Assembly (NCBI RefSeq): GCF_038006045.1
Contig: NZ_JBBOUK010000001.1
Coordinates: 599,001-663,000 of the forward strand
Length of the DNA stretch: 64,000 nucleotides
Source: Exiguobacterium sp. FSL W8-0210
GTDB taxonomy: Bacteria; Bacillota; Bacilli; Exiguobacteriales; Exiguobacteriaceae
Reading direction: 5' to 3'
Shown here piece by piece: positions 1 to 64,000 of the stretch (positions are counted from its first letter, which is position 1; every line of letters begins with the position of its first letter). The notes under the pieces are model-generated. The model was not told the origin of the DNA. It saw nothing but the letters and a program-made list of their open reading frames with translations, and did no database searches. Made by a program: the position numbers and the translations under genes.

Positions 1-20
1 ATTGATACGGAGGTATCTGA

Positions 21-1259
21 ATGGCAGAACATCAACCACACCGCTCTCGCTTAGAGCGACGACGTATGCAGTTAGAAGAGCAAGCTAGACAAGAAGAGCA
101 GGCTAGGCAAGAAGAAGTTTTTTCGAAAGCGTACGCGCCGGACGAATCATTTTATCAAGACTCCTTTGAGAAACAGCAAGAACCGGCTACGTATCATCGA
201 TATGTCGAAGAGCAACCGCGAGATAGAAAAAGTACATCGCGTCGTTCCGGGAGCGGCATGCTTAAACAGGTCGCACAGATGATCGGGAATGCCGGATCAC
301 GGTTGTTTGCTAATCGGGAACGCTCGAGACGCTCGAGGAAGGCGGGGCGATCAGAGCAATCGGTACAGCAGAATCCTGACGTCTCTTCAAGAGAAACTCA
401 TCCTAAAAAAATCAAGAAAAAACGTCGTTTTAAACGAAAGCTTCTTGGACTATTTTTATTGTTGCTCATCGCATTCGTTCTTTTTGCTTCACAACCATTC
501 ACGTTCCTATTGATTGGTAGTGATGCACGACCTGGAGAGTCGTTGCGTGGATCACGTTCGGATTCCCTGTCGGTCATGCAATTCATTCCACTTTCTCGAA
601 CGATTCAACTGACGTCGATTCCTCGAGATACGTATACACCGATTTCCTGTGAGAATGGAAAGAAGGATAAAATCACACATGCCTTTGCCTTCGGTGGAGA
701 AGAATGTACGCAAGATGCTGTTTCGGGTCTACTCGATGAAGAGATCGATGGAAAGATCGTCATCTCCTTCGATAGTTTCATCGGATTAGTGGATCAAATC
801 GGCGGAATCGACCTTGTCTCGACAGGAACGTTCTCCGAGCAGGATGCGAGTGGGAAAGCAAATCAGTATTCATTCCAAAAAGGGAAGGAATATCATATGG
901 ATGGTGCGATGGCACTTGCCTATTCGAGACATCGAAAAACGGATAATGACGGAGCGCGCGCGAATCGTCAGTCGGAAGTCATCCAAGCCGTCGCGACACA
1001 CTTGATGAAGCCGACTGGATGGTCGAAAATTCCAGCAGCGCACACGTATATGAAAGAAGAGATGAACCTTGATTTAAGTGTCCGCGAGATGGCAACGGCA
1101 GGGTTATCGATTGCCTTGATGTCAGAACGAAAACATTATGAAATCGAAGCCGTCAGCCAACGACTGAACGGGATTTTCTATGACTTACCGAATGAGAAGG
1201 CACTGCAAGAACTACGTGATCAGCTCGATACGACGTTTTATGGCACATTGAAGAACTAA
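21..1259 (+). CDS. LCP (LytR-CpsA-Psr) family cell-wall polymer ligase
   Basis: This is a 412-residue type II membrane protein. LCP enzymes transfer undecaprenyl-linked teichoic acid or other glycopolymers onto peptidoglycan outside the cell. The N-terminal ~140 residues are a long, charged cytoplasmic segment that contains a short tandem repeat (EEQAR QEEQAR QEE, about residues 19-32). A basic stretch (129-140) precedes one membrane helix (141-157). The LCP domain follows, with its conserved LLIGSDAR (163-170), GSRSDSL (177-183) and SIPRDTY (199-205) motifs, whose Arg and Asp residues bind the polyprenyl pyrophosphate. The start is supported by GGAGG seven bases upstream. The cytoplasmic extension is longer than in typical LytR or TagT proteins. 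The substrate polymer is unknown. Confidence 0.9.
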   Translation: MAEHQPHRSRLERRRMQLEEQARQEEQARQEEVFSKAYAPDESFYQDSFEKQQEPATYHRYVEEQPRDRKSTSRRSGSGMLKQVAQMIGNAGSRLFANRERSRRSRKAGRSEQSVQQNPDVSSRETHPKKIKKKRRFKRKLLGLFLLLLIAFVLFASQPFTFLLIGSDARPGESLRGSRSDSLSVMQFIPLSRTIQLTSIPRDTYTPISCENGKKDKITHAFAFGGEECTQDAVSGLLDEEIDGKIVISFDSFIGLVDQIGGIDLVSTGTFSEQDASGKANQYSFQKGKEYHMDGAMALAYSRHRKTDNDGARANRQSEVIQAVATHLMKPTGWSKIPAAHTYMKEEMNLDLSVREMATAGLSIALMSERKHYEIEAVSQRLNGIFYDLPNEKALQELRDQLDTTFYGTLKN

Positions 1260-1414
1260 TGGGGAGGGGTTTCCTTCCGGTCATTGCGGGTATAAATTGA
1301 TGTACGTTGCTCCTTTGGTGGATTGTTTTAGGTTATCTCTGAAATCGACGATTTTTGGACATGACATCATGACATTCCACGAAGGTGACTAACTTATCGA
1401 GGAGGGACCCCCAT

Positions 1415-2125
1415 ATGAAAGTACTAGTCGTAGGTGCATCCGGTACGATTGGAGCGCGCGTCGTCAAATCGCTTGCCAAGGGTCATCAGGTCACGGTCAT
1501 CGTTCGTCATGAACATCTGGTGGAACGATTCGAAAAACTCGGTGTCAAGGCGCATTACGTCGATATCGAAACAGAACTCGAAAAAGTCATTGAGCACGGA
1601 GTCGCAGGGCAGGATGCAGTCATTTGTGCGGCGACCGCAGGAGTAGACGGCGAAGCAACTGAAATAGAACTGCTGGACCGAACAGTCGCTTTGAAAACAA
1701 TTGATGCAGCTAAAAAAGCGCGAGTACGTCATTTCGTGCTACTGAGCGCTTATGGTGCAGATCGACCTGAGCAATTCAAGAAAGATGTCTATCCGTTCTA
1801 CGCTGCTAAGAATGCAGCAGAGGAACAGATTGAACATAGTGGTTTGACGTATACGATCATTTGTCCGGTTGCCATCACAACAGGTGAAGGGCGTGGCTTG
1901 ATTGAAGCCGATGAAGATTTGAAGGACACGAAGGACGCGACGATTTCGGAAACGGATGTCGCATCGATCCTCGTTGCTTCTGTCGATAATCGATCGGTAT
2001 TTAATCGACGTCTAGAAGTCAAGGAAGGAAAGACATCCTTGAATGAGGCCTTAGGAGGAGCGGAAGCTGTCGGTAGCGTTAAAGATAACCGTCAAGTCAA
2101 AAAACAATTACCACGTTTTAACTAA
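1415..2125 (+). CDS. NAD(P)-binding Rossmann protein, atypical SDR (YwnB-like)
   Basis: This is a 236-residue single-domain Rossmann protein. The dinucleotide-binding glycine motif GASGTIGARV lies at the N-terminus after beta strand 1, and the LLSAYGAD segment resembles the atypical-SDR active-site strand. The ATG at 1415 is chosen because a GAGGAGGG ribosome-binding site lies just upstream; the GTG ten codons earlier has none. The family includes NAD(P)H-dependent oxidoreductases and flavin reductase-like proteins. The substrate is unknown. The gene is monocistronic and followed by its own terminator. Confidence 0.75.
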   Translation: MKVLVVGASGTIGARVVKSLAKGHQVTVIVRHEHLVERFEKLGVKAHYVDIETELEKVIEHGVAGQDAVICAATAGVDGEATEIELLDRTVALKTIDAAKKARVRHFVLLSAYGADRPEQFKKDVYPFYAAKNAAEEQIEHSGLTYTIICPVAITTGEGRGLIEADEDLKDTKDATISETDVASILVASVDNRSVFNRRLEVKEGKTSLNEALGGAEAVGSVKDNRQVKKQLPRFN

Positions 2126-2162
2126 CCGTGTGTCTCGTTAAAACGTGAAGTCTCTAAAATAA

Positions 2163-2206
2163 AGCGAACTCATTTCCGCGTATAAGACGGAAGAGTTCGC
2201 TTTTTT
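2163..2206 (+). terminator. Rho-independent terminator after the SDR gene
   Basis: The arm GCGAACTC (2164-2171) pairs with GAGTTCGC (2193-2200). An inner TTCCG/CGGAA stem lies inside, and a run of six T follows. Confidence 0.9.
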
Positions 2207-2273
2207 GTTGATAAAAGTAGATAGTCGAAAAGAGGAAGTCTGCTACACTGAACAAAGAAGGAGGGGGTTAGAT

Positions 2274-2819
2274 GTGAAAAAACCGTTGATCTATCTGATC
2301 CTAGCGATTGCTATTATCGGCATTGCCTATCAAAGTTATCAAACATATGATGCAAAACAAAAAAAAGTGGAGCAACAACAAAAACAAGTATCACAAGGTG
2401 GTCTCGAAGTAGGGATGAAAGCCCCGAATCTATCCTTGCGTCAAGAAGGAAAAACTGTCGATCTAGACGAAATCAATCATGATGTCTTTGTCATTAATTT
2501 TTGGGCAACGTGGTGTCCACCGTGTAAACAAGAGATTCCAGAACTAAATGCCTTTGCACGACATACAGATATACCCGTCTACGGAATCAATGTCACGACA
2601 TCAGAACGACGTGTTTCGGATGTTGCTGATTTTCTGAAGCAGACACCTGTTGAATATCCTGTGTTATATGATCGAAAGGGAACTTCAGAAGATGCTTATC
2701 GTCTCGTAGCAATGCCAGCAACTTATGTATTAGACCGGAAAGGAACGATTCTTTCGAAACACATCGGTCCTGTAACGGAACAGATGTTAAAAGAGATGGT
2801 GAAACGAACAGGAGGATGA
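2274..2819 (+). CDS. Membrane-anchored thiol-disulfide oxidoreductase (ResA/TlpA family)
   Basis: The protein has 181 residues. An N-terminal membrane anchor (about residues 4-20) and a Gln/Lys-rich linker lead to a thioredoxin-fold domain that would sit outside the membrane. The redox motif WCPPC has its cysteines at 81 and 84, and a cis-proline segment (MPATYV) follows. ResA-type proteins reduce disulfides in apocytochrome c or other exported proteins, but no cytochrome c maturation genes are nearby. The GTG start at 2274 is preferred because GGAGGGGG lies 7 bases upstream, which leaves out 23 upstream in-frame codons. The gene overlaps the next one around its stop, so the two are probably cotranscribed. 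Confidence 0.85.
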   Translation: MKKPLIYLILAIAIIGIAYQSYQTYDAKQKKVEQQQKQVSQGGLEVGMKAPNLSLRQEGKTVDLDEINHDVFVINFWATWCPPCKQEIPELNAFARHTDIPVYGINVTTSERRVSDVADFLKQTPVEYPVLYDRKGTSEDAYRLVAMPATYVLDRKGTILSKHIGPVTEQMLKEMVKRTGG

Positions 2820-2821
2820 CG

Positions 2822-3274
2822 ATGGAACTCCTATGCCGCAACTGCTCCTTTCAACAAACATTCCAACTCGGTCAACTAGATGGTTGGCCGACATTTCCTG
2901 CTGTCTTGACGCAAGGGGTCGAAGCGTTCATGACGGGTCTCCCGCTTTGGTTCGTTCCGTCGATGCATGAACCGATTTTACAGCGGACGTATGTAGACGA
3001 CTGGAATCGATTTCGATTAATTCAGCACTATCAGCTCCATCAGGAGGAATTAGCGGATGGTTGGGTACCGTATCAATTGGATTTATACCACTGTCCGATT
3101 TGTCACCGATTTTCGAATCGATTTTGGTGTGCCCTGTTTTTGCAACTAGATGTCGTTCAACCACTTTACGAATGCCCACATGATCAGACGGAACTTGAAC
3201 GAATCGAAATATCCGATATTGATCACTTTCCTTGTCCATCGTGTGATGGTCACTCCCTATATGTGCGTAGATAA
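2822..3274 (+). CDS. Uncharacterised zinc-ribbon protein
   Basis: I do not recognise this 150-residue protein. It has Cys pairs typical of zinc binding: CRNC near the N-terminus, CPIC in the middle, and CPHD and CPSC near the C-terminus, so it may hold two zinc ribbons. It has no signal peptide or membrane helix. An ATG at 2816 abuts the AGGAGG, so the ATG at 2822 with proper spacing is the more likely start. It directly follows the ResA-like gene with no gap and is probably in the same transcript. Its function is unknown. Confidence 0.65.
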   Translation: MELLCRNCSFQQTFQLGQLDGWPTFPAVLTQGVEAFMTGLPLWFVPSMHEPILQRTYVDDWNRFRLIQHYQLHQEELADGWVPYQLDLYHCPICHRFSNRFWCALFLQLDVVQPLYECPHDQTELERIEISDIDHFPCPSCDGHSLYVRR

Positions 3275-3280
3275 AGCGAA

Positions 3281-3357
3281 AAAGCCATTCATTTCATGAA
3301 AGACTGATGAGAGAAATTCCTTCTCCATAGTCAATGCATGATACGGAATGGCTTTTT
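3281..3357. terminator. Bidirectional terminator between convergent genes
   Basis: AAAGCCATTC (3281-3290) pairs with GAATGGCTTT (3346-3355). Smaller hairpins lie in the loop, and there is an A run on the left and a T run on the right. It can serve both the zinc-ribbon gene (+) and the DUF3006 gene (-). Confidence 0.75.
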
Positions 3358-3365
3358 ATCGATCA

Positions 3366-3575
3366 TCAACCCATTTGCCGAAACGAAAATGTTTGAAAGG
3401 AAGAGGGTGATGAATTACTGACATCTAACGTATAGGTTGTACCGTCAAAAATAATCGTATCGCCTAACCTTGCTTCAGGTGGTAAATAACGTCGTGGAAT
3501 GAAACTTGAACCATTTTCCCATAGTAGGACAGCATACTTGCCGTCAAGTCGCTCCAGCGTACCACGTTTGATCAT
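3366..3575 (-). CDS. DUF3006 family small protein
   Basis: This is a 69-residue protein with the DUF3006 pattern: an N-terminal KRGTLERLDGKYAVLLWE strand pair, then PRRYLPPEARLGD. The family is small, beta-rich and of unknown function, and is common in Bacillota. The ATG at 3575 has GGAGGAG six bases upstream, whereas an in-frame ATG 23 codons earlier lacks a good site. The gene converges on the zinc-ribbon gene across a shared terminator. Confidence 0.7.
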   Translation of the reverse strand: MIKRGTLERLDGKYAVLLWENGSSFIPRRYLPPEARLGDTIIFDGTTYTLDVSNSSPSSFQTFSFRQMG

Positions 3576-3787
3576 ATTAACTCCTCCCACAATTACATCG
3601 AAGTCATCCCTCGGTCGATCAGGAACGTACTCTCTCTCTATCATTCTCTGTAATTTTTAATCTTATGTTTGGTATATTCCCAGTTCATTTCATCTTTACA
3701 CATGATTCTTTAAAAAAACGTGATTCCAAGCCGTTTTCGTCTTAAATCTGACGTATTTAACAGGAAATAAAGGAGATATTGGAAAGA

Positions 3788-3822
3788 AAAAAAGACCCGA
3801 TAGGACATATCGGATCTTTAAT
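3788..3822 (-). terminator. Terminator of the nhaC-type gene
   Basis: On the minus strand AGATCCGATA pairs with a TATCGGGTCT arm around a short loop, followed by a T run. It lies just past the antiporter stop. Confidence 0.8.
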
Positions 3823-3833
3823 ATGAAATAGAC

Positions 3834-5210
3834 TCAAGAAGCGAGAGAGTATTTTGTTTCGATTTTCGTTGGACGAAGAAATGCGAGTAAAAACGTAAAC
3901 AATGGTGAAAGGAGTAAAAAGAATGCGAACGGAACGTATGCTGTTACTGGGACACCGAGTGTCGAAGCGAAGAACGCCCCAGAAACACCCCACGGAATAA
4001 GCGGATTGACGAGTGTTCCTCCATCCTCGAGTGAACGAGAGAGGAAGCGCGGATCAATCTGACGCTCTTCAAAGATTTTCTTGAATGCTTGACCCGGAAG
4101 CAAGATGGACAAGTATTGTTCCCCAGCCATCACGTTTACACCGATAGACGATAAGGCGACGGATGAAATGATGCTACCATCACGTTTTAGTTTAGAAACG
4201 GTCCGTTCAATGACCACGTCAATGACACCGATGCCACGTAAGACACCACCGAACGCAAGGGCGAGCATGACGAGCGACACCGACCACATCATCGATTGCA
4301 ATCCACCTTTACTAATGATGGATGTGACCGTCTCACTAGAAGATTCTAGTTTTAACCCGTTCTGAATGACGGCCATCCAGTTCGAGATATTCCAGTTTCC
4401 TTGTACAAGACCTGTTAACAACAATCCACTTAAAACGCCAGCAACAAGTGTTGGAACGACCGGCATCTTACGTAATGCTAATACCATGACGAGCAACGGT
4501 GAAAGCAACGTCCAAGGTGACAAGTCGAACAAACGAGCTAACTCTTGTTGTGTCGTTTGAACAGCAGACGAATCGACATTTCCACTACTACGTCCGAAAA
4601 TGAAGAATAAGATGAATGTGATTGTGATAGCGGGAATCGTCGTTCCCATCATGAAACGAATATGATCGAACACAGACACATTGACGATTCCGGGCGCGAA
4701 ATTCGTCGTATCTGATAAAGGTGACATCTTATCTCCGAAACAAGCTCCACTGATGATGGCACCTGCTGCAAGCGCAGGATTGACGCCCAGTGCGATCGCG
4801 ATTCCCATCAAGGCAACACCGACCGTACCAATCGTTGTAAACGAACTGCCTGTAAAGGTCGAGACGACCATCGCGATCAGAAGAGCGCTCGGTGCGAACC
4901 AAGTCGCTGAAAGGGTAGATAACCCAAAATGAAGAAGGGTCGGCACTGCGCCACTCATCATCCAGACCGCGATCGTCATACCGACGAGCAACATGATCAG
5001 GATCGGTTTGATCGCTTCACGAATACCTTGAATCATATGGTGTTCGACGTCCTCGAACTTAAAACCGCGGTAAACGGCATATCCTGAGACGAAAATAAGA
5101 CTAGACAAGATGGCAAGATGCGGTTCGGCTTTAGCACCGAATAACGCGGACAATAAGATGATGATACTGATTCCTAGGATAGCTGCGGATTCACGGAATG
5201 ACATGCGCAT
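3834..5210 (-). CDS. NhaC family Na+/H+ antiporter
   Basis: This is a 458-residue polytopic protein with about 11-12 membrane helices, the full length for the family. NhaC-type antiporters exchange cytoplasmic Na+ for H+, or malate/lactate in the MleN branch. Family features include the TFTGSSFTTIGTVGVAL and SGACFGDKMSPLSDTTN segments; the latter carries the conserved Asp residues in the membrane core. CCACCTCC (the complement of GGAGGTGG) just upstream of the start supports it. The gene stands alone with its own terminator. The substrate cannot be decided from sequence: Na+/H+ is the default and malate-Na/lactate exchange is the alternative. Confidence 0.85.
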   Translation of the reverse strand: MRMSFRESAAILGISIIILLSALFGAKAEPHLAILSSLIFVSGYAVYRGFKFEDVEHHMIQGIREAIKPILIMLLVGMTIAVWMMSGAVPTLLHFGLSTLSATWFAPSALLIAMVVSTFTGSSFTTIGTVGVALMGIAIALGVNPALAAGAIISGACFGDKMSPLSDTTNFAPGIVNVSVFDHIRFMMGTTIPAITITFILFFIFGRSSGNVDSSAVQTTQQELARLFDLSPWTLLSPLLVMVLALRKMPVVPTLVAGVLSGLLLTGLVQGNWNISNWMAVIQNGLKLESSSETVTSIISKGGLQSMMWSVSLVMLALAFGGVLRGIGVIDVVIERTVSKLKRDGSIISSVALSSIGVNVMAGEQYLSILLPGQAFKKIFEERQIDPRFLSRSLEDGGTLVNPLIPWGVSGAFFASTLGVPVTAYVPFAFFLLLSPLFTFLLAFLRPTKIETKYSLAS

Positions 5211-5462
5211 GCTTCCACCTCCTTATATGAATATGAAAGTATGATAATGCTCTGTTACTAACACGCTTTTATGCACAAAAGCATTGAACAAACGTAATAC
5301 TAACGAATATTACAGAGGACGTCAACCATAAGAGTGTCGATGAAAAATATAAAAAAATAGAAATGTGACGATTTTTTGTCGTAAACGCTTACTTTTTTAG
5401 TTCAAATCTTGCACAATAAGAAGTATCAAATGACATTTTTGTGAACGATGAGGAGGATACAT

Positions 5463-5558
5463 ATGTTTACATTGATTTTTGTAGTAGTCGTCGCGATCAT
5501 GGGTGCAGGCGTATTTGGGATTGATCATCTCGTAGCGCAACGTGCGGAAAAGCGTTAA
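5463..5558 (+). CDS. 31-residue single-span membrane peptide
   Basis: This small ORF encodes 31 residues: a hydrophobic helix (residues 2-20) with a short charged tail ending AQRAEKR. A strong GAGGAGG lies 7 bases before the ATG, and a long perfect terminator follows 15 bases after the stop, so this looks like a real monocistronic gene. I do not recognise the peptide. A position at the membrane with the tail in the cytoplasm is the simplest reading. Confidence 0.6.
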   Translation: MFTLIFVVVVAIMGAGVFGIDHLVAQRAEKR

Positions 5559-5572
5559 GTAGATGCGTGTAA

Positions 5573-5629
5573 AAGAAGCGTTGAAGGGACTGTCTTATAG
5601 AAGACAATCGCTTCAACGCTTCTTTTTTT
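5573..5629 (+). terminator. Strong terminator after the 31-residue peptide gene
   Basis: AAGAAGCGTTGAAG (5573-5586) pairs with CTTCAACGCTTCTT (5611-5624), with an inner TGTCTT/AAGACA stem and a T tract. It insulates the arginine operon that follows. Confidence 0.9.
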
Positions 5630-5653
5630 GTATAAAAACTAATAAAAATTCAA

Positions 5654-5682
5654 TTGACAGTATAAATATACATATGTTTAAA
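5654..5682 (+). promoter_or_regulatory. Promoter of the arginine operon with ARG-box candidate
   Basis: A -35 TTGACA (5654-5659) is separated by 17 bases from TTTAAA (5677-5682). The spacer holds AGTATAAATATACA (5659-5672), which matches the Bacillus AhrC/ArgR box core TGNATWWWWATNCA at all but the first base. A repressor bound here would block the promoter directly. The motif match is seen; the binding is inferred. Confidence 0.55.
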
Positions 5683-5717
5683 TCGGTATAACATTCTTTG
5701 AAGGGGAGCGTACAGAT

Positions 5718-6749
5718 ATGAAATGTACCATCATCGGAGCAACAGGATACACGGGAATTGAACTGATTCGCCTACTAGAAGCACATCCTTCATTTGAGAT
5801 CGTCTGTTTGATGAGTGACTCGATGGCGGGGGAATCCATGCATAATGTATTCCCATTCATGAATAAAAAAACATATTCCTCGTTATCTTTCTTTTCGGTG
5901 GAGCATTTGATGGAAACCGAGACGGATATGGTGTTCTTAGCGACACCGAGTGGGATTTCGAAGCATTACTTAGAACAACTTCAAAACTGATCGGGTTACG
6001 TCATTGATTTAAGTGGCGATTTGAGACTTCCAGCTGAATCATATGCAACGTGGTATGACAAGGAACCCATTGATGCCCAGTTACAACAAAGAGCAACTTA
6101 TGGATTACCAGAATGGAATCGTCAAGCTGTTACAGCTAGCAAATGGATTGCGAATCCAGGCTGTTACGCGACAGCAGTTTTGCTTGGACTAACACCATTC
6201 TTAAAAGAGAAAAAAATCGATCCATCTCAAATCATCATTCAAGCTTCTTCTGGTCTGACGGGAGCAGGGAAAACGTTGACGGCACAAACGCATCATGTCC
6301 ATTCAAGCGAAAACGTTCGCTTGTATAAAGTGAATCAGCATCAGCACATCCCGGAAATTGAGCAGGCGCTTTTCGAATGGACCGGATCATCGCATCCGAT
6401 TACGTTCTCGACTCAACTACTACCGATCAATCGAGGCATCATGGCGATTATGACGGTTCAGCCGTTGATGGATTTATCGGAAACGGAGTGGCGATCCTGG
6501 TTGACGGACCAGTATGCAACGGAACCATTCGTCCGAATCCAACAGGCTGATCCGGAAATCAAATCCGTCGTCGGGAGTAATCACTGTGATTTGACCGTTT
6601 ATAAGGATGATCGGACAGGGCGAGTGACCATCGTTTCAGTCATCGATAACATGCAAAAAGGAGCTGCCGGACAAGCCGTTCAAAATGCCAACATTCTAGC
6701 TGGTTTTGATGAGACATCCGGTTTAACGCAACAGCCGATCTACATTTAA
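5718..6749 (+). pseudogene. argC: N-acetyl-gamma-glutamyl-phosphate reductase, interrupted by in-frame TGA
   Basis: ArgC reduces N-acetylglutamyl phosphate to the semialdehyde, the third step of ornithine synthesis. Read through one stop codon, the frame gives a normal-length protein of about 343 residues. The N-terminal part has the GATGYTG NAD(P)-binding loop. The rest has the catalytic NPGCYAT cysteine motif and the HQHIPEI histidine segment. Codon 91 is TGA (5988-5990), right between LEQLQN and SGYVIDLSGDLRLP. Nothing else is shifted, so it is a single nonsense change. No good internal ribosome site precedes the second part. It could be a true null allele, tolerated TGA readthrough, or a sequencing error. 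Confidence 0.85.
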
Positions 6750-6776
6750 TCAAGAGAAAAAAGAGGAGGAACGCCT

Positions 6777-7994
6777 GTGTGGCAAGTACAAGTAGAGACC
6801 CCATTGACGATCACGACACCGAAGGGATTTCAAGCATCCGGGATACATGTGGGTCTGAAACGAAAGCGGAAGGATTTAGGTCTGATCTGGTGTGAAGTAG
6901 GAGCAAGCGCTGCAGCTGTCTATACGACGAATCAGGTGCAAGCAGCACCAATCGCTGTGACGAAACAAGCGATTCAGGCGTCACAAGGTCGTATTCATGC
7001 CGTCCTCGTTAACAGCGGGAACGCGAATGCGTGTACAGGGGAACTAGGGTTATCCCATGCGTATATGTCGCAACAAGCGATGGCGAAAAGTTTAAATGTT
7101 GCTCCAGAACAAGTCGCGATTGCTTCAACAGGGATCATCGGTCAACCGTTAGCCATTGATACGTTACTGGCAGGTATTCCACAGCTGATGCCTACAAATG
7201 ACAAGGATGCCGCGGATGATTTTGCTCATGCGATCCTGACGACCGATACTGGTACGAAAATAGCTGGTCAACAATACATGCAAGGGGATATCCAAATTTC
7301 AGTCTGTGGTGTGGCAAAAGGGTCAGGGATGATTCATCCGAACATGGCGACGATGCTTGGTTTCTTGACGACCGATGCAACGATTGAACCGGATGTCTTA
7401 CAGACACTGTTGCGTCGGACGATTCATCGTACGTTCAACTGCATTACCGTAGATGGAGACAGTTCGACAAATGACATGGTCATGATTTTAGCGAGCGGAG
7501 CTGCAGGAGGAGCAACGATCGTTGAAGGCACGGACGAAGCGTTAGCATTCGAACAGGCGATCGAAACGGTCTGTCAAGATTTAGCGAAACAGATTGCGCG
7601 GGACGGGGAAGGCGCGACGAAGTTAATCGAAGTGACGGTAAAGGGAACACAAACCGATGAAGTAGCGCGGATGGTCGCTAAACAAGTCGTCGGATCGTCT
7701 CTCGTCAAAACAGTAATCTTTGGGGAAGATGCGAACTGGGGACGAATCATCGCTGCTGTCGGAAGTATCAAGGAGCCACTCGATGTATCAAACGTTGACA
7801 TCAAAATTGGTTCGCAGTGGGTGCTGCAACAGAGCATGCCTGTCTTATTCGATGAAGCAGTTGCATCGCAGGAACTGGCAAAGCAGGATGTACAGATTCA
7901 CATTGATTTGCATGACGGAGTAGGACAAGGACACGCTTACGGCTGTGACCTGACGTACGATTACGTCAAAATCAATGCGAGTTACCGAACATGA
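6777..7994 (+). CDS. argJ: Bifunctional ornithine acetyltransferase / N-acetylglutamate synthase
   Basis: ArgJ moves the acetyl group from N-acetylornithine to glutamate, closing the acetyl cycle, and in the bifunctional form also acetylates glutamate from acetyl-CoA. The 405-residue protein has the self-cleavage site MIHPNMATMLGF. Cleavage before T192 would produce alpha and beta chains with this Thr as nucleophile. The GTG start at 6777 follows GAGGAGGA. It is the second gene of the operon, 27 bases after argC, and its stop overlaps argB by 4 bases. With ArgJ present and no argA seen here, the recycling pathway is expected. Confidence 0.95.
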   Translation: MWQVQVETPLTITTPKGFQASGIHVGLKRKRKDLGLIWCEVGASAAAVYTTNQVQAAPIAVTKQAIQASQGRIHAVLVNSGNANACTGELGLSHAYMSQQAMAKSLNVAPEQVAIASTGIIGQPLAIDTLLAGIPQLMPTNDKDAADDFAHAILTTDTGTKIAGQQYMQGDIQISVCGVAKGSGMIHPNMATMLGFLTTDATIEPDVLQTLLRRTIHRTFNCITVDGDSSTNDMVMILASGAAGGATIVEGTDEALAFEQAIETVCQDLAKQIARDGEGATKLIEVTVKGTQTDEVARMVAKQVVGSSLVKTVIFGEDANWGRIIAAVGSIKEPLDVSNVDIKIGSQWVLQQSMPVLFDEAVASQELAKQDVQIHIDLHDGVGQGHAYGCDLTYDYVKINASYRT

Positions 7995-8764
7995 CGAAAC
8001 GAAAAGTCATCAAACTAGGTGGTAGTGTGTGGGAGCAGTTGGATACGCGGTATTTCGAGGAATGGAAAGCGTGGGTCGAAACCGGTAACGAACTATTGAT
8101 CGTCCATGGGGGTGGCCCACTTCTATCGAGTTACTGTGAACAAGAGGGAATCAAACCCGTGTTTCGAGATGGTGTCCGTGTGACGACGGATGGTGTGTTA
8201 CTCGGGGCGCGACGGATCTTAGCAGGGGAAGTCCAATCCGGGATCGTCCAGCAATTGAATCAGGCAGGAATTCCAGCGGTCGGGATGAGCGGGTTAGACG
8301 GTGCGAGCGTCCATGGTAAAAAAGTCAAAGGACTCGGTGCAGTTGGTCAAATTACGCACATTCATCCACGATTGTTCACAGTGTTGAGTACGAATGGTTA
8401 TGTGCCGGTCGTCACATCCCTTGTTACAGGGGAACAAGGTGTGTTGAACAGTAACGGGGATGCGTGTGCCATTGCTGTCGCGAAGGCTTGGTCCGTCGAC
8501 CGATTTGAATTGTTGACGGATGTCGAAGGTGTAAAAGTAAACGGTGACTATCAATCAGAAATCACGTCTGCAGCCATCGAAGCTGCGATAGCGTCGGGAG
8601 AAATCTACGGGGGAATGATTCCGAAGGTCGAAGCGATGATGCAGGCCACTCAGCATGGTATTCCAGAGGTCGTCATTCGGTCTGGGAAAAATGCGTTAGC
8701 TGCTGGGACACGAATCAAGGAGGAGTTACATGAGTGCACTACTACCCACTTATCAACGTACTGA
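7991..8764 (+). CDS. argB: Acetylglutamate kinase
   Basis: ArgB phosphorylates N-acetylglutamate with ATP in the second step of ornithine synthesis. The 257-residue protein belongs to the amino-acid kinase fold, with the N-terminal KLGGSVW loop, the VHGGGPLLS nucleotide/substrate loop and NSNGDACAIAVA near the ATP site. The ATG overlaps the argJ stop (ATGA). The C-terminal 35 bases overlap the start of argD, so the two are translationally coupled. Confidence 0.95.
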   Translation: MTKRKVIKLGGSVWEQLDTRYFEEWKAWVETGNELLIVHGGGPLLSSYCEQEGIKPVFRDGVRVTTDGVLLGARRILAGEVQSGIVQQLNQAGIPAVGMSGLDGASVHGKKVKGLGAVGQITHIHPRLFTVLSTNGYVPVVTSLVTGEQGVLNSNGDACAIAVAKAWSVDRFELLTDVEGVKVNGDYQSEITSAAIEAAIASGEIYGGMIPKVEAMMQATQHGIPEVVIRSGKNALAAGTRIKEELHECTTTHLSTY

Positions 8765-9875
8765 TGTGGAATTGGTCAAAGGACAAGGGTCGATCGTAGA
8801 AGATGCGACAGGAAAGACGTATCTTGATTTCATCATGGGAATCGCTGTATGCAACACAGGACACCGTCATCCTTATATTCAGCAACGTCTAGAGGAACAG
8901 TTGAATCAAATTTGGCATACGTCGAATCTGTTTCAAATCGCGGCACAAGAGCGGGTCGCCGAGCGACTGACGGAAGACAGTCATCTCAGTCATGCTTTCT
9001 TTTGTAACAGTGGTGCTGAAGCAAACGAGGCGGCGTACAAACTCGTTCGAAAATGGACAGGGAAAACAGAAGTTGTCACGTTTAAACAATCTTTCCATGG
9101 TCGGACATTTGCGATGATGGGCGCAACAGGACAGGAAAAAATCAAAGCGGGATACGGGGAGATGGTGAATGGATTCAAACATCTGCCGTTTAACGAGATG
9201 GAGAGCCTATCAGCGATTACGGAGCAAACTGCTGCCGTATGGCTCGAAATCATTCAAGGAGAAGGTGGGGTCGTCGTTGCTGATGATGCGTGGCTAGAAG
9301 CGTTGATGAAGAAGGCGCAGCAATACGATGTCAAAATCATCGTCGATGAAGTGCAGACCGGCATTGGTCGGACGGGTTCTCGTTTTGCGTTTGAGCAGAC
9401 GCCACTCGTACCGGATATCATCACCCTTGCGAAAGGACTTGGAAGTGGACTCGCGGTCGGTGCGCTACTCGCGACGGCAGAGGCAGCGGAAGTATTCACA
9501 CCTGGATCGCATGGCTCGACCTTTGGTGGGAATCCACTCGCGATGACGGCAGCGGAAGCCACACTTGACCTCTTGTTAAGTGACACTGTCATGGTAGACG
9601 TTCAAGGAAAAGGCGAATTTTTGAGACAGCAATTAGAGCAAAAGCTACCTAAATCCATCATTCGCTCTGTTCGCGGACGTGGCTTGATGATTGGTATCGA
9701 GTGTGTGATGCCTGTTGCACCGCTGATTGACGCCTTACGTGAGAATGGTCTTCTCGTCGTATCGGCTGGTCCTCATGTCATTCGCTTATTGCCATCATTG
9801 TTCGTAACGGAACAGGAACTCATGCACGCCATCGAAAAAATACAACTCGTTTGTCAACAGGAGGTCATCGTATGA
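8730..9875 (+). CDS. argD: Acetylornithine aminotransferase
   Basis: This PLP enzyme converts N-acetylglutamate semialdehyde plus glutamate to N-acetylornithine. It has 381 residues with class III aminotransferase landmarks: CNSGAEANEAAYK, the IVDEVQTGIGRTG segment with the PLP-binding Asp, and the Schiff-base lysine K235 in TLAKGLGSG. AAGGAGGAG lies inside argB just upstream of the ATG. The stop overlaps the carA start (ATGA). Confidence 0.95.
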   Translation: MSALLPTYQRTDVELVKGQGSIVEDATGKTYLDFIMGIAVCNTGHRHPYIQQRLEEQLNQIWHTSNLFQIAAQERVAERLTEDSHLSHAFFCNSGAEANEAAYKLVRKWTGKTEVVTFKQSFHGRTFAMMGATGQEKIKAGYGEMVNGFKHLPFNEMESLSAITEQTAAVWLEIIQGEGGVVVADDAWLEALMKKAQQYDVKIIVDEVQTGIGRTGSRFAFEQTPLVPDIITLAKGLGSGLAVGALLATAEAAEVFTPGSHGSTFGGNPLAMTAAEATLDLLLSDTVMVDVQGKGEFLRQQLEQKLPKSIIRSVRGRGLMIGIECVMPVAPLIDALRENGLLVVSAGPHVIRLLPSLFVTEQELMHAIEKIQLVCQQEVIV

Positions 9876-10930
9876 AACAATCCGGAAAACTAACGCTTGC
9901 GAACGGAACGACGTTTACCGGTTCGTGGCAAGGAACAGTTCCACTCAAAGGAGAAGTCGTCTTTTTTACTGGGATGACAGGATATCAGGAAGTCTTAACG
10001 GATCCATCTTATCAGGGGCAAATTCTTGTCTTCACATATCCGTTGATCGGTCAATACGGTATTCAAGCGGAGGCGTCAGAAAGCAACCAGATTCAAGTCG
10101 CTGGTGTCATCGTTCAAACTTTGGCTGAGGATGGGCAAGGAACATCACTCGCAAGCTGGCTAGGCGAAGCGAATGTTCCGGTTTTGTCGGGAGTAGATAC
10201 GCGTTCCCTTGTACATCTATTACGGACAGAGGGCGACCAATTTGGAGACATGATGCAGGAGAATATGACAGTACCGGAGTCAGTAGACGCAGCATATATC
10301 GCTTCTGTGTCGACGACTGCAAACGTTGAATACGTTCCGGAAGTCGACCAGGGGCACATCGTCTGTATCGATTACGGTGTGAAACAATCGATGATCGATG
10401 CTTTGCTTGAACGGCATATGCGTGTGACGGTCGTGCCATACGATACGACACCAGAACGGATTCAAGCACTGGCACCAGACGGTCTGCTGTTTTCCAATGG
10501 ACCTGGTGATCCGACGCAACTAGATCCATTCCTTTCAGAAATCCGTGAACTGGCGACGAGCTATCCGACACTTGGTATTTGTATGGGACACCAAGTTCTC
10601 GCTCATGCGTTCGGTTGTACCTTATTAAAACAACATCACGGACACCGAGGAGCGAATCATCCTGTACGTCATCTAGCATCCGGACAAGTATTCATGACGT
10701 CTCAGAATCATGGTTATGCCGTTGATGTTAAAAGCATCGAAGCGTCTGAGATGGAACTTGCGTATGAACACATCAATGATGGATCTGTTGAAGGATTGAT
10801 TCATCCGGCTCTACCAATCATGACAGTCCAGTTTCACCCAGAAGCGAGTCCAGGACCGACAGAGGCGATGGTCGTCTTCGATCAATTCGTAAATACCGTA
10901 TTACATCAGGAGGTAGCATATGTGGGATAA
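9872..10930 (+). CDS. carA: Carbamoyl-phosphate synthase small subunit (arginine-linked)
   Basis: This is the glutaminase subunit that delivers ammonia to CarB. It has 352 residues: the N-terminal CPSase small domain, then a class I glutamine amidotransferase domain with nucleophile C237 in LGICMGHQ and the VQFHPEASPGPT histidine-glutamate pair. The ATG at 9872 has CAGGAGG upstream; a GTG seven codons earlier is less likely. Its place inside the arginine operon points to an arginine-regulated CPSase, distinct from a pyrimidine one elsewhere, as known from B. subtilis. Confidence 0.95.
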   Translation: MKQSGKLTLANGTTFTGSWQGTVPLKGEVVFFTGMTGYQEVLTDPSYQGQILVFTYPLIGQYGIQAEASESNQIQVAGVIVQTLAEDGQGTSLASWLGEANVPVLSGVDTRSLVHLLRTEGDQFGDMMQENMTVPESVDAAYIASVSTTANVEYVPEVDQGHIVCIDYGVKQSMIDALLERHMRVTVVPYDTTPERIQALAPDGLLFSNGPGDPTQLDPFLSEIRELATSYPTLGICMGHQVLAHAFGCTLLKQHHGHRGANHPVRHLASGQVFMTSQNHGYAVDVKSIEASEMELAYEHINDGSVEGLIHPALPIMTVQFHPEASPGPTEAMVVFDQFVNTVLHQEVAYVG

Positions 10931-13900
10931 ACAGAAAGTACTCGTCATCGGTTCGGGTCCGATCGTCATCGGACAAGCAGCAGAATTTGATTATTCCGGC
11001 ACACAAGCCTGTCAGGCGCTTCGAGAAGCGGGATGCGAGGTCATCTTAATGAATTCGGATCCGGCTACTATCATGACGGATCCGAGCACGGCAGATCATG
11101 TCTACATTGAGGCGATGACTCTTGAAAAAGCAACAGCTATCATCAAACAAGATCGACCGTCCCATCTCCTAGCGACGGTCGGCGGACAAACGGCACTCAA
11201 TCTTGCAATGTCACTCGAAGAAGCAGGAGTACTTGAGCAATACGGTGTCGAACTCCTAGGGACATCGCTTGAGACGATCCGAGACGGAGAAGATCGCGAA
11301 CGATTCAAGCAAAAGATGATCGAGCTCGCGCAACCGCTCCCGGAAAGTCAAACGATCGAATCGTTAGCAGAGCTTGAAGAATTCATGGCAGTACATGGTG
11401 TCCCACTCGTCATCCGACCAGCCTTTACGCTCGGGGGAACGGGCGGTGGAATCGCGTTGACGAAGGACGAGGCACGTCTGTTAGCGCAGAACGCCTTACA
11501 AGCGAGTCCGATTTCACAGTGTTTGGTTGAAGTGAGTATCGCTGGCTATAAAGAAGTCGAATACGAAGTCATGCGTGACAGCGCAGATACGACGATCATC
11601 GTTTGTAACATGGAAAACATCGATCCTGTCGGTGTCCATACCGGGGACTCGGTCGTCTTTGCACCGATTCAGTCGATTTCGGATCGAATGAATCAACAAT
11701 TGCGGACGGAAGCGCGTAAAATCGTATCGCATCTCGGTGTCATCGGTGGATGCAACATTCAATTCGCAATCCATCCGACGGAAGAATGCTATTTCGTCAT
11801 TGAAGTCAATCCGCGTGTCAGTCGTTCTTCGGCACTTGCTTCCAAGGCGACGGGATATCCGATCGCAAAATTAGCGACACGTCTTGCGCTCGGTGAGCGA
11901 CTCGAGGATTGCATCAATCCTGTCACGAAGGAAACGATGGCGAGCTTCGAACCAACGATGGATTATATCACGGCAAAAGTGCCTTGTTTCCCATTTGATC
12001 TATTTACCGGCAGTAACCGGACGCTTGGAACACAAATGAAGGCGACGGGTGAGAGCATGGCGATGGGGAAGACGCTAGAAGAAGCGTTACAAAAGGCGTG
12101 GCGCGGTGCGGGAGTTGAGCAATCACCTCTTTATCCGACATGGATGAAAACAGCGGAGGCTGACGTATTGTGGAAAGAAATAAAGGCTCCGACGGACCGT
12201 CGCTTGCTTGCGATGCTCGCACTACTCGATCGCAAGGAGACGACCGTCGAAGAACTCGTTGAACAGACGAAAGTACAAGCTTTATTCGTCAAAGTACTTC
12301 AACGTCTTGTCGATCACCAACAAAAAATCGATGTATCGAATGAAAGTTCTCTAAAGCAAACCAAAATGATGGGCTTTACGGACGAACAAATTGCGCTTCT
12401 GACGGGTGTCAGTGCTGTAGAGATCGAGCACTTACGTAAAGAAAAAGGCATCCTCCCTGTCTATCATATGATCGATACATGTGCAGGTGAGTTCAAGAGT
12501 GCGACGCCTTATTTCTACGGAAACTGGAGTGGTCAAACGGAAGTCACAGCATCGACGAAAAAGAAAGTCGCTGTCATCGGTGCGGGACCCATTCGGATCG
12601 GTCAAGGAATCGAATTTGATTATTGCTCCGTTCACGCGGTACGTGCATTGCAAGCATCCGGTTATGAAACGATCATGATCAACAATAACCCAGAAACCGT
12701 CTCGACCGACTTCGAAGTCGCAGATCGCCTGTATGTCGAGCCGTTGACACTTGAAGACGTCATGCATGTGCTAGAAGCAGAGGATTGCGAAGACGTTTTA
12801 GTCCAGTTCGGAGGACAAACGGGGATTGCGCTGGCGTCTGGTTTGGAGAAAGCCGGTTATCATCTTCTCGGAACGACGGCAGATGTCATCGATCAAATGG
12901 AAGACCGTGAGCGGTTCTATCAATTTTTAGATGACATTGGTATCGATCGTATTCCGGGACAAGAAGTGGCGACGCACGAACAAATGATAGAAGTCGCAAC
13001 AACGATCGGTTACCCGGTCATGATTCGTCCTTCCTATGTCATCGGAGGTAAGGGAATGCATATCATCCACGATCAAGAGCAATTAGAGACGATCGTGTCC
13101 GAATTAGCATTCCCTGTCCTCGTGGATGCCTACCTCCAAGGAAAGGAAATTGAAGTCGACTGTATTACGGACGGAACAACGACGTACGTTCCGATTTTGA
13201 TGGAGCAATTGGAACGGGCAGGAGTTCACTCTGGAGATTCGACGATGATTCTGCCACCTGTATCGCTCAGCGATACCGTTCAGAGCGAAATCGAGCGAAT
13301 TGCACAGATGATCGGGCAACGAATGGATTATAAAGGAGCGTACAATATCCAATTCGTCTTGCATGACGATCAAGTCTACGTGCTAGAAATCAATCCACGT
13401 GCCTCCCGCACGTTACCGATCGTCGCCAAAGTAACAGGTCAACCGATCTTGCAGTGGGCAGTCCAAGTAGCGGTCGGTCAAGCGGTCGCACTACCAACGG
13501 AACAGACGAAACTTGATTTCCATGCCGTCAAGACCCCTGTTTTTTCAACGTTGAAACTACAAGGTGTTGATCCGAAAACAGGTCCCGTCATGCGTTCGAC
13601 AGGTGAAACGCTGCAATGGACGACAGACGGACTGGCGCTGGAACGTTTCATTTTCGATGAGACGACAAAACGACATTTGACGACGAGAGACATCATCGTT
13701 GCTGGAGCAGATACAGAGGCTTTCGGAACGGGTGTAGCATTAGATGAAACGATTGACTGGGCACAATGTGCGATTTTCTATTCGCACGTGACAGAAGAAA
13801 AAGCGAGTCGCGAAGCAGCGCTTGCTGCCGGGGTACAAGTTCTGACAGAACCTGAACTAGCACATTATCATCTACAAGCGACAGAAAAGTCCCCTTATGC

Positions 13901-13952
13901 TGTGAAGCCACTTCATACATGGACAGAGCCGATCAAGGAGGAAGTAAAATGA
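10920..13952 (+). CDS. carB: Carbamoyl-phosphate synthase large subunit (arginine-linked)
   Basis: CarB makes carbamoyl phosphate from bicarbonate, ammonia and two ATP. The 1010-residue protein shows the expected duplication: two ATP-grasp halves, each starting with a Rossmann-like segment (VIGSGPIVIGQAAEFDYSG and VIGAGPIRIGQGIEFDY) and each with an RPSY/RPAF-type ATP-grasp signature. It is a little shorter than pyrimidine-type CarB at the C-terminal allosteric domain, as is usual for arginine-specific enzymes. It starts 11 bases inside carA after AGGAGG, and its stop overlaps argF (ATGA). Confidence 0.95.
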   Translation: MWDKQKVLVIGSGPIVIGQAAEFDYSGTQACQALREAGCEVILMNSDPATIMTDPSTADHVYIEAMTLEKATAIIKQDRPSHLLATVGGQTALNLAMSLEEAGVLEQYGVELLGTSLETIRDGEDRERFKQKMIELAQPLPESQTIESLAELEEFMAVHGVPLVIRPAFTLGGTGGGIALTKDEARLLAQNALQASPISQCLVEVSIAGYKEVEYEVMRDSADTTIIVCNMENIDPVGVHTGDSVVFAPIQSISDRMNQQLRTEARKIVSHLGVIGGCNIQFAIHPTEECYFVIEVNPRVSRSSALASKATGYPIAKLATRLALGERLEDCINPVTKETMASFEPTMDYITAKVPCFPFDLFTGSNRTLGTQMKATGESMAMGKTLEEALQKAWRGAGVEQSPLYPTWMKTAEADVLWKEIKAPTDRRLLAMLALLDRKETTVEELVEQTKVQALFVKVLQRLVDHQQKIDVSNESSLKQTKMMGFTDEQIALLTGVSAVEIEHLRKEKGILPVYHMIDTCAGEFKSATPYFYGNWSGQTEVTASTKKKVAVIGAGPIRIGQGIEFDYCSVHAVRALQASGYETIMINNNPETVSTDFEVADRLYVEPLTLEDVMHVLEAEDCEDVLVQFGGQTGIALASGLEKAGYHLLGTTADVIDQMEDRERFYQFLDDIGIDRIPGQEVATHEQMIEVATTIGYPVMIRPSYVIGGKGMHIIHDQEQLETIVSELAFPVLVDAYLQGKEIEVDCITDGTTTYVPILMEQLERAGVHSGDSTMILPPVSLSDTVQSEIERIAQMIGQRMDYKGAYNIQFVLHDDQVYVLEINPRASRTLPIVAKVTGQPILQWAVQVAVGQAVALPTEQTKLDFHAVKTPVFSTLKLQGVDPKTGPVMRSTGETLQWTTDGLALERFIFDETTKRHLTTRDIIVAGADTEAFGTGVALDETIDWAQCAIFYSHVTEEKASREAALAAGVQVLTEPELAHYHLQATEKSPYAVKPLHTWTEPIKEEVK

Positions 13953-14878
13953 AGACGATGCAACAACTAAAGCATTTCTTGACGATGGCGGAACTGACGC
14001 CGGAAGCACTGACGGAGCTGTTGGCACTCGCGAAAGACATCAAGCATCAGCCGAGTGTCTACCAAAACGCATTAAGCCATAAAAAAGTGGCCTTATTGTT
14101 TGAAAAGGCATCCACGCGAACACGTCTATCGTTTGAGGTGGGTGTCGTCGAACTCGGTGGACATCCGATCGTGCTAAGTGGAGCAGACATGCAAATCGGG
14201 CGGGGGGAGCCGCTCTCAGATACGATTCAAGTCATGAGCCGTTACGTCGATGCCCTGATGATTCGGACGTTCGGTCATGAGATCGTCGACACACTTGCGG
14301 CACATGGTACGATTCCAATCATCAATGGATTGACGGATCTACACCATCCGTGCCAAGTCCTTGCTGACTTGCTGACAATCGAAGAGACATTTGGAACCCG
14401 GTCTGGGAAGATTTTGACATATATCGGGGACGGAAATAACATGGCGCATTCGCTGATGATTGGTGGAGCGCTCAGTGGAATGGAAGTTCGCATCTGTGCG
14501 CCGGAGGCGTATGCTCCTGATCCACAAATCGTTCATGAGGCACAAGTCATTGCGAAGGAAACGGGTGGAAACATCATCGTCATGACGGATCCCGAGGAAG
14601 CGGCAAGTGGTGCAGACGTCGTGTATACGGATGTCTTCGCGAGTATGGGACAAGAAGAAGAAGGGACGATGCGTCTGCAAGCATTTGAAGGATATCAGGT
14701 TAATGCCAATATTATGAATCAAGCAAATGATGAAGCTATTTTCTTGCATTGCCTTCCGGCGCATCGCGGGGAGGAAGTCACGGAGGACGTCATCGATGGC
14801 AAGCAATCGGTCATCTTCGATCAAGCTGAGAATCGCCTCCACGCACAAAAAGCGTTGCTCGTCACATTACTTGGATAA
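13949..14878 (+). CDS. argF: Ornithine carbamoyltransferase
   Basis: ArgF joins ornithine and carbamoyl phosphate to give citrulline. The 309-residue protein has the carbamoyl-phosphate loop STRTRLSFEVG and the ornithine-binding HCLPAHRGEEV motif, and the family length is normal. The ATG at 13949 has AAGGAGGAAG upstream and overlaps the carB stop. It is the last gene of the operon, followed four bases later by a perfect terminator. argG and argH are not in this window. Confidence 0.95.
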   Translation: MKTMQQLKHFLTMAELTPEALTELLALAKDIKHQPSVYQNALSHKKVALLFEKASTRTRLSFEVGVVELGGHPIVLSGADMQIGRGEPLSDTIQVMSRYVDALMIRTFGHEIVDTLAAHGTIPIINGLTDLHHPCQVLADLLTIEETFGTRSGKILTYIGDGNNMAHSLMIGGALSGMEVRICAPEAYAPDPQIVHEAQVIAKETGGNIIVMTDPEEAASGADVVYTDVFASMGQEEEGTMRLQAFEGYQVNANIMNQANDEAIFLHCLPAHRGEEVTEDVIDGKQSVIFDQAENRLHAQKALLVTLLG

Positions 14879-14882
14879 CCAT

Positions 14883-14919
14883 AAAAGACTCGGTCGCCAA
14901 TTTGGCGACCGAGTCTTTT
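14883..14919. terminator. Perfect palindromic terminator after argF
   Basis: A 17-base arm from AAAAGACTCGG onward pairs perfectly with its complement around a tiny AT loop. A and T tracts lie on opposite sides, so it can act for argF (+) and the convergent MBL gene (-). Confidence 0.92.
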
Positions 14920-14931
14920 GGTTGAGCGAAG

Positions 14932-15741
14932 TTAATCATAATGGCGTCGGGCTAATCGTTCTTCTTGTTCTTTTTTGACTTGTCGCTTATTTTTTTCATG
15001 CAGACGTTTCATAAAAGGGGTCGTTTGCCAAGAGGGAGCCCAGTCGGATTCTTTTCCGGCACGGAGGGCAAGAATATAATCATAGCTCTGATGAAGTCGT
15101 TCGATCATCTCTGTTCGGACATCACAAATGTGACCGTGTCCGGGAATCAAGAGTTTGACTTCATATTCATAAATGAACGACTCGAGTAACTCGAGCGTCG
15201 TCAAATACTCAGAGGAATCGTGTTCGATCAAGGGGATTTCAACGTCTGAAGCGTAATCGCCGCAGACTAACAAGTGAAGTGACATGACGATGAAGGAAAG
15301 ATGAGTCGCTTCATGACCGGGCGTCAAAAAGAAGATTAACTTCGTTTGTCCGATCGTTAAAATCGTCTCAGACTCATGGATGACATGTGTCACGTCTGGG
15401 AAAAGGACGGGGGAATCGATATAGAACTCATCATTAAAATCTTGGACGGCTTGGAGCGCTTCTTGTCGGTCGACATCGATGAACGGTTTAGAAGCGATGA
15501 CGATGGCATCCGTAAAGGCATAGGCACCTAAAATATGATCGAAATGGGCATGCGTATAGACGACGTATAATGGTCGTTCGCGACGCACGATTTCGACGTC
15601 TCGACGAATCGTTGCAATCTCATCGGGAAGCCAGCCAGGGTCGACGACGATCAGACAATCAGGCGTCTCGATTAATGTCGAAGTCGTTTTCATGAGTGTA
15701 CTTTGATAGATCGTCACGCCGGGCATTTTCATCTGAATCAT
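14932..15741 (-). CDS. MBL-fold metal-dependent hydrolase
   Basis: This is a 269-residue metallo-beta-lactamase-fold protein. The metal motif THAHFDHILG (HxHxDH) is present, then a second ligand in TPGHEATH, an Asp in CGDYASD, and a final His in IPGHGHICD. It belongs to the glyoxalase II/RNase Z-like superfamily. The substrate is unknown. AAAGGAGG lies seven bases before the ATG. The basic C-terminal tail (KNKRQVKKEQEERLARR) is unusual for a plain hydrolase and could bind nucleic acid or another partner. Confidence 0.8.
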   Translation of the reverse strand: MIQMKMPGVTIYQSTLMKTTSTLIETPDCLIVVDPGWLPDEIATIRRDVEIVRRERPLYVVYTHAHFDHILGAYAFTDAIVIASKPFIDVDRQEALQAVQDFNDEFYIDSPVLFPDVTHVIHESETILTIGQTKLIFFLTPGHEATHLSFIVMSLHLLVCGDYASDVEIPLIEHDSSEYLTTLELLESFIYEYEVKLLIPGHGHICDVRTEMIERLHQSYDYILALRAGKESDWAPSWQTTPFMKRLHEKNKRQVKKEQEERLARRHYD

Positions 15742-15816
15742 ACGAATCCTCCTTTACGAATCTCTATCTATATCGTTGTATACCCATAAATTCGTTGGAA
15801 TCATCAGCAGAATCAA

Positions 15817-15847
15817 TAAAAAAGACGACTCGCACGTCGCGAGTCGC
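15817..15847 (-). terminator. Terminator downstream of tRNA-Gly
   Basis: On the minus strand GCGACTCGC and a GCGAGTCGTC arm form a hairpin followed by six T. It lies about 45 bases after the tRNA 3' end. Confidence 0.75.
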
Positions 15848-15893
15848 CTGCCCTCTAGAGGGAAATGGTCCTAGACCTATGTTATGTCATAAT

Positions 15894-15967
15894 TGGAGCG
15901 GGTGAAGAGAATCGAACTCTCGTCATCAGCTTGGAAGGCTGAGGTTTTACCATTAAACTACACCCGC
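15894..15967 (-). tRNA. tRNA-Gly (anticodon TCC)
   Basis: Read on the minus strand, a 7-bp acceptor stem GCGGGTG/CACCCGC encloses standard arms. The anticodon loop CTTCCAA reads TCC, and the T loop is GTTCGATTC. Discriminator U and an encoded CCA end it at 15894. It is a single tRNA, not in a cluster. The flanks (15742-15816 and 15968-16136) hold no other gene I can support. Confidence 0.95.
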
Positions 15968-16136
15968 GTATCGGCTACATGAAATATAGTAGCATAGCAA
16001 AGAGGGCATTTCCATAACTTTTATGAAAAAAAGCAATTTCTTTTAAGATTCGGTGTACAATAATACTAGTTAATCGTTTCCAATGGTAATCTTGATTTGC
16101 AATATGGGTAAAGTTGGGTAGAGGAGAGAGTGTCTG

Positions 16137-16682
16137 GTGAATGAAGTGCGAGTTTGGAGCGAACAGTCGATGGGAAAAGGATGGAAGGCGATCTGTCACC
16201 ATCAATTCGATCGTCATCGCTTATTGATAGGAGAGTGGTTCCATAACGTAGGTGTACTTGCTTTTTCCATCAATCAAGATGCGGATTTGCTACCGGATGT
16301 CCTTCCAAACACATTCGATCTGCCGCTCGTCTCGGAACGTGTGCAACGCGTCATTGCAGCATACGCGCCTTTTTCTGTACAATGTCTCAAGGTACATCTT
16401 GAGACGAAGGACGGAGTGGTTCCGTACTATCTTCTCAATCTCTTATCTGTCAGTCGGATCGAACATCTACATACGACGGATGTATTCCGTCCGGTCCCGA
16501 GACGACGCGTCTATTTTTTGACAGAGCGACGAATCAGCGATTCGATTTGTCCGCATCATCTTATGCGAGATGAGCGCACGCATCGCATGTTCGTCTCTGC
16601 TCAACTCGCTCGCCAATTTGAGCGTATGGCTGTGACGGGTATCCGCTTTGAAGAGATACAACGAATGGAGGAATTCAAATGA
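16137..16682 (+). CDS. Hypothetical protein resembling DUF1629/Imm11-type immunity proteins
   Basis: This 181-residue soluble protein has no signal peptide. The C-terminal part (RMFVSAQLARQFERMAVTGIRFEEI) resembles the end of DUF1629/Imm11-type immunity proteins, in which a predicted helix is followed by a tGIrF-like motif. This assignment is from memory of the family pattern and is tentative. The GTG start at 16137 has GAGGAGAG at 9-16 bases upstream. The stop overlaps the next gene (ATGA), so the pair is coupled. No toxin or secretion gene is adjacent. Confidence 0.45.
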   Translation: MNEVRVWSEQSMGKGWKAICHHQFDRHRLLIGEWFHNVGVLAFSINQDADLLPDVLPNTFDLPLVSERVQRVIAAYAPFSVQCLKVHLETKDGVVPYYLLNLLSVSRIEHLHTTDVFRPVPRRRVYFLTERRISDSICPHHLMRDERTHRMFVSAQLARQFERMAVTGIRFEEIQRMEEFK

Positions 16683-17098
16683 AACAGTACACAGTCGATC
16701 ATTGGATCACGCTAGAATATCCAAAGGTATTCGAATATCAAGAAGAAGAGACATATGTCAGTTTTTATTCGACGGATGAAAATGCAATGGGTACGCTCCA
16801 ATTATCCATTTATGAGTCCGATTCAGAAGAATTGACACCGTATGAGGCGGCGGAACAAGAAATCAATCTGTTGGTGGAAGAGTTCGGCATCGAACTAACA
16901 GGAGCACTTGAAGTCCGTCGTAATTCAACAAAAGAAGCGTTGCTTGCAGTAGATGGGAAAGAAGAAGATATCTTCTTACGGATCTACGCGTATTCGGACG
17001 GGGAACGGTTAGTCTTATTGACGTACTCTGCAGAACGCGAGACGCTTGAAATCGAAGAAATCGAAGCGATGATTTCTTCACTGACTTGGATTCAATGA
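16679..17098 (+). CDS. Small acidic hypothetical protein (possible DUF3805)
   Basis: This 139-residue acidic protein (many Asp/Glu) has no membrane segment. The beginning ITLEYPKVFEYQEEETYVSFYS and the end ISSLTWIQ resemble PsbP-like/DUF3805 folds, which pair beta strands around a central helix. The match is weak. The protein is coupled to the preceding immunity-like gene by a 4-base overlap, and a shared terminator follows. It is likely a partner of that protein; the function is unknown. Confidence 0.5.
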   Translation: MKQYTVDHWITLEYPKVFEYQEEETYVSFYSTDENAMGTLQLSIYESDSEELTPYEAAEQEINLLVEEFGIELTGALEVRRNSTKEALLAVDGKEEDIFLRIYAYSDGERLVLLTYSAERETLEIEEIEAMISSLTWIQ

Positions 17099-17116
17099 AG
17101 GATACGATAGAAGTGC

Positions 17117-17154
17117 AAAAGGCAACGGATCACAAGGATCCGCTGCCTTTTTTT
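17117..17154. terminator. Bidirectional terminator
   Basis: AAAAGGCAaCGGATC pairs with GATCCG-c-TGCCTTTT, with A and T tracts on either side. It sits between the convergent gene pair and the hydrolase gene. Confidence 0.85.
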
Positions 17155-17171
17155 ATATCGATCGATGTGGC

Positions 17172-18137
17172 TTAAGAAGAACGGGAAGATGACTGTTTAG
17201 CTGCAGGGTTGACTTGTTTATTCAACCAGCTCGCGATATCAGCAAAAACGCGGATGCGTTCGAGCTCATGGAAGAGCTCATGACGCAACCCTCGATAAAT
17301 CGTCAGCTGTACAGCATCGACACGGACACGATTATACATATCGAACAAATGATGAATACCCTTTCCATCGAACGCGACCGCGTCATCCCCACCAGCAAGC
17401 AATAAGAGGGGTAAGTGACGTGGATGCTGATAGACGGAAGCAAGTGCGTTGACGAGCTTCGTTGCATGCAAGAGTTCGTGGAAGAACCCAAGCGTGACCG
17501 TTTGACCGGACAATGGATCTGCATCATAGCGCATGACGGATTGAGGATCCGAAGAGAGCCAAGCATTTTTAGAAAGTGCTGGGAAGAAGCGCAAGTTATA
17601 CCGTCCGAACACGAGTTGTCCAAACCGTTCAGCGGGATGTGTTGCTGACAGCTGATGGATTTGACGTTCGACGAGTTTTTGACTGACATCACCGAGTAAA
17701 CCTGTACTCGTCGGGGGGCCGCTCGCGATGATTCCTGCTACCGTATGACCGAGTGTTTGACCGATCCGGCGAGCGATCAACGAACCAAAACTATGACCAA
17801 AAATGAACACCGGTAACGTCGGATAACGCTCTTTGATGTCAGAGACGAGTTCTTCTGCGTCCTGCATCAATTGTTTAAACCCTTGATTCGGCTCAAGGTG
17901 TCCAAGTGTTCCAAGCTGTGCTGCTCGGGTTCCGAAACAGCGTAAGTCTGCGATGATCGTGTGGTAATGATGCGCATAGAGGAATTCTGCGAATTCCTCA
18001 TACCGTGCGCCATGCTCCATCATCCCGTGAAAGACGATCACGACTCCTTTAGGATCATGGGCTTCGAGGCTATGCAATGTCGTAGTATAGCCGTCAGAGG
18101 CTATCCAATGTGAATGATCAATCGTCATGTAACTCAT
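17172..18137 (-). CDS. Alpha/beta hydrolase, monoacylglycerol lipase/lysophospholipase-like
   Basis: This is a 321-residue alpha/beta hydrolase of the Hydrolase_4 (lysophospholipase) group. The oxyanion region VVIFHGMMEHGARY is followed by the nucleophile elbow GHSFGS, the Asp in LLAGGDDAVAF and the His in YRGLRHELFHE. The family cleaves fatty acyl esters of glycerol or lysophospholipids. No secretion signal is present, so the protein is cytoplasmic. It lies only 7 bases from fhs on the same strand and could share its transcript. Confidence 0.8.
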   Translation of the reverse strand: MSYMTIDHSHWIASDGYTTTLHSLEAHDPKGVVIVFHGMMEHGARYEEFAEFLYAHHYHTIIADLRCFGTRAAQLGTLGHLEPNQGFKQLMQDAEELVSDIKERYPTLPVFIFGHSFGSLIARRIGQTLGHTVAGIIASGPPTSTGLLGDVSQKLVERQIHQLSATHPAERFGQLVFGRYNLRFFPALSKNAWLSSDPQSVMRYDADPLSGQTVTLGFFHELLHATKLVNALASVYQHPRHLPLLLLAGGDDAVAFDGKGIHHLFDMYNRVRVDAVQLTIYRGLRHELFHELERIRVFADIASWLNKQVNPAAKQSSSRSS

Positions 18138-18144
18138 CCTCTCA

Positions 18145-19824
18145 TCAAGAAAGTCCGAATACCTGTCCGTCTTCCGAAACGCCCATGTGGAAGGCGGCGG
18201 GAACTGCGGGTAATCCTGGCATCGTTAATACATTCCCAGTCAGTGCAACGATGAACCCTGCACCAACCGATGGTCGGATTTCGCGGACCGTGATCGTGAA
18301 GTCTTCGACACGACCATAACGAGCAGGGTCATCGGTTAAAGAAAATGGTGTTTTTGCCATACAAATCGGTAACTCATTCAAACCCATCTCCGTACACCGT
18401 TCGAGTTCGCGGAGTGCTTTGTCTTCAAAATGAACGTCGGCTGCACCGTAGACACGCTTTGCGATACGCTCGATTTTTTGACGAAGCGGTAAGACGTCAG
18501 GATACAGAGGGCGGAACTGGCTCGGTTCCTCAAGAGCTTGCATGACTTCCGTGACGAGTGCTTCACCGCCAGCTCCCCCTTTACTGAAGACTTCACTTTC
18601 CGCGACACGAATATTACGATCCTGACACCATTCTAGGATCATGTTCCGTTCTGCTTCCGTGTCGGTGAAGAAACGGTTCAAGGCAACAACGGCAGGGACG
18701 CCGAACAGACTCATCGTCTCGACGTGTTTTTCAAGTAACGCAAGACCATCTGTTAAGGCAGCGAGATTTTCTTCGCTGAGTTGCGTTTTGTCTACACCTC
18801 CGTGCATCTTCAAGGCACGCACCGTAGCGACGATAACGACGGCATCCGGGTGGAGTCCGCCAATCCGTGATTTGATGTTGAAGAACTTTTCGGCACCTAA
18901 ATCGGCTCCGAATCCTGCTTCTGTGACAACGTAATCGCTTAGCTTCAGTGCAGTTTGGGTTGCAATCAAAGAGTTACAGCCATGTGCGATGTTCGCGAAC
19001 GGTCCACCGTGAATCAGTGCTGGTGTTCCTTCGACGGTTTGAACGAGGTTCGGACGAAACGCATCTTTTAGAAGTAACGTCGCAGCTCCTGACGCCTGAA
19101 TATTTTTGACCGTAACCGGCTGTTGATCGTACGTATAGGCGACGACGATGCGACTCAAGCGTTGTTCGAGATCCGTGATCGAGTCTGCTAGACAGAGGAC
19201 CGCCATGATCTCGGAAGCGACCGTGATATCGAACCCATCTTGACGAGGCACGCCATGCGCAGGACCACCAAGACCAATCGTGACTTGGCGCAAGGCACGG
19301 TCATTCAAATCAAGAACGCGTTTCCAGACGATACGACGCGGATCGATGCCAAGGATGTTACCTTGATGCAGGTGATTGTCGAGCAAGGCACTGATTGTAT
19401 TATGAGCAGATGTGATCGCATGCATATCGCCTGTGAAATGAAGATTGATCTCTTCCATCGGTAGGACTTGGCTATAGCCACCACCACACGCGCCACCTTT
19501 TAAGCCCATCGTCGGACCGAGTGAGGGTTCCCGTAAACAAATCATCGTCTTATGGTTTGCCCGATGCAATGCCTGTCCGAGTCCGACAGTGACGGTTGAT
19601 TTTCCTTCACCGGCGGCTGTCGGATTGATGGCAGTGACAAGGATCAATTTACCGTCAGATTTCGTTGCCAATCGGTTCAACAGTCCGTCTGTCAACTTCG
19701 CTTTATACTTTCCGTACGTATCAAAATCCTCTTCTTGCAAACCAATTCGGTTCGCAATTTCTCGAATCGGGCGTAAGACGGTTTGTTGTGCGATTTCTAA
19801 GTCTGAACGAATGGTCTTTTCCAT
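18145..19824 (-). CDS. fhs: Formate--tetrahydrofolate ligase
   Basis: Fhs makes 10-formyl-THF from formate, THF and ATP, feeding one-carbon metabolism. The 559-residue protein has full family length, with the P-loop TAAGEGKSTVTVGLGQAL and the following REPSLGPTMGLKGGACGGG substrate segment. The start at 19824 (MEKTIRSD) follows AGAGGGAG; an upstream in-frame ATG 28 codons earlier would add an unrelated basic tail. It is transcribed divergently from the sugar permeases. Fhs could use formate released by the pyruvate formate-lyase encoded near 50 kb. Confidence 0.95.
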   Translation of the reverse strand: MEKTIRSDLEIAQQTVLRPIREIANRIGLQEEDFDTYGKYKAKLTDGLLNRLATKSDGKLILVTAINPTAAGEGKSTVTVGLGQALHRANHKTMICLREPSLGPTMGLKGGACGGGYSQVLPMEEINLHFTGDMHAITSAHNTISALLDNHLHQGNILGIDPRRIVWKRVLDLNDRALRQVTIGLGGPAHGVPRQDGFDITVASEIMAVLCLADSITDLEQRLSRIVVAYTYDQQPVTVKNIQASGAATLLLKDAFRPNLVQTVEGTPALIHGGPFANIAHGCNSLIATQTALKLSDYVVTEAGFGADLGAEKFFNIKSRIGGLHPDAVVIVATVRALKMHGGVDKTQLSEENLAALTDGLALLEKHVETMSLFGVPAVVALNRFFTDTEAERNMILEWCQDRNIRVAESEVFSKGGAGGEALVTEVMQALEEPSQFRPLYPDVLPLRQKIERIAKRVYGAADVHFEDKALRELERCTEMGLNELPICMAKTPFSLTDDPARYGRVEDFTITVREIRPSVGAGFIVALTGNVLTMPGLPAVPAAFHMGVSEDGQVFGLS

Positions 19825-19902
19825 GGTATCGACTCCCTCTTTGATTGGATCTCTCTTTTTTCTAATAGTAGCGTATCTAGTGCGAACGCGCCAAAAGAAA
19901 AC

Positions 19903-19919
19903 GTTCAATATTTTCCACC
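19903..19919 (+). promoter_or_regulatory. 17-bp repeated motif, copy 1 (upstream of sugar permeases)
   Basis: The sequence GTTCAATATTTTCCACC lies 72 bases before the first permease ATG. An identical copy lies at 25837-25853 ahead of the binding-protein gene. I infer a shared regulator site, perhaps for the AraC-type response regulator at 30.5 kb. Confidence 0.55.
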
Positions 19920-19990
19920 CAATGGGTCAAATGGTGACGTGTTCAAGTGCTAGAGAAAGACGTACTGTAGAGTGGAGGAGGGATGAAACA

Positions 19991-20878
19991 ATGACATCTG
20001 GACAAAAGAAGTGGAAACGCGGTCTTGATTTTTGGCTCTTCGTCGGACCGGTCTTTCTTGTATTCGCAGTGATCGTGCTTGTACCGTTTTTCAATGGCGT
20101 CATGTATTCGTTCACGGATTGGAACGGTGTAACCGGAGAATTAAATTGGATCGGCTTTGATAACTATGTCCGTCTCTTTACGAGTGACGAGCAGTTCCAG
20201 CAGTCATTTTGGTTGACGACGAAATATACGGTCGTTGCCGTCATCTTAACGAATGTCGTTGGTTTCATCTTGGCGTTCTTATTGACACAAAATATTCGCA
20301 CGCGTAATTTCTTACGAACGATTTTCTTCATGCCGAACTTGATCGGTGGGTTGATCCTCGGATTCGTTTGGCAGTTCATCTATGTCAAAGGCTTCGCATC
20401 GATTGGTGAATTGACAGGGTGGAGTATATTTGAACTTCCATGGTTAGGAGATGCCCGGACAGGATTCTGGGGTATCGTCATCGTTTCGATTTGGCAAGGT
20501 GGCGGTTACATCATGGTCATCTATATCGCAGCTCTACAAAACGTGCCACAAGAGCTGATTGAAGCAGCAAAAATCGATGGTGCCAATCGTCTCTCGACGT
20601 TACGGAACATTACGTTGCCACTGATCATGCCGTCGGTCACGATCTGTTTGTTCTTGACGATTTCATGGTCCTTCAAGTTATTCGATACGAACTTATCCCT
20701 AACGAATGGTGGACCATTCAAATCGACCGAAATGCTTGCTTTAAACATTTATAAAGAATCGTTTACGAACAATAATCTTGGACTCGGGTCAGCGAAAGCG
20801 ATCATCTTCTTCGTTGTTGTCGCCGCGATTACAGTCACTCAAGTCTATCTGACGAAAAAACGGGAGGTGGAAGCATGA
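19991..20878 (+). CDS. Carbohydrate ABC transporter permease (MalF type)
   Basis: This 295-residue inner-membrane permease has six predicted helices. The EAA loop reads EAAKIDGANRLSTLRNITLP in the penultimate cytoplasmic loop and would contact the ATPase. The ATG at 19991 is used because GTGGAGGAGGG is upstream; longer frames only run back antisense to fhs. It overlaps the next permease (ATGA). The binding protein is encoded 5 kb away, and no ATPase gene is here, which suggests a shared MsmX-type ATPase. The sugar is not determinable from sequence. Confidence 0.92.
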   Translation: MTSGQKKWKRGLDFWLFVGPVFLVFAVIVLVPFFNGVMYSFTDWNGVTGELNWIGFDNYVRLFTSDEQFQQSFWLTTKYTVVAVILTNVVGFILAFLLTQNIRTRNFLRTIFFMPNLIGGLILGFVWQFIYVKGFASIGELTGWSIFELPWLGDARTGFWGIVIVSIWQGGGYIMVIYIAALQNVPQELIEAAKIDGANRLSTLRNITLPLIMPSVTICLFLTISWSFKLFDTNLSLTNGGPFKSTEMLALNIYKESFTNNNLGLGSAKAIIFFVVVAAITVTQVYLTKKREVEA

Positions 20879-21762
20879 GTACGGCACAACCGTTACCCAC
20901 TCCGCAAGAGGAGAAACCGAAGCGCTCTAAAAAGACGAGAGGTCGTTATTCATTCCGTCTTGGAACAGTCGAACTGGCAGCCTTATTGATGGGGCTTCTG
21001 TATATGATTCCGTTTTATTACGTCGTCTCGAATTCATTCAAGACGCAGGGAGATATCTTTACGAATACATCTGGCCTACCAAAGGAATGGATGACGTCCA
21101 ACTATTCAGAAGCATGGGAAGCCATGAACTTCGGAAAAGTCTTTTTAAACTCCGTCATCATTACAGTCGGCGCTAACGCGGTCATCATCATCTTTTGTTC
21201 GATGGCAGCTTGGAAACTCGTCCGGACGAAAACACGCTTGTCGACGATCATCTTTTTCTTATTCGTTGCCGCGATGATCATTCCATTCCAGTCGATCATG
21301 ATTCCCTTATCGAAACTGTCTGGTGATCTCGGATTGCAGAACAGTTATTGGGGATTGATTCTGATGTATCTTGGTTTTGGATCTGGATTATCAATCTTCT
21401 TATACCATGGATTCATGAAGTCGATTCCTGAAGAAATCGAGGAGGCAGCCATCATTGATGGTTGTTCACAATGGGGTGTATTCTGGCGTATCGTGTTCCC
21501 ATTACTCAAACCGATCACGGTCACGATCATCATCTTGAACACGCTTTGGATTTGGAATGATTTCCTACTGCCATCGCTGATGTTACGAGACGTCGATTTA
21601 CGAACGATTCCACTCGCGACGTTCTATTTCTTCGGTCAGTATACGAAGCAGTGGGACTTAGCACTTGCCGGACTCGTCCTCGGGATCATTCCGTTATTGT
21701 TGTTCTTCTTTGCCTTGCAAAAACAGATCATTCAAGGAATTACGAGTGGGTCGATCAAATAA
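20875..21762 (+). CDS. Carbohydrate ABC transporter permease (MalG type)
   Basis: This is the 295-residue second permease of the same importer. After a basic N-terminus rich in Lys/Arg it has about six helices, with the EAA loop EEAAIIDGCSQWGVFWRIVF. It is coupled to the MalF-type gene by a 4-base overlap and closed by a terminator. It would form the membrane channel with that partner. Confidence 0.92.
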   Translation: MSTAQPLPTPQEEKPKRSKKTRGRYSFRLGTVELAALLMGLLYMIPFYYVVSNSFKTQGDIFTNTSGLPKEWMTSNYSEAWEAMNFGKVFLNSVIITVGANAVIIIFCSMAAWKLVRTKTRLSTIIFFLFVAAMIIPFQSIMIPLSKLSGDLGLQNSYWGLILMYLGFGSGLSIFLYHGFMKSIPEEIEEAAIIDGCSQWGVFWRIVFPLLKPITVTIIILNTLWIWNDFLLPSLMLRDVDLRTIPLATFYFFGQYTKQWDLALAGLVLGIIPLLLFFFALQKQIIQGITSGSIK

Positions 21763-21770
21763 TTTTTGTA

Positions 21771-21803
21771 AGCGCGTTCTTGCTTCTGCGAGAACGCTTT
21801 TTT
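21771..21803 (+). terminator. Terminator of the permease operon
   Basis: GCGTTCTTGC pairs with GCGAGAACGC around TTCT, followed by six T. Confidence 0.9.
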
Positions 21804-21904
21804 CATGTTTTACACGTCAGATTAATCTGACAACTTTTATTTTTTTTGAAAAAAGTCTTTTCAAACACTTGCGACCTGTTGTACGATGTTCTCAATTCAA
21901 TTGT

Positions 21905-22181
21905 AACAACGACGTTGAAGGGAAGAGTAACACCTTGTACGACCGTATAGCGAGCTGGGGATGGTGAGAGCCCAGTCGGAAGCAAGATGCGAAGAACCTC
22001 CCGGAGTCGCTACCCGAACCCGAATGTAAGTAGGCGTAGCCGGAGTTGCCTGTCCGTTATCATATGGCCGAAGATGAAGTGATTCGTCTTTTGAGTGAGC
22101 AACATCGTTGCTAACATGGGTGGTACCGCGGAACCGAGTCTTTCGTCCCATATTCTTGGGAAAGAAGGGCTCTTTTTTATG
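21905..22181 (+). promoter_or_regulatory. T-box riboswitch (Asn) upstream of asnA
   Basis: The leader contains the T-box core GGGTGGTACCGCGG (22118-22132), which forms the antiterminator bulge that senses the 3' end of uncharged tRNA. A competing terminator follows at about 22136-22180 (arm GAGTCTTTCGTCCCA, then T run). The 5' part can form Stem I, beginning near GAAGGGAAGAGTAAC. An AAC triplet at 21995-21997 in GAAGAACCTC is the probable Asn specifier. Uncharged tRNA-Asn would turn asnA on. The class is clear; the specifier position is inferred. Confidence 0.88.
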
Positions 22182-22219
22182 GCTTCTTTTTCAAAACACA
22201 ATTGAGGAGGAACACCACC

Positions 22220-23194
22220 ATGACAACACTCGTATCGATGAAACACACACAGGAAGCTATCACACTCGTAAAGAAACGCTTTGAAGAACGCTTTTCGACG
22301 ACACTCGGATTGACACGTGTCGAAGCACCATTGTTCGTAGAAAGCACACTCGGTGTCAACGATCATCTCAACGGCGTAGAGCGGATCATTCGCTTCGATG
22401 CCTTGGATCACACAGCAGATCTTGAAATCGTACAATCTCTTGCGAAATGGAAGCGTCAAGCGCTTCATACGTACGGATTTGAAGCGGGAGAAGGATTATA
22501 CACGTTGATGCATGCGATTCGTCGCGATGAGATGCTGGATGCGACACACTCCATTCACGTCGATCAGTGGGATTGGGAACGGATCATTACGAAAGAACAA
22601 CGGACGAGTGCTTATTTACAAGAAACGGTACAAGCGATCTATGCAACGATTCGCCAAGTCGAACAAGAAGTGGAAGCGGAGTATGGTATTTCGGCAATCT
22701 TACCGGAAACGATTCATTTCATGACGACACAAGAGCTAGAGGATGCGTATCCGACTCTTTCAACGAAAGAACGTGAAACGGAAGTCACGAAAGCATATGG
22801 CGCCGTTTTCCTCATGCAAATCGGTGGCGCACTGGCTTCAGGCGAGAAGCACGATGGTCGAGCGGCTGACTACGATGACTGGACACTCAACGGTGACATT
22901 TTAGTACACCACCCAGAAATCGGAGCATTCGAATTGTCTTCAATGGGAATTCGCGTTGATCGTGAAGCACTTTTAAAACAGACGGCGATTGCTCAAGAAG
23001 AGGATAAATTGGCGTTCCCGTTCCATCAAGGTGTGCTCGAAGAGCGTCTACCGTTAACGATGGGTGGAGGGATCGGTCAATCCCGTATGGCGATGTTCTT
23101 ATTGAAAAAACGTCACATCGGTGAAGTCCAAGCTTCTGTCTGGTCAGAAGAGACGCGTAAAAGTCTTCAAGCGGAAGGCGTCCACTTGCTCTGA
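22220..23194 (+). CDS. asnA: Aspartate--ammonia ligase (asparagine synthetase A)
   Basis: AsnA makes asparagine from aspartate, ammonia and ATP, and resembles class II aminoacyl-tRNA synthetases. The 324-residue protein shows the family beginning with VKKRFEERFSTTLGLTRVEAP, the VDQWDWER segment and the C-terminal GGGIGQSRMAMFLL motif 3. The ATG at 22220 follows TTGAGGAGGA. The Asn-type T-box in the leader matches the product. It is monocistronic. Confidence 0.95.
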   Translation: MTTLVSMKHTQEAITLVKKRFEERFSTTLGLTRVEAPLFVESTLGVNDHLNGVERIIRFDALDHTADLEIVQSLAKWKRQALHTYGFEAGEGLYTLMHAIRRDEMLDATHSIHVDQWDWERIITKEQRTSAYLQETVQAIYATIRQVEQEVEAEYGISAILPETIHFMTTQELEDAYPTLSTKERETEVTKAYGAVFLMQIGGALASGEKHDGRAADYDDWTLNGDILVHHPEIGAFELSSMGIRVDREALLKQTAIAQEEDKLAFPFHQGVLEERLPLTMGGGIGQSRMAMFLLKKRHIGEVQASVWSEETRKSLQAEGVHLL

Positions 23195-23243
23195 CATATA
23201 TATATAGTAAGAAAGCGTCAAAACAGGATGTTTTATAAAGTAA

Positions 23244-23281
23244 AGGGCATGCTTCGATTCAGAAGCGTGTTCTTTTTTTTA
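23244..23281 (+). terminator. Terminator after asnA
   Basis: GGGCATGCTTC pairs with GAAGCGTGTTC, followed by a run of eight T. Confidence 0.85.
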
Positions 23282-23364
23282 GGTTCGTAAGACCTCAGGC
23301 GGAGGAAAGACGTGTCGATTCCTGATAGAATGGGGATAACAATAAATAAGAAAGAGGTGAAGAC

Positions 23365-23586
23365 ATGTCTTCTTTATTGATCGTAGGATTACTCATCCCT
23401 GTATTATTCCTCGTATTCCTTTGGTTCAACATTAAAGGATTACGGACGATGTGGCGAGATTATAAACAGACAGGCTCAATCGTTGCACTCGGTTTCTTCA
23501 TTGTCGGGATTATCGGAATCTTCACAGGCGTCTGGACGACGTTAGTCGTCATCATTTATTATCTCCTCCGTCCAGCGAGAGGATGA
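23365..23586 (+). CDS. Small two-helix membrane protein
   Basis: This unrecognised 73-residue protein has a hydrophobic helix at residues 4-24, a short basic loop (RTMWRDYKQTG), then a longer hydrophobic stretch at 39-68. GAAAGAGGTGA supports the ATG. It ends 16 bases before the DedA-family gene, so the two are probably cotranscribed. Its role is unknown. Confidence 0.6.
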   Translation: MSSLLIVGLLIPVLFLVFLWFNIKGLRTMWRDYKQTGSIVALGFFIVGIIGIFTGVWTTLVVIIYYLLRPARG

Positions 23587-23602
23587 ACGGAGGGTTAGTC
23601 GT

Positions 23603-24238
23603 ATGTTGGAATGGTTGTTTTCAGCCGGAGAATCCAATCTCTGGCTGTTTTTAGGAATTATGATCGTTGGTCTTGGAACAGAATTGATTCCGGCAGAAGT
23701 GGGCTTACCGTTGCTCGGTCTATATGTGTCGAACGGAACGGTCAGCTGGACAGCTGCTGTTCTGGTCGGTTTTTTAGGAAGTCTGATGGGCGCGACGGTC
23801 TTTTATCTTCTAGGTCGTTATGCAGGTCGTCCGATACTTATCCGGTACGGCAAATGGTTACTGATTAAAGAAAAAGAAATTGAGCAAGGGGAGCGCATCG
23901 TCGGGAAATACGGAACATGGTCTGCTTTGTTCGGCCGCTTTTTCCCCGTCGTGCGCTCGGTCGTCTCGATTCCATGTGGTTTGTTTGGTCTTTCGTTCAA
24001 ACGCTATTTACTCGCTTCAAGTATTGGACTTTTTCCGGTTTCCTTCTTTTACATCTGGGTCGGTGAACGATTCGGAGTAGAACGTGCCGAATCCATGCTA
24101 AAAGGATTAGAGCAGGAGTTATGGTGGATCTTAGGTGGAATCGTCGTGATTCTTGGTGGATACGTTCTCTACCGTCGTGCTAAAGCGAAGCGTAAAGAAC
24201 AGAAGCAAGACACACAAACGAAACAACAAGATTCATGA
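23603..24238 (+). CDS. DedA family membrane protein
   Basis: This 211-residue DedA/SNARE-associated membrane protein has the typical ELIPAEVGLPLLG start, GSLMGATVFYLLGRYAG (with G-x3-G and the conserved Arg), and FGRFFPVVRSVVSIPCGLF. Several DedA relatives are lipid flippases for undecaprenyl phosphate or phosphatidylethanolamine. Which lipid this one handles is unknown. The tail is basic (KAKRKEQKQ), consistent with a cytoplasmic C-terminus. Confidence 0.85.
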   Translation: MLEWLFSAGESNLWLFLGIMIVGLGTELIPAEVGLPLLGLYVSNGTVSWTAAVLVGFLGSLMGATVFYLLGRYAGRPILIRYGKWLLIKEKEIEQGERIVGKYGTWSALFGRFFPVVRSVVSIPCGLFGLSFKRYLLASSIGLFPVSFFYIWVGERFGVERAESMLKGLEQELWWILGGIVVILGGYVLYRRAKAKRKEQKQDTQTKQQDS

Positions 24239-24249
24239 ATATGTAAAAA

Positions 24250-24287
24250 AACAACGCAGTGGATCTTCAGGATCCACTGCGTTGTTT
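24250..24287. terminator. Bidirectional terminator
   Basis: A 16-base arm beginning AACAACGCAGTGG pairs perfectly across the loop TTCAG, with A and T tracts on both sides. It serves the DedA gene (+) and the antiporter gene (-). Confidence 0.9.
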
Positions 24288-24297
24288 CATGAACAGA

Positions 24298-25758
24298 TCA
24301 AGCGGGAGGAAACAGGAATCGCTTCAGTGTCTTGATCCGATGTTTTGGGGTAAGGAGTAGTAACTGATCATTGCCTTCTAGGGCAGTGTCCCCACGTGGT
24401 GTAATGATTTGATCATCACGGATGATGGCTGTGATCAAAAATTCCTGAGGCAAATCAATCTCTGAGATCGTCGTTCCAATGAATGGATGGGACATCGGTA
24501 ACGTCAATTCAATGATTTCCGCATTCGGTTTACCGATTGACATGAATTCAATGACGGTATGGATAGCAGAAGTCTGTGTTTCGTTCAGTCGTAACCGCTC
24601 GGAAAGGAACGTCAACATACTTCCTTGAATTAGCGTTGATAATAAGACTGTGAAAAACACGATATTGAAGATCATCGATGCATTCTCGATATCCGCAACG
24701 AGAGGATATGTCGCGAGAATGATCGGTACCGCTCCTTTTAGACCAGCAAAAGAAATGAAGACCTTCTCTTGCCACGAATAACGAAACGGAAGAAGACTCA
24801 CCCAGACTGACAAAGGACGAGCGATGAAAATTAAGATCAGCGCCAACGCAATGGAAGACAGGATGACCTGGACATCGAGCAATTGTTTCGGAAAGACGAG
24901 CAGACCGAGCACGATGAACATTCCGATTTGGGCAAGATGCGCCATACTCATCGTAAAACGAACGAGTGTCTGTCGGTAGACGAGTTCATGATTACTGATG
25001 TAGATCGCTGTGACATAAACGGCTAAAAATCCACTGGCATGGAACGTATCAGCTAAACCGAAAGACAGGAAAGCAAACGACATGAGCATGATCGGATAAA
25101 AGCTAGAAGAGGACAAATCGATCCGATTGATCAAGGTCGAAGCTGCCCATCCGATGAACAAACCAATCAGAAGTCCCATCGCCATTTCCCAAACGAGTGA
25201 TCCAAGTCCCGATAAGAGCGATGCTTCTTCAGGGTTTGTCACGAACTCAAGGAACAAGACAGTCAAAAAGACGGCCATCGGGTCATTCGTACCGGATTCA
25301 ACTTCGAGTGTTGATCCGACTTTCCGTCGAATCGGCTGACCACTCAAGACAGAAAAGATAGCAGCGGCATCCGTCGAACCAACGATTGCCCCGAGTAAAA
25401 AAGCATTCGCCCAACTAAAGCCCAAAATATAATGGGAAGCAACGGCAACGATGGATGTAGCGATGAAGACCCCGAACGTCGCAAGCGAGAGGGAAGGGGC
25501 TAATTCATGACGCACTTCCTTCCAAACTGTTTGCAGACCACCCTCGAATAAGATGATGATGAGGGCGACGGTTCCAAGAAGCTGAGCCAGTTCTGCATCG
25601 TCAAAACGAATGAACCCCGTAATGTCGCTTCCAGCAATCATACCAAGGGCGATAAAAATCAGTAGAGCAGGAATATTCAGACGACTTGATAACTTCGTCG
25701 TCCAGACGGCGGCAAACAGCAATATACCAATCAATAAAATCGTGAGTTGCAAGGACAT
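24298..25758 (-). CDS. Potassium/proton antiporter, NhaP2/CvrA type
   Basis: This 486-residue protein has about 12 membrane helices of the CPA1 sodium/hydrogen exchanger family. Conserved segments include LIILFEGGLQTVWKE and ESGTNDPMAVFLT, with the conserved ND pair of the ion site. A cytoplasmic TrkA-C-like domain occupies roughly the last 90 residues (from SIGKPNAEIIELTLP). NhaP2 proteins exchange K+ or Na+ for H+ and are gated by nucleotide or ligand binding at the C-domain. It is a single gene. Confidence 0.85.
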   Translation of the reverse strand: MSLQLTILLIGILLFAAVWTTKLSSRLNIPALLIFIALGMIAGSDITGFIRFDDAELAQLLGTVALIIILFEGGLQTVWKEVRHELAPSLSLATFGVFIATSIVAVASHYILGFSWANAFLLGAIVGSTDAAAIFSVLSGQPIRRKVGSTLEVESGTNDPMAVFLTVLFLEFVTNPEEASLLSGLGSLVWEMAMGLLIGLFIGWAASTLINRIDLSSSSFYPIMLMSFAFLSFGLADTFHASGFLAVYVTAIYISNHELVYRQTLVRFTMSMAHLAQIGMFIVLGLLVFPKQLLDVQVILSSIALALILIFIARPLSVWVSLLPFRYSWQEKVFISFAGLKGAVPIILATYPLVADIENASMIFNIVFFTVLLSTLIQGSMLTFLSERLRLNETQTSAIHTVIEFMSIGKPNAEIIELTLPMSHPFIGTTISEIDLPQEFLITAIIRDDQIITPRGDTALEGNDQLLLLTPKHRIKTLKRFLFPPA

Positions 25759-25836
25759 GGCATCAAACTCCTATTCCTAAAAGAATCTCTAGTTTCATGA
25801 TACAACAATTCCGATGAAAAGACTCGGATAACGATT

Positions 25837-25853
25837 GTTCAATATTTTCCACC
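25837..25853 (+). promoter_or_regulatory. 17-bp repeated motif, copy 2 (upstream of binding protein)
   Basis: GTTCAATATTTTCCACC is identical to 19903-19919. It lies 94 bases before the ATG of the solute-binding gene and upstream of the cre site. Confidence 0.55.
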
Positions 25854-25880
25854 ACACCGGACAACTTTCTCTCTCTTCAT

Positions 25881-25894
25881 TGCAAGCGTTTTCA
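25881..25894 (+). promoter_or_regulatory. cre site (CcpA) for the sugar-binding protein gene
   Basis: TGCAAGCGTTTTCA matches the consensus TGNAARCGNWWWCA at every defined position. It suggests carbon catabolite repression by CcpA. Confidence 0.65.
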
Positions 25895-25946
25895 TTTATT
25901 GTGAAGATGTAGCACGAAATGAAACGAAATCAGGGAGGGAATCCGA

Positions 25947-27227
25947 ATGCGTAAAAGAAGATGGGCAACATTACCTGTCGTCACGACGGCGATGGTCGTC
26001 GCTTTGGCAGCATGTGGTGGCGGTACATTGAATAGCGATGACTCGAAAGATAGTGGTTCAAAAGACGGTAAGACGCTCAACGTATTCCAATTCAAGGCTG
26101 AAATCGCAAAAGACATGGAAAAGATGGCAAAAGCGTATGAAAAGGAAACCGGAACGAAAGTCGTTGTGCAAACAGTCGGTGGTGGATCGGACTATGGCGC
26201 GGCTCTGAAATCACAGTTCGCTTCAGGTAATGAACCAGATGTCTTTAACAACGGTGGCTTTACGGAAGCAAAGACATGGCAGGATAAGTTAGAAGATTTG
26301 TCAGATGAAAAGTGGGTCGGTGATCTAACGGAGCTATCAAAAGAGCCTATGACGATTGATGGTAAATTGTATGGTATGCCAATGAACCTTGAGGGGTATG
26401 GCTTTATCTACAATAAAGATATCTTCAAAAAAGCCGGTATCACGGAACTTCCGAAAACATTAACTGAATTGACGGAAGCTTCAAAGAAGCTGAAGGCTGA
26501 CGGAGTGACGCCATTCTCGATTGGGTACGGGGAGTGGTGGATTCTCGGTAATCACCTGTTGAACATTCCGGTCGCACAGCAGGATGATCCAGATCAGTTC
26601 ATCGCAGACTTGAATTCTGGAAAAGGAAAGTTCGAAGATAACAAACAGTTCAAGGATTTCATGAATCTATTTGATTTAACGATTGAGTACGGTAATAAAA
26701 ATCCGTTAACGACGGATTACAACACACAAGTCTCTCAATTTGCTGAAGGTAAGACAGCGATGCTTCAACAAGGGAACTGGGCACAACAATTGATTACGGA
26801 CGTCAATCCGGACATCAACATGGGCTTCATCCCGATGCCGATCAATGATGATAAAGAAAAAATGGACCGTCTTCCTGTTGGCGTACCAAACAACTGGGTC
26901 GTCAATAAGAACTCGAAGAACAAAGCAGAAGCGAAAAAATTCCTCGAGTGGATGGCGACGTCTGACACAGGAAAAGACTACATGGTCAATAAATTTAAAT
27001 TCATCCCTGCCTTCAAATCAATCGAAGCGAAGGATCTAGGACCGCTTGCAGATGATATTCAAGCGTACTCGAAAGACGGAAAAACGATCTCATGGAACTG
27101 GTTCAAGTATCCGGATGGTGCTGTAAACGAGTTCGGAGCGATCATGCAAGCATATGTTGGTAAGCAAAAAACAGCTGACGAGATGCTGCAGGACTTCACG
27201 AAAACATGGGATAAAATGAAAAAATAA
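25947..27227 (+). CDS. Sugar ABC transporter substrate-binding lipoprotein
   Basis: The protein has 426 residues. A lipoprotein signal runs MRKRRWATLPVVTTAMVVALAAC, with the lipobox LAAC followed by a Gly-rich linker. The mature part is an extracellular solute-binding protein family 1 (maltose/multiple-sugar type) domain, with features such as MPMNLEGYGFIYNKDIFKKAG and FAEGKTAMLQQGNWA. It should deliver an oligosaccharide to the two permeases encoded at 20.0-21.8 kb, which have no binding protein of their own. The shared upstream motif supports this. A perfect cre lies in its leader. Confidence 0.92.
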   Translation: MRKRRWATLPVVTTAMVVALAACGGGTLNSDDSKDSGSKDGKTLNVFQFKAEIAKDMEKMAKAYEKETGTKVVVQTVGGGSDYGAALKSQFASGNEPDVFNNGGFTEAKTWQDKLEDLSDEKWVGDLTELSKEPMTIDGKLYGMPMNLEGYGFIYNKDIFKKAGITELPKTLTELTEASKKLKADGVTPFSIGYGEWWILGNHLLNIPVAQQDDPDQFIADLNSGKGKFEDNKQFKDFMNLFDLTIEYGNKNPLTTDYNTQVSQFAEGKTAMLQQGNWAQQLITDVNPDINMGFIPMPINDDKEKMDRLPVGVPNNWVVNKNSKNKAEAKKFLEWMATSDTGKDYMVNKFKFIPAFKSIEAKDLGPLADDIQAYSKDGKTISWNWFKYPDGAVNEFGAIMQAYVGKQKTADEMLQDFTKTWDKMKK

Positions 27228-27237
27228 GAAGTGATTC

Positions 27238-27287
27238 AAAAAAACATGCCTGTTCCGATTAACTGACGGAACAGGCATGTTTTTTTA
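27238..27287. terminator. Strong bidirectional terminator
   Basis: AAAACATGCCTGTTCCG pairs with CGGAACAGGCATGTTTT, with long A and T tracts. It serves the binding protein (+) and the purine permease (-). Confidence 0.92.
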
Positions 27288-28577
27288 TGATAAGAAGAAT
27301 AATTGGATGAAGAAGAGAAGCGCGAACACATAGATGAGTGGATGGACACGCTCTTTTTGGATAGCTTTCATGATTGGATAGACGATGAAACCGAATGCGA
27401 TACCGGTTGCGATGCTACCGGATAATGGCATGATCAAGATGACGAGGAAAGCCGTGAAAGCTTCGCTGAAATCATCCCATGGAATCTGTTTGATGTTTTG
27501 AATCATGAAGGCACCGACTAAAATCAATGCTGGCGCAGTAATCGCAGGGACGCTCGAAATCGATTGAACGAACGGTCCAAAGACGGCAGATAATGCGAAT
27601 AGAATCCCGACCGTCACGGATGTGAGTCCAGTCCGTCCACCAGCAGCAACACCCGCTGCAGATTCTACGTAAGCGGTTGTGGGACTTGTTCCGAACAATG
27701 AACCAGCGACCATCGCAGTCGAATCAGATAATAGGGCACGTTCGCTGTTTTTCAATGATCCATCTTCTTCAATCAATCCAGCCTGTTCTCCGACAGCGAC
27801 CATCGTACCTGTCGTATCAAACATCGTCACGAGAACGAAGGAGAGGACACCGCTGAACAGACCGTATTGGAACACGTCTTGAATGGCGTTGAACGGATTC
27901 GTGATGATCAATCCTTCTGGTAACGTCGGTAACGCAACGAAGGAATTGGAAAACTTCAATTCACCTGTCAGGAATGCAATCAATCCAGAGAGGATCATGG
28001 CATATAAAATAGCACCTGGTACACGTTTGATCGTCAAGATGGCTGCAACTAATAGTCCGATGAGTGTGATCAATGCTTCTGGTGACGTCAATGCGCCAAT
28101 CGTGACGAGTGTATCTTCACTAGCGACGAGAATTCCTGACATCTTGAGACCAAGTGAAGCAATGAAAAGACCGATTCCACCTGTGATCGCAAGCTTTAAT
28201 GTCATCGGAATGATTTCAATCAGCTTCGTACGGATTGGTGATAGTGATAACAATAAGAAAATGACACCAGCAACGAAGACAACTGAGAGTGCTGTCTGAT
28301 ATGGAATCTTTTCACCAACGACAAGTGTATAAGTAAAATACGCATTGAGTCCCATTCCGGGTGCGACTGCGATTGGTAGATTCGCATAAAGCCCCATCAG
28401 GAGCGTACCGATCAATGTCGCGATGATCGTCGCAGAAAATGCTTGGGCTTGGGGGATACCGGCATCTGCTAAAATCGTCGGATTGACGAGCAGAATATAT
28501 GCCATCGTAATGAACGTCACGAATCCAGCTTGGATTTCACGTTTTACGGTTGTTTGATGTGCGGCAAGTTTAAACAT
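27285..28577 (-). CDS. Purine (guanine/hypoxanthine/adenine) permease, AzgA/PbuG type
   Basis: This is a 430-residue NCS2/AzgA-type permease with about 12-14 helices. The start TVKREIQAGFVTFITMAYILLVNPTIL, the GMGLNAYF motif and GTSPTTAYVESAAGVAAGGRTGL are typical of PbuG and PbuO. It imports purine bases by proton symport. The ATG at 28577 follows AAGGTGG; an ATG 7 codons upstream has no spacing for it. A PurR-like box and a TATAAT lie upstream, which fits purine control. Confidence 0.9.
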   Translation of the reverse strand: MFKLAAHQTTVKREIQAGFVTFITMAYILLVNPTILADAGIPQAQAFSATIIATLIGTLLMGLYANLPIAVAPGMGLNAYFTYTLVVGEKIPYQTALSVVFVAGVIFLLLSLSPIRTKLIEIIPMTLKLAITGGIGLFIASLGLKMSGILVASEDTLVTIGALTSPEALITLIGLLVAAILTIKRVPGAILYAMILSGLIAFLTGELKFSNSFVALPTLPEGLIITNPFNAIQDVFQYGLFSGVLSFVLVTMFDTTGTMVAVGEQAGLIEEDGSLKNSERALLSDSTAMVAGSLFGTSPTTAYVESAAGVAAGGRTGLTSVTVGILFALSAVFGPFVQSISSVPAITAPALILVGAFMIQNIKQIPWDDFSEAFTAFLVILIMPLSGSIATGIAFGFIVYPIMKAIQKERVHPLIYVFALLFFIQLFFLS

Positions 28578-28616
28578 GGGTAAAAGGACCACCTTCATAA
28601 CAAATTGATTAAAAAA

Positions 28617-28657
28617 CGAACATTGATGATATTATAGTAAAATTCATTCGGAATCAA
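28617..28657 (-). promoter_or_regulatory. Promoter with PurR-box candidate for the purine permease
   Basis: A minus-strand -10 TATAAT (28631-28636) has a weak TTGATT -35 15 bases further up. AACGAACATT (ending 28624) on the plus strand fits the B. subtilis PurBox core CGAACATT and overlaps the expected start site. A poor second half (TTCATTCG) lies about 18 bases away. The binding is inferred. Confidence 0.45.
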
Positions 28658-28713
28658 GTCGAAACAAAAAAGAATTTTTTATAAGAATCATGAAAGAGAA
28701 TATCAGGAAATGA

Positions 28714-28727
28714 TGTAAGCGGATTCA
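28714..28727 (+). promoter_or_regulatory. cre site (CcpA) ahead of the sensor kinase
   Basis: TGTAAGCGGATTCA matches TGNAARCGNWWWCA fully. It is the second perfect cre in this transporter/regulator set. Confidence 0.6.
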
Positions 28728-28774
28728 AGGTTATGATACGATTGATTACAAGAAAAAGGATGGGGGCGCCTTTC

Positions 28775-30538
28775 ATGAAAAGTATCCGGACACGTTTGAT
28801 TCGTCTCGTCGTCCTAGCGATCTTGATTCCGACAGCCCTCGCGACATCGATCTCCTACTTGTATGTACGGCACCAAAACATTGAACAGGCAGAACGTTCT
28901 AGCCTGAACGTGTTGACGCGAGGAAATACACAGGTGACCCATTACATAGAGGATATCCGCCGTCTCTCGACAAGTCTGTATGCGAATCGTTCGTTGATGA
29001 ACATCATGCGCGTCGGAGCAGATCAGGAATTAGACGAATCTGATGGAGTCGTTTCGCGGGCGATGTTAGGTCTGTTTTTATCACGTCAGGATATCGAGCA
29101 GTTACATTTCGTCATATTAAATGGTTATTCGGAGTATTCGGTCTACAACATGAAAACGACGAGTCGGGGAACGTTTGATTGGATGCAAGAAACGGATTAT
29201 TTTCAATTGATGAAAGAAAAAAGTGGCTGGTTGATTGACGGAGCGCACACGATTGAACCATACAATGTGCACACGATGATTCTTGATGAGAAACAAGTCG
29301 TTAGTTTTCGTTATCGCATCGATCGTGTCGAAACAGATGAGCCACTCGGCTTCCTTTCAGTGGATATTCCAGTCCGTGTATTCGAACAACAGTTAAAACT
29401 GTTCGAGAATGATCCGGAAGAGTCGTTATGGTTGATGACAGAACAGCGTGTATTGGCACAGACTGGAGCAGAGATGGAACTACCGGTCGATCAATTCACT
29501 GGGCAGAGTGGGAGTTTACGTGTCGGAAAATCGTTCATCGTCTACTCAAAGACGATGACGAATGGCGTTCCACTCATACTCGTCAAACGGATTCCGTATG
29601 CGTCAGTCATCCAAGGGGCGAACGAAACGGCATTGATTCTTGTTTTGATCGGTCTCGTCTCACTGTTCGTCATGATCATTGCCGCAAGTCTCGTTGCCAT
29701 GCAGATCACGAAACCAATCAAACAGTTGACAGCAAACGTCTGGCGAGTCGAACAAGGGGATTTATCAGCACCATTCGTTGCGACGACGAATGACGAGATT
29801 GGATTACTCAACCGTCAATTCCAACGCATGATTCAACGGATTGATCTTTTAATCAAACGGGAGTATCGACTGGCACTTGAAAACCGGACGAATGAGCTAC
29901 GTGCATTACAATCTCAGCTCAATCCGCACTTCTTATTCAATGCCTTACAATCGATCGGAACGACGACGCTACAAGGAGACCGGAAGATCGCGTACCGCTC
30001 GATCACCGGATTATCACAAATGATGCGCTACTCGATGAATAATGAGCAGACGATCGTAACCCTAAAACAAGAAGTCGATCATCTTCAAGCGTATATTCGT
30101 TTGCAACAGCAACGTTTTCCGGAACGGTTCCGTTATATCGTTGACATCCCGTGGCATCTCAATGACATTGAAGTGCCGAAGATGATCTTGCAACCGTTCG
30201 CTGAAAATTACTTCAAACACGGATTTCGACAGCAATTAGCAGCGACAGAAAACTATCTCGCCTACAAAGTCCGGACGGATGGTGGACGTCTCATCATTCA
30301 CATCGAGAATAGCGGCGCCGTCCTCGAAACAGGACGACTTGAAGAGATTGATCGAAAAATGCGCATGCATCGTAACCCAGAAGATCTCGAGACGAGCGGC
30401 ATTGGTCTCCATAATATTTATGAACGACTCTTGATTTTTTACGGGGAGCAAGCCAATATGACGCTCTCTTCTTCAGCGGTAGAGGGAGGATTCAAAATCG
30501 TGATTCGGATTCCATATGAGAAGGGGGACTTGGCATGA
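28775..30538 (+). CDS. YesM-type sensor histidine kinase
   Basis: This 587-residue kinase has a first helix at about 7-27, a large extracellular sensor region, a second helix (285-308), HAMP, and a His-kinase domain with phospho-acceptor H385 in LNPHFLFNALQSIG. The ATPase N box is QPFAENYFKHGF and the G box TSGIGLHNIYERL. YesM/LytS-type kinases often sense sugars or their binding proteins. The start is uncertain: ATG at 28775 (chosen), 28760 or 28733. It overlaps the response regulator by ATGA. Confidence 0.88.
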   Translation: MKSIRTRLIRLVVLAILIPTALATSISYLYVRHQNIEQAERSSLNVLTRGNTQVTHYIEDIRRLSTSLYANRSLMNIMRVGADQELDESDGVVSRAMLGLFLSRQDIEQLHFVILNGYSEYSVYNMKTTSRGTFDWMQETDYFQLMKEKSGWLIDGAHTIEPYNVHTMILDEKQVVSFRYRIDRVETDEPLGFLSVDIPVRVFEQQLKLFENDPEESLWLMTEQRVLAQTGAEMELPVDQFTGQSGSLRVGKSFIVYSKTMTNGVPLILVKRIPYASVIQGANETALILVLIGLVSLFVMIIAASLVAMQITKPIKQLTANVWRVEQGDLSAPFVATTNDEIGLLNRQFQRMIQRIDLLIKREYRLALENRTNELRALQSQLNPHFLFNALQSIGTTTLQGDRKIAYRSITGLSQMMRYSMNNEQTIVTLKQEVDHLQAYIRLQQQRFPERFRYIVDIPWHLNDIEVPKMILQPFAENYFKHGFRQQLAATENYLAYKVRTDGGRLIIHIENSGAVLETGRLEEIDRKMRMHRNPEDLETSGIGLHNIYERLLIFYGEQANMTLSSSAVEGGFKIVIRIPYEKGDLA

Positions 30539-31239
30539 ACGTGTTGATCGTAGACGATGAACGACATGTACGGGAAGCGGTCAAATTGCTCGGAGAATGG
30601 GACAGTTGGCAGGTCTCACATATTTACGAGGCGGAACATGGGGAAGAAGCGAAACGATTACTGGATACTGGAACGATCGATTTAATGCTGACAGATGTCG
30701 AAATGCCTGGACTCGACGGATTAACATTACTAGAATGGACAAAAAATCATCATCCAAAGGTCGTCACGATCGTGCTGACAGGGTATGATGATTATACGTA
30801 TATGCGACGTGCCATTTTGCATCAATCCTTTGATTATTTATTGAAGCCGGTTGATCCAGATGTACTCAATGATGCCTTGTCCCGCGCGATGGAATGTATC
30901 CATCCGGTAGTGGAATCAGGAGAAGCGATTGATCAAATCGCCAAATACATCGAAACGCATTATGCGGAAGAATTGACACTGCAATTCATGAGCGAACGGT
31001 TTTACTTGAGCCGAGAGTATATATCACGACGCTTCAAACAGCGTTTTTCCGTTAACTTATCTGATTATATTCAAACGATTCGCTTGAATCGAGCGAAGGA
31101 ATTATTGAGTGAGACGGAAGCGCGCATTTACGAAATCGCACTTGAAGTCGGATATCAGGACGATAAGTATTTTCGGAAAGTGTTCAAAAAACAATTCGGT
31201 ATGACACCGAATGAGTTTCGTGAATTGTTGTCGATTTAA
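30535..31239 (+). CDS. AraC-family response regulator (YesN type, compact)
   Basis: The protein has 234 residues. The receiver domain carries the VDDE acid pair, phospho-acceptor D54 (LTDVEMPG) and the Lys in LLKPVDP. The C-terminal 100 residues form two AraC helix-turn-helices (LSREYISRRFKQRFSVNLSDYI and ALEVGYQDDKYFRKVFKKQFG). It lacks the long middle segment of YesN (about 370 residues). The kinase partner is the coupled upstream gene. Such regulators usually activate sugar ABC operons, so the transporter at 20.0-21.8 and 25.9 kb is the likely target. Confidence 0.9.
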   Translation: MNVLIVDDERHVREAVKLLGEWDSWQVSHIYEAEHGEEAKRLLDTGTIDLMLTDVEMPGLDGLTLLEWTKNHHPKVVTIVLTGYDDYTYMRRAILHQSFDYLLKPVDPDVLNDALSRAMECIHPVVESGEAIDQIAKYIETHYAEELTLQFMSERFYLSREYISRRFKQRFSVNLSDYIQTIRLNRAKELLSETEARIYEIALEVGYQDDKYFRKVFKKQFGMTPNEFRELLSI

Positions 31240-31263
31240 ACGACTATCGAGGAGGAATCGTAC

Positions 31264-31971
31264 ATGAGTGTACACATTAATGCAGCTGAAGGACAAATCG
31301 CCGAAACGGTCTTACTCCCAGGAGATCCGTTACGTGCTAAATACATCGCTGAGACGTTTTTAGAGGACGTCGTCCTTTATAACGAAGTTCGAGGCATGTA
31401 TGGCTTCACAGGTACTTATAAAGGGAAAAAAGTCTCGGTTCAAGGAACAGGTATGGGTGTACCATCGATGTCAATCTATGCGAACGAACTTGTTCAGTCA
31501 TATGGTGCGAAGAACTTGATCCGTGTCGGAACTGCCGGTGGGATCACGCCAGACGTTAAAGTTCGTGACGTCGTCATCGCGATGAGTGCTTCGCATGACA
31601 TGGCACAGAACCGTGTCCGTTTTAATGGACTAGACTACGCACCGACAGCTTCTTTTGATCTGTTGCATAAAGCATATACAGCAGCTAAAGAACAAGGTAT
31701 CGATGCAAAAGTTGGTCAAATCTTCACGACGGATCAGTTCTATCAAGATGATTTCCATCACTTCAAAAAATGGGCGGATTTCGGATGTCTCGCAATCGAG
31801 ATGGAAGCGGCAGGTCTTTACACACTTGCAGCAAAACATAAAGTAAACGCACTGACGATCCTGACGATTTCAGATCATCTGTTGACAGGTGAAGAAACAA
31901 CATCGGAAGAGCGCCAGACGACATTCAACGATATGATGAAAGTCGCGCTTGAGACAGCGATTCAATTATAA
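31264..31971 (+). CDS. deoD: Purine nucleoside phosphorylase, DeoD type
   Basis: DeoD splits purine (deoxy)nucleosides to base plus (deoxy)ribose-1-phosphate. The 235-residue hexameric-type protein has the [13 protein letters not shown] phosphate loop, the GTAGGI strand, the nucleoside segment with IEMEAAGLY, and the catalytic Asp in ISDHL. CGAGGAGGAA precedes the ATG. It lies 24 bases after the response regulator and may be read from the same transcript, but it is functionally separate. Confidence 0.95.
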
Positions 31972-31978
31972 GAAGTAA

Positions 31979-32004
31979 GACGGAGAAGCCTCTCCGTCTT
32001 TTTT
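31979..32004 (+). terminator. Terminator after deoD
   Basis: GACGGAGA pairs with TCTCCGTC around AGCC, followed by six T. Confidence 0.88.
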
Positions 32005-32071
32005 CATAGTCGAAAAGAGATATGGTAAGATAAAGGCAGTGTTATAGATCAGTTAAAGGGGAGATTTTCGG

Positions 32072-33454
32072 ATGGAGACAACGATGACAGAGACAGTGCT
32101 TTCAGAGCGCCTTGAGACACAGCGTCACTTTTTCCAAACAGGTGCAACACGTAGTCTAGCTTTTCGCTTAAGCATGCTGACGTTCTTACGCCAAGCGATT
32201 GAAACGCATGAAGCCGCGATCTATGAGGCATTAAAACAAGATCTCAATAAAGGACAGCATGATGCTTTTACGACGGAAATCGGTTTCGTTTATGGAGAGA
32301 TTCAACGGATGGAGCGACAACTCCGTCGACTGGCACGTCCAAAGCGTGTCGCAACACCGCTTCTGCATATCGGCTCAAAAAGTGAAATCCAGTACGAACC
32401 CTATGGCAACGTTCTTGTCATCGCGCCATGGAACTATCCTTTCCAGCTGGCACTTGCTCCGGTCATTGGTGCGATTGCAGCGGGGAATACGGTCGTCCTT
32501 AAACCATCCGAGCTGACACCGAACGTCTCTCGTGTATTACGAGAAGTTTTTGAAACGGCATTCCATGAACGATTCGGAATCGTCATAGAAGGAGATGCTG
32601 AAGTCAGTAGCGCTTTACTAAACGAGCGTTTTGATTATATCTTCTTTACGGGTTCCACACGCGTCGGAAAAATCGTGCATCAGGCTGCGGCGAAGCATTT
32701 AACACCGGTCACACTTGAACTGGGTGGGAAATCACCGACGATCGTTCACAAGGATGCGGATCTTCGTCTAGCAGCGAAGCGGATCGCATGGGGAAAGTGG
32801 CTGAATGCCGGACAAACATGTATTGCCCCGGATTACGTATTGATCCATGAAGACGTTAAAGAACGTTTTTTGCAGTTGATTGAAGAAGAAGCCTTTAAAC
32901 AGTACGGGAATGGCGTCGGCGTCTCATCCTACGTCAAAATCGTATCGGACGATCATCTGAATCGCCTCAGCAGTTACTTGTCGCAAGGGACGATCGAATT
33001 CGGTGGACAAGTGGATCCGGAAACGCGTAAGATGGCGCCGACTGTCATGACGAATGTAGCGGTGGATGCTCCATTGATGCAAGACGAAATCTTTGGACCG
33101 ATCTTGCCGGTATTGACATACCGTGAAGTCGAAGAGGTCATCGCGTTCGTTAACGATCGTGATAAGCCGCTTGCGCTTTATCTGTTCACAGAGAACAAAG
33201 CCGTCGAACATCGTATCCTTGAACGGATTTCATTCGGTGGCGGATGTGTCAATGACACGTTGATGCACGTCGCACAGCATCATCTACCATTTGGTGGAGT
33301 CGGGGCGAGTGGCATGGGTGGATATCATGGCAAGTATAGTTTCGAGACGTTCAGCCATCGTAAAGGAATCGTCAAAAACACGACGGCGTTCGATTTACCT
33401 TTCCGCTACATGCGAACAAATAGCAATTCCAAATGGATGCGCTTTTTGTTATGA
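32072..33454 (+). CDS. Aldehyde dehydrogenase, YwdH/class 3 type
   Basis: This is a 460-residue NAD(P)-dependent aldehyde dehydrogenase of the class 3 type, shorter than class 1/2 enzymes. Motifs are APWNYPFQLAL, FFTGSTRVGK, LELGGKSPTIV with the general base Glu, and the nucleophile Cys in NAGQTCIAPDYVL. A C-terminal helix, membrane-directed in fatty aldehyde dehydrogenases, is present only as a short basic tail (MRTNSNSKWMRFLL). It likely oxidises medium/long-chain aldehydes. It is a single gene. Confidence 0.9.
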   Translation: METTMTETVLSERLETQRHFFQTGATRSLAFRLSMLTFLRQAIETHEAAIYEALKQDLNKGQHDAFTTEIGFVYGEIQRMERQLRRLARPKRVATPLLHIGSKSEIQYEPYGNVLVIAPWNYPFQLALAPVIGAIAAGNTVVLKPSELTPNVSRVLREVFETAFHERFGIVIEGDAEVSSALLNERFDYIFFTGSTRVGKIVHQAAAKHLTPVTLELGGKSPTIVHKDADLRLAAKRIAWGKWLNAGQTCIAPDYVLIHEDVKERFLQLIEEEAFKQYGNGVGVSSYVKIVSDDHLNRLSSYLSQGTIEFGGQVDPETRKMAPTVMTNVAVDAPLMQDEIFGPILPVLTYREVEEVIAFVNDRDKPLALYLFTENKAVEHRILERISFGGGCVNDTLMHVAQHHLPFGGVGASGMGGYHGKYSFETFSHRKGIVKNTTAFDLPFRYMRTNSNSKWMRFLL

Positions 33455-33492
33455 TGAGCTGTGATTAATTGACTTAAGAAGGAGCTCTTCAC

Positions 33493-34686
33493 TTGAAAGA
33501 TCAAGTAAAACAGTGGATGAAACGAACAGGCTTGATTGAACGCAGTCTGCGAACCATCATGAAAGTCTTTACGTGGTTGCCACAAAAATCAAATCGAGTC
33601 CTTTTCGAGAGTTTTCTCGGAAAGCAATATAGTGACAGTCCGCGTGCCATCTACGAATTGATGCGTACGATGCATCCGGAATGTGAGTTGATTTTTAGTA
33701 AACAACGAGGTGTTACGTTTCCACGAGACGTCAAGACGGTAGATCGGTTGACGTTTCGCTGGATTTATTTGCTCGCGACGTCACGGGTCTGGGTATCAAA
33801 CAGTCGGTTACCGGGTTGGTTGATCAAACCGAAAAAAACGTATTATCTCCAGACATGGCACGGCACACCGCTCAAAAAGCTCGCGCTTGATATGGATGAT
33901 GTCCAAATGGCGAATACGACGACGGAGCGGTACAAGCAAGGATTTAAGCAAGAGACTGCAAAATGGTCCGGCTTAATTTCCCCGAATGCCTACTCTAGTT
34001 CAATCTTTCGGCGAGCATTTGCTTTTGAAGGTGAGATGCTAGAAATTGGATACCCTCGAAATGATATATTTTATCAAGAGGCACGGCATGCTAAAATCAA
34101 AGAAGCAGTATATCGCCACTATGATATTGATCATTCAAAAAAAGTCTTGTTGTATGCACCAACTTGGCGAGATAATGCATTCGAAGGTCAAGGGAAATAT
34201 TCATTTGAGCTACCTTTTTCGCTAAATGAATTTGAAAAGCGATTTGGGGATGAATACGTTCTGCTTGTCCGAATGCACTATTTAGTCGGAAGTCGTCTCG
34301 ACGTCACTGCTTATCCATCCGTTCGAAATACATCGGACTACCCGGATATCGCGGAGCTCTATCTGGCGTCGGACGCCTTGATCACGGATTATTCTTCTGT
34401 CATGTTTGATTTTGCGCACTTATCTCGTCCGATTTTATTCTATACGTATGATTTAGAACATTATCGAGATCAGTTGCGTGGATTTTACTTCGATTTTGAG
34501 CAGGAGGCACCGGGACCATTGTTGTCGACTGAAACAGCACTGTTTGAAGAGCTGAACCAGTTAGATGATTGGCACACACGGTATGCGTCAGCATTTCGAG
34601 CGTTCCAAGAGACGTATTGTCAATGGGATGATGGACAGGCTTCAGAACGGGCGATGAAGACGATCATAAAGAGAATTCACGGATAA
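33493..34686 (+). CDS. CDP-glycerol glycerophosphotransferase family protein (TagB/TagF-like)
   Basis: The protein has 397 residues. The C-terminal glycosyltransferase-like fold has LQTWHGTPLKKLALD (catalytic His region) and DALITDYSSVMFDF, the second catalytic motif of TagF. Such enzymes add glycerol phosphate (or ribitol phosphate) from CDP-alditol to lipid-linked teichoic acid. The start is TTG at 33493, preceded by AAGGAG. It lies in one operon with tagD and a second family member. Primer versus polymerase role is not resolvable. Confidence 0.88.
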   Translation: MKDQVKQWMKRTGLIERSLRTIMKVFTWLPQKSNRVLFESFLGKQYSDSPRAIYELMRTMHPECELIFSKQRGVTFPRDVKTVDRLTFRWIYLLATSRVWVSNSRLPGWLIKPKKTYYLQTWHGTPLKKLALDMDDVQMANTTTERYKQGFKQETAKWSGLISPNAYSSSIFRRAFAFEGEMLEIGYPRNDIFYQEARHAKIKEAVYRHYDIDHSKKVLLYAPTWRDNAFEGQGKYSFELPFSLNEFEKRFGDEYVLLVRMHYLVGSRLDVTAYPSVRNTSDYPDIAELYLASDALITDYSSVMFDFAHLSRPILFYTYDLEHYRDQLRGFYFDFEQEAPGPLLSTETALFEELNQLDDWHTRYASAFRAFQETYCQWDDGQASERAMKTIIKRIHG

Positions 34687-34702
34687 AAGGGAGAGCAGAA
34701 TC

Positions 34703-35092
34703 ATGAAGAAGGTTATTACGTACGGAACATTTGATTTATTACACTGGGGTCATATCAACATCTTAAAACGCGCAAAAGCGATGGGAGACTATCTTATCGT
34801 TGCGATTTCAACGGACGAATTCAATCGTTTGAAACATAAGCAGTCCTACCATAATTTCGAGAATCGAAAGATGATTCTTGAAGCCATCCGTTATGTGGAT
34901 GAAGTCATTCCGGAAAACAGCTGGGATCAAAAAGTAGAAGATGTGAAGAAGCATAACGTCGACCTCTTCGTCATGGGTGATGATTGGAAAGGCGAGTTCG
35001 ATTTCTTAAAAGAGCATTGTGAAGTCGTTTACCTTAGCCGAACTGAGGGTATTTCTACGAGTCAGATTAAAACGGAATTAGCTTCGAAGTGA
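34703..35092 (+). CDS. tagD: Glycerol-3-phosphate cytidylyltransferase
   Basis: TagD makes CDP-glycerol from glycerol-3-phosphate and CTP. The 129-residue enzyme has the nucleotidyltransferase HxGH as HWGH, the KxxxR-like segment in NFENRKMIL, and the RTEGISTSQ nucleotide-binding motif. It supplies the donor for the two flanking CDP-glycerol transferases. GGGAGAG precedes the ATG. Confidence 0.95.
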   Translation: MKKVITYGTFDLLHWGHINILKRAKAMGDYLIVAISTDEFNRLKHKQSYHNFENRKMILEAIRYVDEVIPENSWDQKVEDVKKHNVDLFVMGDDWKGEFDFLKEHCEVVYLSRTEGISTSQIKTELASK

Positions 35093-35101
35093 TTGAAGAG
35101 G

Positions 35102-35130
35102 AGACCACACGACGACGTGCGGTCTTTCTT
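35102..35130 (+). terminator. Imperfect hairpin with T-rich tail inside the teichoic operon
   Basis: AGACCaCAC pairs with GTGcGGTCT, followed by TTTCTT. It could partly terminate transcription after tagD and lower expression of the last gene. Confidence 0.5.
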
Positions 35131-35144
35131 CGTAGAAGGGCAGG

Positions 35145-36299
35145 ATGAAAGTGGTTAGAGAAGGAATCGTATGGGTCTATTTATTGTTGTTTCGTATTTG
35201 TTATGGTGTCTTTCGGTTGTTACCGCTTCGCCCCGTCACTTTATTTTGGATGACATACGGGGATAACGCAAAACCTGTTAATGATCGCTTGGCGCAGGAA
35301 TTGCCAAATGAGAAACGGTATCTGGTATATGATCACCATTTCATGAAGCAGCCGGATTTATGGAAGTCAGACCGAATGCTTCGCTTTCGTCGATTACGGT
35401 TCGTCAGACTCGCATATTTACTTGCGACCTCCCGGACGGTTTTCGTCGATAATTATGTTGCGGAATTCAGTGTTGCTAAAACGCGACGTGGAACACGACG
35501 TATCCAGCTATGGCATGCCGGCGGAACGTTAAAGCAGTTTGGACTAACTTCTTCGAAAAGCCTGTTCGTATCGGAACGGATACGAAATCGGTTCCGACGT
35601 GTCTATCAGGAATATGGTGATTTCATCGTGCCGGGGATGCGTTGTGCGACACAATTCATGGCACCGCATGATTTAAAACGATCTCATTTTAAACCGTTCG
35701 GCATGCCACGGACGGATTATTGGTATGATGAGGTTCAGCGGGAACATCGGGCGCTTGATTTAAAAGAACGTTATGTAAAACCCGACCGCCGGATTCTATT
35801 GTATGCCCCGACTTACCGCGAATATAAAGGAACGGAAGATCACACGATTCAACAATTTGAACAACTGGCTAAAACAGGCTGGACGATTCTTGTTAAGTTA
35901 CATCCGACGATCCGAGCGCTTTCGACCTATCGTTCCGCCCATATACATCTTGTGGATGACACGTATCAGATCAATGATTATTTGCTCATCACGGATGTTC
36001 TGGTGACCGACTATTCGTCGATTCCATTTGAAAGCTGTCTTCTTGAGGTTCCAACGTTCTTATACACACCGGACATCGATACATATCGACAACTACCAGG
36101 ACTTGTCGATCAGTATCCAAAACCATTACCGGTGCGACAGACGGAGCAGATGGCGCAATTGATGGAGTGGATCGTGTCTGACGCGATACTTGAAGAGTGC
36201 CGTCAGCACATGCAAGAATTCCAAACAAGTTGGTATGATCACCCACCAGGTCAAGCAGTTGAACGAATCGTTCATCATTATTACGGAACAGGTATGTAA
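35145..36299 (+). CDS. CDP-glycerol glycerophosphotransferase family protein (second copy)
   Basis: This 384-residue protein of the same family as the gene at 33493 is diverged from it. The key motifs are LWHAGGTLKQFGLT and LVTDYSSIPFESCLLE. An N-terminal hydrophobic segment may attach it to the membrane. Two different family members suggest a primase-polymerase division of labour, as known for TagB/TagF; the assignment here is inference. The ribosome site is weak (GGGCAGG). Confidence 0.85.
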   Translation: MKVVREGIVWVYLLLFRICYGVFRLLPLRPVTLFWMTYGDNAKPVNDRLAQELPNEKRYLVYDHHFMKQPDLWKSDRMLRFRRLRFVRLAYLLATSRTVFVDNYVAEFSVAKTRRGTRRIQLWHAGGTLKQFGLTSSKSLFVSERIRNRFRRVYQEYGDFIVPGMRCATQFMAPHDLKRSHFKPFGMPRTDYWYDEVQREHRALDLKERYVKPDRRILLYAPTYREYKGTEDHTIQQFEQLAKTGWTILVKLHPTIRALSTYRSAHIHLVDDTYQINDYLLITDVLVTDYSSIPFESCLLEVPTFLYTPDIDTYRQLPGLVDQYPKPLPVRQTEQMAQLMEWIVSDAILEECRQHMQEFQTSWYDHPPGQAVERIVHHYYGTGM

Positions 36300-36303
36300 T
36301 ACT

Positions 36304-36352
36304 ATATCTGACGATTGCTTTAGTTTTAGAAAGCGGTCGTCAGATACTTTTT
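36304..36352 (+). terminator. Terminator of the teichoic operon
   Basis: ATCTGACGA pairs with TCGTCAGAT around a nested stem, followed by a T run. Confidence 0.85.
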
Positions 36353-36456
36353 CAAAAATAATGTGAAAAATTGAACAAAGTTTGACAATCTTTTGAAAAT
36401 CCATTCTTTTGAACTGTGATGTTCTATACTAAAAGCAGAAGAAAAGGAGAGGAGAA

Positions 36457-37170
36457 ATGGATATGCTGACTTGTGGAACGACTGAAGCGAATACATTCAT
36501 CTTATCACCTGAGACAAGAACGTTACTAGAGAGCTTCATGACGGAAACGACGTTCAAAAAGGATTCCATCGTCTGTTGGGAAGGGGAAATGAACGACAAG
36601 TTGTTTTATGTGAAACAAGGAGGCGTCAAACTATCGAAGTTGACGAAAAAAGGCAGTCCATTACTGATGTTCTTATATTTCAAAGGGGATCTATTTGGTG
36701 AATTTGATGTAGGAGAAGCTTTTCCGAGTTCATACAGTATCGAGACGATGGAGGATAGTATCATCGGTTTCCTCTCAAAAGAAAAATTAGAGGAACTCAT
36801 GAGAAAGGATGGTACTTTTGCGCTTGAGATCATGCGGTGGCAAGCATTGATGCGGAAACAGACGGAGACTAAATTGCGCGACTTGCTATTGTTCGGAAAA
36901 CCGGGTGCGTTAGCTTCGACGTTACTTCGTCTCATCGCGATGGAAGGGGGACAAGTAGGAGAAACCTACCGTCTTGCAAAACGTCCATCCGATGGGGAGT
37001 TTGGTCAATTGATTGGCGCACCGCGTGAAACGGTCAATCGGATGTTCTCCCAGTGGAAAAAAGAAGGTGTCATTTCGATGACGCCAAAAGAAATCATCAT
37101 TCATGATGCACAATATCTGCGTGATCTGTGTCATTGTGAAGGATGCCCAGCAGGTGTTTGTCGAATTTAA
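36457..37170 (+). CDS. fnr: Fnr, Crp-family oxygen-sensing regulator (Bacillus type)
   Basis: This 237-residue Crp/Fnr protein has an N-terminal cyclic-nucleotide-like beta barrel, a dimer helix (about 108-140) and a winged helix with recognition motif GAPRETVNRMF. C225, C227, C230 and C235 form a cluster at the extreme C-terminus (CHCEGCPAGVC). In B. subtilis Fnr, C227, C230 and C235 plus an Asp bind a [4Fe-4S] cluster; the Asp corresponds to D142 here. The spacing match is exact, so this is very probably an oxygen-labile activator. GGAGAGGAG precedes the ATG. Confidence 0.9.
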   Translation: MDMLTCGTTEANTFILSPETRTLLESFMTETTFKKDSIVCWEGEMNDKLFYVKQGGVKLSKLTKKGSPLLMFLYFKGDLFGEFDVGEAFPSSYSIETMEDSIIGFLSKEKLEELMRKDGTFALEIMRWQALMRKQTETKLRDLLLFGKPGALASTLLRLIAMEGGQVGETYRLAKRPSDGEFGQLIGAPRETVNRMFSQWKKEGVISMTPKEIIIHDAQYLRDLCHCEGCPAGVCRI

Positions 37171-37183
37171 TAGATAGTGTACA

Positions 37184-37238
37184 AACAATTCAAACGTGAA
37201 GCAGAATTTTCTGCCTCATGTATGGATTGTTTTTTTTG
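37184..37238 (+). terminator. Terminator after fnr
   Basis: AACAATTC pairs with GGATTGTT around an inner GCAGAATTTTCTGC hairpin, then eight T. Confidence 0.8.
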
Positions 37239-37324
37239 TAGATGAGTCGTGCCTCCTTCTCTTGTTCAGATGTGAACTTTTTGTGTGTTTTTAGAAAGAA
37301 AAGTGCGGATTCTTCACATTTGAA

Positions 37325-37367
37325 GTGATATATATCACAGTTTCCGAACTTGCTGAATTCTTACAAT
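37325..37367 (+). promoter_or_regulatory. Fnr operator and promoter of the ba3 oxidase operon
   Basis: GTGATATATATCAC (37325-37338) is a perfect palindrome that fits the Fnr/Crp pattern TGTGA-N6-TCACA at 9 of 10 positions. TACAAT (37362-37367) is a -10 candidate with no -35 of its own. The operator is centred about 42 bases before the expected start, the class II activator position. Confidence 0.7.
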
Positions 37368-37402
37368 AAAGACAAGTTCAAAGCAGGAGAGGAGTAATCA
37401 CC

Positions 37403-37516
37403 ATGGACCAAAAATCAGAATCAAACCTCAAAGGAACATTTATTGCCGTCCTGATCGTAGCAGGTGTCATCATCGGGATGTGGAGTTCAATCTTTCTATT
37501 GTTCATATCACGTTAA
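37403..37516 (+). CDS. Cytochrome oxidase subunit IIa-like single-helix protein
   Basis: This 37-residue protein has one membrane helix (about 12-34), MDQKSESNLKG at the N-terminus and ISR at the end. It lies directly ahead of the ba3-type subunit II and is preceded by GGAGAGGAG. In Thermus ba3 oxidase, a small subunit IIa of this size and position replaces the missing helix of subunit II. The identity is inferred from place and size. Confidence 0.7.
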   Translation: MDQKSESNLKGTFIAVLIVAGVIIGMWSSIFLLFISR

Positions 37517-37528
37517 GGGGGAATCACG

Positions 37529-37999
37529 ATGCACATTCATCGTTTAGAAAAAATTTGGCTGATCTTCGGAGTAGCGATGCTAGCGGTCTTCTTGACCATC
37601 ATCGGTGTATCCGCTTTTGCATCGGGCAATCAACCACCATCCGATGCGACATTGATTGATCCGACGAAAGTCGATCAGACGAAACCGTTTGATAAACCAG
37701 GACTAAAAAAGATTGATGATGACCGATACGAAGCGGTCATCGTTTCACAAGCTTTTCAGTTTACACCAAAAGATATGGTCATACCTAAAGGGGCGACAGT
37801 CGATTTTCTCGTGACATCGAAGGACGTCGTTCATGGATTTGAAATCGTTAAGACGAACGTCAACATGATGGTCGTTCCCGGACATATTAATTCGATTGAG
37901 TATACGTTCAAGGAAGCAGGCGAATATCTCGTCGTATGTAATGAATATTGTGGTAATGCCCATCATATGATGGCAACGAAAATCAAGGTGGTGGAATAA
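37529..37999 (+). CDS. ba3-type cytochrome c oxidase subunit II (CuA)
   Basis: The 156-residue protein has one N-terminal helix (about 10-33) and an extracellular cupredoxin domain with the CuA ligands in VVCNEYCGNAHHMM (Cys-x3-Cys-x3-His) plus an upstream His (VVHGFE). Its short size and single helix are typical of the B-type (ba3) family. It would accept electrons from a cytochrome c-like donor outside the membrane. Strong ribosome site AAGGGGG. Confidence 0.9.
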   Translation: MHIHRLEKIWLIFGVAMLAVFLTIIGVSAFASGNQPPSDATLIDPTKVDQTKPFDKPGLKKIDDDRYEAVIVSQAFQFTPKDMVIPKGATVDFLVTSKDVVHGFEIVKTNVNMMVVPGHINSIEYTFKEAGEYLVVCNEYCGNAHHMMATKIKVVE

Positions 38000-38000
38000 G

Positions 38001-39692
38001 ATGAATGCCATTTCAAAAAAATTAAGACAGTTCGAGATGGAGCGTGGTCTGCCTGCTACCGTCATCGGAATTAAGGAAGCGAAGCTCGCTTTCGCACATG
38101 TTAGTTTTTCACTTGTCGCCTTATTGATTGGTGGTTTATGTGGATTGTTGCAAACGATGGTGCGGACAGGTGTCATTCCAGAAATTGCTGGAGTCGGCTA
38201 CTATGAGCTTCTCACTGCCCACGGGTTAATGCTTGCAATCGTCTTTACGACGTTATTCATTTTCGGATTATTGTTCTCATTTTTAGGTCAATCGTTCGGA
38301 CGATTCGAAGAGTTTCCGCGACGTCTCGGATGGGTCGGATTCTGGTTCATGATTCTTGGTGTCGTCCTCGTCACGTGGATGGTGCTTGCAGGAGAAGCTT
38401 CCGTCCTCTATACATTCTATGCACCACTCAAGGCACATCCAGTATTTTATATTGGACTCGTCATCTTCGTCGTCGGAACGTGGATTGCTTCTGGTGCCAT
38501 GTTCCGTATGTATGCTGATTATAAACGGGAACACCCTGGCGTTCATCCACCACTTCAAGCATACATGAGTATTATGACTGCCTTATTATGGGTGGTTGCG
38601 ACACTCGGCGTAGCAGCGACGATTCTCTTTCAACTCCTTCCTTTATCTCTTGGTTGGACAGATAAGGTCGGGATCGAGCTATCCCGAACGCTATTTTGGT
38701 ACTTTGGTCATCCACTCGTCTATTTTTGGTTATTACCTGCTTATATCGTTTGGTATACGGTCATTCCGAAAATCGTTGGTGGGAAGATTTTTTCTGACGC
38801 GTTAGCGCGAATGTCATTTTTATTGTTCTTACTTTTTTCATTCCCAGTTGGTTTTCACCATCAATTGTTAGAGCCGGGGATTTCTGCATTTTGGAAGTAT
38901 GTCCAAGTCGTTTTGACATTCCTCGTCATCATCCCATCATTGATGACTGCCTTCTCGATGTTTGCGACATTCGAGCTAGCGGGTCGCCGTAAGGGAGCAA
39001 CTGGCATATTTGGTTGGGTGAAGAAAATGCCATATCGCGACGTCCGGTTCCTTGCACCGTTCATCGGGATGTTGTTCTTCATTCCAGCAGGTGCAGGTGG
39101 TGTCATTAATGCATCGCATCAGCTGAACATCATCGTTCACAACACATTGTGGGTTACGGGACACTTTCATATCACGGTCGGTGCCGCCGTCGCACTGACG
39201 TTCTTCGGAACAGCCTACTGGCTTGTCCCGCTCTTACGTGGTCGAACGTTAACAGCAGCAATGAATCGTCTTGGACTTATTCAAACGGCTGCCTGGACGA
39301 TCGGAATGCTCTTCATGTCGACTGCGATGCACATCTCAGGATTACTCGGTAATCCACGACGGACGGGACCAGCCACCTACTTCAAGGATTCAATCGTCGC
39401 TGACTGGATTCCATATCATGTCGCAATGGCGATCGGCGGAACGATTTTATTCATCTCGATTCTGCTATTCCTCTATGCGATGTTCCAACTTGCATTCCGA
39501 GCGCCAAAAGGAACGGAAGAATTTCCGATTGCTGAAACGGAAGAAGAGGCGATGGCAACGCCACTCTTCTTTGAAAATTGGAAGCTATGGATTTTCGTGA
39601 CGTTCGCTTTGATTGCGTTTGCGTACACGGTACCGATTTGGCATATGATTGAAAATGCCCCTCCAGGAGCTCCCGGATGGAGACTCTGGTAA
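38001..39692 (+). CDS. ba3-type cytochrome c oxidase subunit I
   Basis: This 563-residue haem-copper oxidase catalytic subunit has about 13 helices. The haem ligands are seen in the TAHGLMLAIV helix and VTGHFHITVG. The CuB site is in FGHPLVYFWLLPAYIVWYT. The B-type subfamily has high oxygen affinity, fitting a microaerobic role. It is separated from subunit II by 1 base. An Fnr-type site before the operon supports induction when oxygen falls. Confidence 0.92.
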   Translation: MNAISKKLRQFEMERGLPATVIGIKEAKLAFAHVSFSLVALLIGGLCGLLQTMVRTGVIPEIAGVGYYELLTAHGLMLAIVFTTLFIFGLLFSFLGQSFGRFEEFPRRLGWVGFWFMILGVVLVTWMVLAGEASVLYTFYAPLKAHPVFYIGLVIFVVGTWIASGAMFRMYADYKREHPGVHPPLQAYMSIMTALLWVVATLGVAATILFQLLPLSLGWTDKVGIELSRTLFWYFGHPLVYFWLLPAYIVWYTVIPKIVGGKIFSDALARMSFLLFLLFSFPVGFHHQLLEPGISAFWKYVQVVLTFLVIIPSLMTAFSMFATFELAGRRKGATGIFGWVKKMPYRDVRFLAPFIGMLFFIPAGAGGVINASHQLNIIVHNTLWVTGHFHITVGAAVALTFFGTAYWLVPLLRGRTLTAAMNRLGLIQTAAWTIGMLFMSTAMHISGLLGNPRRTGPATYFKDSIVADWIPYHVAMAIGGTILFISILLFLYAMFQLAFRAPKGTEEFPIAETEEEAMATPLFFENWKLWIFVTFALIAFAYTVPIWHMIENAPPGAPGWRLW

Positions 39693-39703
39693 GACAGTGA
39701 AGA

Positions 39704-39735
39704 GGGGACTGACTCAAAAAAAGAATGACGCGTCA
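39704..39735 (+). repeat. Left arm of an interrupted inverted repeat
   Basis: GGGGACTGACTCAAAA followed by AAAGAATGACGCGTCA. Both parts recur in reverse complement at 41535-41626, beyond the IS. Confidence 0.7.
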
Positions 39736-39756
39736 TTACACACCATTTCCTCAGGT

Positions 39757-39814
39757 GAGACACAAGCCAGTTTTCCTGCTTCATTTAAGCAGGAAAACTG
39801 GCTTGTTTGTCTCT
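39757..39814 (+). terminator. Strong hairpin/terminator after the oxidase operon
   Basis: GAGAC-a-CAAGCCAGTTTTCCTGCT pairs with its complement ending GGCTTGttTGTCTC. The 18-base core is perfect. It lies inside the interrupted repeat element. Confidence 0.75.
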
Positions 39815-39860
39815 GACAACGCATAAATACGTTTTTTCCTGTAGGAGTGATATGCTCCCC

Positions 39861-39901
39861 AAAAAGTAGACAGTTGAAATAACAAAAACTGTCTACTTTT
39901 T
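39861..39901 (+). repeat. 14-bp palindrome at the IS left end
   Basis: AAAAAGTAGACAGT (39861-39874) and ACTGTCTACTTTTT (39888-39901) are perfect complements just before orfA. It can act as a terminator for outside transcription or mask the orfA ribosome site. Confidence 0.75.
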
Positions 39902-39917
39902 GAAGGGAGCTTTTTCT

Positions 39918-40595
39918 ATGACTAAATCTAAGTTTTCGTCAGATGAAAAACTACGAATTATTAAGATGTGTGAAGACCGAATCGACTCGATCAAATCGAT
40001 TGCCTCGCTCTTCGAGCTTTCAGTCACCACCTTAAATAGATGGAGGACAAAATATCGTACGGGCGGCTCCATGGCACTTCGTAATCGAACAGAGTGGACG
40101 CGTTATCCGGAAGAACTGAAGATGAAGGCTATACGTGCAGTACTCGACCAAAAGGAATCGCTTATTAGCGCTACGGCACGGTTTGATATCTCGGATAGAA
40201 GCCTACTTGCGAAGTGGATAGAGAGGTATACTAGTCATAGTACTCAAGGGAAACCATTGAAGGAGCGATCCACTATGACTAAAGGTAGAACCACTACATT
40301 CGAAGAGCGTGTCCAGGCAGTCATGGACTGTATACAGAACAGAAAAGACTATCAAAGCATCATGAAGACCCATCGGGTCTCGTACCAACAAATTTATAGC
40401 TGGGTAAGAAAGTTCGAGAAGGACGGAATCGACGCACTGATGGACCGTCGCGGACGTCAGAAGCCAGTAGAAGAATTGACGGATACAGACCGTTTGGCGT
40501 TGGATCTGAAACGACTCGAGAAAGAAAATGAGCGTCTACGCATGGAGAACGATTTCTTAAAAAAGTTAGAGGAGATCGAGAGGAGGTCACGTTAA
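39918..40595 (+). CDS. IS3-family transposase OrfA
   Basis: This 225-residue DNA-binding protein has two helix-turn-helix units, one at about 5-45 (SSDEKLRIIKMCEDR...SVTTLNRW) and one at about 125-160 (TFEERVQAVMDCI...SYQQIYSWVRKF). A leucine-zipper-like coiled coil near the end (DLKRLEKENERLRMENDFLKK) would let OrfA and OrfAB pair. The ATG follows AAGGGAGC. The slippery site A AAA AAG (40559-40565) is near the end of the frame. Confidence 0.9.
   Translation: MTKSKFSSDEKLRIIKMCEDRIDSIKSIASLFELSVTTLNRWRTKYRTGGSMALRNRTEWTRYPEELKMKAIRAVLDQKESLISATARFDISDRSLLAKWIERYTSHSTQGKPLKERSTMTKGRTTTFEERVQAVMDCIQNRKDYQSIMKTHRVSYQQIYSWVRKFEKDGIDALMDRRGRQKPVEELTDTDRLALDLKRLEKENERLRMENDFLKKLEEIERRSR
40559..40565 (+). 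other. Programmed -1 frameshift site (A AAA AAG)
   Basis: The heptamer is in the correct phase (TTA AAA AAG in orfA), and slipping -1 enters the orfB frame without a stop. It is the standard IS3 signal to make OrfAB. Confidence 0.8.
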
Positions 40596-41479
40596 GTCAA
40601 ATTCGTCTTCAAGATAAATATGAAGCCATTCAATCATCGGTAGAGCAATTTGGTTACCCGATCATCGCCCTGTGTCACCTCGCTGGAGTCTCGCGCGCTG
40701 CCTACTACAAGTGGTTACGCCGGATTGGTATACCACAGACTCGTGAGACGGAGAACATGAAAATCATCGAAGAGATGAACGAGATCCACCTTACGGTGAA
40801 CGGAATCTATGGCTACCGACGGATGACATTGAACCTGAAACGTCGTTTCGGAAGAAACGTCAACGCGAAGCGTGTCCGTCGCCTGATGCATGTCGCCGGT
40901 ATTCATTGCGTCATACGCCGGAAACGTCCTTTGTATATTCGTAATCGCCCTCAACAGACTGCAGAGAACATTCTGAACCGTGATTTCAACGCCGCAGGAC
41001 CGAACCAAAAATGGGTGACGGATGTCACGGAACTGAAGTATGGCGCCTCTCAGAAGGCGTATTTGAGCGCCATTCTGGACCTATATGATGGATCCATCCG
41101 TGCCTTCGTTCTTGGGCATTCCAATAATAATCAGCTTGTGTTCGATACTCTTGAACACGCCCTACAGGGCGCATCCGGAAGTCGTCCCTTGCTTCATAGT
41201 GATCGAGGATTTCAATATACTTCTCATGCGTTTCGTCATATGACACGCGTGGCAGGCATTACACAAAGTATGTCTCGGGTTGGAAGATGTATTGATAACG
41301 GACCGATGGAGTCCTTTTGGGGAGCGTTGAAGTGCGAAAGTTATTATCTACATAAGTTTGCGGAGTTCGACGAACTCCGACTCGCAATCCAGAAATATAT
41401 TTACTTCTACAATGAAGAACGATATCAACAACGATTAAACGGCTTGGCTCCATTAGAATACAGAGCGCAAGCCGTTTAA
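40565..41479 (+). CDS. IS3-family transposase OrfB (DDE integrase)
   Basis: The frame is in the -1 phase relative to orfA and opens near 40565. The first in-frame ATG is only at 40757, within an HTH_21 domain (GIYGYRRMTLNLKRRFG), so the frameshift fusion is likely. The rve catalytic core has Asp in WVTDVTE, Asp in LLHSDRGFQYTS and Glu in MESFWGALKCE, a complete DDE triad. The end is the usual YNEERYQQRLNGLAPLEYR. Confidence 0.9.
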   Translation, partial: VRGDREEVTLSQIRLQDKYEAIQSSVEQFGYPIIALCHLAGVSRAAYYKWLRRIGIPQTRETENMKIIEEMNEIHLTVNGIYGYRRMTLNLKRRFGRNVNAKRVRRLMHVAGIHCVIRRKRPLYIRNRPQQTAENILNRDFNAAGPNQKWVTDVTELKYGASQKAYLSAILDLYDGSIRAFVLGHSNNNQLVFDTLEHALQGASGSRPLLHSDRGFQYTSHAFRHMTRVAGITQSMSRVGRCIDNGPMESFWGALKCESYYLHKFAEFDELRLAIQKYIYFYNEERYQQRLNGLAPLEYRAQAV

Positions 41480-41534
41480 AGGATTTTTATTATTTGTCCT
41501 GTTTACTTGACAGGGAGCAGTTCAGAGTTGCGTG

Positions 41535-41626
41535 TGACGCGTCATTCTTTTTATTACGAGATAAGGGAGGCAGATCATCAATCTGCCTCCCTTATCTTTG
41601 TAGAGACTGACTTTTGAGTCAGCCCC
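41535..41626 (+). repeat. Right arm of the interrupted inverted repeat, with two hairpins
   Basis: TGACGCGTCATTCTTTT (41535-41551) complements the left arm. A 15-bp hairpin around ATAAGGGAGGCAGAT (about 41560-41596) and a small CTGACT/AGTCAG hairpin follow. It ends with TTTTGAGTCAGCCCC (41612-41626), the complement of the left outer end. The right arm has about 59 bases not found on the left. Confidence 0.7.
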
Positions 41627-41669
41627 TTATTTGCGTGAGCTTAAGGAATAAGTAATGAAGGGCTAAATC

Positions 41670-42299
41670 TTATTTGACGAGATTATGCTTGAAGGCATAG
41701 ACGACAGCTTGTGTACGGTCTACGACATCGAGTTTCGATAAGATGTTCGAGACGTGTGTCTTAACGGTTTTTAAGGAAATGAATAATTCGTCTGCGATTT
41801 CTTGGTTCGCCATACCACGAGCCATCAATTGAAGAACTTCCTGCTCACGTTCCGTCAAATCGTCATGCAAGTGTGTCGTAGGACGACGAAGACGTTCCAT
41901 CATTTTACCGGTCACTTGTGCTGCCATGACAGATTGACCGTTTGCCGTCTTGCGAATCGCTTCTGCGATGTCAAAGGCGCTAGCCGTTTTTAAGACATAA
42001 CTCATCGCACCGGCTTCAATGACAGGATAAACTTTCTCATCATCAAGAAAACTCGTCACGACGAGAATTTTTGCTTCCGGCCAGTCTTTGCGGATCAGTC
42101 GTGTTCCTTCGACACCATCGACTGGTTCCATCACTAAATCCATCAAGATGACATCCGGTCGGTGTTCAAGCGCAAGCAAGGCTCCTGCTTGACCATCCGA
42201 CGCTTCGGCGACGACCTCGATGTCTGGTTGTGTGGAGAGGAAAGCAGACACACCGGCCCGGACCATCTCGTGATCATCTACTAATAATACGCGTATCAT
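41670..42299 (-). CDS. liaR: Response regulator LiaR (NarL family)
   Basis: This 209-residue protein has a receiver domain with VDDHEMVRAGV, phospho-acceptor D54 (ILMDLVMEP) and KT at the expected Lys site, plus a LuxR-type HTH at the C-terminus (ADELFISLKTVKTHVSNILSKL). It is the last gene of a lia operon and is coupled to liaS (ATGA). LiaR activates envelope-stress genes including its own operon in B. subtilis. Confidence 0.9.
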   Translation of the reverse strand: MIRVLLVDDHEMVRAGVSAFLSTQPDIEVVAEASDGQAGALLALEHRPDVILMDLVMEPVDGVEGTRLIRKDWPEAKILVVTSFLDDEKVYPVIEAGAMSYVLKTASAFDIAEAIRKTANGQSVMAAQVTGKMMERLRRPTTHLHDDLTEREQEVLQLMARGMANQEIADELFISLKTVKTHVSNILSKLDVVDRTQAVVYAFKHNLVK

Positions 42300-43321
42300 G
42301 CTTGCACCATCCGATCTTTTCTAAGTTTGACTTCGATTTGGGTTCCTTGTCCCGGAACACTGACAAGACGAATCGTTCCGCCCATCTCAGCCGTTCGTTC
42401 CCGCATCGAATTAATGCCATAAGAGGCAAGTTTTTTTTCATCAACGACGAATCCAACACCATCATCGTTCATGCTTAAAATGATCGTTTCGTTGAATTGT
42501 CGGAGTTCGATATCCATATGAGACGCTTTCGCGTGACGTAAGGCATTCGTCAATCCTTCTTGAACGATCCGGAATAACTCGTTTTCGATTTGTCGTGGAA
42601 GTGACATCTCTTCTAACTTCCAACTCAATTGTGTGGACTGCTTTCTAGATAATTCTTCGAGCAGTTGCGAAAGTCCTTGTTGTAACGTCATTCCTTCGAG
42701 TTCGACAGGGCGAAGCTGAAGTAAGAGGGAGCGCATTTCAGATTGCGCCGTTTGCGCCATCGTCTCGACCATCTCAATCTGTTTGGCAGCAGCTTCAGGT
42801 TGAGACAGAATCGTCTGTTTAGCTGCTGTCGTCATCATCGAGATGGCATAGAGCTGTTGCGAAACGGAATCGTGTAAATCACGTGCGAGTCGTTTTCGTT
42901 CTTCCGTGACGGCTTGAACTCTTGCTTGTTCAACATGTTGTGGACGTGTACTGATTTTTTGGACGGTCTCGACTTGTTCGTCGATACGTTTTCCAATCCG
43001 CGACAAGCGCGTCAACGTATGAAAGTAGGGACCCGGAACGATCGTCACATCTTTTCCTTGCTCGAGTTCAATGATGGCAGTCGTGACACGTTTGAAGTCA
43101 CGTCGTAAGAAAAAGTAATGCATGCTACCGATGGCAAGCGGTAGTAATAACGAGAGTCCGATAACGAGTAGAAGGACAGGGAAATCTTGTTGACGGACGA
43201 ATAGGACATGCCAATCGACTTGTCGTGTACTTAAGAATAACAACGTTGTCATGACAGCCGTCAAAAAGCCCGTCATGACTTGGAGGGCAATGACACCAAG
43301 CGGGAATTGATCACGCTTCAT
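42296..43321 (-). CDS. liaS: Sensor histidine kinase LiaS
   Basis: This 341-residue intramembrane-sensing kinase has two N-terminal helices (about 8-31 and 47-72) with almost no extracellular loop. It continues with a coiled linker, HisKA_3 with H150 in ARDLHDSVSQQLYAI, and a HATPase domain. LiaS is held in check by LiaF and responds to lipid II-cycle disruption. It overlaps liaF by 4 bases. Confidence 0.9.
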   Translation of the reverse strand: MKRDQFPLGVIALQVMTGFLTAVMTTLLFLSTRQVDWHVLFVRQQDFPVLLLVIGLSLLLPLAIGSMHYFFLRRDFKRVTTAIIELEQGKDVTIVPGPYFHTLTRLSRIGKRIDEQVETVQKISTRPQHVEQARVQAVTEERKRLARDLHDSVSQQLYAISMMTTAAKQTILSQPEAAAKQIEMVETMAQTAQSEMRSLLLQLRPVELEGMTLQQGLSQLLEELSRKQSTQLSWKLEEMSLPRQIENELFRIVQEGLTNALRHAKASHMDIELRQFNETIILSMNDDGVGFVVDEKKLASYGINSMRERTAEMGGTIRLVSVPGQGTQIEVKLRKDRMVQA

Positions 43322-44037
43322 ATCGAAGACACCTCCACGTTGCCAATACCGAGCATGACATGAATGCGAACCTTCCGCGTCGCTTCACCGTATTCCGGTG
43401 CCCGGAATTGAATGCGTCGATTAAAGAAGGTCGGAATCCGGCGGATGTCCGTCTTGACGCTTCCGAAGCCGATTGACGTGTCGAGTGTATAGTCGTAGCC
43501 GGACGGTAAAAGAATTCGGACGTCCCCGACGACACCACTGACGACGATCAAGGTCTCACCTTCCGGGACGTAAGCGTGCGTCAAATCGATTTCTAAATCC
43601 TTGACGATGAACTGTTCACTCAAATCCTGTAAGACGTATGGTGCATCGGCTTGAGTCGAGAAGGAGTAAGCGGGTTGAATCTTGATCCCTTCCTCTTCGT
43701 ATTGATGCGGAGCAATCCGTGAAAATAAAAATTCGCGGACAGAATGTCGTGTCACGAGAATGATCCCAAGATAGAGCAAGATACCAGCAATGACAAAACC
43801 GATGGCAGCCGAACTAAGGACGACGCCAGCAAGAATGATCGTACCGACGATGTAGAAGAGGATTGCTAATTTTTCATGATTGCGTCGTCGGAAATGAATC
43901 CCGACATAATACAGCAGGAACGGAAATAAGACACCAAACAATACATTTCCTGCACCGGACAATAGGTCATAGAACAGACCGAGGGCGAACAGGATCGATA
44001 CGTAACCGACCAGTTGTTTCGTACTTAATCGTCGCAC
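43318..44037 (-). CDS. liaF: LiaF, inhibitor of LiaSR signalling
   Basis: This 239-residue protein has about four N-terminal membrane helices and a C-terminal DUF2154/LiaF domain ending in RKVRIHVMLGIGNVEVSSI. The GTG start at 44037 follows AAAGGAG; an in-frame ATG 12 codons earlier lacks such spacing. LiaF binds LiaS and keeps it off without stress. Confidence 0.88.
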   Translation of the reverse strand: MRRLSTKQLVGYVSILFALGLFYDLLSGAGNVLFGVLFPFLLYYVGIHFRRRNHEKLAILFYIVGTIILAGVVLSSAAIGFVIAGILLYLGIILVTRHSVREFLFSRIAPHQYEEEGIKIQPAYSFSTQADAPYVLQDLSEQFIVKDLEIDLTHAYVPEGETLIVVSGVVGDVRILLPSGYDYTLDTSIGFGSVKTDIRRIPTFFNRRIQFRAPEYGEATRKVRIHVMLGIGNVEVSSI

Positions 44038-44096
44038 GATCAATCTCCTTTCTAACATGACAAAGGGAGGCATACGCCTCCTTCATCATTGACTGC

Positions 44097-44714
44097 TTAT
44101 TGGTGAATGCGGCGTTCGAGTTCAGCAATACGCGCATCGATATCATCTTCATCAACGGCTGGTTGTTTTGCTTCAGGCTCTTCTGCCGTGAACGGATGTG
44201 CTTCTTCTTTTATAGTAGCATTTGGTTCGCGATCTAGCACCTGGTTCATCTTGTTTTTTAAGTTCGAGACGTTTTCACGCATCATCCATTCGTACCGTTT
44301 GTTTTGTAGATCTTCGAGCTTCAAATTCAACTCGAGGGCTTCACGTTCCAATTCATTCAGCTCGCGTTTCGTCTCAGCGACGAGTTCTTCGAAGAAGCGG
44401 TATTGCTCCCCATAATGCTTCGATTCGATGGCTGCGCGCTCAGCCAGTTGTTGTTCACCGGCTTTGTTTGCGATTTCGACTTGCTTGAAGCGTTTATCTG
44501 CTAAATCCTTCGCTTCTTCTTGTTTATGCGTTAATTCTTGCAGTAATGTCCGTTGACGCTCGAGAAGTCGATCAATCTCTTTTAAATCAGCTTCTGTAGA
44601 TCGAATATGACGAACGAGCTTTTTAGCAGGTACTTCACCCTGTTCGGCTGCTTTTTTGACTTCTGTCATCATTTGTGTCGCAAAATCGTTAAGTTGATCA
44701 AATACGTTTTTCAT
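44097..44714 (-). CDS. PspA/IM30 family protein (LiaH-like)
   Basis: This 205-residue coiled-coil protein of the PspA/LiaH family has long heptad-like helices (from DFATQMMTEVKKAAEQ through ELEREALELNLKLEDLQNKR). It would form rings or rods that protect the membrane from the inside. AAGGAGG lies before the ATG at 44714. The place in the operon equals liaH. The last 30 residues are variable and acidic. Confidence 0.85.
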   Translation of the reverse strand: MKNVFDQLNDFATQMMTEVKKAAEQGEVPAKKLVRHIRSTEADLKEIDRLLERQRTLLQELTHKQEEAKDLADKRFKQVEIANKAGEQQLAERAAIESKHYGEQYRFFEELVAETKRELNELEREALELNLKLEDLQNKRYEWMMRENVSNLKNKMNQVLDREPNATIKEEAHPFTAEEPEAKQPAVDEDDIDARIAELERRIHQ

Positions 44715-44765
44715 GAAAAAATTCCTCCTTGGAAGTGGCGAATGATATCGGGTCACACATTTTGA

Positions 44766-45143
44766 TTAGAAACGTTTTTCGTCTAAGTCTTTCCAGTCTG
44801 CTTCGAAATGTGTCGTTGATGTACGGCGACGGTTAAAGAGATCTTGAACATTGACACGCTGTAGTTTCATACGCATGTAACCGACGTACAATGCGATGGC
44901 TGCTGCGATTCCGATGACTGCCCAGATGTTCGAGAGGGCAAGTCCGATTCCGATGGCTGCTAGGAATCCGAAGCCGAGTTTTGCTGGCCATTTGTTCGAT
45001 TGCATGAACTTACTGATCGAATAGAACGCGAGTAACGCCCCTAAGCCAAGTCCGATCATATGCGGTAATGTTCCGATGACGACGGCAAGTAATGCCAGTC
45101 CGGCGAGAATCATCACCAGTTGTTTTCCTTTCGATTGCTTCAT
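44766..45143 (-). CDS. Small membrane protein at the LiaI position
   Basis: This 125-residue protein has about three helices in its first 90 residues (MILAGLALLAVVIGTLP, GLGALLAFYSISKF, FGFLAAIGIGLALSNIW and a fourth weaker segment) and a charged tail. It precedes the pspA/liaH gene, so it is the likely membrane anchor of LiaH, as LiaI is in B. subtilis (similar length). I see little direct sequence evidence beyond size, topology and place. Confidence 0.6.
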   Translation of the reverse strand: MKQSKGKQLVMILAGLALLAVVIGTLPHMIGLGLGALLAFYSISKFMQSNKWPAKLGFGFLAAIGIGLALSNIWAVIGIAAAIALYVGYMRMKLQRVNVQDLFNRRRTSTTHFEADWKDLDEKRF

Positions 45144-45323
45144 GAGGAAGCCTCCCTTGTGTTGATACCTTTATGATACGGGAGTCCTTTTATTCCTACG
45201 ACACTCTTTGGACCGTATTTGCTCTCGGGCTTAAGGCGGAGAGAAGGTCTGACTTTAAGGGAAGCGCTATCAGCACCAATGATTCATGTGATACTCTATA
45301 AGGGAATCGAATCGAGAGGAGTG

Positions 45324-45398
45324 ATGTTGATGAGTGCAACAATCAACGCTAAAAAAGTAACGTGTGTCGGAAACCAGGGAGGGGTTTCCCTCCCTTAA
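45324..45398 (+). CDS. 24-codon leader ORF ahead of rsgA
   Basis: A short ORF (start ATG 45324, or 45330) encodes about 24 residues, reading MSATINAKKVTCVGNQGGVSLP from the second ATG. GAGAGGAG precedes it. It ends 18 bases before rsgA. Its last codons overlap two competing hairpins, so it may be a regulatory leader and not a functional peptide. Confidence 0.5.
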   Translation: MLMSATINAKKVTCVGNQGGVSLP

Positions 45399-45409
45399 AT
45401 CAGAGGAGG
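45369..45409 (+). promoter_or_regulatory. Mutually exclusive hairpins in the rsgA leader
   Basis: GGAAACC (45369-45375) can pair with GGTTTCC (45383-45389), or AGGGAGGG (45376-45383) with CCCTCCCT (45388-45395). CCCTCC can also pair with the rsgA ribosome site GAGGAGG (45403-45409). The choices exclude each other, and the leader ORF stop lies among them. Confidence 0.5.
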
Positions 45410-45416
45410 AAACCAT

Positions 45417-46466
45417 TTGAACGAATGGGGTATACCACCTGTCTACGAAGCGACAGGAACAGAACGATTAGGACGGATCATAGCCGTCTACCAAGCGCAT
45501 TATCGCGTCATGACGGAAACAGGAGAATCGCTGAGCGAACTGTCTGGTAAATTGCGTTTTCAATCGGGAACGAAAGCTGAATTGCCAGCGGTTGGTGACT
45601 GGATCATCCAAACAGAGCGAGAGCCAGGCAAAGGACGGATCGAACGTGTCTTGCCACGATCTTCTCAATTTTCCCGAAAAGCGGCAGGAACGGAAACCGA
45701 GGAACAAATCATCTGCGCGAATGTCGACGTTGCCTTGCTCGTCATGGCTTTTGGACATGACTTCAACGTCCGTCGACTGGAACGTTATTTAACGGTTGCT
45801 TGGGATGCAGGGGTGACACCAATCATCGTCCTGACGAAAAAAAGTTTGATGCCGTCGATTGAAACGGAACTGCAGGCTGTCGAAGCGATCGCGTTCGGAA
45901 CACCAATCCTTGCTGTTGATTCTTTAACTGGTGACGGATTAGAGGAGTTGCGTGAACAGTTACAAATCAAGCAGACGATCGTGTTAGTTGGGTCGTCTGG
46001 CGTCGGGAAGTCGACGCTCGTCAATGCTTTAGCTGGAGAACAGTTAATGGAGACGGGTGGCGTACGAGAAGACGATGAACGCGGACGTCACACGACGACA
46101 CATCGCGAACTGAAACGACTATCGAGCGGTCTATTGCTCGTTGATACACCGGGGATGCGAGAATTGGCCTTATGGGATGGAAGTGACGGTTTATCGTCGA
46201 CGTTTTCCGATATTGAGGAGCTTGCTGAAAACTGTCGTTTCCGAGACTGTGAACATGATAAGGAACCGGGCTGTGCCGTTCGGACAGCTTTAGAAGATGG
46301 CACACTAACTGCTGAGCGCTGGAATAGCTTCGTCAAGCTAAAACGAGAAATCGCTTATGCGGAACGCAAGCAAAATGTGGCGTTGCAGGCGGCGGAGAAA
46401 GAAAAGTGGAAAAAAATCCACAAGCAGGCTCAAGCGCATACGAAAGTGAAGTATCAAAAGCGATAA
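45417..46466 (+). CDS. rsgA: Ribosome small-subunit-dependent GTPase A
   Basis: RsgA (YjeQ) helps late 30S assembly and is a circularly permuted GTPase. The 349-residue protein has an OB-fold at the N-terminus (GRIIAVYQAHYRVMTETGE), then G4 (VLTKKSL), then the P-loop GSSGVGKSTLVNAL and G3 DTPGMRE. A zinc site follows (CRFRDCEHDKEPGC). It starts with TTG at 45417 after GAGGAGG. Confidence 0.95.
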   Translation: MNEWGIPPVYEATGTERLGRIIAVYQAHYRVMTETGESLSELSGKLRFQSGTKAELPAVGDWIIQTEREPGKGRIERVLPRSSQFSRKAAGTETEEQIICANVDVALLVMAFGHDFNVRRLERYLTVAWDAGVTPIIVLTKKSLMPSIETELQAVEAIAFGTPILAVDSLTGDGLEELREQLQIKQTIVLVGSSGVGKSTLVNALAGEQLMETGGVREDDERGRHTTTHRELKRLSSGLLLVDTPGMRELALWDGSDGLSSTFSDIEELAENCRFRDCEHDKEPGCAVRTALEDGTLTAERWNSFVKLKREIAYAERKQNVALQAAEKEKWKKIHKQAQAHTKVKYQKR

Positions 46467-46481
46467 TACGACTGAAATATG

Positions 46482-46534
46482 AAAAGCATCTGCAACGGAA
46501 AAAGGAGTCTCTTTTTCTATGCAGATGCTTTTTT
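46482..46534 (+). terminator. Terminator after rsgA
   Basis: AAAAGCATCTGCA pairs with TGCAGATGCTTTT, and the long loop holds a weaker inner stem. A T tract follows. Confidence 0.85.
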
Positions 46535-46538
46535 CTCG

Positions 46539-48239
46539 TTATTCTTTTGAAAGGAATTCATTTGTTTCTGTATGGAACGGCACGTTACCCGTCAACGCAT
46601 CAAGACGATGTAAGTCGGATTGAATCGCTTCAGGGTCACTTCGGCGCGCGTTTCGTACCGTGGCCGTTCCGACCGGATGATCGTTGAATCCAGTCGTTAA
46701 ATCAAACGTCCGATTCGACAGCCGATCGGTAAAATAACGATCGTGAGAGACGAAGAGGAGTTCACCAGGGAAAACATCGAGGGCGGCTTCGATTTGTTCA
46801 CGAGTCGCAAGGTCCAAATAGTTCGTTGGTTCATCGAGAATAAGCAAGTGAGCACCAGAAAAATACAGACGTAAGAAAGCGATCCGACATTTCTCACCCA
46901 TACTAGCGTCGGAAATCGACCGGTAAACATCATCGCGACGGAATAAAAAACAGGCGAGCAACGTCCGGGCGTCCGTTTCACTCATCGTGCCGTACTCAAG
47001 TAATGCCTCTAACAACGTACCGGATGTCGGTAAGTGGGAAAGGGCTTGTGAAAAATAGCCGGTCTTCAATCGAGGATGACGGATTACGTTCCCTTGATGA
47101 TGAGCATATTCGCCCTCGATGAGACGCAGTAAGGTCGTTTTCCCGCTTCCATTCGGTCCGATGACAGCAATTCGGTCACCACGTTCTACCGTAAACGAAA
47201 CGTCGTTTAGGATCGGTTTCGTCTCATGCATGAAAGAGACACGTTCGAACGAAATCAGTCGTTTCGCACGAATCGCTTCATGTTCGAATGCGACGTGAAC
47301 AGTCGGTGCAACCTGTGGTTTTTGTACACGATCCTCGAGTAGACGCTCGAGTTGCTGCTCTTTTGCCTTGACCTTTGTCGCATGTTTAGCAGCCTTCTTT
47401 TTCGCATAGGGATCTCGTTCACTCGCTTGATTCGAGGCTTTTTGATGCCATTGCCGATAACCCTGAATCATGCGTGTCAGCTCTTTACGTGTGCGTTCTT
47501 GTTTTTCGTACGCTCGTTGTTGCGACAGAGCTTGATGTTCCTTTTGTTCTTTATAGGACTGATAGTTTCCGCTGTATCGCGTTGCCCCTGATTCAGATAA
47601 TTCAATGACGGCATCAGCTGTTGCGTCGATGAAGAATCGTTCGTGTGAGACATAGAGAATCGAGGTCCGTGACATGTTGACCCATTCCGTGAGCCACTCG
47701 AGCGTCTCTTGATCCAGATGATTCGTAGGTTCATCGAGAATGATGAAATCAGGTCGTGACAGAAGCAGGCAGGCAAGTTGGAGGCGCGTCTGTTCACCAC
47801 CGCTTAAACTGGATGCTTTGTGTGTCCAGAGTGCTTCCTCTAATTTGACTTCTTTTAAGACGCGTGTTGCATCTGCTTCAAGCGAGAAGGCGTCCTGATC
47901 GAGTGCTTGTTGATAGATCGTCAAGTCACCATTCATGGCATTAGCGCGAAGTTGATAACGAACCGCATCCGCTCGTTCGACGACATCAAGAACGGTGTGA
48001 TCGCCCGCTACGAAGTGTTGTGATAGTAGACCGAGTTTTTTGTAATGACGCTTGATCGAACCGTCAGTCGGCTGAAGTTGGTCAGCGATCAAGTGTAACA
48101 GTGTCGTTTTTCCGATGCCGTTCGGACCGATTAAGGCGACATGTTCACCGGTATGAATATGAAAAGAAACGTCCGAGAAAAGACGTCGTTCGTCGTAGTC
48201 CATCGATAGGTGTTGGATCGTAAGTGTTTCAGTAGGCAT
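46539..48239 (-). CDS. ABC-F family ATPase, antibiotic-resistance (ribosome protection) type
   Basis: This 566-residue protein has two ABC domains and no membrane part. Domain 1 has Walker A GPNGIGKTT, LSGGEQTR and Walker B IILDEPTNHLD. Domain 2 has GPNGSGKTT, a changed signature SMGEKCR and LLILDEPTNYLD. The ~80-residue linker (about 255-335) is long and basic, with KELTRMIQGYRQWHQK. ABC-F proteins of this type push drugs off the ribosome. The start ATG at 48239 follows AAAGGAG. A leader-peptide attenuator upstream supports a drug-inducible role. Substrate drugs are unknown. Confidence 0.82.
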   Translation of the reverse strand: MPTETLTIQHLSMDYDERRLFSDVSFHIHTGEHVALIGPNGIGKTTLLHLIADQLQPTDGSIKRHYKKLGLLSQHFVAGDHTVLDVVERADAVRYQLRANAMNGDLTIYQQALDQDAFSLEADATRVLKEVKLEEALWTHKASSLSGGEQTRLQLACLLLSRPDFIILDEPTNHLDQETLEWLTEWVNMSRTSILYVSHERFFIDATADAVIELSESGATRYSGNYQSYKEQKEHQALSQQRAYEKQERTRKELTRMIQGYRQWHQKASNQASERDPYAKKKAAKHATKVKAKEQQLERLLEDRVQKPQVAPTVHVAFEHEAIRAKRLISFERVSFMHETKPILNDVSFTVERGDRIAVIGPNGSGKTTLLRLIEGEYAHHQGNVIRHPRLKTGYFSQALSHLPTSGTLLEALLEYGTMSETDARTLLACFLFRRDDVYRSISDASMGEKCRIAFLRLYFSGAHLLILDEPTNYLDLATREQIEAALDVFPGELLFVSHDRYFTDRLSNRTFDLTTGFNDHPVGTATVRNARRSDPEAIQSDLHRLDALTGNVPFHTETNEFLSKE

Positions 48240-48281
48240 AAAAGCAACTCCTTTAGTGTTCATTTCCGATAAGATGAAATG

Positions 48282-48319
48282 AAAAACACACCATCCGAAG
48301 CGAGCGGATGGTGTGCCGG
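48282..48319 (-). terminator. Attenuator terminator in the ABC-F leader
   Basis: On the minus strand CACACCATCCG (48315-48305) pairs with CGGATGGTGTG (48297-48287), followed by five T (48286-48282), 43 bases before the gene start. An upstream CGGTGTG (48362-48356) can pair with the CACACC of the 5' arm and so act as anti-terminator. Confidence 0.8.
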
Positions 48320-48426
48320 AGTGTAACTCAAAGAAGGTGCTGGCCAAAGGTTGGTCACACCGAAAAAGAGCAGACTCGTAGCGTCAGACATCCGCAACTG
48401 CATTGCGAAAGAGATGATTTCATTCA

Positions 48427-48456
48427 TCAAGCGACGTGTACGAGTGATTGCTTCAT
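48427..48456 (-). CDS. 9-residue leader peptide of the ABC-F gene
   Basis: The minus-strand ORF encodes MKQSLVHVA, ending TGA. An AGGAGG lies about 12 bases before the ATG, a little long. It lies about 110 bases before the attenuator hairpin. Drug-stalled translation here could favour the anti-terminator, as known for msr/vga/vmlR leaders. Confidence 0.55.
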   Translation of the reverse strand: MKQSLVHVA

Positions 48457-48513
48457 TTCGGTGTTGTACCTCCTGTTCATAGTCTATGACGTCATTGTAA
48501 CAAACTGGAAACG

Positions 48514-49242
48514 TTAACACAAGTACGATTCAAGTAAGGTTTGCGCAGTATCCGTTTCTTCTGATGAAGGGGGAAGCACATCAGTTAATGGATATGCAAG
48601 ACCGAGGTTTTCCCACTTATAGACACCGAGTTGATGATACGGGAGTACTTCGACGCGCTCGACGTTTCCGAGCGTCCGGATGAACTCGCCGGTCTGGCGG
48701 AGGAAATGTTCTGACATCGTAATACCTGGAACGAGGACGTGGCGAATCCAGACGGGAATGTTTCGCTCGGCTAGGCGTTTTGCGAAGGCGAGTGTATTGG
48801 CGTTACTCCGTCCAGTCAAGACGCGATAAGCGGCATCGTCGATATGTTTGATATCGAGTAGTACTAGATCCGTCGCATCGAGAATCGCATCGATGTTTTT
48901 CGGGACGACGGATCCCGCGGTATCGATGACCGTATGCAATCCATGGCGTTTTGCTTCTGTTAAAGCAGCCTCCAAGAATTCTGGCTGAGCGAGCGGTTCA
49001 CCTCCAGAGAAAGTGATTCCGCCACCCGTGGCCTCGAAAAAGGAGCGATAGCTGATCGCTTCTTTTACGACTTCGTCTGCTGAGACACGCCGTCCGCAAC
49101 CGAACTCCCATGTATCCACGTTATGACAGTATTGACATCGTAGTGGACATCCTTGCGTAAAGACGATGAATCGAATGCCAGGACCATCGACTGTTCCACA
49201 TGATTCAACGGAATGGATCATACCATAGGTCATCCTGCTCAC
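48514..49242 (-). CDS. pflA: Pyruvate formate-lyase activating enzyme
   Basis: PflA is the radical-SAM enzyme that installs the glycyl radical on PflB. The 242-residue protein has the cluster motif FTQGCPLRCQYCHN (CxxxCxxC), GGGITFSGGEPLAQPEF and the SAM-binding strands. It lies 25 bases after pflB and shares its promoter. Confidence 0.95.
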   Translation of the reverse strand: MSRMTYGMIHSVESCGTVDGPGIRFIVFTQGCPLRCQYCHNVDTWEFGCGRRVSADEVVKEAISYRSFFEATGGGITFSGGEPLAQPEFLEAALTEAKRHGLHTVIDTAGSVVPKNIDAILDATDLVLLDIKHIDDAAYRVLTGRSNANTLAFAKRLAERNIPVWIRHVLVPGITMSEHFLRQTGEFIRTLGNVERVEVLPYHQLGVYKWENLGLAYPLTDVLPPSSEETDTAQTLLESYLC

Positions 49243-49267
49243 TTCCTTTCACATACTACACATCATT

Positions 49268-51517
49268 TTAGAGAGAACCGTGGAACGTTCGATTGATGAC
49301 ATCGATCTGTTGTTCACGCGTCAGTTTAATGAAGTTGACGGCATAACCGGATACCCGAATCGTTAACTGTGGATATTGTTCTGGATGCTCCATGGCATCG
49401 AGTAACGTCTCACGGTCAAAGACGTTGACATTCAAATGGTGTCCTTTTGAAGTCGTACCACCCATATATCCGTCAAGTAATCCGACTGTATTGCGAATGC
49501 GTGTGGCTTCATCCTTACCAAGTGCTTTTGGAACGATCGAGAACGTGTAGGAAATCCCGTCGAGCGCATGTTCATATGGTAATTTTCCGACAGATGTCAG
49601 TGCGGCGACAGCTCCTCTAGTGTCACGTCCATGCATCGGGTTAGCACCCGGTGCGAATGGTTCACCCGCACGGCGTCCATCTGGCGTATTTCCTGTTTTT
49701 TTACCATAGACGACGTTTGAAGTAATCGTCAGGACAGACTGCGTCGGAAGGGCATTGCGATACGTTGGATGTTTACGGATTTTCTCCATGAACAGTGTGA
49801 CGAGATCGACCGCCATCTGATCCACCCGTTCATCGTTATTCCCGAACTTCGGAAACTCGCCTTCGATCTTGAAATCAACTGCAATCCCATCCGCATCTCG
49901 GATTGGACGAACTGTTGCGTAACGGATGGCGGATAGACTGTCAGCGACGACCGATAAACCAGCGATACCGCATGCCATCGTCCGTAAGATTTCCGGATCA
50001 TGTAAAGCCATTTCAATCCGTTCGTAGCTGTACTTATCATGCATGTAGTGGATGACATTCAGTGTGTTGACGTACAGTTCTGCGAGCCAATCGAGTTGAC
50101 GATCATAAGCCGCCATGACGGTTTCGTAATCGAGTACTTCATCAAGCATCAATGGACTTGCTGGGGCGACTTGAATTTTGAGCTTCTCGTCCATTCCGCC
50201 ATTGATCGTATAAAGTAATGCTTTTGCCAGGTTTGCTCGCGCACCGAAGAACTGCATCTGTTTCCCGATCTTCATCGCGGAGACACAACAAGCGATGCCG
50301 TAATCATCTCCATAAACCGGTAACATCAAATCATCGTTTTCATATTGAATCGAGCTTGAAACGATCGACATCTTCGCACAGAATTCCTTGAATCCGCGTG
50401 GAAGCTGAGTAGACCAGAGAACGGTTAGATTCGGTTCCGGTGCCGGACCAAGTGTCGAGAGTGTGTGTAAGAAGCGGAATGAACTTTTCGTGACGTTTGA
50501 TCGTCCATCTTCACTCATTCCACCGATTGATTCCGTTACCCACGTCGGATCACCTGAGAACAGATCGTTGTAGTCTGGTGTCCGTAAGAACTTAACGATC
50601 CGAAGCTTCATGACGAAATGATCGACGAGTTCTTGTGCAGTCTCTTCCGTCAAGCGACCAGCCGCAAGATCACGTTCGACATAAATATCAAGGAACGTCG
50701 AGACTCGACCGAGTGACATGGCTGCCCCGTTTTGCTCTTTGATGGCAGCAAGATAGGCAAGATAGACCCACTGGAATGCTTCTTGTGCTGTTTCTGCAGG
50801 GCGGGAGAGATCGAAACCATAGCGAGCTCCAAGCTCGGTCAATTCCGTTAATGCGCGCAACTGTTCATTCATCTCTTCACGGTCGCGAATCATCGATTCA
50901 GATAAGAATCCGCCACGTGCCTTTAAATCCTTCTTACGTTCTTCGATCAAGCGTGCCGTTCCGTACAAAGCAACACGACGATAGTCACCGATGATCCGTC
51001 CGCGACCATAAGCATCAGGTAATCCGGTGATAATACCGGCTTTACGTGCAGCGCGCATCTCAGGGGTATAGGCATCGAAAACCCCTTGGTTATGTGTCTT
51101 CCGGTACTCGCTGAAAGTTTTCGTGACGGTCTCGTCTGCTTCAAAGCCATACGCAGATAGGGCATCATTCACCATCCGAATCCCACCGTTCGGATGAATC
51201 GAACGTTTAAACGGTTCGTCTGTCTGTAAACCGACTATTTTTTCAAGTGAGCGATTCAGATACCCTGCATCATGCGAGAGGATCGTTGATGGTGTTTTAG
51301 CATCGACGGCATATACACCACCACGTTGTCGCTCTTCATTCGTCAGCTGTAGAATTTGTTGCCAGAGACGTTCCGTTGCTTGCGTCGGACCGACTAAAAA
51401 GTGATCATCTCCTGTATATTCCGTGCGATTGAGTCGGATGAAGTCTGCGACATCGATCGTCTTTACCCATTCACCAGACGTAAAGTTCGTCCAAGCACTC
51501 GTTTTTTCTAATAACAT
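49268..51517 (-). CDS. pflB: Pyruvate formate-lyase
   Basis: PflB converts pyruvate and CoA to acetyl-CoA and formate under anaerobic conditions. The 749-residue protein has the active CysCys pair in [10 protein letters not shown] and the glycyl-radical loop RVSGYAVNF near the C-terminus. The ATG at 51517 has AAAGGAGTGG upstream; a GTG three codons earlier lies inside that site. Two Rex/Fnr-like operators precede it. The formate could feed Fhs (18.1 kb). Confidence 0.95.
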
Positions 51518-51558
51518 AGATACCACTCCTTTAATATTGAGCTAATCATCAGTTCCTT

Positions 51559-51576
51559 ATGTGAATAGTGTAACAA
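51559..51576 (-). promoter_or_regulatory. Redox operator 1 for pflBA (Rex/Fnr-like)
   Basis: On the minus strand TTGTTACACTATTCACAT resembles the Rex consensus TTGTGAA-N4-TTCACAA and also contains the Fnr-like TGTTA-N6-TCACA half pair. It is nearly identical to operator 2, 45 bases away. Confidence 0.55.
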
Positions 51577-51603
51577 AAGGAAGGGTTGATTCCCTTTACG
51601 TTC

Positions 51604-51621
51604 ATGTGAATGTTTTAACAA
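51604..51621 (-). promoter_or_regulatory. Redox operator 2 for pflBA (Rex/Fnr-like)
   Basis: On the minus strand TTGTTAAAACATTCACAT matches operator 1 at 15 of 18 positions. The rest of the pflB-51858 intergenic region (51622-51857) holds no gene I can support. Confidence 0.6.
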
Positions 51622-51857
51622 GTGGACAAACGTTGATATGACGGGCTTTCTTTATTTCTGTATTCATATGAAAATAGTTTGAAAAAAAACAGTTTTAGAT
51701 TGCTAATTCAAGGTTTTTTGGAAACTGTATGAGTTGATTTGAAAAAGATTCACTAGAACAGTTGAAACTGTGAGGAATGTCACGCTACGGTGCCTTGTAT
51801 TTTTAAGACGTATCGTTGACAATGAAAAAGGGAATATAGAACGTGGAGGTGTGCCAA

Positions 51858-52286
51858 ATGGAGTATGTATCATTAACACAACAAGGAGAGTATCAGTCAG
51901 GAGACTGGGTCTCTTTGAAAATCGGATCGGACGGTTCAACGCGAACGGGAATGATCACGGAATTCGAAAATGATGGATTCTGGATTCGGTTTGAAGATGA
52001 TTTTGATTATGAAGACTTTATCGGCTATGATGAATCGTATTGGATTGCGCTTGTTCGTCGTCCGGTTGACGTAAAAGCGACGTATGCGAGTCTTGCGGAG
52101 TACCCGGCACTCGCTGCAGAATTACAGGATCGTGTCATCCAAGGATTCGAAATTTTAGAAGAAGAAGCCGGTGAAAGCGAGATTCGATTCCATATTCGAT
52201 TGCTTGACGCAGGAAATGAATATACACAGACATTACGGGGATACCGTGATGCATCAGGAGATCATGTCGAATACGTAACGGCATGA
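51858..52286 (+). CDS. Hypothetical acidic protein next to a helicase gene
   Basis: I do not recognise this 142-residue protein. The first 60 residues (SGDWVSLKIGSDGSTRTGMITEFENDGFWIRFED) look like a small beta barrel of SH3/Tudor type; the rest is acidic and probably mixed alpha/beta. The ATG at 51858 has GGAGGTG upstream. It lies 28 bases before the DEAD-box gene and is probably cotranscribed, so an RNA- or ribosome-related role is possible. Confidence 0.55.
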   Translation: MEYVSLTQQGEYQSGDWVSLKIGSDGSTRTGMITEFENDGFWIRFEDDFDYEDFIGYDESYWIALVRRPVDVKATYASLAEYPALAAELQDRVIQGFEILEEEAGESEIRFHIRLLDAGNEYTQTLRGYRDASGDHVEYVTA

Positions 52287-52314
52287 TGGAATTAAGAGAG
52301 TAGGAGAAATCGTT

Positions 52315-53487
52315 ATGAACTTTACAAAATCATTTTTACAGGAAGCATGGGAACGCGCACGCTTTACGGAGTTGATGCCTGTTCAAGAACAAGCGATTCC
52401 GTTGTTGCGCGAAGGAAAAGATGTCCTGGCAGAAGCGCCGACAGGAACAGGGAAGACGCTTGCCTATGTCATTCCAGCTTTAGAAAAGATTGAAGTAGAA
52501 GAACCACACGTGCAAGTCGTGATCACGGCACCAACACGGGAACTCGTCATGCAAATTCATCAAGTCATTCAATTGTTTGCTCAAGGAAGTGGTATCAAAT
52601 CCGGTGCATTCATTGGTGGTGTTGAATTAAAGCGACAATATGAACGATTGAAGAAAAAACCACAAATCATTGTTGGAACGCCAGGGCGTCTCGTTGAGTT
52701 GATCGATTCGAAGAAGCTGAAGATGCATAAGGTGAAATTGATCGTCTTGGACGAAGCGGATCAAATCTATGAGAGTGGTATGAGTGACTCGGCGACGCGA
52801 ATCGCAAACAGTGCACTACGCGATCGTCAGTTAGCATTCGTCTCCGCGACATTACCGGAACGGACAGCAGAATGGGGACGGACGCTTGCAAACAACCCTG
52901 AGACGATTCGAGTTGAGCGTGCCGTCAGTACACAAGTGACATTCGGTTATTTGGAGACTTCACGTCGTCAGAAGCCGGAATTGTTACGTCGTCTGGCGAA
53001 CATGCAAGGATCAAAAGTACTGACATTCATTAATAATCGTTCCTTCCTCGGACCATTGAATGGCGAGTTGAGTAAATTCTCATTGAAATACCGGATTTTA
53101 GACGCTGAAAAAGGCAAACGAGAGCGGATGGAGACATTGCGTTCTTATAAAAAGGGAGAGTTTCCTTTACTCGTCACGACAGGTCTTGCGGCACGTGGGT
53201 TAGATATCGAAGCAGTCACGCATGTCGTCCATTATGATTTGCCGGAGTCGTTTGACGATTTCGTACACCGTTCAGGTCGGACGGGACGTGGAAACGCGAA
53301 CGGAATGGTACTTGCTCTTGTTACGGATCAAGACTTAAAACACTTAAAAACACTTGCGAAGCAAATGGGCGTCGAGATGGAAGCGATGGAAATTTACCGT
53401 GGGGAAGTCATTCCAAAACGTGAATTCACAGCACCTCAGACGATTAAACGACCGGCTACTCCTCACCGGAAAGGGCGATCGAAATGA
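52315..53487 (+). CDS. DEAD-box RNA helicase (YfmL-like)
   Basis: The 390-residue protein has motif I APTGTGKT, Ia PTRELV, Ib TPGRL, motif II VLDEADQ, motif III SAT, and motifs V-VI ARGLDIE and HRSGRTGRG. The layout PVQEQAIPLLREGKDVLAEAPTGTGKTLAY is closest to B. subtilis YfmL, a ribosome-assembly/cold-related helicase. The C-terminal tail is short and basic. It overlaps the next gene by 4 bases. Confidence 0.88.
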   Translation: MNFTKSFLQEAWERARFTELMPVQEQAIPLLREGKDVLAEAPTGTGKTLAYVIPALEKIEVEEPHVQVVITAPTRELVMQIHQVIQLFAQGSGIKSGAFIGGVELKRQYERLKKKPQIIVGTPGRLVELIDSKKLKMHKVKLIVLDEADQIYESGMSDSATRIANSALRDRQLAFVSATLPERTAEWGRTLANNPETIRVERAVSTQVTFGYLETSRRQKPELLRRLANMQGSKVLTFINNRSFLGPLNGELSKFSLKYRILDAEKGKRERMETLRSYKKGEFPLLVTTGLAARGLDIEAVTHVVHYDLPESFDDFVHRSGRTGRGNANGMVLALVTDQDLKHLKTLAKQMGVEMEAMEIYRGEVIPKREFTAPQTIKRPATPHRKGRSK

Positions 53488-54128
53488 AGAACGATCGAAA
53501 AGTAATTCCGTTTCCGACGACGGTTTCTGAAGCGGAAATGAATGCAGCCTTGAAGAAGATGTATCAAGAAGCAGCGACAGCGCGCAGTACGGATTGGGTC
53601 GCTTTCATTGAAGAGATTGCGACGGAGGGACGTTGGTATTTAAAAGATGCTGAATTGTTCCGGGACTTATTCGTAGATTGGGCCATCTTCTATGAGACGG
53701 ATGATCAAGGAAAAACGCCGCACGGTCGTTTTCTTGAGCAGGTCAAAGAAGAGTTATCGCCTAGCCTCTACCGCGCCTTGCGTGGATTAGCGGACCCGAT
53801 GCCTTCGTTGTTTCAAGTCGAGGCGGATGGTGTCGTTGATTTAATGTCAAAACAGACGTATCAAACGGATTTGTCTGAGATTGAAGTCGAATCAGGTGAT
53901 TTGTTGATTGGAAAACTGCTCTACATTTCTGGGAAATGGCGCTTTGCGATTGCCTATATGAAAGTAGCGCGCGCACTGGTACCAGAAGTCCTCGCTTTGT
54001 TGACGGACTTCGTGGATGAAGTAGGAGAAGACGCGTTGCTTCGTCAGTATCCAGAATTTTGTGCGGAATTGATTGACTTACTCCTCGATATCGAAGAAGG
54101 CAATATTTCACCGAGACCAGAAGAATAA
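53484..54128 (+). CDS. Hypothetical protein coupled to the YfmL-like helicase
   Basis: This unrecognised 214-residue soluble protein is mostly predicted helix with acidic stretches. It has no motif I can name. It starts inside the helicase stop (ATGA), so the two are made together, and a shared terminator follows. It may be a helicase partner; this is inference from context only. Confidence 0.55.
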   Translation: MKNDRKVIPFPTTVSEAEMNAALKKMYQEAATARSTDWVAFIEEIATEGRWYLKDAELFRDLFVDWAIFYETDDQGKTPHGRFLEQVKEELSPSLYRALRGLADPMPSLFQVEADGVVDLMSKQTYQTDLSEIEVESGDLLIGKLLYISGKWRFAIAYMKVARALVPEVLALLTDFVDEVGEDALLRQYPEFCAELIDLLLDIEEGNISPRPEE

Positions 54129-54129
54129 T

Positions 54130-54183
54130 CGAAAAAACCTAGAATACATGACCTGATTATGGTCAACGTATTCTAGGTTTTTT
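54130..54183. terminator. Bidirectional terminator
   Basis: AAAAAACCTAGAATAC pairs with GTATTCTAGGTTTTTT, with an inner TGACC/GGTCA stem. It serves genes on both sides. Confidence 0.9.
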
Positions 54184-55969
54184 TCATGAATCTGCTCGAT
54201 ATAGGGAGACATCGTTTTTATCCCGATGTTTCACGCGATACATGGCAAGGTCGGATTGCTTTAAGCATGTTTCAAGATCAGCCTTATGACACGCGGTCAC
54301 ACCGATGCTTGCAGAAACGAATAAGGATTGTCCTTTATAAACGTAAGGACGTCTTAAAAAGTTTAAGAAGGATTTACATTTTCGACGTAAGGACAGTTCA
54401 TCATCGGCGTGTAAGAGGATCGCGAACTCATCTCCACCAAGTCGATACACCTGTTCTAAAGAATTCGTATGCTCGCTCAATCGTTTCGCGACTTCGATCA
54501 ATACGTAATCACCTGCCTCATGACCATACGTATCATTGACTTGCTTAAAACCGTCTAAATCGACTACCGCAAGATAATTCATCTCGAGGAGATGGTTTGA
54601 AAAATCTCGCTCCAACGAACGACGGTTTCCGATACTTGTCAAGGCGTCATGGTAGGCGTGGTATTCGATCCTTTTTTGCCGGAGCTTTCGTTCAGTGACG
54701 TCATGTAAAATCGTGAAACGTCCCATCGAGGTGGCAGCAATCTGAATCGGAATATCAATGATCTCATACTTTCTGTGTTGTTCATCTTCATACTCATCGA
54801 TATCTGTCTCAAGTGTTTCTAATAAGTGACGCATCGTACGAGGTATATGTTCAATCGTCATGTCGGGTAAATGAAACAGACGTTGGGCAGCTAAATTTGC
54901 GTATAGTGCCGTTCCAGATTGATCGAGTCGAATCATCGGGTCAGGATGACCGAGAAAGAGTGGGATGACTTGCTGTTCACTATCTTTAATTTGTTGTTTG
55001 CGATGTTCAATGCGTGAAGCGAGTTGTTCATTCCGTTCGTGTAATTGTGCAACGATCAACCTATGCTGACGAGCAATCAAGATTTGTCGAATGATTAGTA
55101 AAACTAAAATGATGAAGATATCGAGCTTCCCGCCTTCTTGTTCCACCATATAGTGAATGAATAAAGGAACGGCCAGTAGAGGGAGCCAGGAACGGGGAAT
55201 GGCCTTCGTTCGAGTGGTTCCTTCTTCAATATGATCAATATGCCATAAAATAGCTGCACTTTGCGCCAAACGGATCAAGATCGGGAAAAACAATAGATAA
55301 TTTGCTGAGAAGTCCGGGAAATAAACACTTGAGACTTCGTAGATACCGCGAATGAAAATGGATAAGAACAATAAGAATAATGCCATCCTTGATACCCAAT
55401 GAGTTTCTTGAATGAACGTGAAATAGAAGAAGACGAATAAACCGAGTGATGTATTCGTAATGACGATGATGGCATAAGGAACAGTTTGCAGTCCCGGATT
55501 CGTCAATTCATTGAGGACATGAAACGCAACAAGTGCTACGAAAACGACGATGATCGCGGCATCGACGAAAGCGAGCACGTGTTGTCCGAGTGTCCGTTTT
55601 GTGATGATTCGGTAAAAAATCGCGTATAAGAATACGTAATGAGATATTGAAAATAAAATCAGGCTATAAATAGATGGAACTGGAAAGTCTGGATCGAAGA
55701 AATGTAATGTCTCGAACGGAACCGATGCAGGTTAAAACCAGTGATCCTAAAGCGATCAGCCAAAACTTTCGTCTGGGTACGACCAATGTTTGTTCCTTAC
55801 GATAAGCAGTAAGAATAAAGTAAGCAATCAATCCAAGAGAGATATACTGTAGTACTTGTTCAACGATCCGATTAGAGATGGAAGGAGTCCATGTAGCAAG
55901 GATCATTAGAGCAAAAGATATGACGAGCATGGCAGGAAACCAACGAATGAAATAGTTCGATTTAAGCAT
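54184..55969 (-). pseudogene. Membrane GGDEF diguanylate cyclase, frameshifted
   Basis: From the ATG at 55969 (SD GGAGGG) the frame gives about 80 residues of membrane protein, then runs off-frame. The rest (to 54184) lies in another frame with more helices, a PAS-like region and a GGDEF domain (RLGGDEFAILL, intact). Removing one A from the TTTTAA context at about 55731-55734 restores VLPASVPFETLHFFDP and a ~594-residue protein. The cyclase would make c-di-GMP. The lesion is a +1 frameshift in a short run. Confidence 0.85.
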
Positions 55970-55986
55970 GGACTCCCTCCTAACGT

Positions 55987-57819
55987 TTAATTTGAGTAGC
56001 GAACAAAAAATTGTTTTTTTTCGGTCTTCTTAATATGGTACATGGCTTCATCTGCTCGAATCAATAATTGTTCAGAGCTTTTACCATCTTCAGGTATAAG
56101 GAAATTCCGATTGATGGTGTGACTTGAAGCGTATGTGTCTGGATGTAGAACGGATGATTTAGAACTTCGAGAACGTGTTCGGCAAACTGGCGTGTTTCCG
56201 AAGCAGATGCCTGAATGAAGATCAAGAACTCATCTCCTCCAAGACGTGCAACGAGATCAGTTGACGTCGTCATCGATTGAAGGCGGCTCGCCGTCTCTTG
56301 TAACACGAGGTCACCAACATCATGCCCATAAGTGTCATTGATTTGTTTGAAACCGTCTAAATCAATGAATAGTAAGGAGCCGTATTCTAACGTCGGCAGA
56401 GTCAGATAAAGTTGTTCCTCGAAGTAACGCCGGTTTGGCAAATGCGTGAGCGAATCATGGTACCCCATACGTTCTAGCCATACTTCCTGTTGATAATCTT
56501 CCGTGATATCCGCCAAGATGACGAAATAGCGTTGTTGATCCGGGATATCGATGATTGTCGTATTCAAAAAGATTTCCGGATGTTCCTCCGTGGTCGGTAC
56601 ATGTAGCAAGTGAGAGGGATAAATCAGCTGCGCTTGTTGAAGCAATGGAATGAGTCGATCGAGTTGTAGCCGTTGGCTCGGTCCGAGCGGTAAATCGCTC
56701 CATCCAGCTTCGACAGCAGCTGGATTGACAGATCGAATCTGATACGTAGCATCGATTTCAAGAACAATTTCTGGATAAGATAGAAAAAGCGATGTTAGTT
56801 CCTTTTCCCTTAACTGTAAGAGTGCTGTCTTTTGATGGACAATGTCTTCTAGATTCGTTTGCAGTGCTGTTGTTTCCTGTAATAACCGCAGATTTTCCTG
56901 ATATGAAAAGCTGTCGTGTTAAAAATAATAAAAACGTAATGCCGACGGAAAGTGAGAAGAAGGTTTGGGAGACAGGGAAGAATGTAATATAGAGAATCAG
57001 TACAGATAATAAGATGTACGACATCAAGGAACGCGTAAGTGTTTCGACCCGAATAAGAGTTGCTTGTTGTTCATGACTGATGGGAAGAGCGCGAGTATTC
57101 ATGAAGGCAAGGATGAAGAGTCCGCTGAGTGGGTATAGCGGAAGCAATAAACCAGCTATTCGCGGTTCACCGTTTAATAACAACGTATAAAAAATAAAGT
57201 TCGTCATACCGAGCACGAACGTTCCGAGTACTAGGAAGAGGAACCCTAATCTCGATACGTTTCGCTTTAGTCCAGAAGCATAAAGTAAGAAAAAGAACAG
57301 CGTTAACAGAATCGTCAAGAAGGCATAGAAGGTCCAACTGATTTGCTCGAGTACCGTTCTAGTATAAGAGGGGACAAAGCGGAAAATAGCGATGTATCCA
57401 GCAATCATTGATACAGTGAACAATGTTAAAGAATCAAGAATCAATAATTTTTGTTTTTGAAACAAAGTCAAATCCAACTGCCGAAATAAGAAGATGACCA
57501 TCATCGTTAAATGAACCGTATAAGGCAGATCTAATAAGACGTTCAGGTTAACAGCGTTCCATTGAAAAAGACGACCAATCATATTGAGGAAATCGCCTAG
57601 AAAATACGAGAAAAAGGCGATCGATAACCATTTATATGGAATGGAAGATTGTTTGAAAGCCTTCGATTGACTAAGTAGGAAGATGACGAAAGAACCGACT
57701 AGACTAATGATCGCTGAAAGTTGTAACGAGCGATCTTGTGGCAATAGCCATAGCAGGGTGTACGTAACAACTAAGTAGAATGCGACGGTAGGGTAGATGT
57801 TATGAACGATCCGTTTCAC
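55987..57819 (-). pseudogene. Second membrane GGDEF protein, two frameshifts
   Basis: The start is GTG at 57819 after AAAGGAGG. About eight helices end near LTRQLF, and then the frame is lost. A +1 base at about 56903 separates them from a coiled coil (YQENLRLLQETTALQTNLED), PAS and GGDEF (ARLGGDEFLIF). A missing base at about 56095 cuts off the last part of the domain (SLY, then PEDGKSSEQLL). With both corrected, the frame ends at 55987. It lies 17 bases before the next cyclase gene in the same operon. Confidence 0.85.
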
Positions 57820-57944
57820 CGGAACTCCTCCTTTCGTAAGCCTTCCATGAAAATGAAATATGCTATAACATTACCCGATATCTAGTTTGAATTCACATTT
57901 ATTTTCAGATTTAAAATGAAAATAAGAGGCAATTCCCATTTCAT

Positions 57945-57983
57945 GAAAAAAGCAGGGTTCTTCTTTAAGGAAGAACTCCGCTT
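57945..57983 (-). terminator. Terminator of the plsC-ABC-F operon
   Basis: On the minus strand AAGCgGaGTTCTTC pairs with GAAGAACcCtGCTT, followed by six T. Confidence 0.8.
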
Positions 57984-57990
57984 ATCGAAA

Positions 57991-59892
57991 TTATTGATTA
58001 GATTGACGATAGTTTTCAAATGCCTCGATTTTTTCAGAAAGGTACGTCCAATACTCCATCCGTTCATCAAGCATCGCTTTCGTTTTTTCAATGGCTTGAT
58101 ACAGTTCATTGACTTTACCGAGATCGCTTCCTGCCGAAGCAAGTTCGGCTTCTAATTGCTCCAGTTCTGCCTCACTTTCTTCGATTTGTTGTTCAATGAT
58201 TGCCCAATCTTGTTGTTCCTGATAACTTAGTTTCTTTGGCGTCTCTATCTTTGGTGCTGTAGCAACCTCAACCGTCTTTTCAACAACGATTGAGGGAACG
58301 GGTGCTGTCATTTGCTCAAGATAGTCTGTATATTGTCCATAATAAAAGACGACATTCCCGTCTTCAAATGCAATCAAGCGATTGACGACCCGGTCGAGGA
58401 AGTAGCGATCGTGGCTGACCGTGATGACGGTGCCTGGGAATGATTCTAAATAATCTTCGAGTACGGATAACGTCTCAGTATCCAAGTCGTTCGTCGGCTC
58501 ATCAAGGAAGAGGACGTTCGGTTCTTCCATCAAAATCGTCAACAATTTCAGACGTCGTTTTTCGCCGCCGGAAAGCTTACCGATTTGTTTATATTGGGCT
58601 TCCGGTTTAAAGAGAAACTGTTCGAGCATCTGACTTGCCGTGATCTCCTCGCCAGCGAGTGTCGTGATGACTTTTGCGATTCGTTCGACCTCATCGATGA
58701 CACGGCGTTCGGGATGCGTGAATTCGGCAAATTGCCCATAAAAGCCGATCTTCACCGTTTCGCCGTGAATGATTTCACCGGTTGTTGGTTCTAAGCGTTG
58801 CGCAAGAATTGAAAGAAGTGTTGATTTTCCACTCCCGTTTCGTCCTACGATGCCATACCGTTCTTTCCGTCCAATCAGAGCGTTAAACGATTCAAAAAGG
58901 GTCCGTTCACCAAATCGATGCGAGACATCATGCGCTTCGATGACTTTTTTACCAAGACGGGTCGAACCGACCTGTACTTCGAGTGTTGATTCTTCTTCCT
59001 CGTACGAGAGGTCTTGTAAAGCATCCACGCGCTGGATTCGCGCTTTTTGTTTCGTCGTCCGCGCCTTTGCTCCGCGACGCAACCAGGCGAGTTCGCGACG
59101 GAGGATGTTTTGACGTTTTTCTTCCATAGAAGCCGTCCGTTCACGGCGTTCGGCACGTTTCTCAAGAAACGATTCATAGTTTCCGACATAGAAATAAGCC
59201 GTACCGTTCGCGATCTCCATCATATGATTCGTCACACGATTCAAGAAATAGCGATCGTGGGTAATCAGTAGAATCGCACCACGGTATTCCTTGATTTGAG
59301 TCTCAAGCCAACTGATCGTCTCAGCATCGAGTTCGTTCGTCGGCTCATCGAGCAGGAGAAGATCGGCTTCATCAAGTAAAGCTTCAGCGAGTCCGACACG
59401 CTTGCGTTGTCCTCCGGAAAGAGAGCCGATCAACGCGTTCAAGTCGAGGATGCCGAGTTTGTTTAAAATCATCTTTAAGCGTGATTCCGTGTCCCAAGCT
59501 TGCGCAGCATCGACTTCTGTCTGAGCTGTAATGAAGCGATTGAGTAGTGTTTTACTCGTCGGATCTTGTTCAAGTGCTAGACGCGCTGTTTCATAGTGAT
59601 GTAACGCATTAATCGTTGGTGTATCACCAGACAACAATACTTCCATGACCGTTTGGTCTTCCGGATAATCGGTCGTTTGCGATAGCAAGCGGATCCGATA
59701 ATCATTCGGGTGATGCATCGTACCAGCGTCTGCCGTCTCTTTACCTGCCAAGATATGCAGGAGTGTCGACTTACCGGTACCATTGACGCCGATGATGCCA
59801 ATCCGGTCGCCAGGTGAGACGGAGAATGTCACATCTTCGAAGACGATTTTATCGGCGAATTCTTTTTTGAGATTTTCTGCTTTCATTAACAT
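57991..59892 (-). CDS. ABC-F ATPase, Uup/YfmR-like
   Basis: This 633-residue protein has two ABC domains with GVNGTGKST, LSGGQRKRVGLAEALL, LLLDEPTNELD and GRNGSGKST, LSGGEKRRLKLL, LFLDEPTNDLD. The C-terminal coiled coil (EQQIEESEAELEQLEAELA) is typical of Uup/YfmR, housekeeping ABC-Fs linked to ribosome rescue at stalled sequences. The ATG at 59892 uses GAAGGTG in the end of plsC. It is distinct from the other ABC-F at 46.5 kb. Confidence 0.9.
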   Translation of the reverse strand: MLMKAENLKKEFADKIVFEDVTFSVSPGDRIGIIGVNGTGKSTLLHILAGKETADAGTMHHPNDYRIRLLSQTTDYPEDQTVMEVLLSGDTPTINALHHYETARLALEQDPTSKTLLNRFITAQTEVDAAQAWDTESRLKMILNKLGILDLNALIGSLSGGQRKRVGLAEALLDEADLLLLDEPTNELDAETISWLETQIKEYRGAILLITHDRYFLNRVTNHMMEIANGTAYFYVGNYESFLEKRAERRERTASMEEKRQNILRRELAWLRRGAKARTTKQKARIQRVDALQDLSYEEEESTLEVQVGSTRLGKKVIEAHDVSHRFGERTLFESFNALIGRKERYGIVGRNGSGKSTLLSILAQRLEPTTGEIIHGETVKIGFYGQFAEFTHPERRVIDEVERIAKVITTLAGEEITASQMLEQFLFKPEAQYKQIGKLSGGEKRRLKLLTILMEEPNVLFLDEPTNDLDTETLSVLEDYLESFPGTVITVSHDRYFLDRVVNRLIAFEDGNVVFYYGQYTDYLEQMTAPVPSIVVEKTVEVATAPKIETPKKLSYQEQQDWAIIEQQIEESEAELEQLEAELASAGSDLGKVNELYQAIEKTKAMLDERMEYWTYLSEKIEAFENYRQSNQ

Positions 59893-59893
59893 A

Positions 59894-60592
59894 TTAGACA
59901 CCTTCTACAATCTGTTTGATTTGCTGTTCGACTGTTTGGACGAGTTCTTTCTGTGTCATCGTACTCGGATCAATCGACGGTAAGATCGTGACGTCGACCG
60001 TGGCAGGACGAATCTTACCCGTCTCCTCCATGACACGATAACTTCCTGAAATTGCGACGGGTACGACGCGAGCGCCACTTGAGGTCGCGAGTGTGAAGCT
60101 TCCCGCTTTGAACTCCGCCATTGGACCGCCTTTGGAGCGTGTTCCTTCCGGGAAGATGATCATCGATTGTCCGTCCTTGATCGTCTCGACACCAGAACGA
60201 ATCGCTTTCAGCGATTGGCGTCGATCTTTTCGATCGATCATGACACATCCCATCAGATTCATCCAAACATTGACGATTGGGATTTTATTCACTTCGATTT
60301 TTGAGATGAATGCTTTCGGTTTATCGATTGTTCCAAGTAGAATCGGAACATCGAAGTTCCCTTGGTGATTCGAGATGAAAACGACAGGTTCGTTTGCTGG
60401 GATGTGTTCACGACCTGTTACGTTGACACGAACACCAGCGAGTCGGAGAAGAGAGTTTGCCCAGGCGCTTGCTACACGCTGGACGAACGCATAGCGCGCG
60501 AGATGCGTTCGACGTTTTGCACTAGGTAAAAACGGTAAGGTACAGGGTAAGACAAGTCCAAAATAAATGAACCATATGACAGTACGTATCAT
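59894..60592 (-). CDS. plsC: 1-acyl-sn-glycerol-3-phosphate acyltransferase
   Basis: PlsC acylates lysophosphatidic acid to phosphatidic acid. The 232-residue protein has one or two N-terminal helices, the catalytic NHQGNFD (HX4D) and the FPEGTRSKGG motif. The start at 60592 is chosen from the FIMIRTVIWF context. AGGAG lies about 13 bases ahead, which is long, so an earlier non-ATG start is possible. It lies 1 base before the ABC-F start. Confidence 0.9.
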   Translation of the reverse strand: MIRTVIWFIYFGLVLPCTLPFLPSAKRRTHLARYAFVQRVASAWANSLLRLAGVRVNVTGREHIPANEPVVFISNHQGNFDVPILLGTIDKPKAFISKIEVNKIPIVNVWMNLMGCVMIDRKDRRQSLKAIRSGVETIKDGQSMIIFPEGTRSKGGPMAEFKAGSFTLATSSGARVVPVAISGSYRVMEETGKIRPATVDVTILPSIDPSTMTQKELVQTVEQQIKQIVEGV

Positions 60593-60635
60593 GATGAAGT
60601 GACAGCTCCTTTTTTCATTACTGATGTTATTGTAC

Positions 60636-60667
60636 AAAAAAAGACCGGGCGTCGCACCCGGTCTGCG
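60636..60667 (-). terminator. Terminator after the 85-residue protein gene
   Basis: AGACCGGG pairs with CCCGGTCT, followed by a T run on the minus strand. Confidence 0.88.
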
Positions 60668-60670
60668 TGA

Positions 60671-60928
60671 TTATTCCCAGTAACGAGGTTCAGATTCCTC
60701 TTCGCTTTCTCCTAGTTCAAAGGTGAGGCGACGTGTCGTTGGATCAACAGAGAACGTAGCATTTGTATTGTCGATCTGTTTGATTTCCATCGTTTCCTCA
60801 TCCAAAATGAGAGTCAAGCGGACCTTATCTTCGTGATCTACGAGCAGTACGCCATCTTCCTTCAACCATAAATCGATGACAGGGGAGTAGCGAAGTGTCC
60901 AACCGTTTGATAAAGGGATTTCGTTCAT
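60671..60928 (-). CDS. 85-residue hypothetical protein
   Basis: This unrecognised small protein is acidic and probably beta-rich (LVDHEDKVRLTLILDEETMEIKQID). It has no signal or membrane helix. CTAGGAGGA lies about 11 bases before the ATG. It is a short gene of its own with a terminator after it. Function unknown. Confidence 0.55.
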   Translation of the reverse strand: MNEIPLSNGWTLRYSPVIDLWLKEDGVLLVDHEDKVRLTLILDEETMEIKQIDNTNATFSVDPTTRRLTFELGESEEESEPRYWE

Positions 60929-60966
60929 AATGAATCTGTTCCTCCTAGATGATGAAATCGTGTTCT

Positions 60967-61272
60967 TTATTTATCATGCTGGTCTGTCGCGGAGAATGCA
61001 AGTGGTGTGCTGGAATCTTGTTGAGGATAAGAGACTTGATAAGAAAGTTCACGCTTTTTCATCCGTTCGTACTGTTTTTTGACACGACGGTGTCGGATGT
61101 ATTCAATGTAAGTCAGATAGGACGTACGTATCAGCTGGCGGATTGATGATAGTGACAGACAAATCGCTAGCGTAAAGACGAACACACCGATCGAACTCGT
61201 ATAATAACCGGTAACAAAACTTAAATATGTAGTGATGAGACCCGCAATCGTCGTGAATAAGTAGAAGAGCAC
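60967..61272 (-). CDS. Small membrane protein, 101 residues
   Basis: This protein has two hydrophobic helices (about 2-22 and 26-46) and a basic cytoplasmic tail (EYIRHRRVKKQYERMKKRE). The GTG start at 61272 follows GAGGAGGA. I do not recognise the family. Confidence 0.55.
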   Translation of the reverse strand: MLFYLFTTIAGLITTYLSFVTGYYTSSIGVFVFTLAICLSLSSIRQLIRTSYLTYIEYIRHRRVKKQYERMKKRELSYQVSYPQQDSSTPLAFSATDQHDK

Positions 61273-61367
61273 GTCCGTTTCCTCCTCGAAATTAAAATAA
61301 TGGTATGTCCATTACAATTCGAGGTAAGCCGTGATTTTCCTTTATCGTCCTGTAAATGTCCGGAAAA

Positions 61368-61400
61368 AATAAAAAATCCACACGGAAGGTGTAGATTTTA
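61368..61400 (-). terminator. Terminator of the 55-residue peptide gene
   Basis: On the minus strand ATCTACAC pairs with GTGTGGAT around CTTCC, followed by a run of T. Confidence 0.8.
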
Positions 61401-61565
61401 AGGGCGGTCGATTTGCTGAAGCGCTGGTGTCTTCGGTGTCATATCCGTACTGTTCGATCCTTCTGCGAAGACGATTCCAATCGTAGCAAGGAACGCAAAA
61501 AATGCAAAAACCAATGTTTTCGTGAAGCGTCGTGCGAACGAACGCGATTGAATGTTATGAAACAT
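61398..61565 (-). CDS. 55-residue single-helix peptide
   Basis: The ORF gives 55 residues: a basic N-terminus (MFHNIQSRSFARRF), a hydrophobic helix (about 16-34, TLVFAFFAFLATIGIVFA), and a polar end rich in Thr/Pro/Gln. It could be a small membrane or secreted protein with the cut near VFAEG. GGGGGAT precedes the ATG, and a terminator overlaps the stop. Unrecognised. Confidence 0.55.
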   Translation of the reverse strand: MFHNIQSRSFARRFTKTLVFAFFAFLATIGIVFAEGSNSTDMTPKTPALQQIDRP

Positions 61566-61798
61566 TTTTATCCCCCATATTTACCTAAACTAAACCTTCT
61601 TTTTCCTGTTATTTAATCATATATCTTTTTTTCAAAAAAATCACGCAAATGTGTTCTGTTCACAAATATGTCACAACTGTCACCATTGTGTCGATATCAG
61701 AGATGAATGGAAAAAGAGTATAGTATGGTAGGGAAAGAACAGCAGAACGATTCACAAGGACTGGAATCGATTCAAATACAGAGAGGAGATGACCCGAA

Positions 61799-62653
61799 AT
61801 GGGATTACGCGCAGGACAGGTTGTCACATTAAAAGTAGAACGCGAAGCAGAGTTCGGAGTGTTTCTGACAGATGGAAATGAAGACGTGTTGTTGCATAAC
61901 AATGAACAAACACGGAAAGTAGCCCTCGATGAAGAGGTAGAAGTCTTCTTGTATCAAGATAATGAAGGGCGTCTAGCATCATCGATGACGATTCCAGAAG
62001 CTTCATTTGAAGACTATGTCAAGACGACGATTAATGGAACACGCTATAACACAGGAGTGTTCGCGAACATCGGTATTCAAAAAGACGTTCTCGTCTCACT
62101 CGACGATTTGCCGCAGCGCCGGATGTTCTGGCCAGAAGAAGGCGATCAACTCTTCATTCGTCTGAAACATGATCAGAAGCTTCGGTTACTCGGAGACCCT
62201 GCACCTTATGCATACTTCAACTTACGTGCGAAGCCAGCTCCAGAGGAGTGGAACAACATGGACGTCGAAGGTCTCGTCTTCTCACAACGTGAACCAGGCG
62301 TTAACGTCTGGGTCAACGATCAATCGATCGGATTCTTGCATGAACGTGAGATGGAACGCTGGCCGCGTCTTGGAGAAGTCTTGAAATTACGAGTGACAAA
62401 TGTAAAACCAGATGGTACAGTATTACTTTCAGCACGACCACGTGCCTTTGAAGCCATTGATACAGACGCGGAGTTGATTCTGAACCATCTACTTGAACAT
62501 GATGGTCAGATGCCGTATGGTGATAAGACAGCTCCCGAGACGATCGATGAAGTATTCGGTCTCAGCAAGGCAGCATTCAAACGAGCGCTCGGTCGCCTGT
62601 TGAAAGATAAAAAAATAGAAAAAAATGAAACGGGTATTCGGTTGACGAAATAA
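61799..62653 (+). CDS. cvfB: S1-domain RNA-binding regulator, CvfB family
   Basis: This 284-residue protein has S1-like OB-folds at residues 5-65, about 70-135 and about 145-215 (the last with VEGLVFSQREPGVNVWVND), and a winged helix at the end (ETIDEVFGLSKAAFKRALGRLLKDKKI). It matches the CvfB/YitL family, RNA-binding regulators involved in virulence-gene control in S. aureus. The start follows AGAGAGGAG. Confidence 0.85.
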   Translation: MGLRAGQVVTLKVEREAEFGVFLTDGNEDVLLHNNEQTRKVALDEEVEVFLYQDNEGRLASSMTIPEASFEDYVKTTINGTRYNTGVFANIGIQKDVLVSLDDLPQRRMFWPEEGDQLFIRLKHDQKLRLLGDPAPYAYFNLRAKPAPEEWNNMDVEGLVFSQREPGVNVWVNDQSIGFLHEREMERWPRLGEVLKLRVTNVKPDGTVLLSARPRAFEAIDTDAELILNHLLEHDGQMPYGDKTAPETIDEVFGLSKAAFKRALGRLLKDKKIEKNETGIRLTK

Positions 62654-62695
62654 TCGGACCGAGTAAGCCTGCGTTTCGAATAGATAGTAAGGAAT

Positions 62696-62870
62696 TCATC
62701 ATTTTGGTGGTTGCGGCTGGTTTGATTACCGGCGACCATTTACTGAATATACCCCATCACTAGTGGGGGCACGCGATGACGTACATCGCACGGTCCGGGC
62801 ACTTCGCCTTTCCCTCGCCCTTATGGCAACGATTATGATGGTGACTTCCCTAAACATTATTATAAGAGAA
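62696..62870 (+). ncRNA. Candidate structured RNA between cvfB and cshA
   Basis: No ORF is supported here, but a chain of hairpins is seen: TGGT..GCTGG/CCGGC..ACCA (62708-62738), CCCCA/TGGGG (62752-62768), GCGATG/CATCGC (62773-62789) and GGGC/GCCC (62797-62820). The region is GC-richer than usual spacers. I do not match it to a known family. It may be part of the leader, an independent RNA, or nothing. Confidence 0.35.
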
Positions 62871-62898
62871 ACCACTCTATCTTTATGTGATAGATTCT

Positions 62899-62906
62899 GT
62901 TATAAT
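62899..62906 (+). promoter_or_regulatory. Extended -10 promoter of cshA
   Basis: TGTTATAAT forms an extended -10 with TATAAT at 62901-62906. No good -35 is seen. The transcript would have a ~75-base leader. Confidence 0.55.
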
Positions 62907-62934
62907 AGGTAGTCGATTGTATTCGTTACGGTAG

Positions 62935-62959
62935 CGTCTGTTTAGTGGCAGACGTTTTT
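62935..62959 (+). terminator. Terminator-like hairpin in the cshA leader
   Basis: CGTCTG (62935-62940) pairs with CAGACG (62949-62954), followed by five T, just ahead of the ribosome site. It may be an attenuator or a cold-sensitive element. Confidence 0.5.
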
Positions 62960-62985
62960 CATATGACAAAGGAGAGTATTTAGCA

Positions 62986-64000
62986 TTGACAACATTTCGT
63001 GAATTAAATCTTAGTGAGGCACTTATCAAAGGTGTCCTAAAAATGGGCTTCGAAGAAGCAACACCAATCCAAGCAGAAACAATTCCAGTCGGACTCAGTG
63101 GCGTTGACTTAATTGGTCAAGCACAAACAGGTACTGGTAAAACTGCAGCGTTCGGTATCCCAACAATCGAGCGTCTTGACGCAAAATCACGCAACATCCA
63201 AGCGTTGATTCTTGCTCCAACACGTGAGCTCGCAATCCAAGTAGCAGAAGAATTGAACCGGATCGGTGAAGTAAAACGCGTTCATGCACTTCCTGTTTAC
63301 GGCGGTCAGCAAATCGATCGTCAAATCCGCGCACTTCGCAAAAATCCACAAATCGTCGTTGCGACACCAGGACGTTTGATGGACCACATGAACCGTAAGA
63401 CGTTGAACCTCGATCACGTTCAAACGGTCATCCTTGACGAAGCAGATGAGATGTTGAACATGGGATTCGTCGAAGACATTGAGAAAATCCTCGGTGCACT
63501 TCCTGAAACACGTCAAACACTCTTATTCTCAGCAACGATGCCACCACAAATTCGTAAAATCGCAGATCGTTTCATGACGACTCCGACACATATCAAAGTC
63601 AAAGCAAAAGAAATGACAGTTGAAAACATCGACCAGTCATTCATCGAATTGAAAGAAAGCCAAAAATTCGACGTTCTTTGCCGTTTGATCGACACGGATT
63701 CTCCGGAACTCTCAATCATCTTCGGTCGTACGAAAAAACGTGTTGACGAAATGACTGAAGGTTTGATCCAACGTGGATACACAGCTGACGGTTTACACGG
63801 TGACTTAACACAAGCAAAACGTGACCAAGTCATCCGTCGTTTCAAAAAAGGAACGATTGATATCCTCGTCGCGACAGACGTTGCAGCACGTGGTCTTGAC
63901 ATCTCTGGTGTCACACACGTCTACAACTTCGACGTCCCACAAGATCCAGAGAGCTATGTTCACCGGATTGGTCGTACGGGTCGTGCTGGTAAAACGGGAT
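62986..64000 (+). CDS. cshA: DEAD-box RNA helicase CshA (partial, 3' end beyond the window)
   Basis: This is the start of a DEAD-box helicase of the CshA type: Q motif [14 protein letters not shown], motif I AQTGTGKT, Ia [35 protein letters not shown] to the [13 protein letters not shown] end. It starts with TTG after AAAGGAG. CshA works in the degradosome and in cold adaptation. The frame is open to base 64000. It is a separate gene from the YfmL-like helicase. Confidence 0.93.

Follow-up and report, generated by a model that had tools for sequence, protein, structure and literature searches.

Introduction

Translation of a short leader ORF can decide whether the next ribosome site is exposed. 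Erm-type leaders (ermBL, ermCL) are closed by default, and drug-dependent arrest opens them. In TnaC- and Erm-type leaders, the ribosome is stalled by nascent-peptide arrest. RsgA is a GTPase with a role in 30S assembly. Here we describe a leader ORF before a second rsgA gene (rsgA2) in the window, which is the whole 64,000-nucleotide stretch of DNA analysed. Similar to erm-type attenuation, this leader combines a leader ORF with predicted mutually exclusive hairpins that would hide or expose the next ribosome site. Unlike erm-type leaders, its modelled default is mostly open, and its peptide differs between genera.

The report on toiL, a uORF of Escherichia coli topAI-yjhQ, describes pairing with the next Shine-Dalgarno sequence and sensing of several inhibitors (PMC12121999). 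Compared with toiL as presented there, the rsgA2 leader is similar in that uORF coding sequence is predicted to pair with the Shine-Dalgarno of the downstream gene (helix B:C), and in that the readout would be set by the location of a stalled ribosome and not by one arrest peptide (PMC12121999). Stalling in toiL unmasks the uORF-paired site, whereas the rsgA2 leader has an additional arm (A) inside the ORF that competes for strand B. For 30 of 37 distinct rsgA2 leaders the modelled free state is open, and target gene and phylum also differ from those of toiL (PMC12121999).

In Listeria, HflXr is a second ribosome-GTPase copy under a leader-ORF attenuator, rli80 (PMC6310831), and the uORFC-6-1 motif precedes hflX in Bacillales (PMC8632094). 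The rsgA2 locus shares with them a second copy of a ribosome-associated GTPase, a short leader ORF, and alternative structures, which at rsgA2 are predicted (PMC6310831, PMC8632094). A terminator hairpin and an RLR peptide motif are described for HflXr/uORFC-6-1 (PMC6310831, PMC8632094), but the window leader lacks both: there are 0 terminator-like sites at 45100-45500 of the window, and the window leader peptide has no R/K-X-R/K. The proteins differ as well, because HflX is described as ribosome splitting and RsgA acts in 30S assembly (PMC6310831, PMC8632094).

For the VmlR leader of Bacillus subtilis, the title of the report names transcription and translation attenuation, together with RNA polymerase pausing and (p)ppGpp (PMC9226507). 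VmlR and RsgA2 are both ribosome-acting factors of Bacilli; VmlR differs in being an ABC-F resistance gene and in the RNA polymerase pausing and (p)ppGpp named for it (PMC9226507).

No report of a leader before rsgA was found among the literature matches listed, which lie mostly outside the subscription journals. PMC2965389 makes no mention of GTPase, EngC, YjeQ, YloQ, or COG1162, and PMC6912228 has "leader peptide" in its reference list only. At gathering score, Rfam gave no family in the window leader, nor in leaders taken from 18 chosen rsgA2 loci. Because the nearest mechanisms (toiL, HflXr) are known and no Rfam family covers these leaders, we read leader-ORF attenuation as the known kind of control here and rsgA2 as its new target gene.

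Results

The original prediction placed a 24-codon ORF and three mutually exclusive pairings before rsgA, and all elements that it named were found in place (Table 1). The product of the gene belongs to the RsgA family (TIGR00157 at 165 bits, cut-off 100; PF03193 also matched), but the gene is a second rsgA and not the canonical one. The window comes from a genome of 3.35 Mb (8 contigs). Every one of the 19 window-genus genomes (g1) has rsgA2 and, in addition, a further RsgA match with 35-39% identity. Thus, as in the HflXr system, a housekeeping ribosome GTPase is present in a second copy, rsgA2. At the 11 loci compared, the 120 nt upstream of the further copy look unlike the rsgA2 leader. 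The nearest named relatives of RsgA2 are from Exiguobacterium, and the named relatives also include cyanobacteria.

Table 1. Features of the rsgA2 leader region (window positions).
Feature	Sequence	Position	Strand	Remark
Promoter-like element, extended -10	TGTGATACT	45287-45295	+	putative, from its sequence
Leader ORF Shine-Dalgarno	GAGAGGAG	45314-45321	+	8 nt before ATG 45330
Leader ORF	MSATINAKKVTCVGNQGGVSLP	45330-45398	+	22 codons; stop TAA 45396-45398
Arm A	AGGGAGGG	45376-45383	+	5' side of hairpin A:B, inside leader ORF
Leader part of helix B:C	GGTTTCC-C-TCC	45383-45393	+	pairs with rsgA2 site in the alternative helix
Arm B	CCCTCCCT	45388-45395	+	3' side of hairpin A:B; contains anti-Shine-Dalgarno stretch
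Arm C	AGAGGAGG + AAACC	45402-45414	+	rsgA2 Shine-Dalgarno (45402-45409) plus AAACC; pairing part GGAGGAAACC (45405-45414)
rsgA2		45417-46466	+	second rsgA, long form; encodes a GTPase of 349 aa and starts with TTG

Several other features of the gene and its surroundings were recorded. The motif LTKKSLM in RsgA2 (45417-46466) lacks the (N/T)KxD aspartate in 19/19 g1 genomes (TKKS, TKRS, or TKKG). This guanine-specificity aspartate is present in 19/19 genomes of the sister genus (g2), in 38/38 other relatives, and in 11/11 further RsgA copies. One further RsgA match (L023, G010:C14:1296227-1297120) has two in-frame TGA codons, which the other 18 genomes do not have. A palindrome, CCATT-TGAACG-AATGG, spans the TTG start (45413-45428) and is near-invariant in g1 (18/19; CCAAT in L016). 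On the minus strand, a lia-like envelope-stress operon (42296-45143; lmo0954-family, LiaH-like, LiaF, and LiaS) is divergent from rsgA2, and a ribosomal-protection-type ABC-F gene (46539-48347) is convergent with it. The latter scored above the cut-off of NF000355, and the next-best models, Sal and Vga, were below theirs. Elsewhere in the window, a T-box leader was found at gathering score (21906-22153, plus strand).

Leader ORF conservation was examined in 38 genomes (19 g1 and 19 g2), which are everything returned by an order-wide search. One detector, which demands a purine-rich site before the leader ATG, found the leader ORF in all 38, with that site present in each and a length of 21-22 codons. 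Therefore, by sequence, a translatable short ORF with its own ribosome site precedes the gene in every genome, which is the general layout of uORF attenuators. The order of leader Shine-Dalgarno, ORF, rsgA2 site, and TTG is the same in 19/19 g1 and 19/19 g2 genomes, and the leader stop is 14-19 nt from the rsgA2 start. TTG is the rsgA2 start in 38/38 genomes, and a TTG start is apparent in many other Bacilli too. The 24 codons first proposed are correct when counted from ATG 45324, an in-frame alternative start present in 9/38 leaders; the start common to 38/38 is ATG 45330, which gives 22 codons. The leader frame is open in 38/38, frame +1 in 0/38, and frame +2 in 26/38. Because frame +2 is so often open, openness of the leader frame is moderate evidence by itself. 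Taken together, the alignments suggest that selection seems to preserve a translatable ORF with constant length and end. Upstream, TGn-TAnnnT strings like TGTGATACT occur at about the same place in relatives. A consensus scan of 45100-45500 returned no promoter at its threshold, so TGTGATACT is treated as a putative promoter element.

Hairpin A:B has a stem of 7-8 bp and a loop of 4 nt, and it lies within the last leader codons. Its energy in isolation is -15.2 kcal/mol in g1 and -11.0 kcal/mol in g2. Across 28 distinct aligned segments, 99.5% of the alignment cells are paired; when the partner columns are slid, pairing falls to 68-80%. Compensatory changes, which the original prediction proposed to look for in relatives, are present: three of seven pairs changed on both sides between the genera, one changed on one side, and three are invariant. 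They represent one genus-to-genus difference and not many independent events. The covariation score and the number of cells with double change were above 500/500 shuffles, while doubly changed pairs (3 vs. 2.8) and pair types (4 vs. 6) were not above shuffles. The most divergent g1 row, L018, retains the six core pairs and has lost the closing pair. The single-sequence fold of the window leader is not unusual (z -1.0), so the evidence beyond chance is comparative, consisting of the leader ORF, hairpin A:B, and the ribosome-position pattern described below. The hairpin string has one further match in the genome, with 2 mismatches, at 1262-1279 of the window, just past an apparent ORF end.

Arm B has a second predicted partner, the rsgA2 ribosome site. 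Helix B:C pairs GGTTTCC-C-TCC with GGAGGAAACC in g1 and GTCCTCC with GGAGGAT in g2, so its register is not the same in the two genera. The isolated helix has an energy of -13.3 kcal/mol in g1 and -9.5 kcal/mol in g2. Prediction and comparison thus indicate two mutually exclusive structures, A:B and B:C, that span the leader ORF and the rsgA2 site, and these two of the three original pairings are conserved in both genera. The other one, GGAAACC (45369-45375) with GGTTTCC (45383-45389), is a real pairing in the window, but GGAAACC occurs in 6/38 leaders only, and it was rejected as a conserved arm.

Ribosome position was modelled by masking a 31-nt footprint codon by codon and recording how accessible the GGAGG of the rsgA2 site remained, in folding models that leave out folding during transcription. 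For g1, a P site located 12-16 codons upstream of the stop gave mean accessibilities of 0.64-0.71; at 8-11 codons the mean did not exceed 0.06, and B:C there had a mean probability of 0.78-0.98. In g2, modelled mean accessibility was 0.51-0.55 at 14-16 codons and at most 0.11 at 9-12 codons. A modelled ribosome 3-7 codons before the stop re-opens the rsgA2 site, and a footprint at the last leader codons covers the site itself. A toiL-type uORF would have its gene site opened by stalling anywhere in the uORF; in the model, the rsgA2 site is open at 13 or more and at 3-7 codons before the stop and closed at 8-12.

We scored leaders for a two-part pattern: an accessibility of at least 0.4 (open) for one or more ribosome positions that lie 13 or more codons from the stop, and of at most 0.1 (closed) for one or more positions at 8-12 codons. 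It was found in 36/37 distinct leaders (from 38 leader sequences) vs. 17/370 shuffles with fixed flanks, with thresholds picked after the mean accessibility profiles were known. The proposal that ribosome position could switch the pairings is in agreement with these modelled positions. An accessibility range of at least 0.5 was also seen in 36/37 real leaders, yet by itself it is common in shuffles (157/370). As free RNA, 17/18 distinct g1 leaders and 13/19 g2 leaders were modelled as open (at least 0.3), for a total of 30/37 with 7 below; L018 is the g1 leader modelled as closed. An erm-type closed default was thus not found in these 30 leaders.

Leader peptides differ between the two genera. 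The g1 peptide ends in GG[VI][SR]LP-stop (GGVSLP in 18/19 and GGIRLP in 1/19, with Pro before the stop in 19/19), and the g2 peptide ends in SANRRA-x-VL[HQ][NHY]-stop. Uncorrected pN/pS from non-independent pairs was 1.06 (g1) and 0.80 (g2) for the leader 5' of the hairpin, and 1.64 (g1) and 0.22 (g2) for the hairpin codons. The value of 0.22 could reflect the RNA stem or, alternatively, peptide constraint. In 16 distinct g2 segments, stem codons AGG, GTC, and CTC are invariant, and loop codon GCN varies at its third base. The codon frame of GGAGG in arm A differs between g1 and g2, and that of CCTCC in arm B is common to both. Given that the peptide differs between g1 and g2, ribosome position is probably more important than the peptide, and the leader peptide itself is probably unimportant. 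A conserved arrest peptide of the erm type was not found in the two genera, where the peptides differ and pN/pS before the hairpin is 1.06 and 0.80.

Outside the two genera, rsgA2 is widespread in Bacilli. RsgA2 matches at E 1e-45 or better occur in 187/398 Bacilli genomes, of which 149 are outside the two genera. A wider set of 100 loci was drawn from 99 of these 149 genomes, from the best-scoring among the matches listed; 99 were kept after removal of one locus that lacked a usable start. The same detector found a leader ORF at 66/99 loci vs. 15/91 control genes (Fisher P 1.6e-12, which is optimistic because the loci are related). The controls were 91 ORFs from the fetched loci and the window for which a ribosome site and free upstream DNA were required, and these were not required of the test loci. 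No leader was detected at 33/99 loci. The leader stop is 57-185 nt from the gene start at 61/66 loci; starts were picked by ribosome-site score, probably wrongly in some cases, and the corresponding distances would then be wrong too. Among named loci outside the genus, which partially overlap the fetched set, 37 of 38 were scored, with a leader in 22 and none in 15.

The leader peptides of other Bacilli are widely different. CCTCC occurs near the leader end at 28/66 loci, where shuffles would give 0.79. Most of these 28 leaders belong to a few related groups, and many read CCTCCTTT. At the leader end, ATCCTCCTTT is kept but is translated in two frames, as I-L-L in most (L107-type) and as E-S-S in L150 and L153. 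Pairing of the leader end with downstream sequence was tested in all 66 leaders and in 12 chosen Bacillus-type named loci. At 37/66 loci, at most 5/100 shuffles were as strong (3.3 loci expected). In the 12 Bacillus-type loci, at most 2/100 shuffles were as strong in 8, and 9-17 were as strong in 4. Leader codons around CACAGCCC at the Bacillus-type loci (L064, L066, L069-L075, L078, L082, and L084) pair with downstream GGGCTGTG, the 5' side of a hairpin. Several of these loci have a second, terminator-like hairpin after the first, and the Bacillus-type leaders resemble transcription attenuators. Among the 66 leader-bearing loci of other Bacilli, 21 have terminator-like hairpins with T-runs. 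One folding rule for all Bacilli loci gave mixed results with no uniform switch and was rejected. Consequently, beyond the two genera we claim the leader ORF and its end pairing only, with no direction of control.

Cyanobacterial rsgA2 loci (L076, L080, L081, L083, L085, and L087-L093) were inspected by eye. In many, TCCTCTGTG..CACA..GAGGA-like strings surround the ribosome site; an upstream competitor strand is visible in several.

Discussion

We lean toward the explanation that the rsgA2 leader is a cis-acting leader-ORF attenuator in which ribosome position sets rsgA2 translation. Folding models suggest three states. When no ribosome is present (in most leaders), or when one is held early in the ORF, A:B would form and the rsgA2 site would be open. 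A ribosome 8-12 codons before the stop would cover A and free B, and B would close the rsgA2 site. Once at the final codons or the stop, the ribosome would sit over the rsgA2 site itself. Because ribosome position would switch between A:B and B:C, efficient leader translation would dampen rsgA2, and rsgA2 would rise if the leader went untranslated or if an inhibitor stalled ribosomes early on it.

Translational coupling is the main rival, and we regard it as unlikely. Here ribosomes that finish the leader would reinitiate at rsgA2, so leader translation would raise rsgA2, and the hairpin would limit independent entry only. Coupling would suit the constant, short stop-to-start distance of 14-19 nt with a ribosome site in between, the weak TTG start in 38/38 genomes, and a site that is mostly closed in modelled free RNA in 7/37 distinct leaders. 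However, the modelled site is open (at least 0.3) without a ribosome in the other 30/37, so coupling would be unneeded in those leaders. The distance of 57-185 nt at 61/66 loci of other Bacilli also argues against it.

Binding of a factor to A:B, for example RsgA2 or an immature 30S subunit, is improbable, as are hairpins acting as a thermometer with an incidental leader ORF. The 3' end of 16S rRNA reads CCUCC, and arm B resembles it. Recurrence of anti-Shine-Dalgarno strings at leader ends outside the two genera (CCTCC in 28/66) is consistent with such binding, but CCUCC is needed anyway just for pairing with the ribosome site of the gene. The leader ORF would also be superfluous for a pure protein site, whereas the ORF is kept in 38/38 genomes and enriched in other Bacilli.

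Stalling by a nascent peptide, the conserved g1 C-terminus GG[VI][SR]LP-stop, is very improbable. The near-uniform g1 ending with its invariant Pro before the stop and the pN/pS of 0.22 in g2 hairpin codons speak for it, but the sister genus has a different C-terminus, residues upstream evolve at pN/pS of about 1, and the invariant part coincides with the RNA hairpin. Peptide arrest is disfavoured because the peptide differs between genera and pN/pS is near 1 before the hairpin. Chance, with a short ORF and purine- or pyrimidine-rich strings falling at random beside a strong ribosome site, would fit the unremarkable single-sequence fold but is hardly credible and is largely refuted by conservation in two genera (leader ORF in 38/38, compensatory differences in A:B, and the pattern in 36/37 leaders vs. 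17/370 shuffles).

Under the attenuator reading, the leader is an RNA switch that persists although the peptide and part of the sequence change. Control of rsgA2 by translation state, which the original prediction considered sensible for a ribosome-assembly factor, is plausible: when translation capacity is short, extra 30S-assembly GTPase would be supplied. If this is true, a ribosome-position leader before a 30S-assembly GTPase would link translation capacity and ribosome assembly in a simple feedback loop.

A broader reading, which we put forward tentatively and with considerable doubt, sees RsgA2 as a stress paralogue of the 30S-assembly GTPase, placed in Bacilli, and perhaps in cyanobacteria, under a fast-evolving class of leader-ORF attenuators that serve as general translation-capacity sensors. 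Peptide and architecture would vary (site sequestration here, terminator-like hairpins in Bacillus), and the ORF end would pair with a downstream control element. If true, the RsgA2 system would be the 30S-assembly counterpart of HflXr. The leader also hints at what the widespread second RsgA may do: the protein is a candidate inducible protector under ribosome stress.
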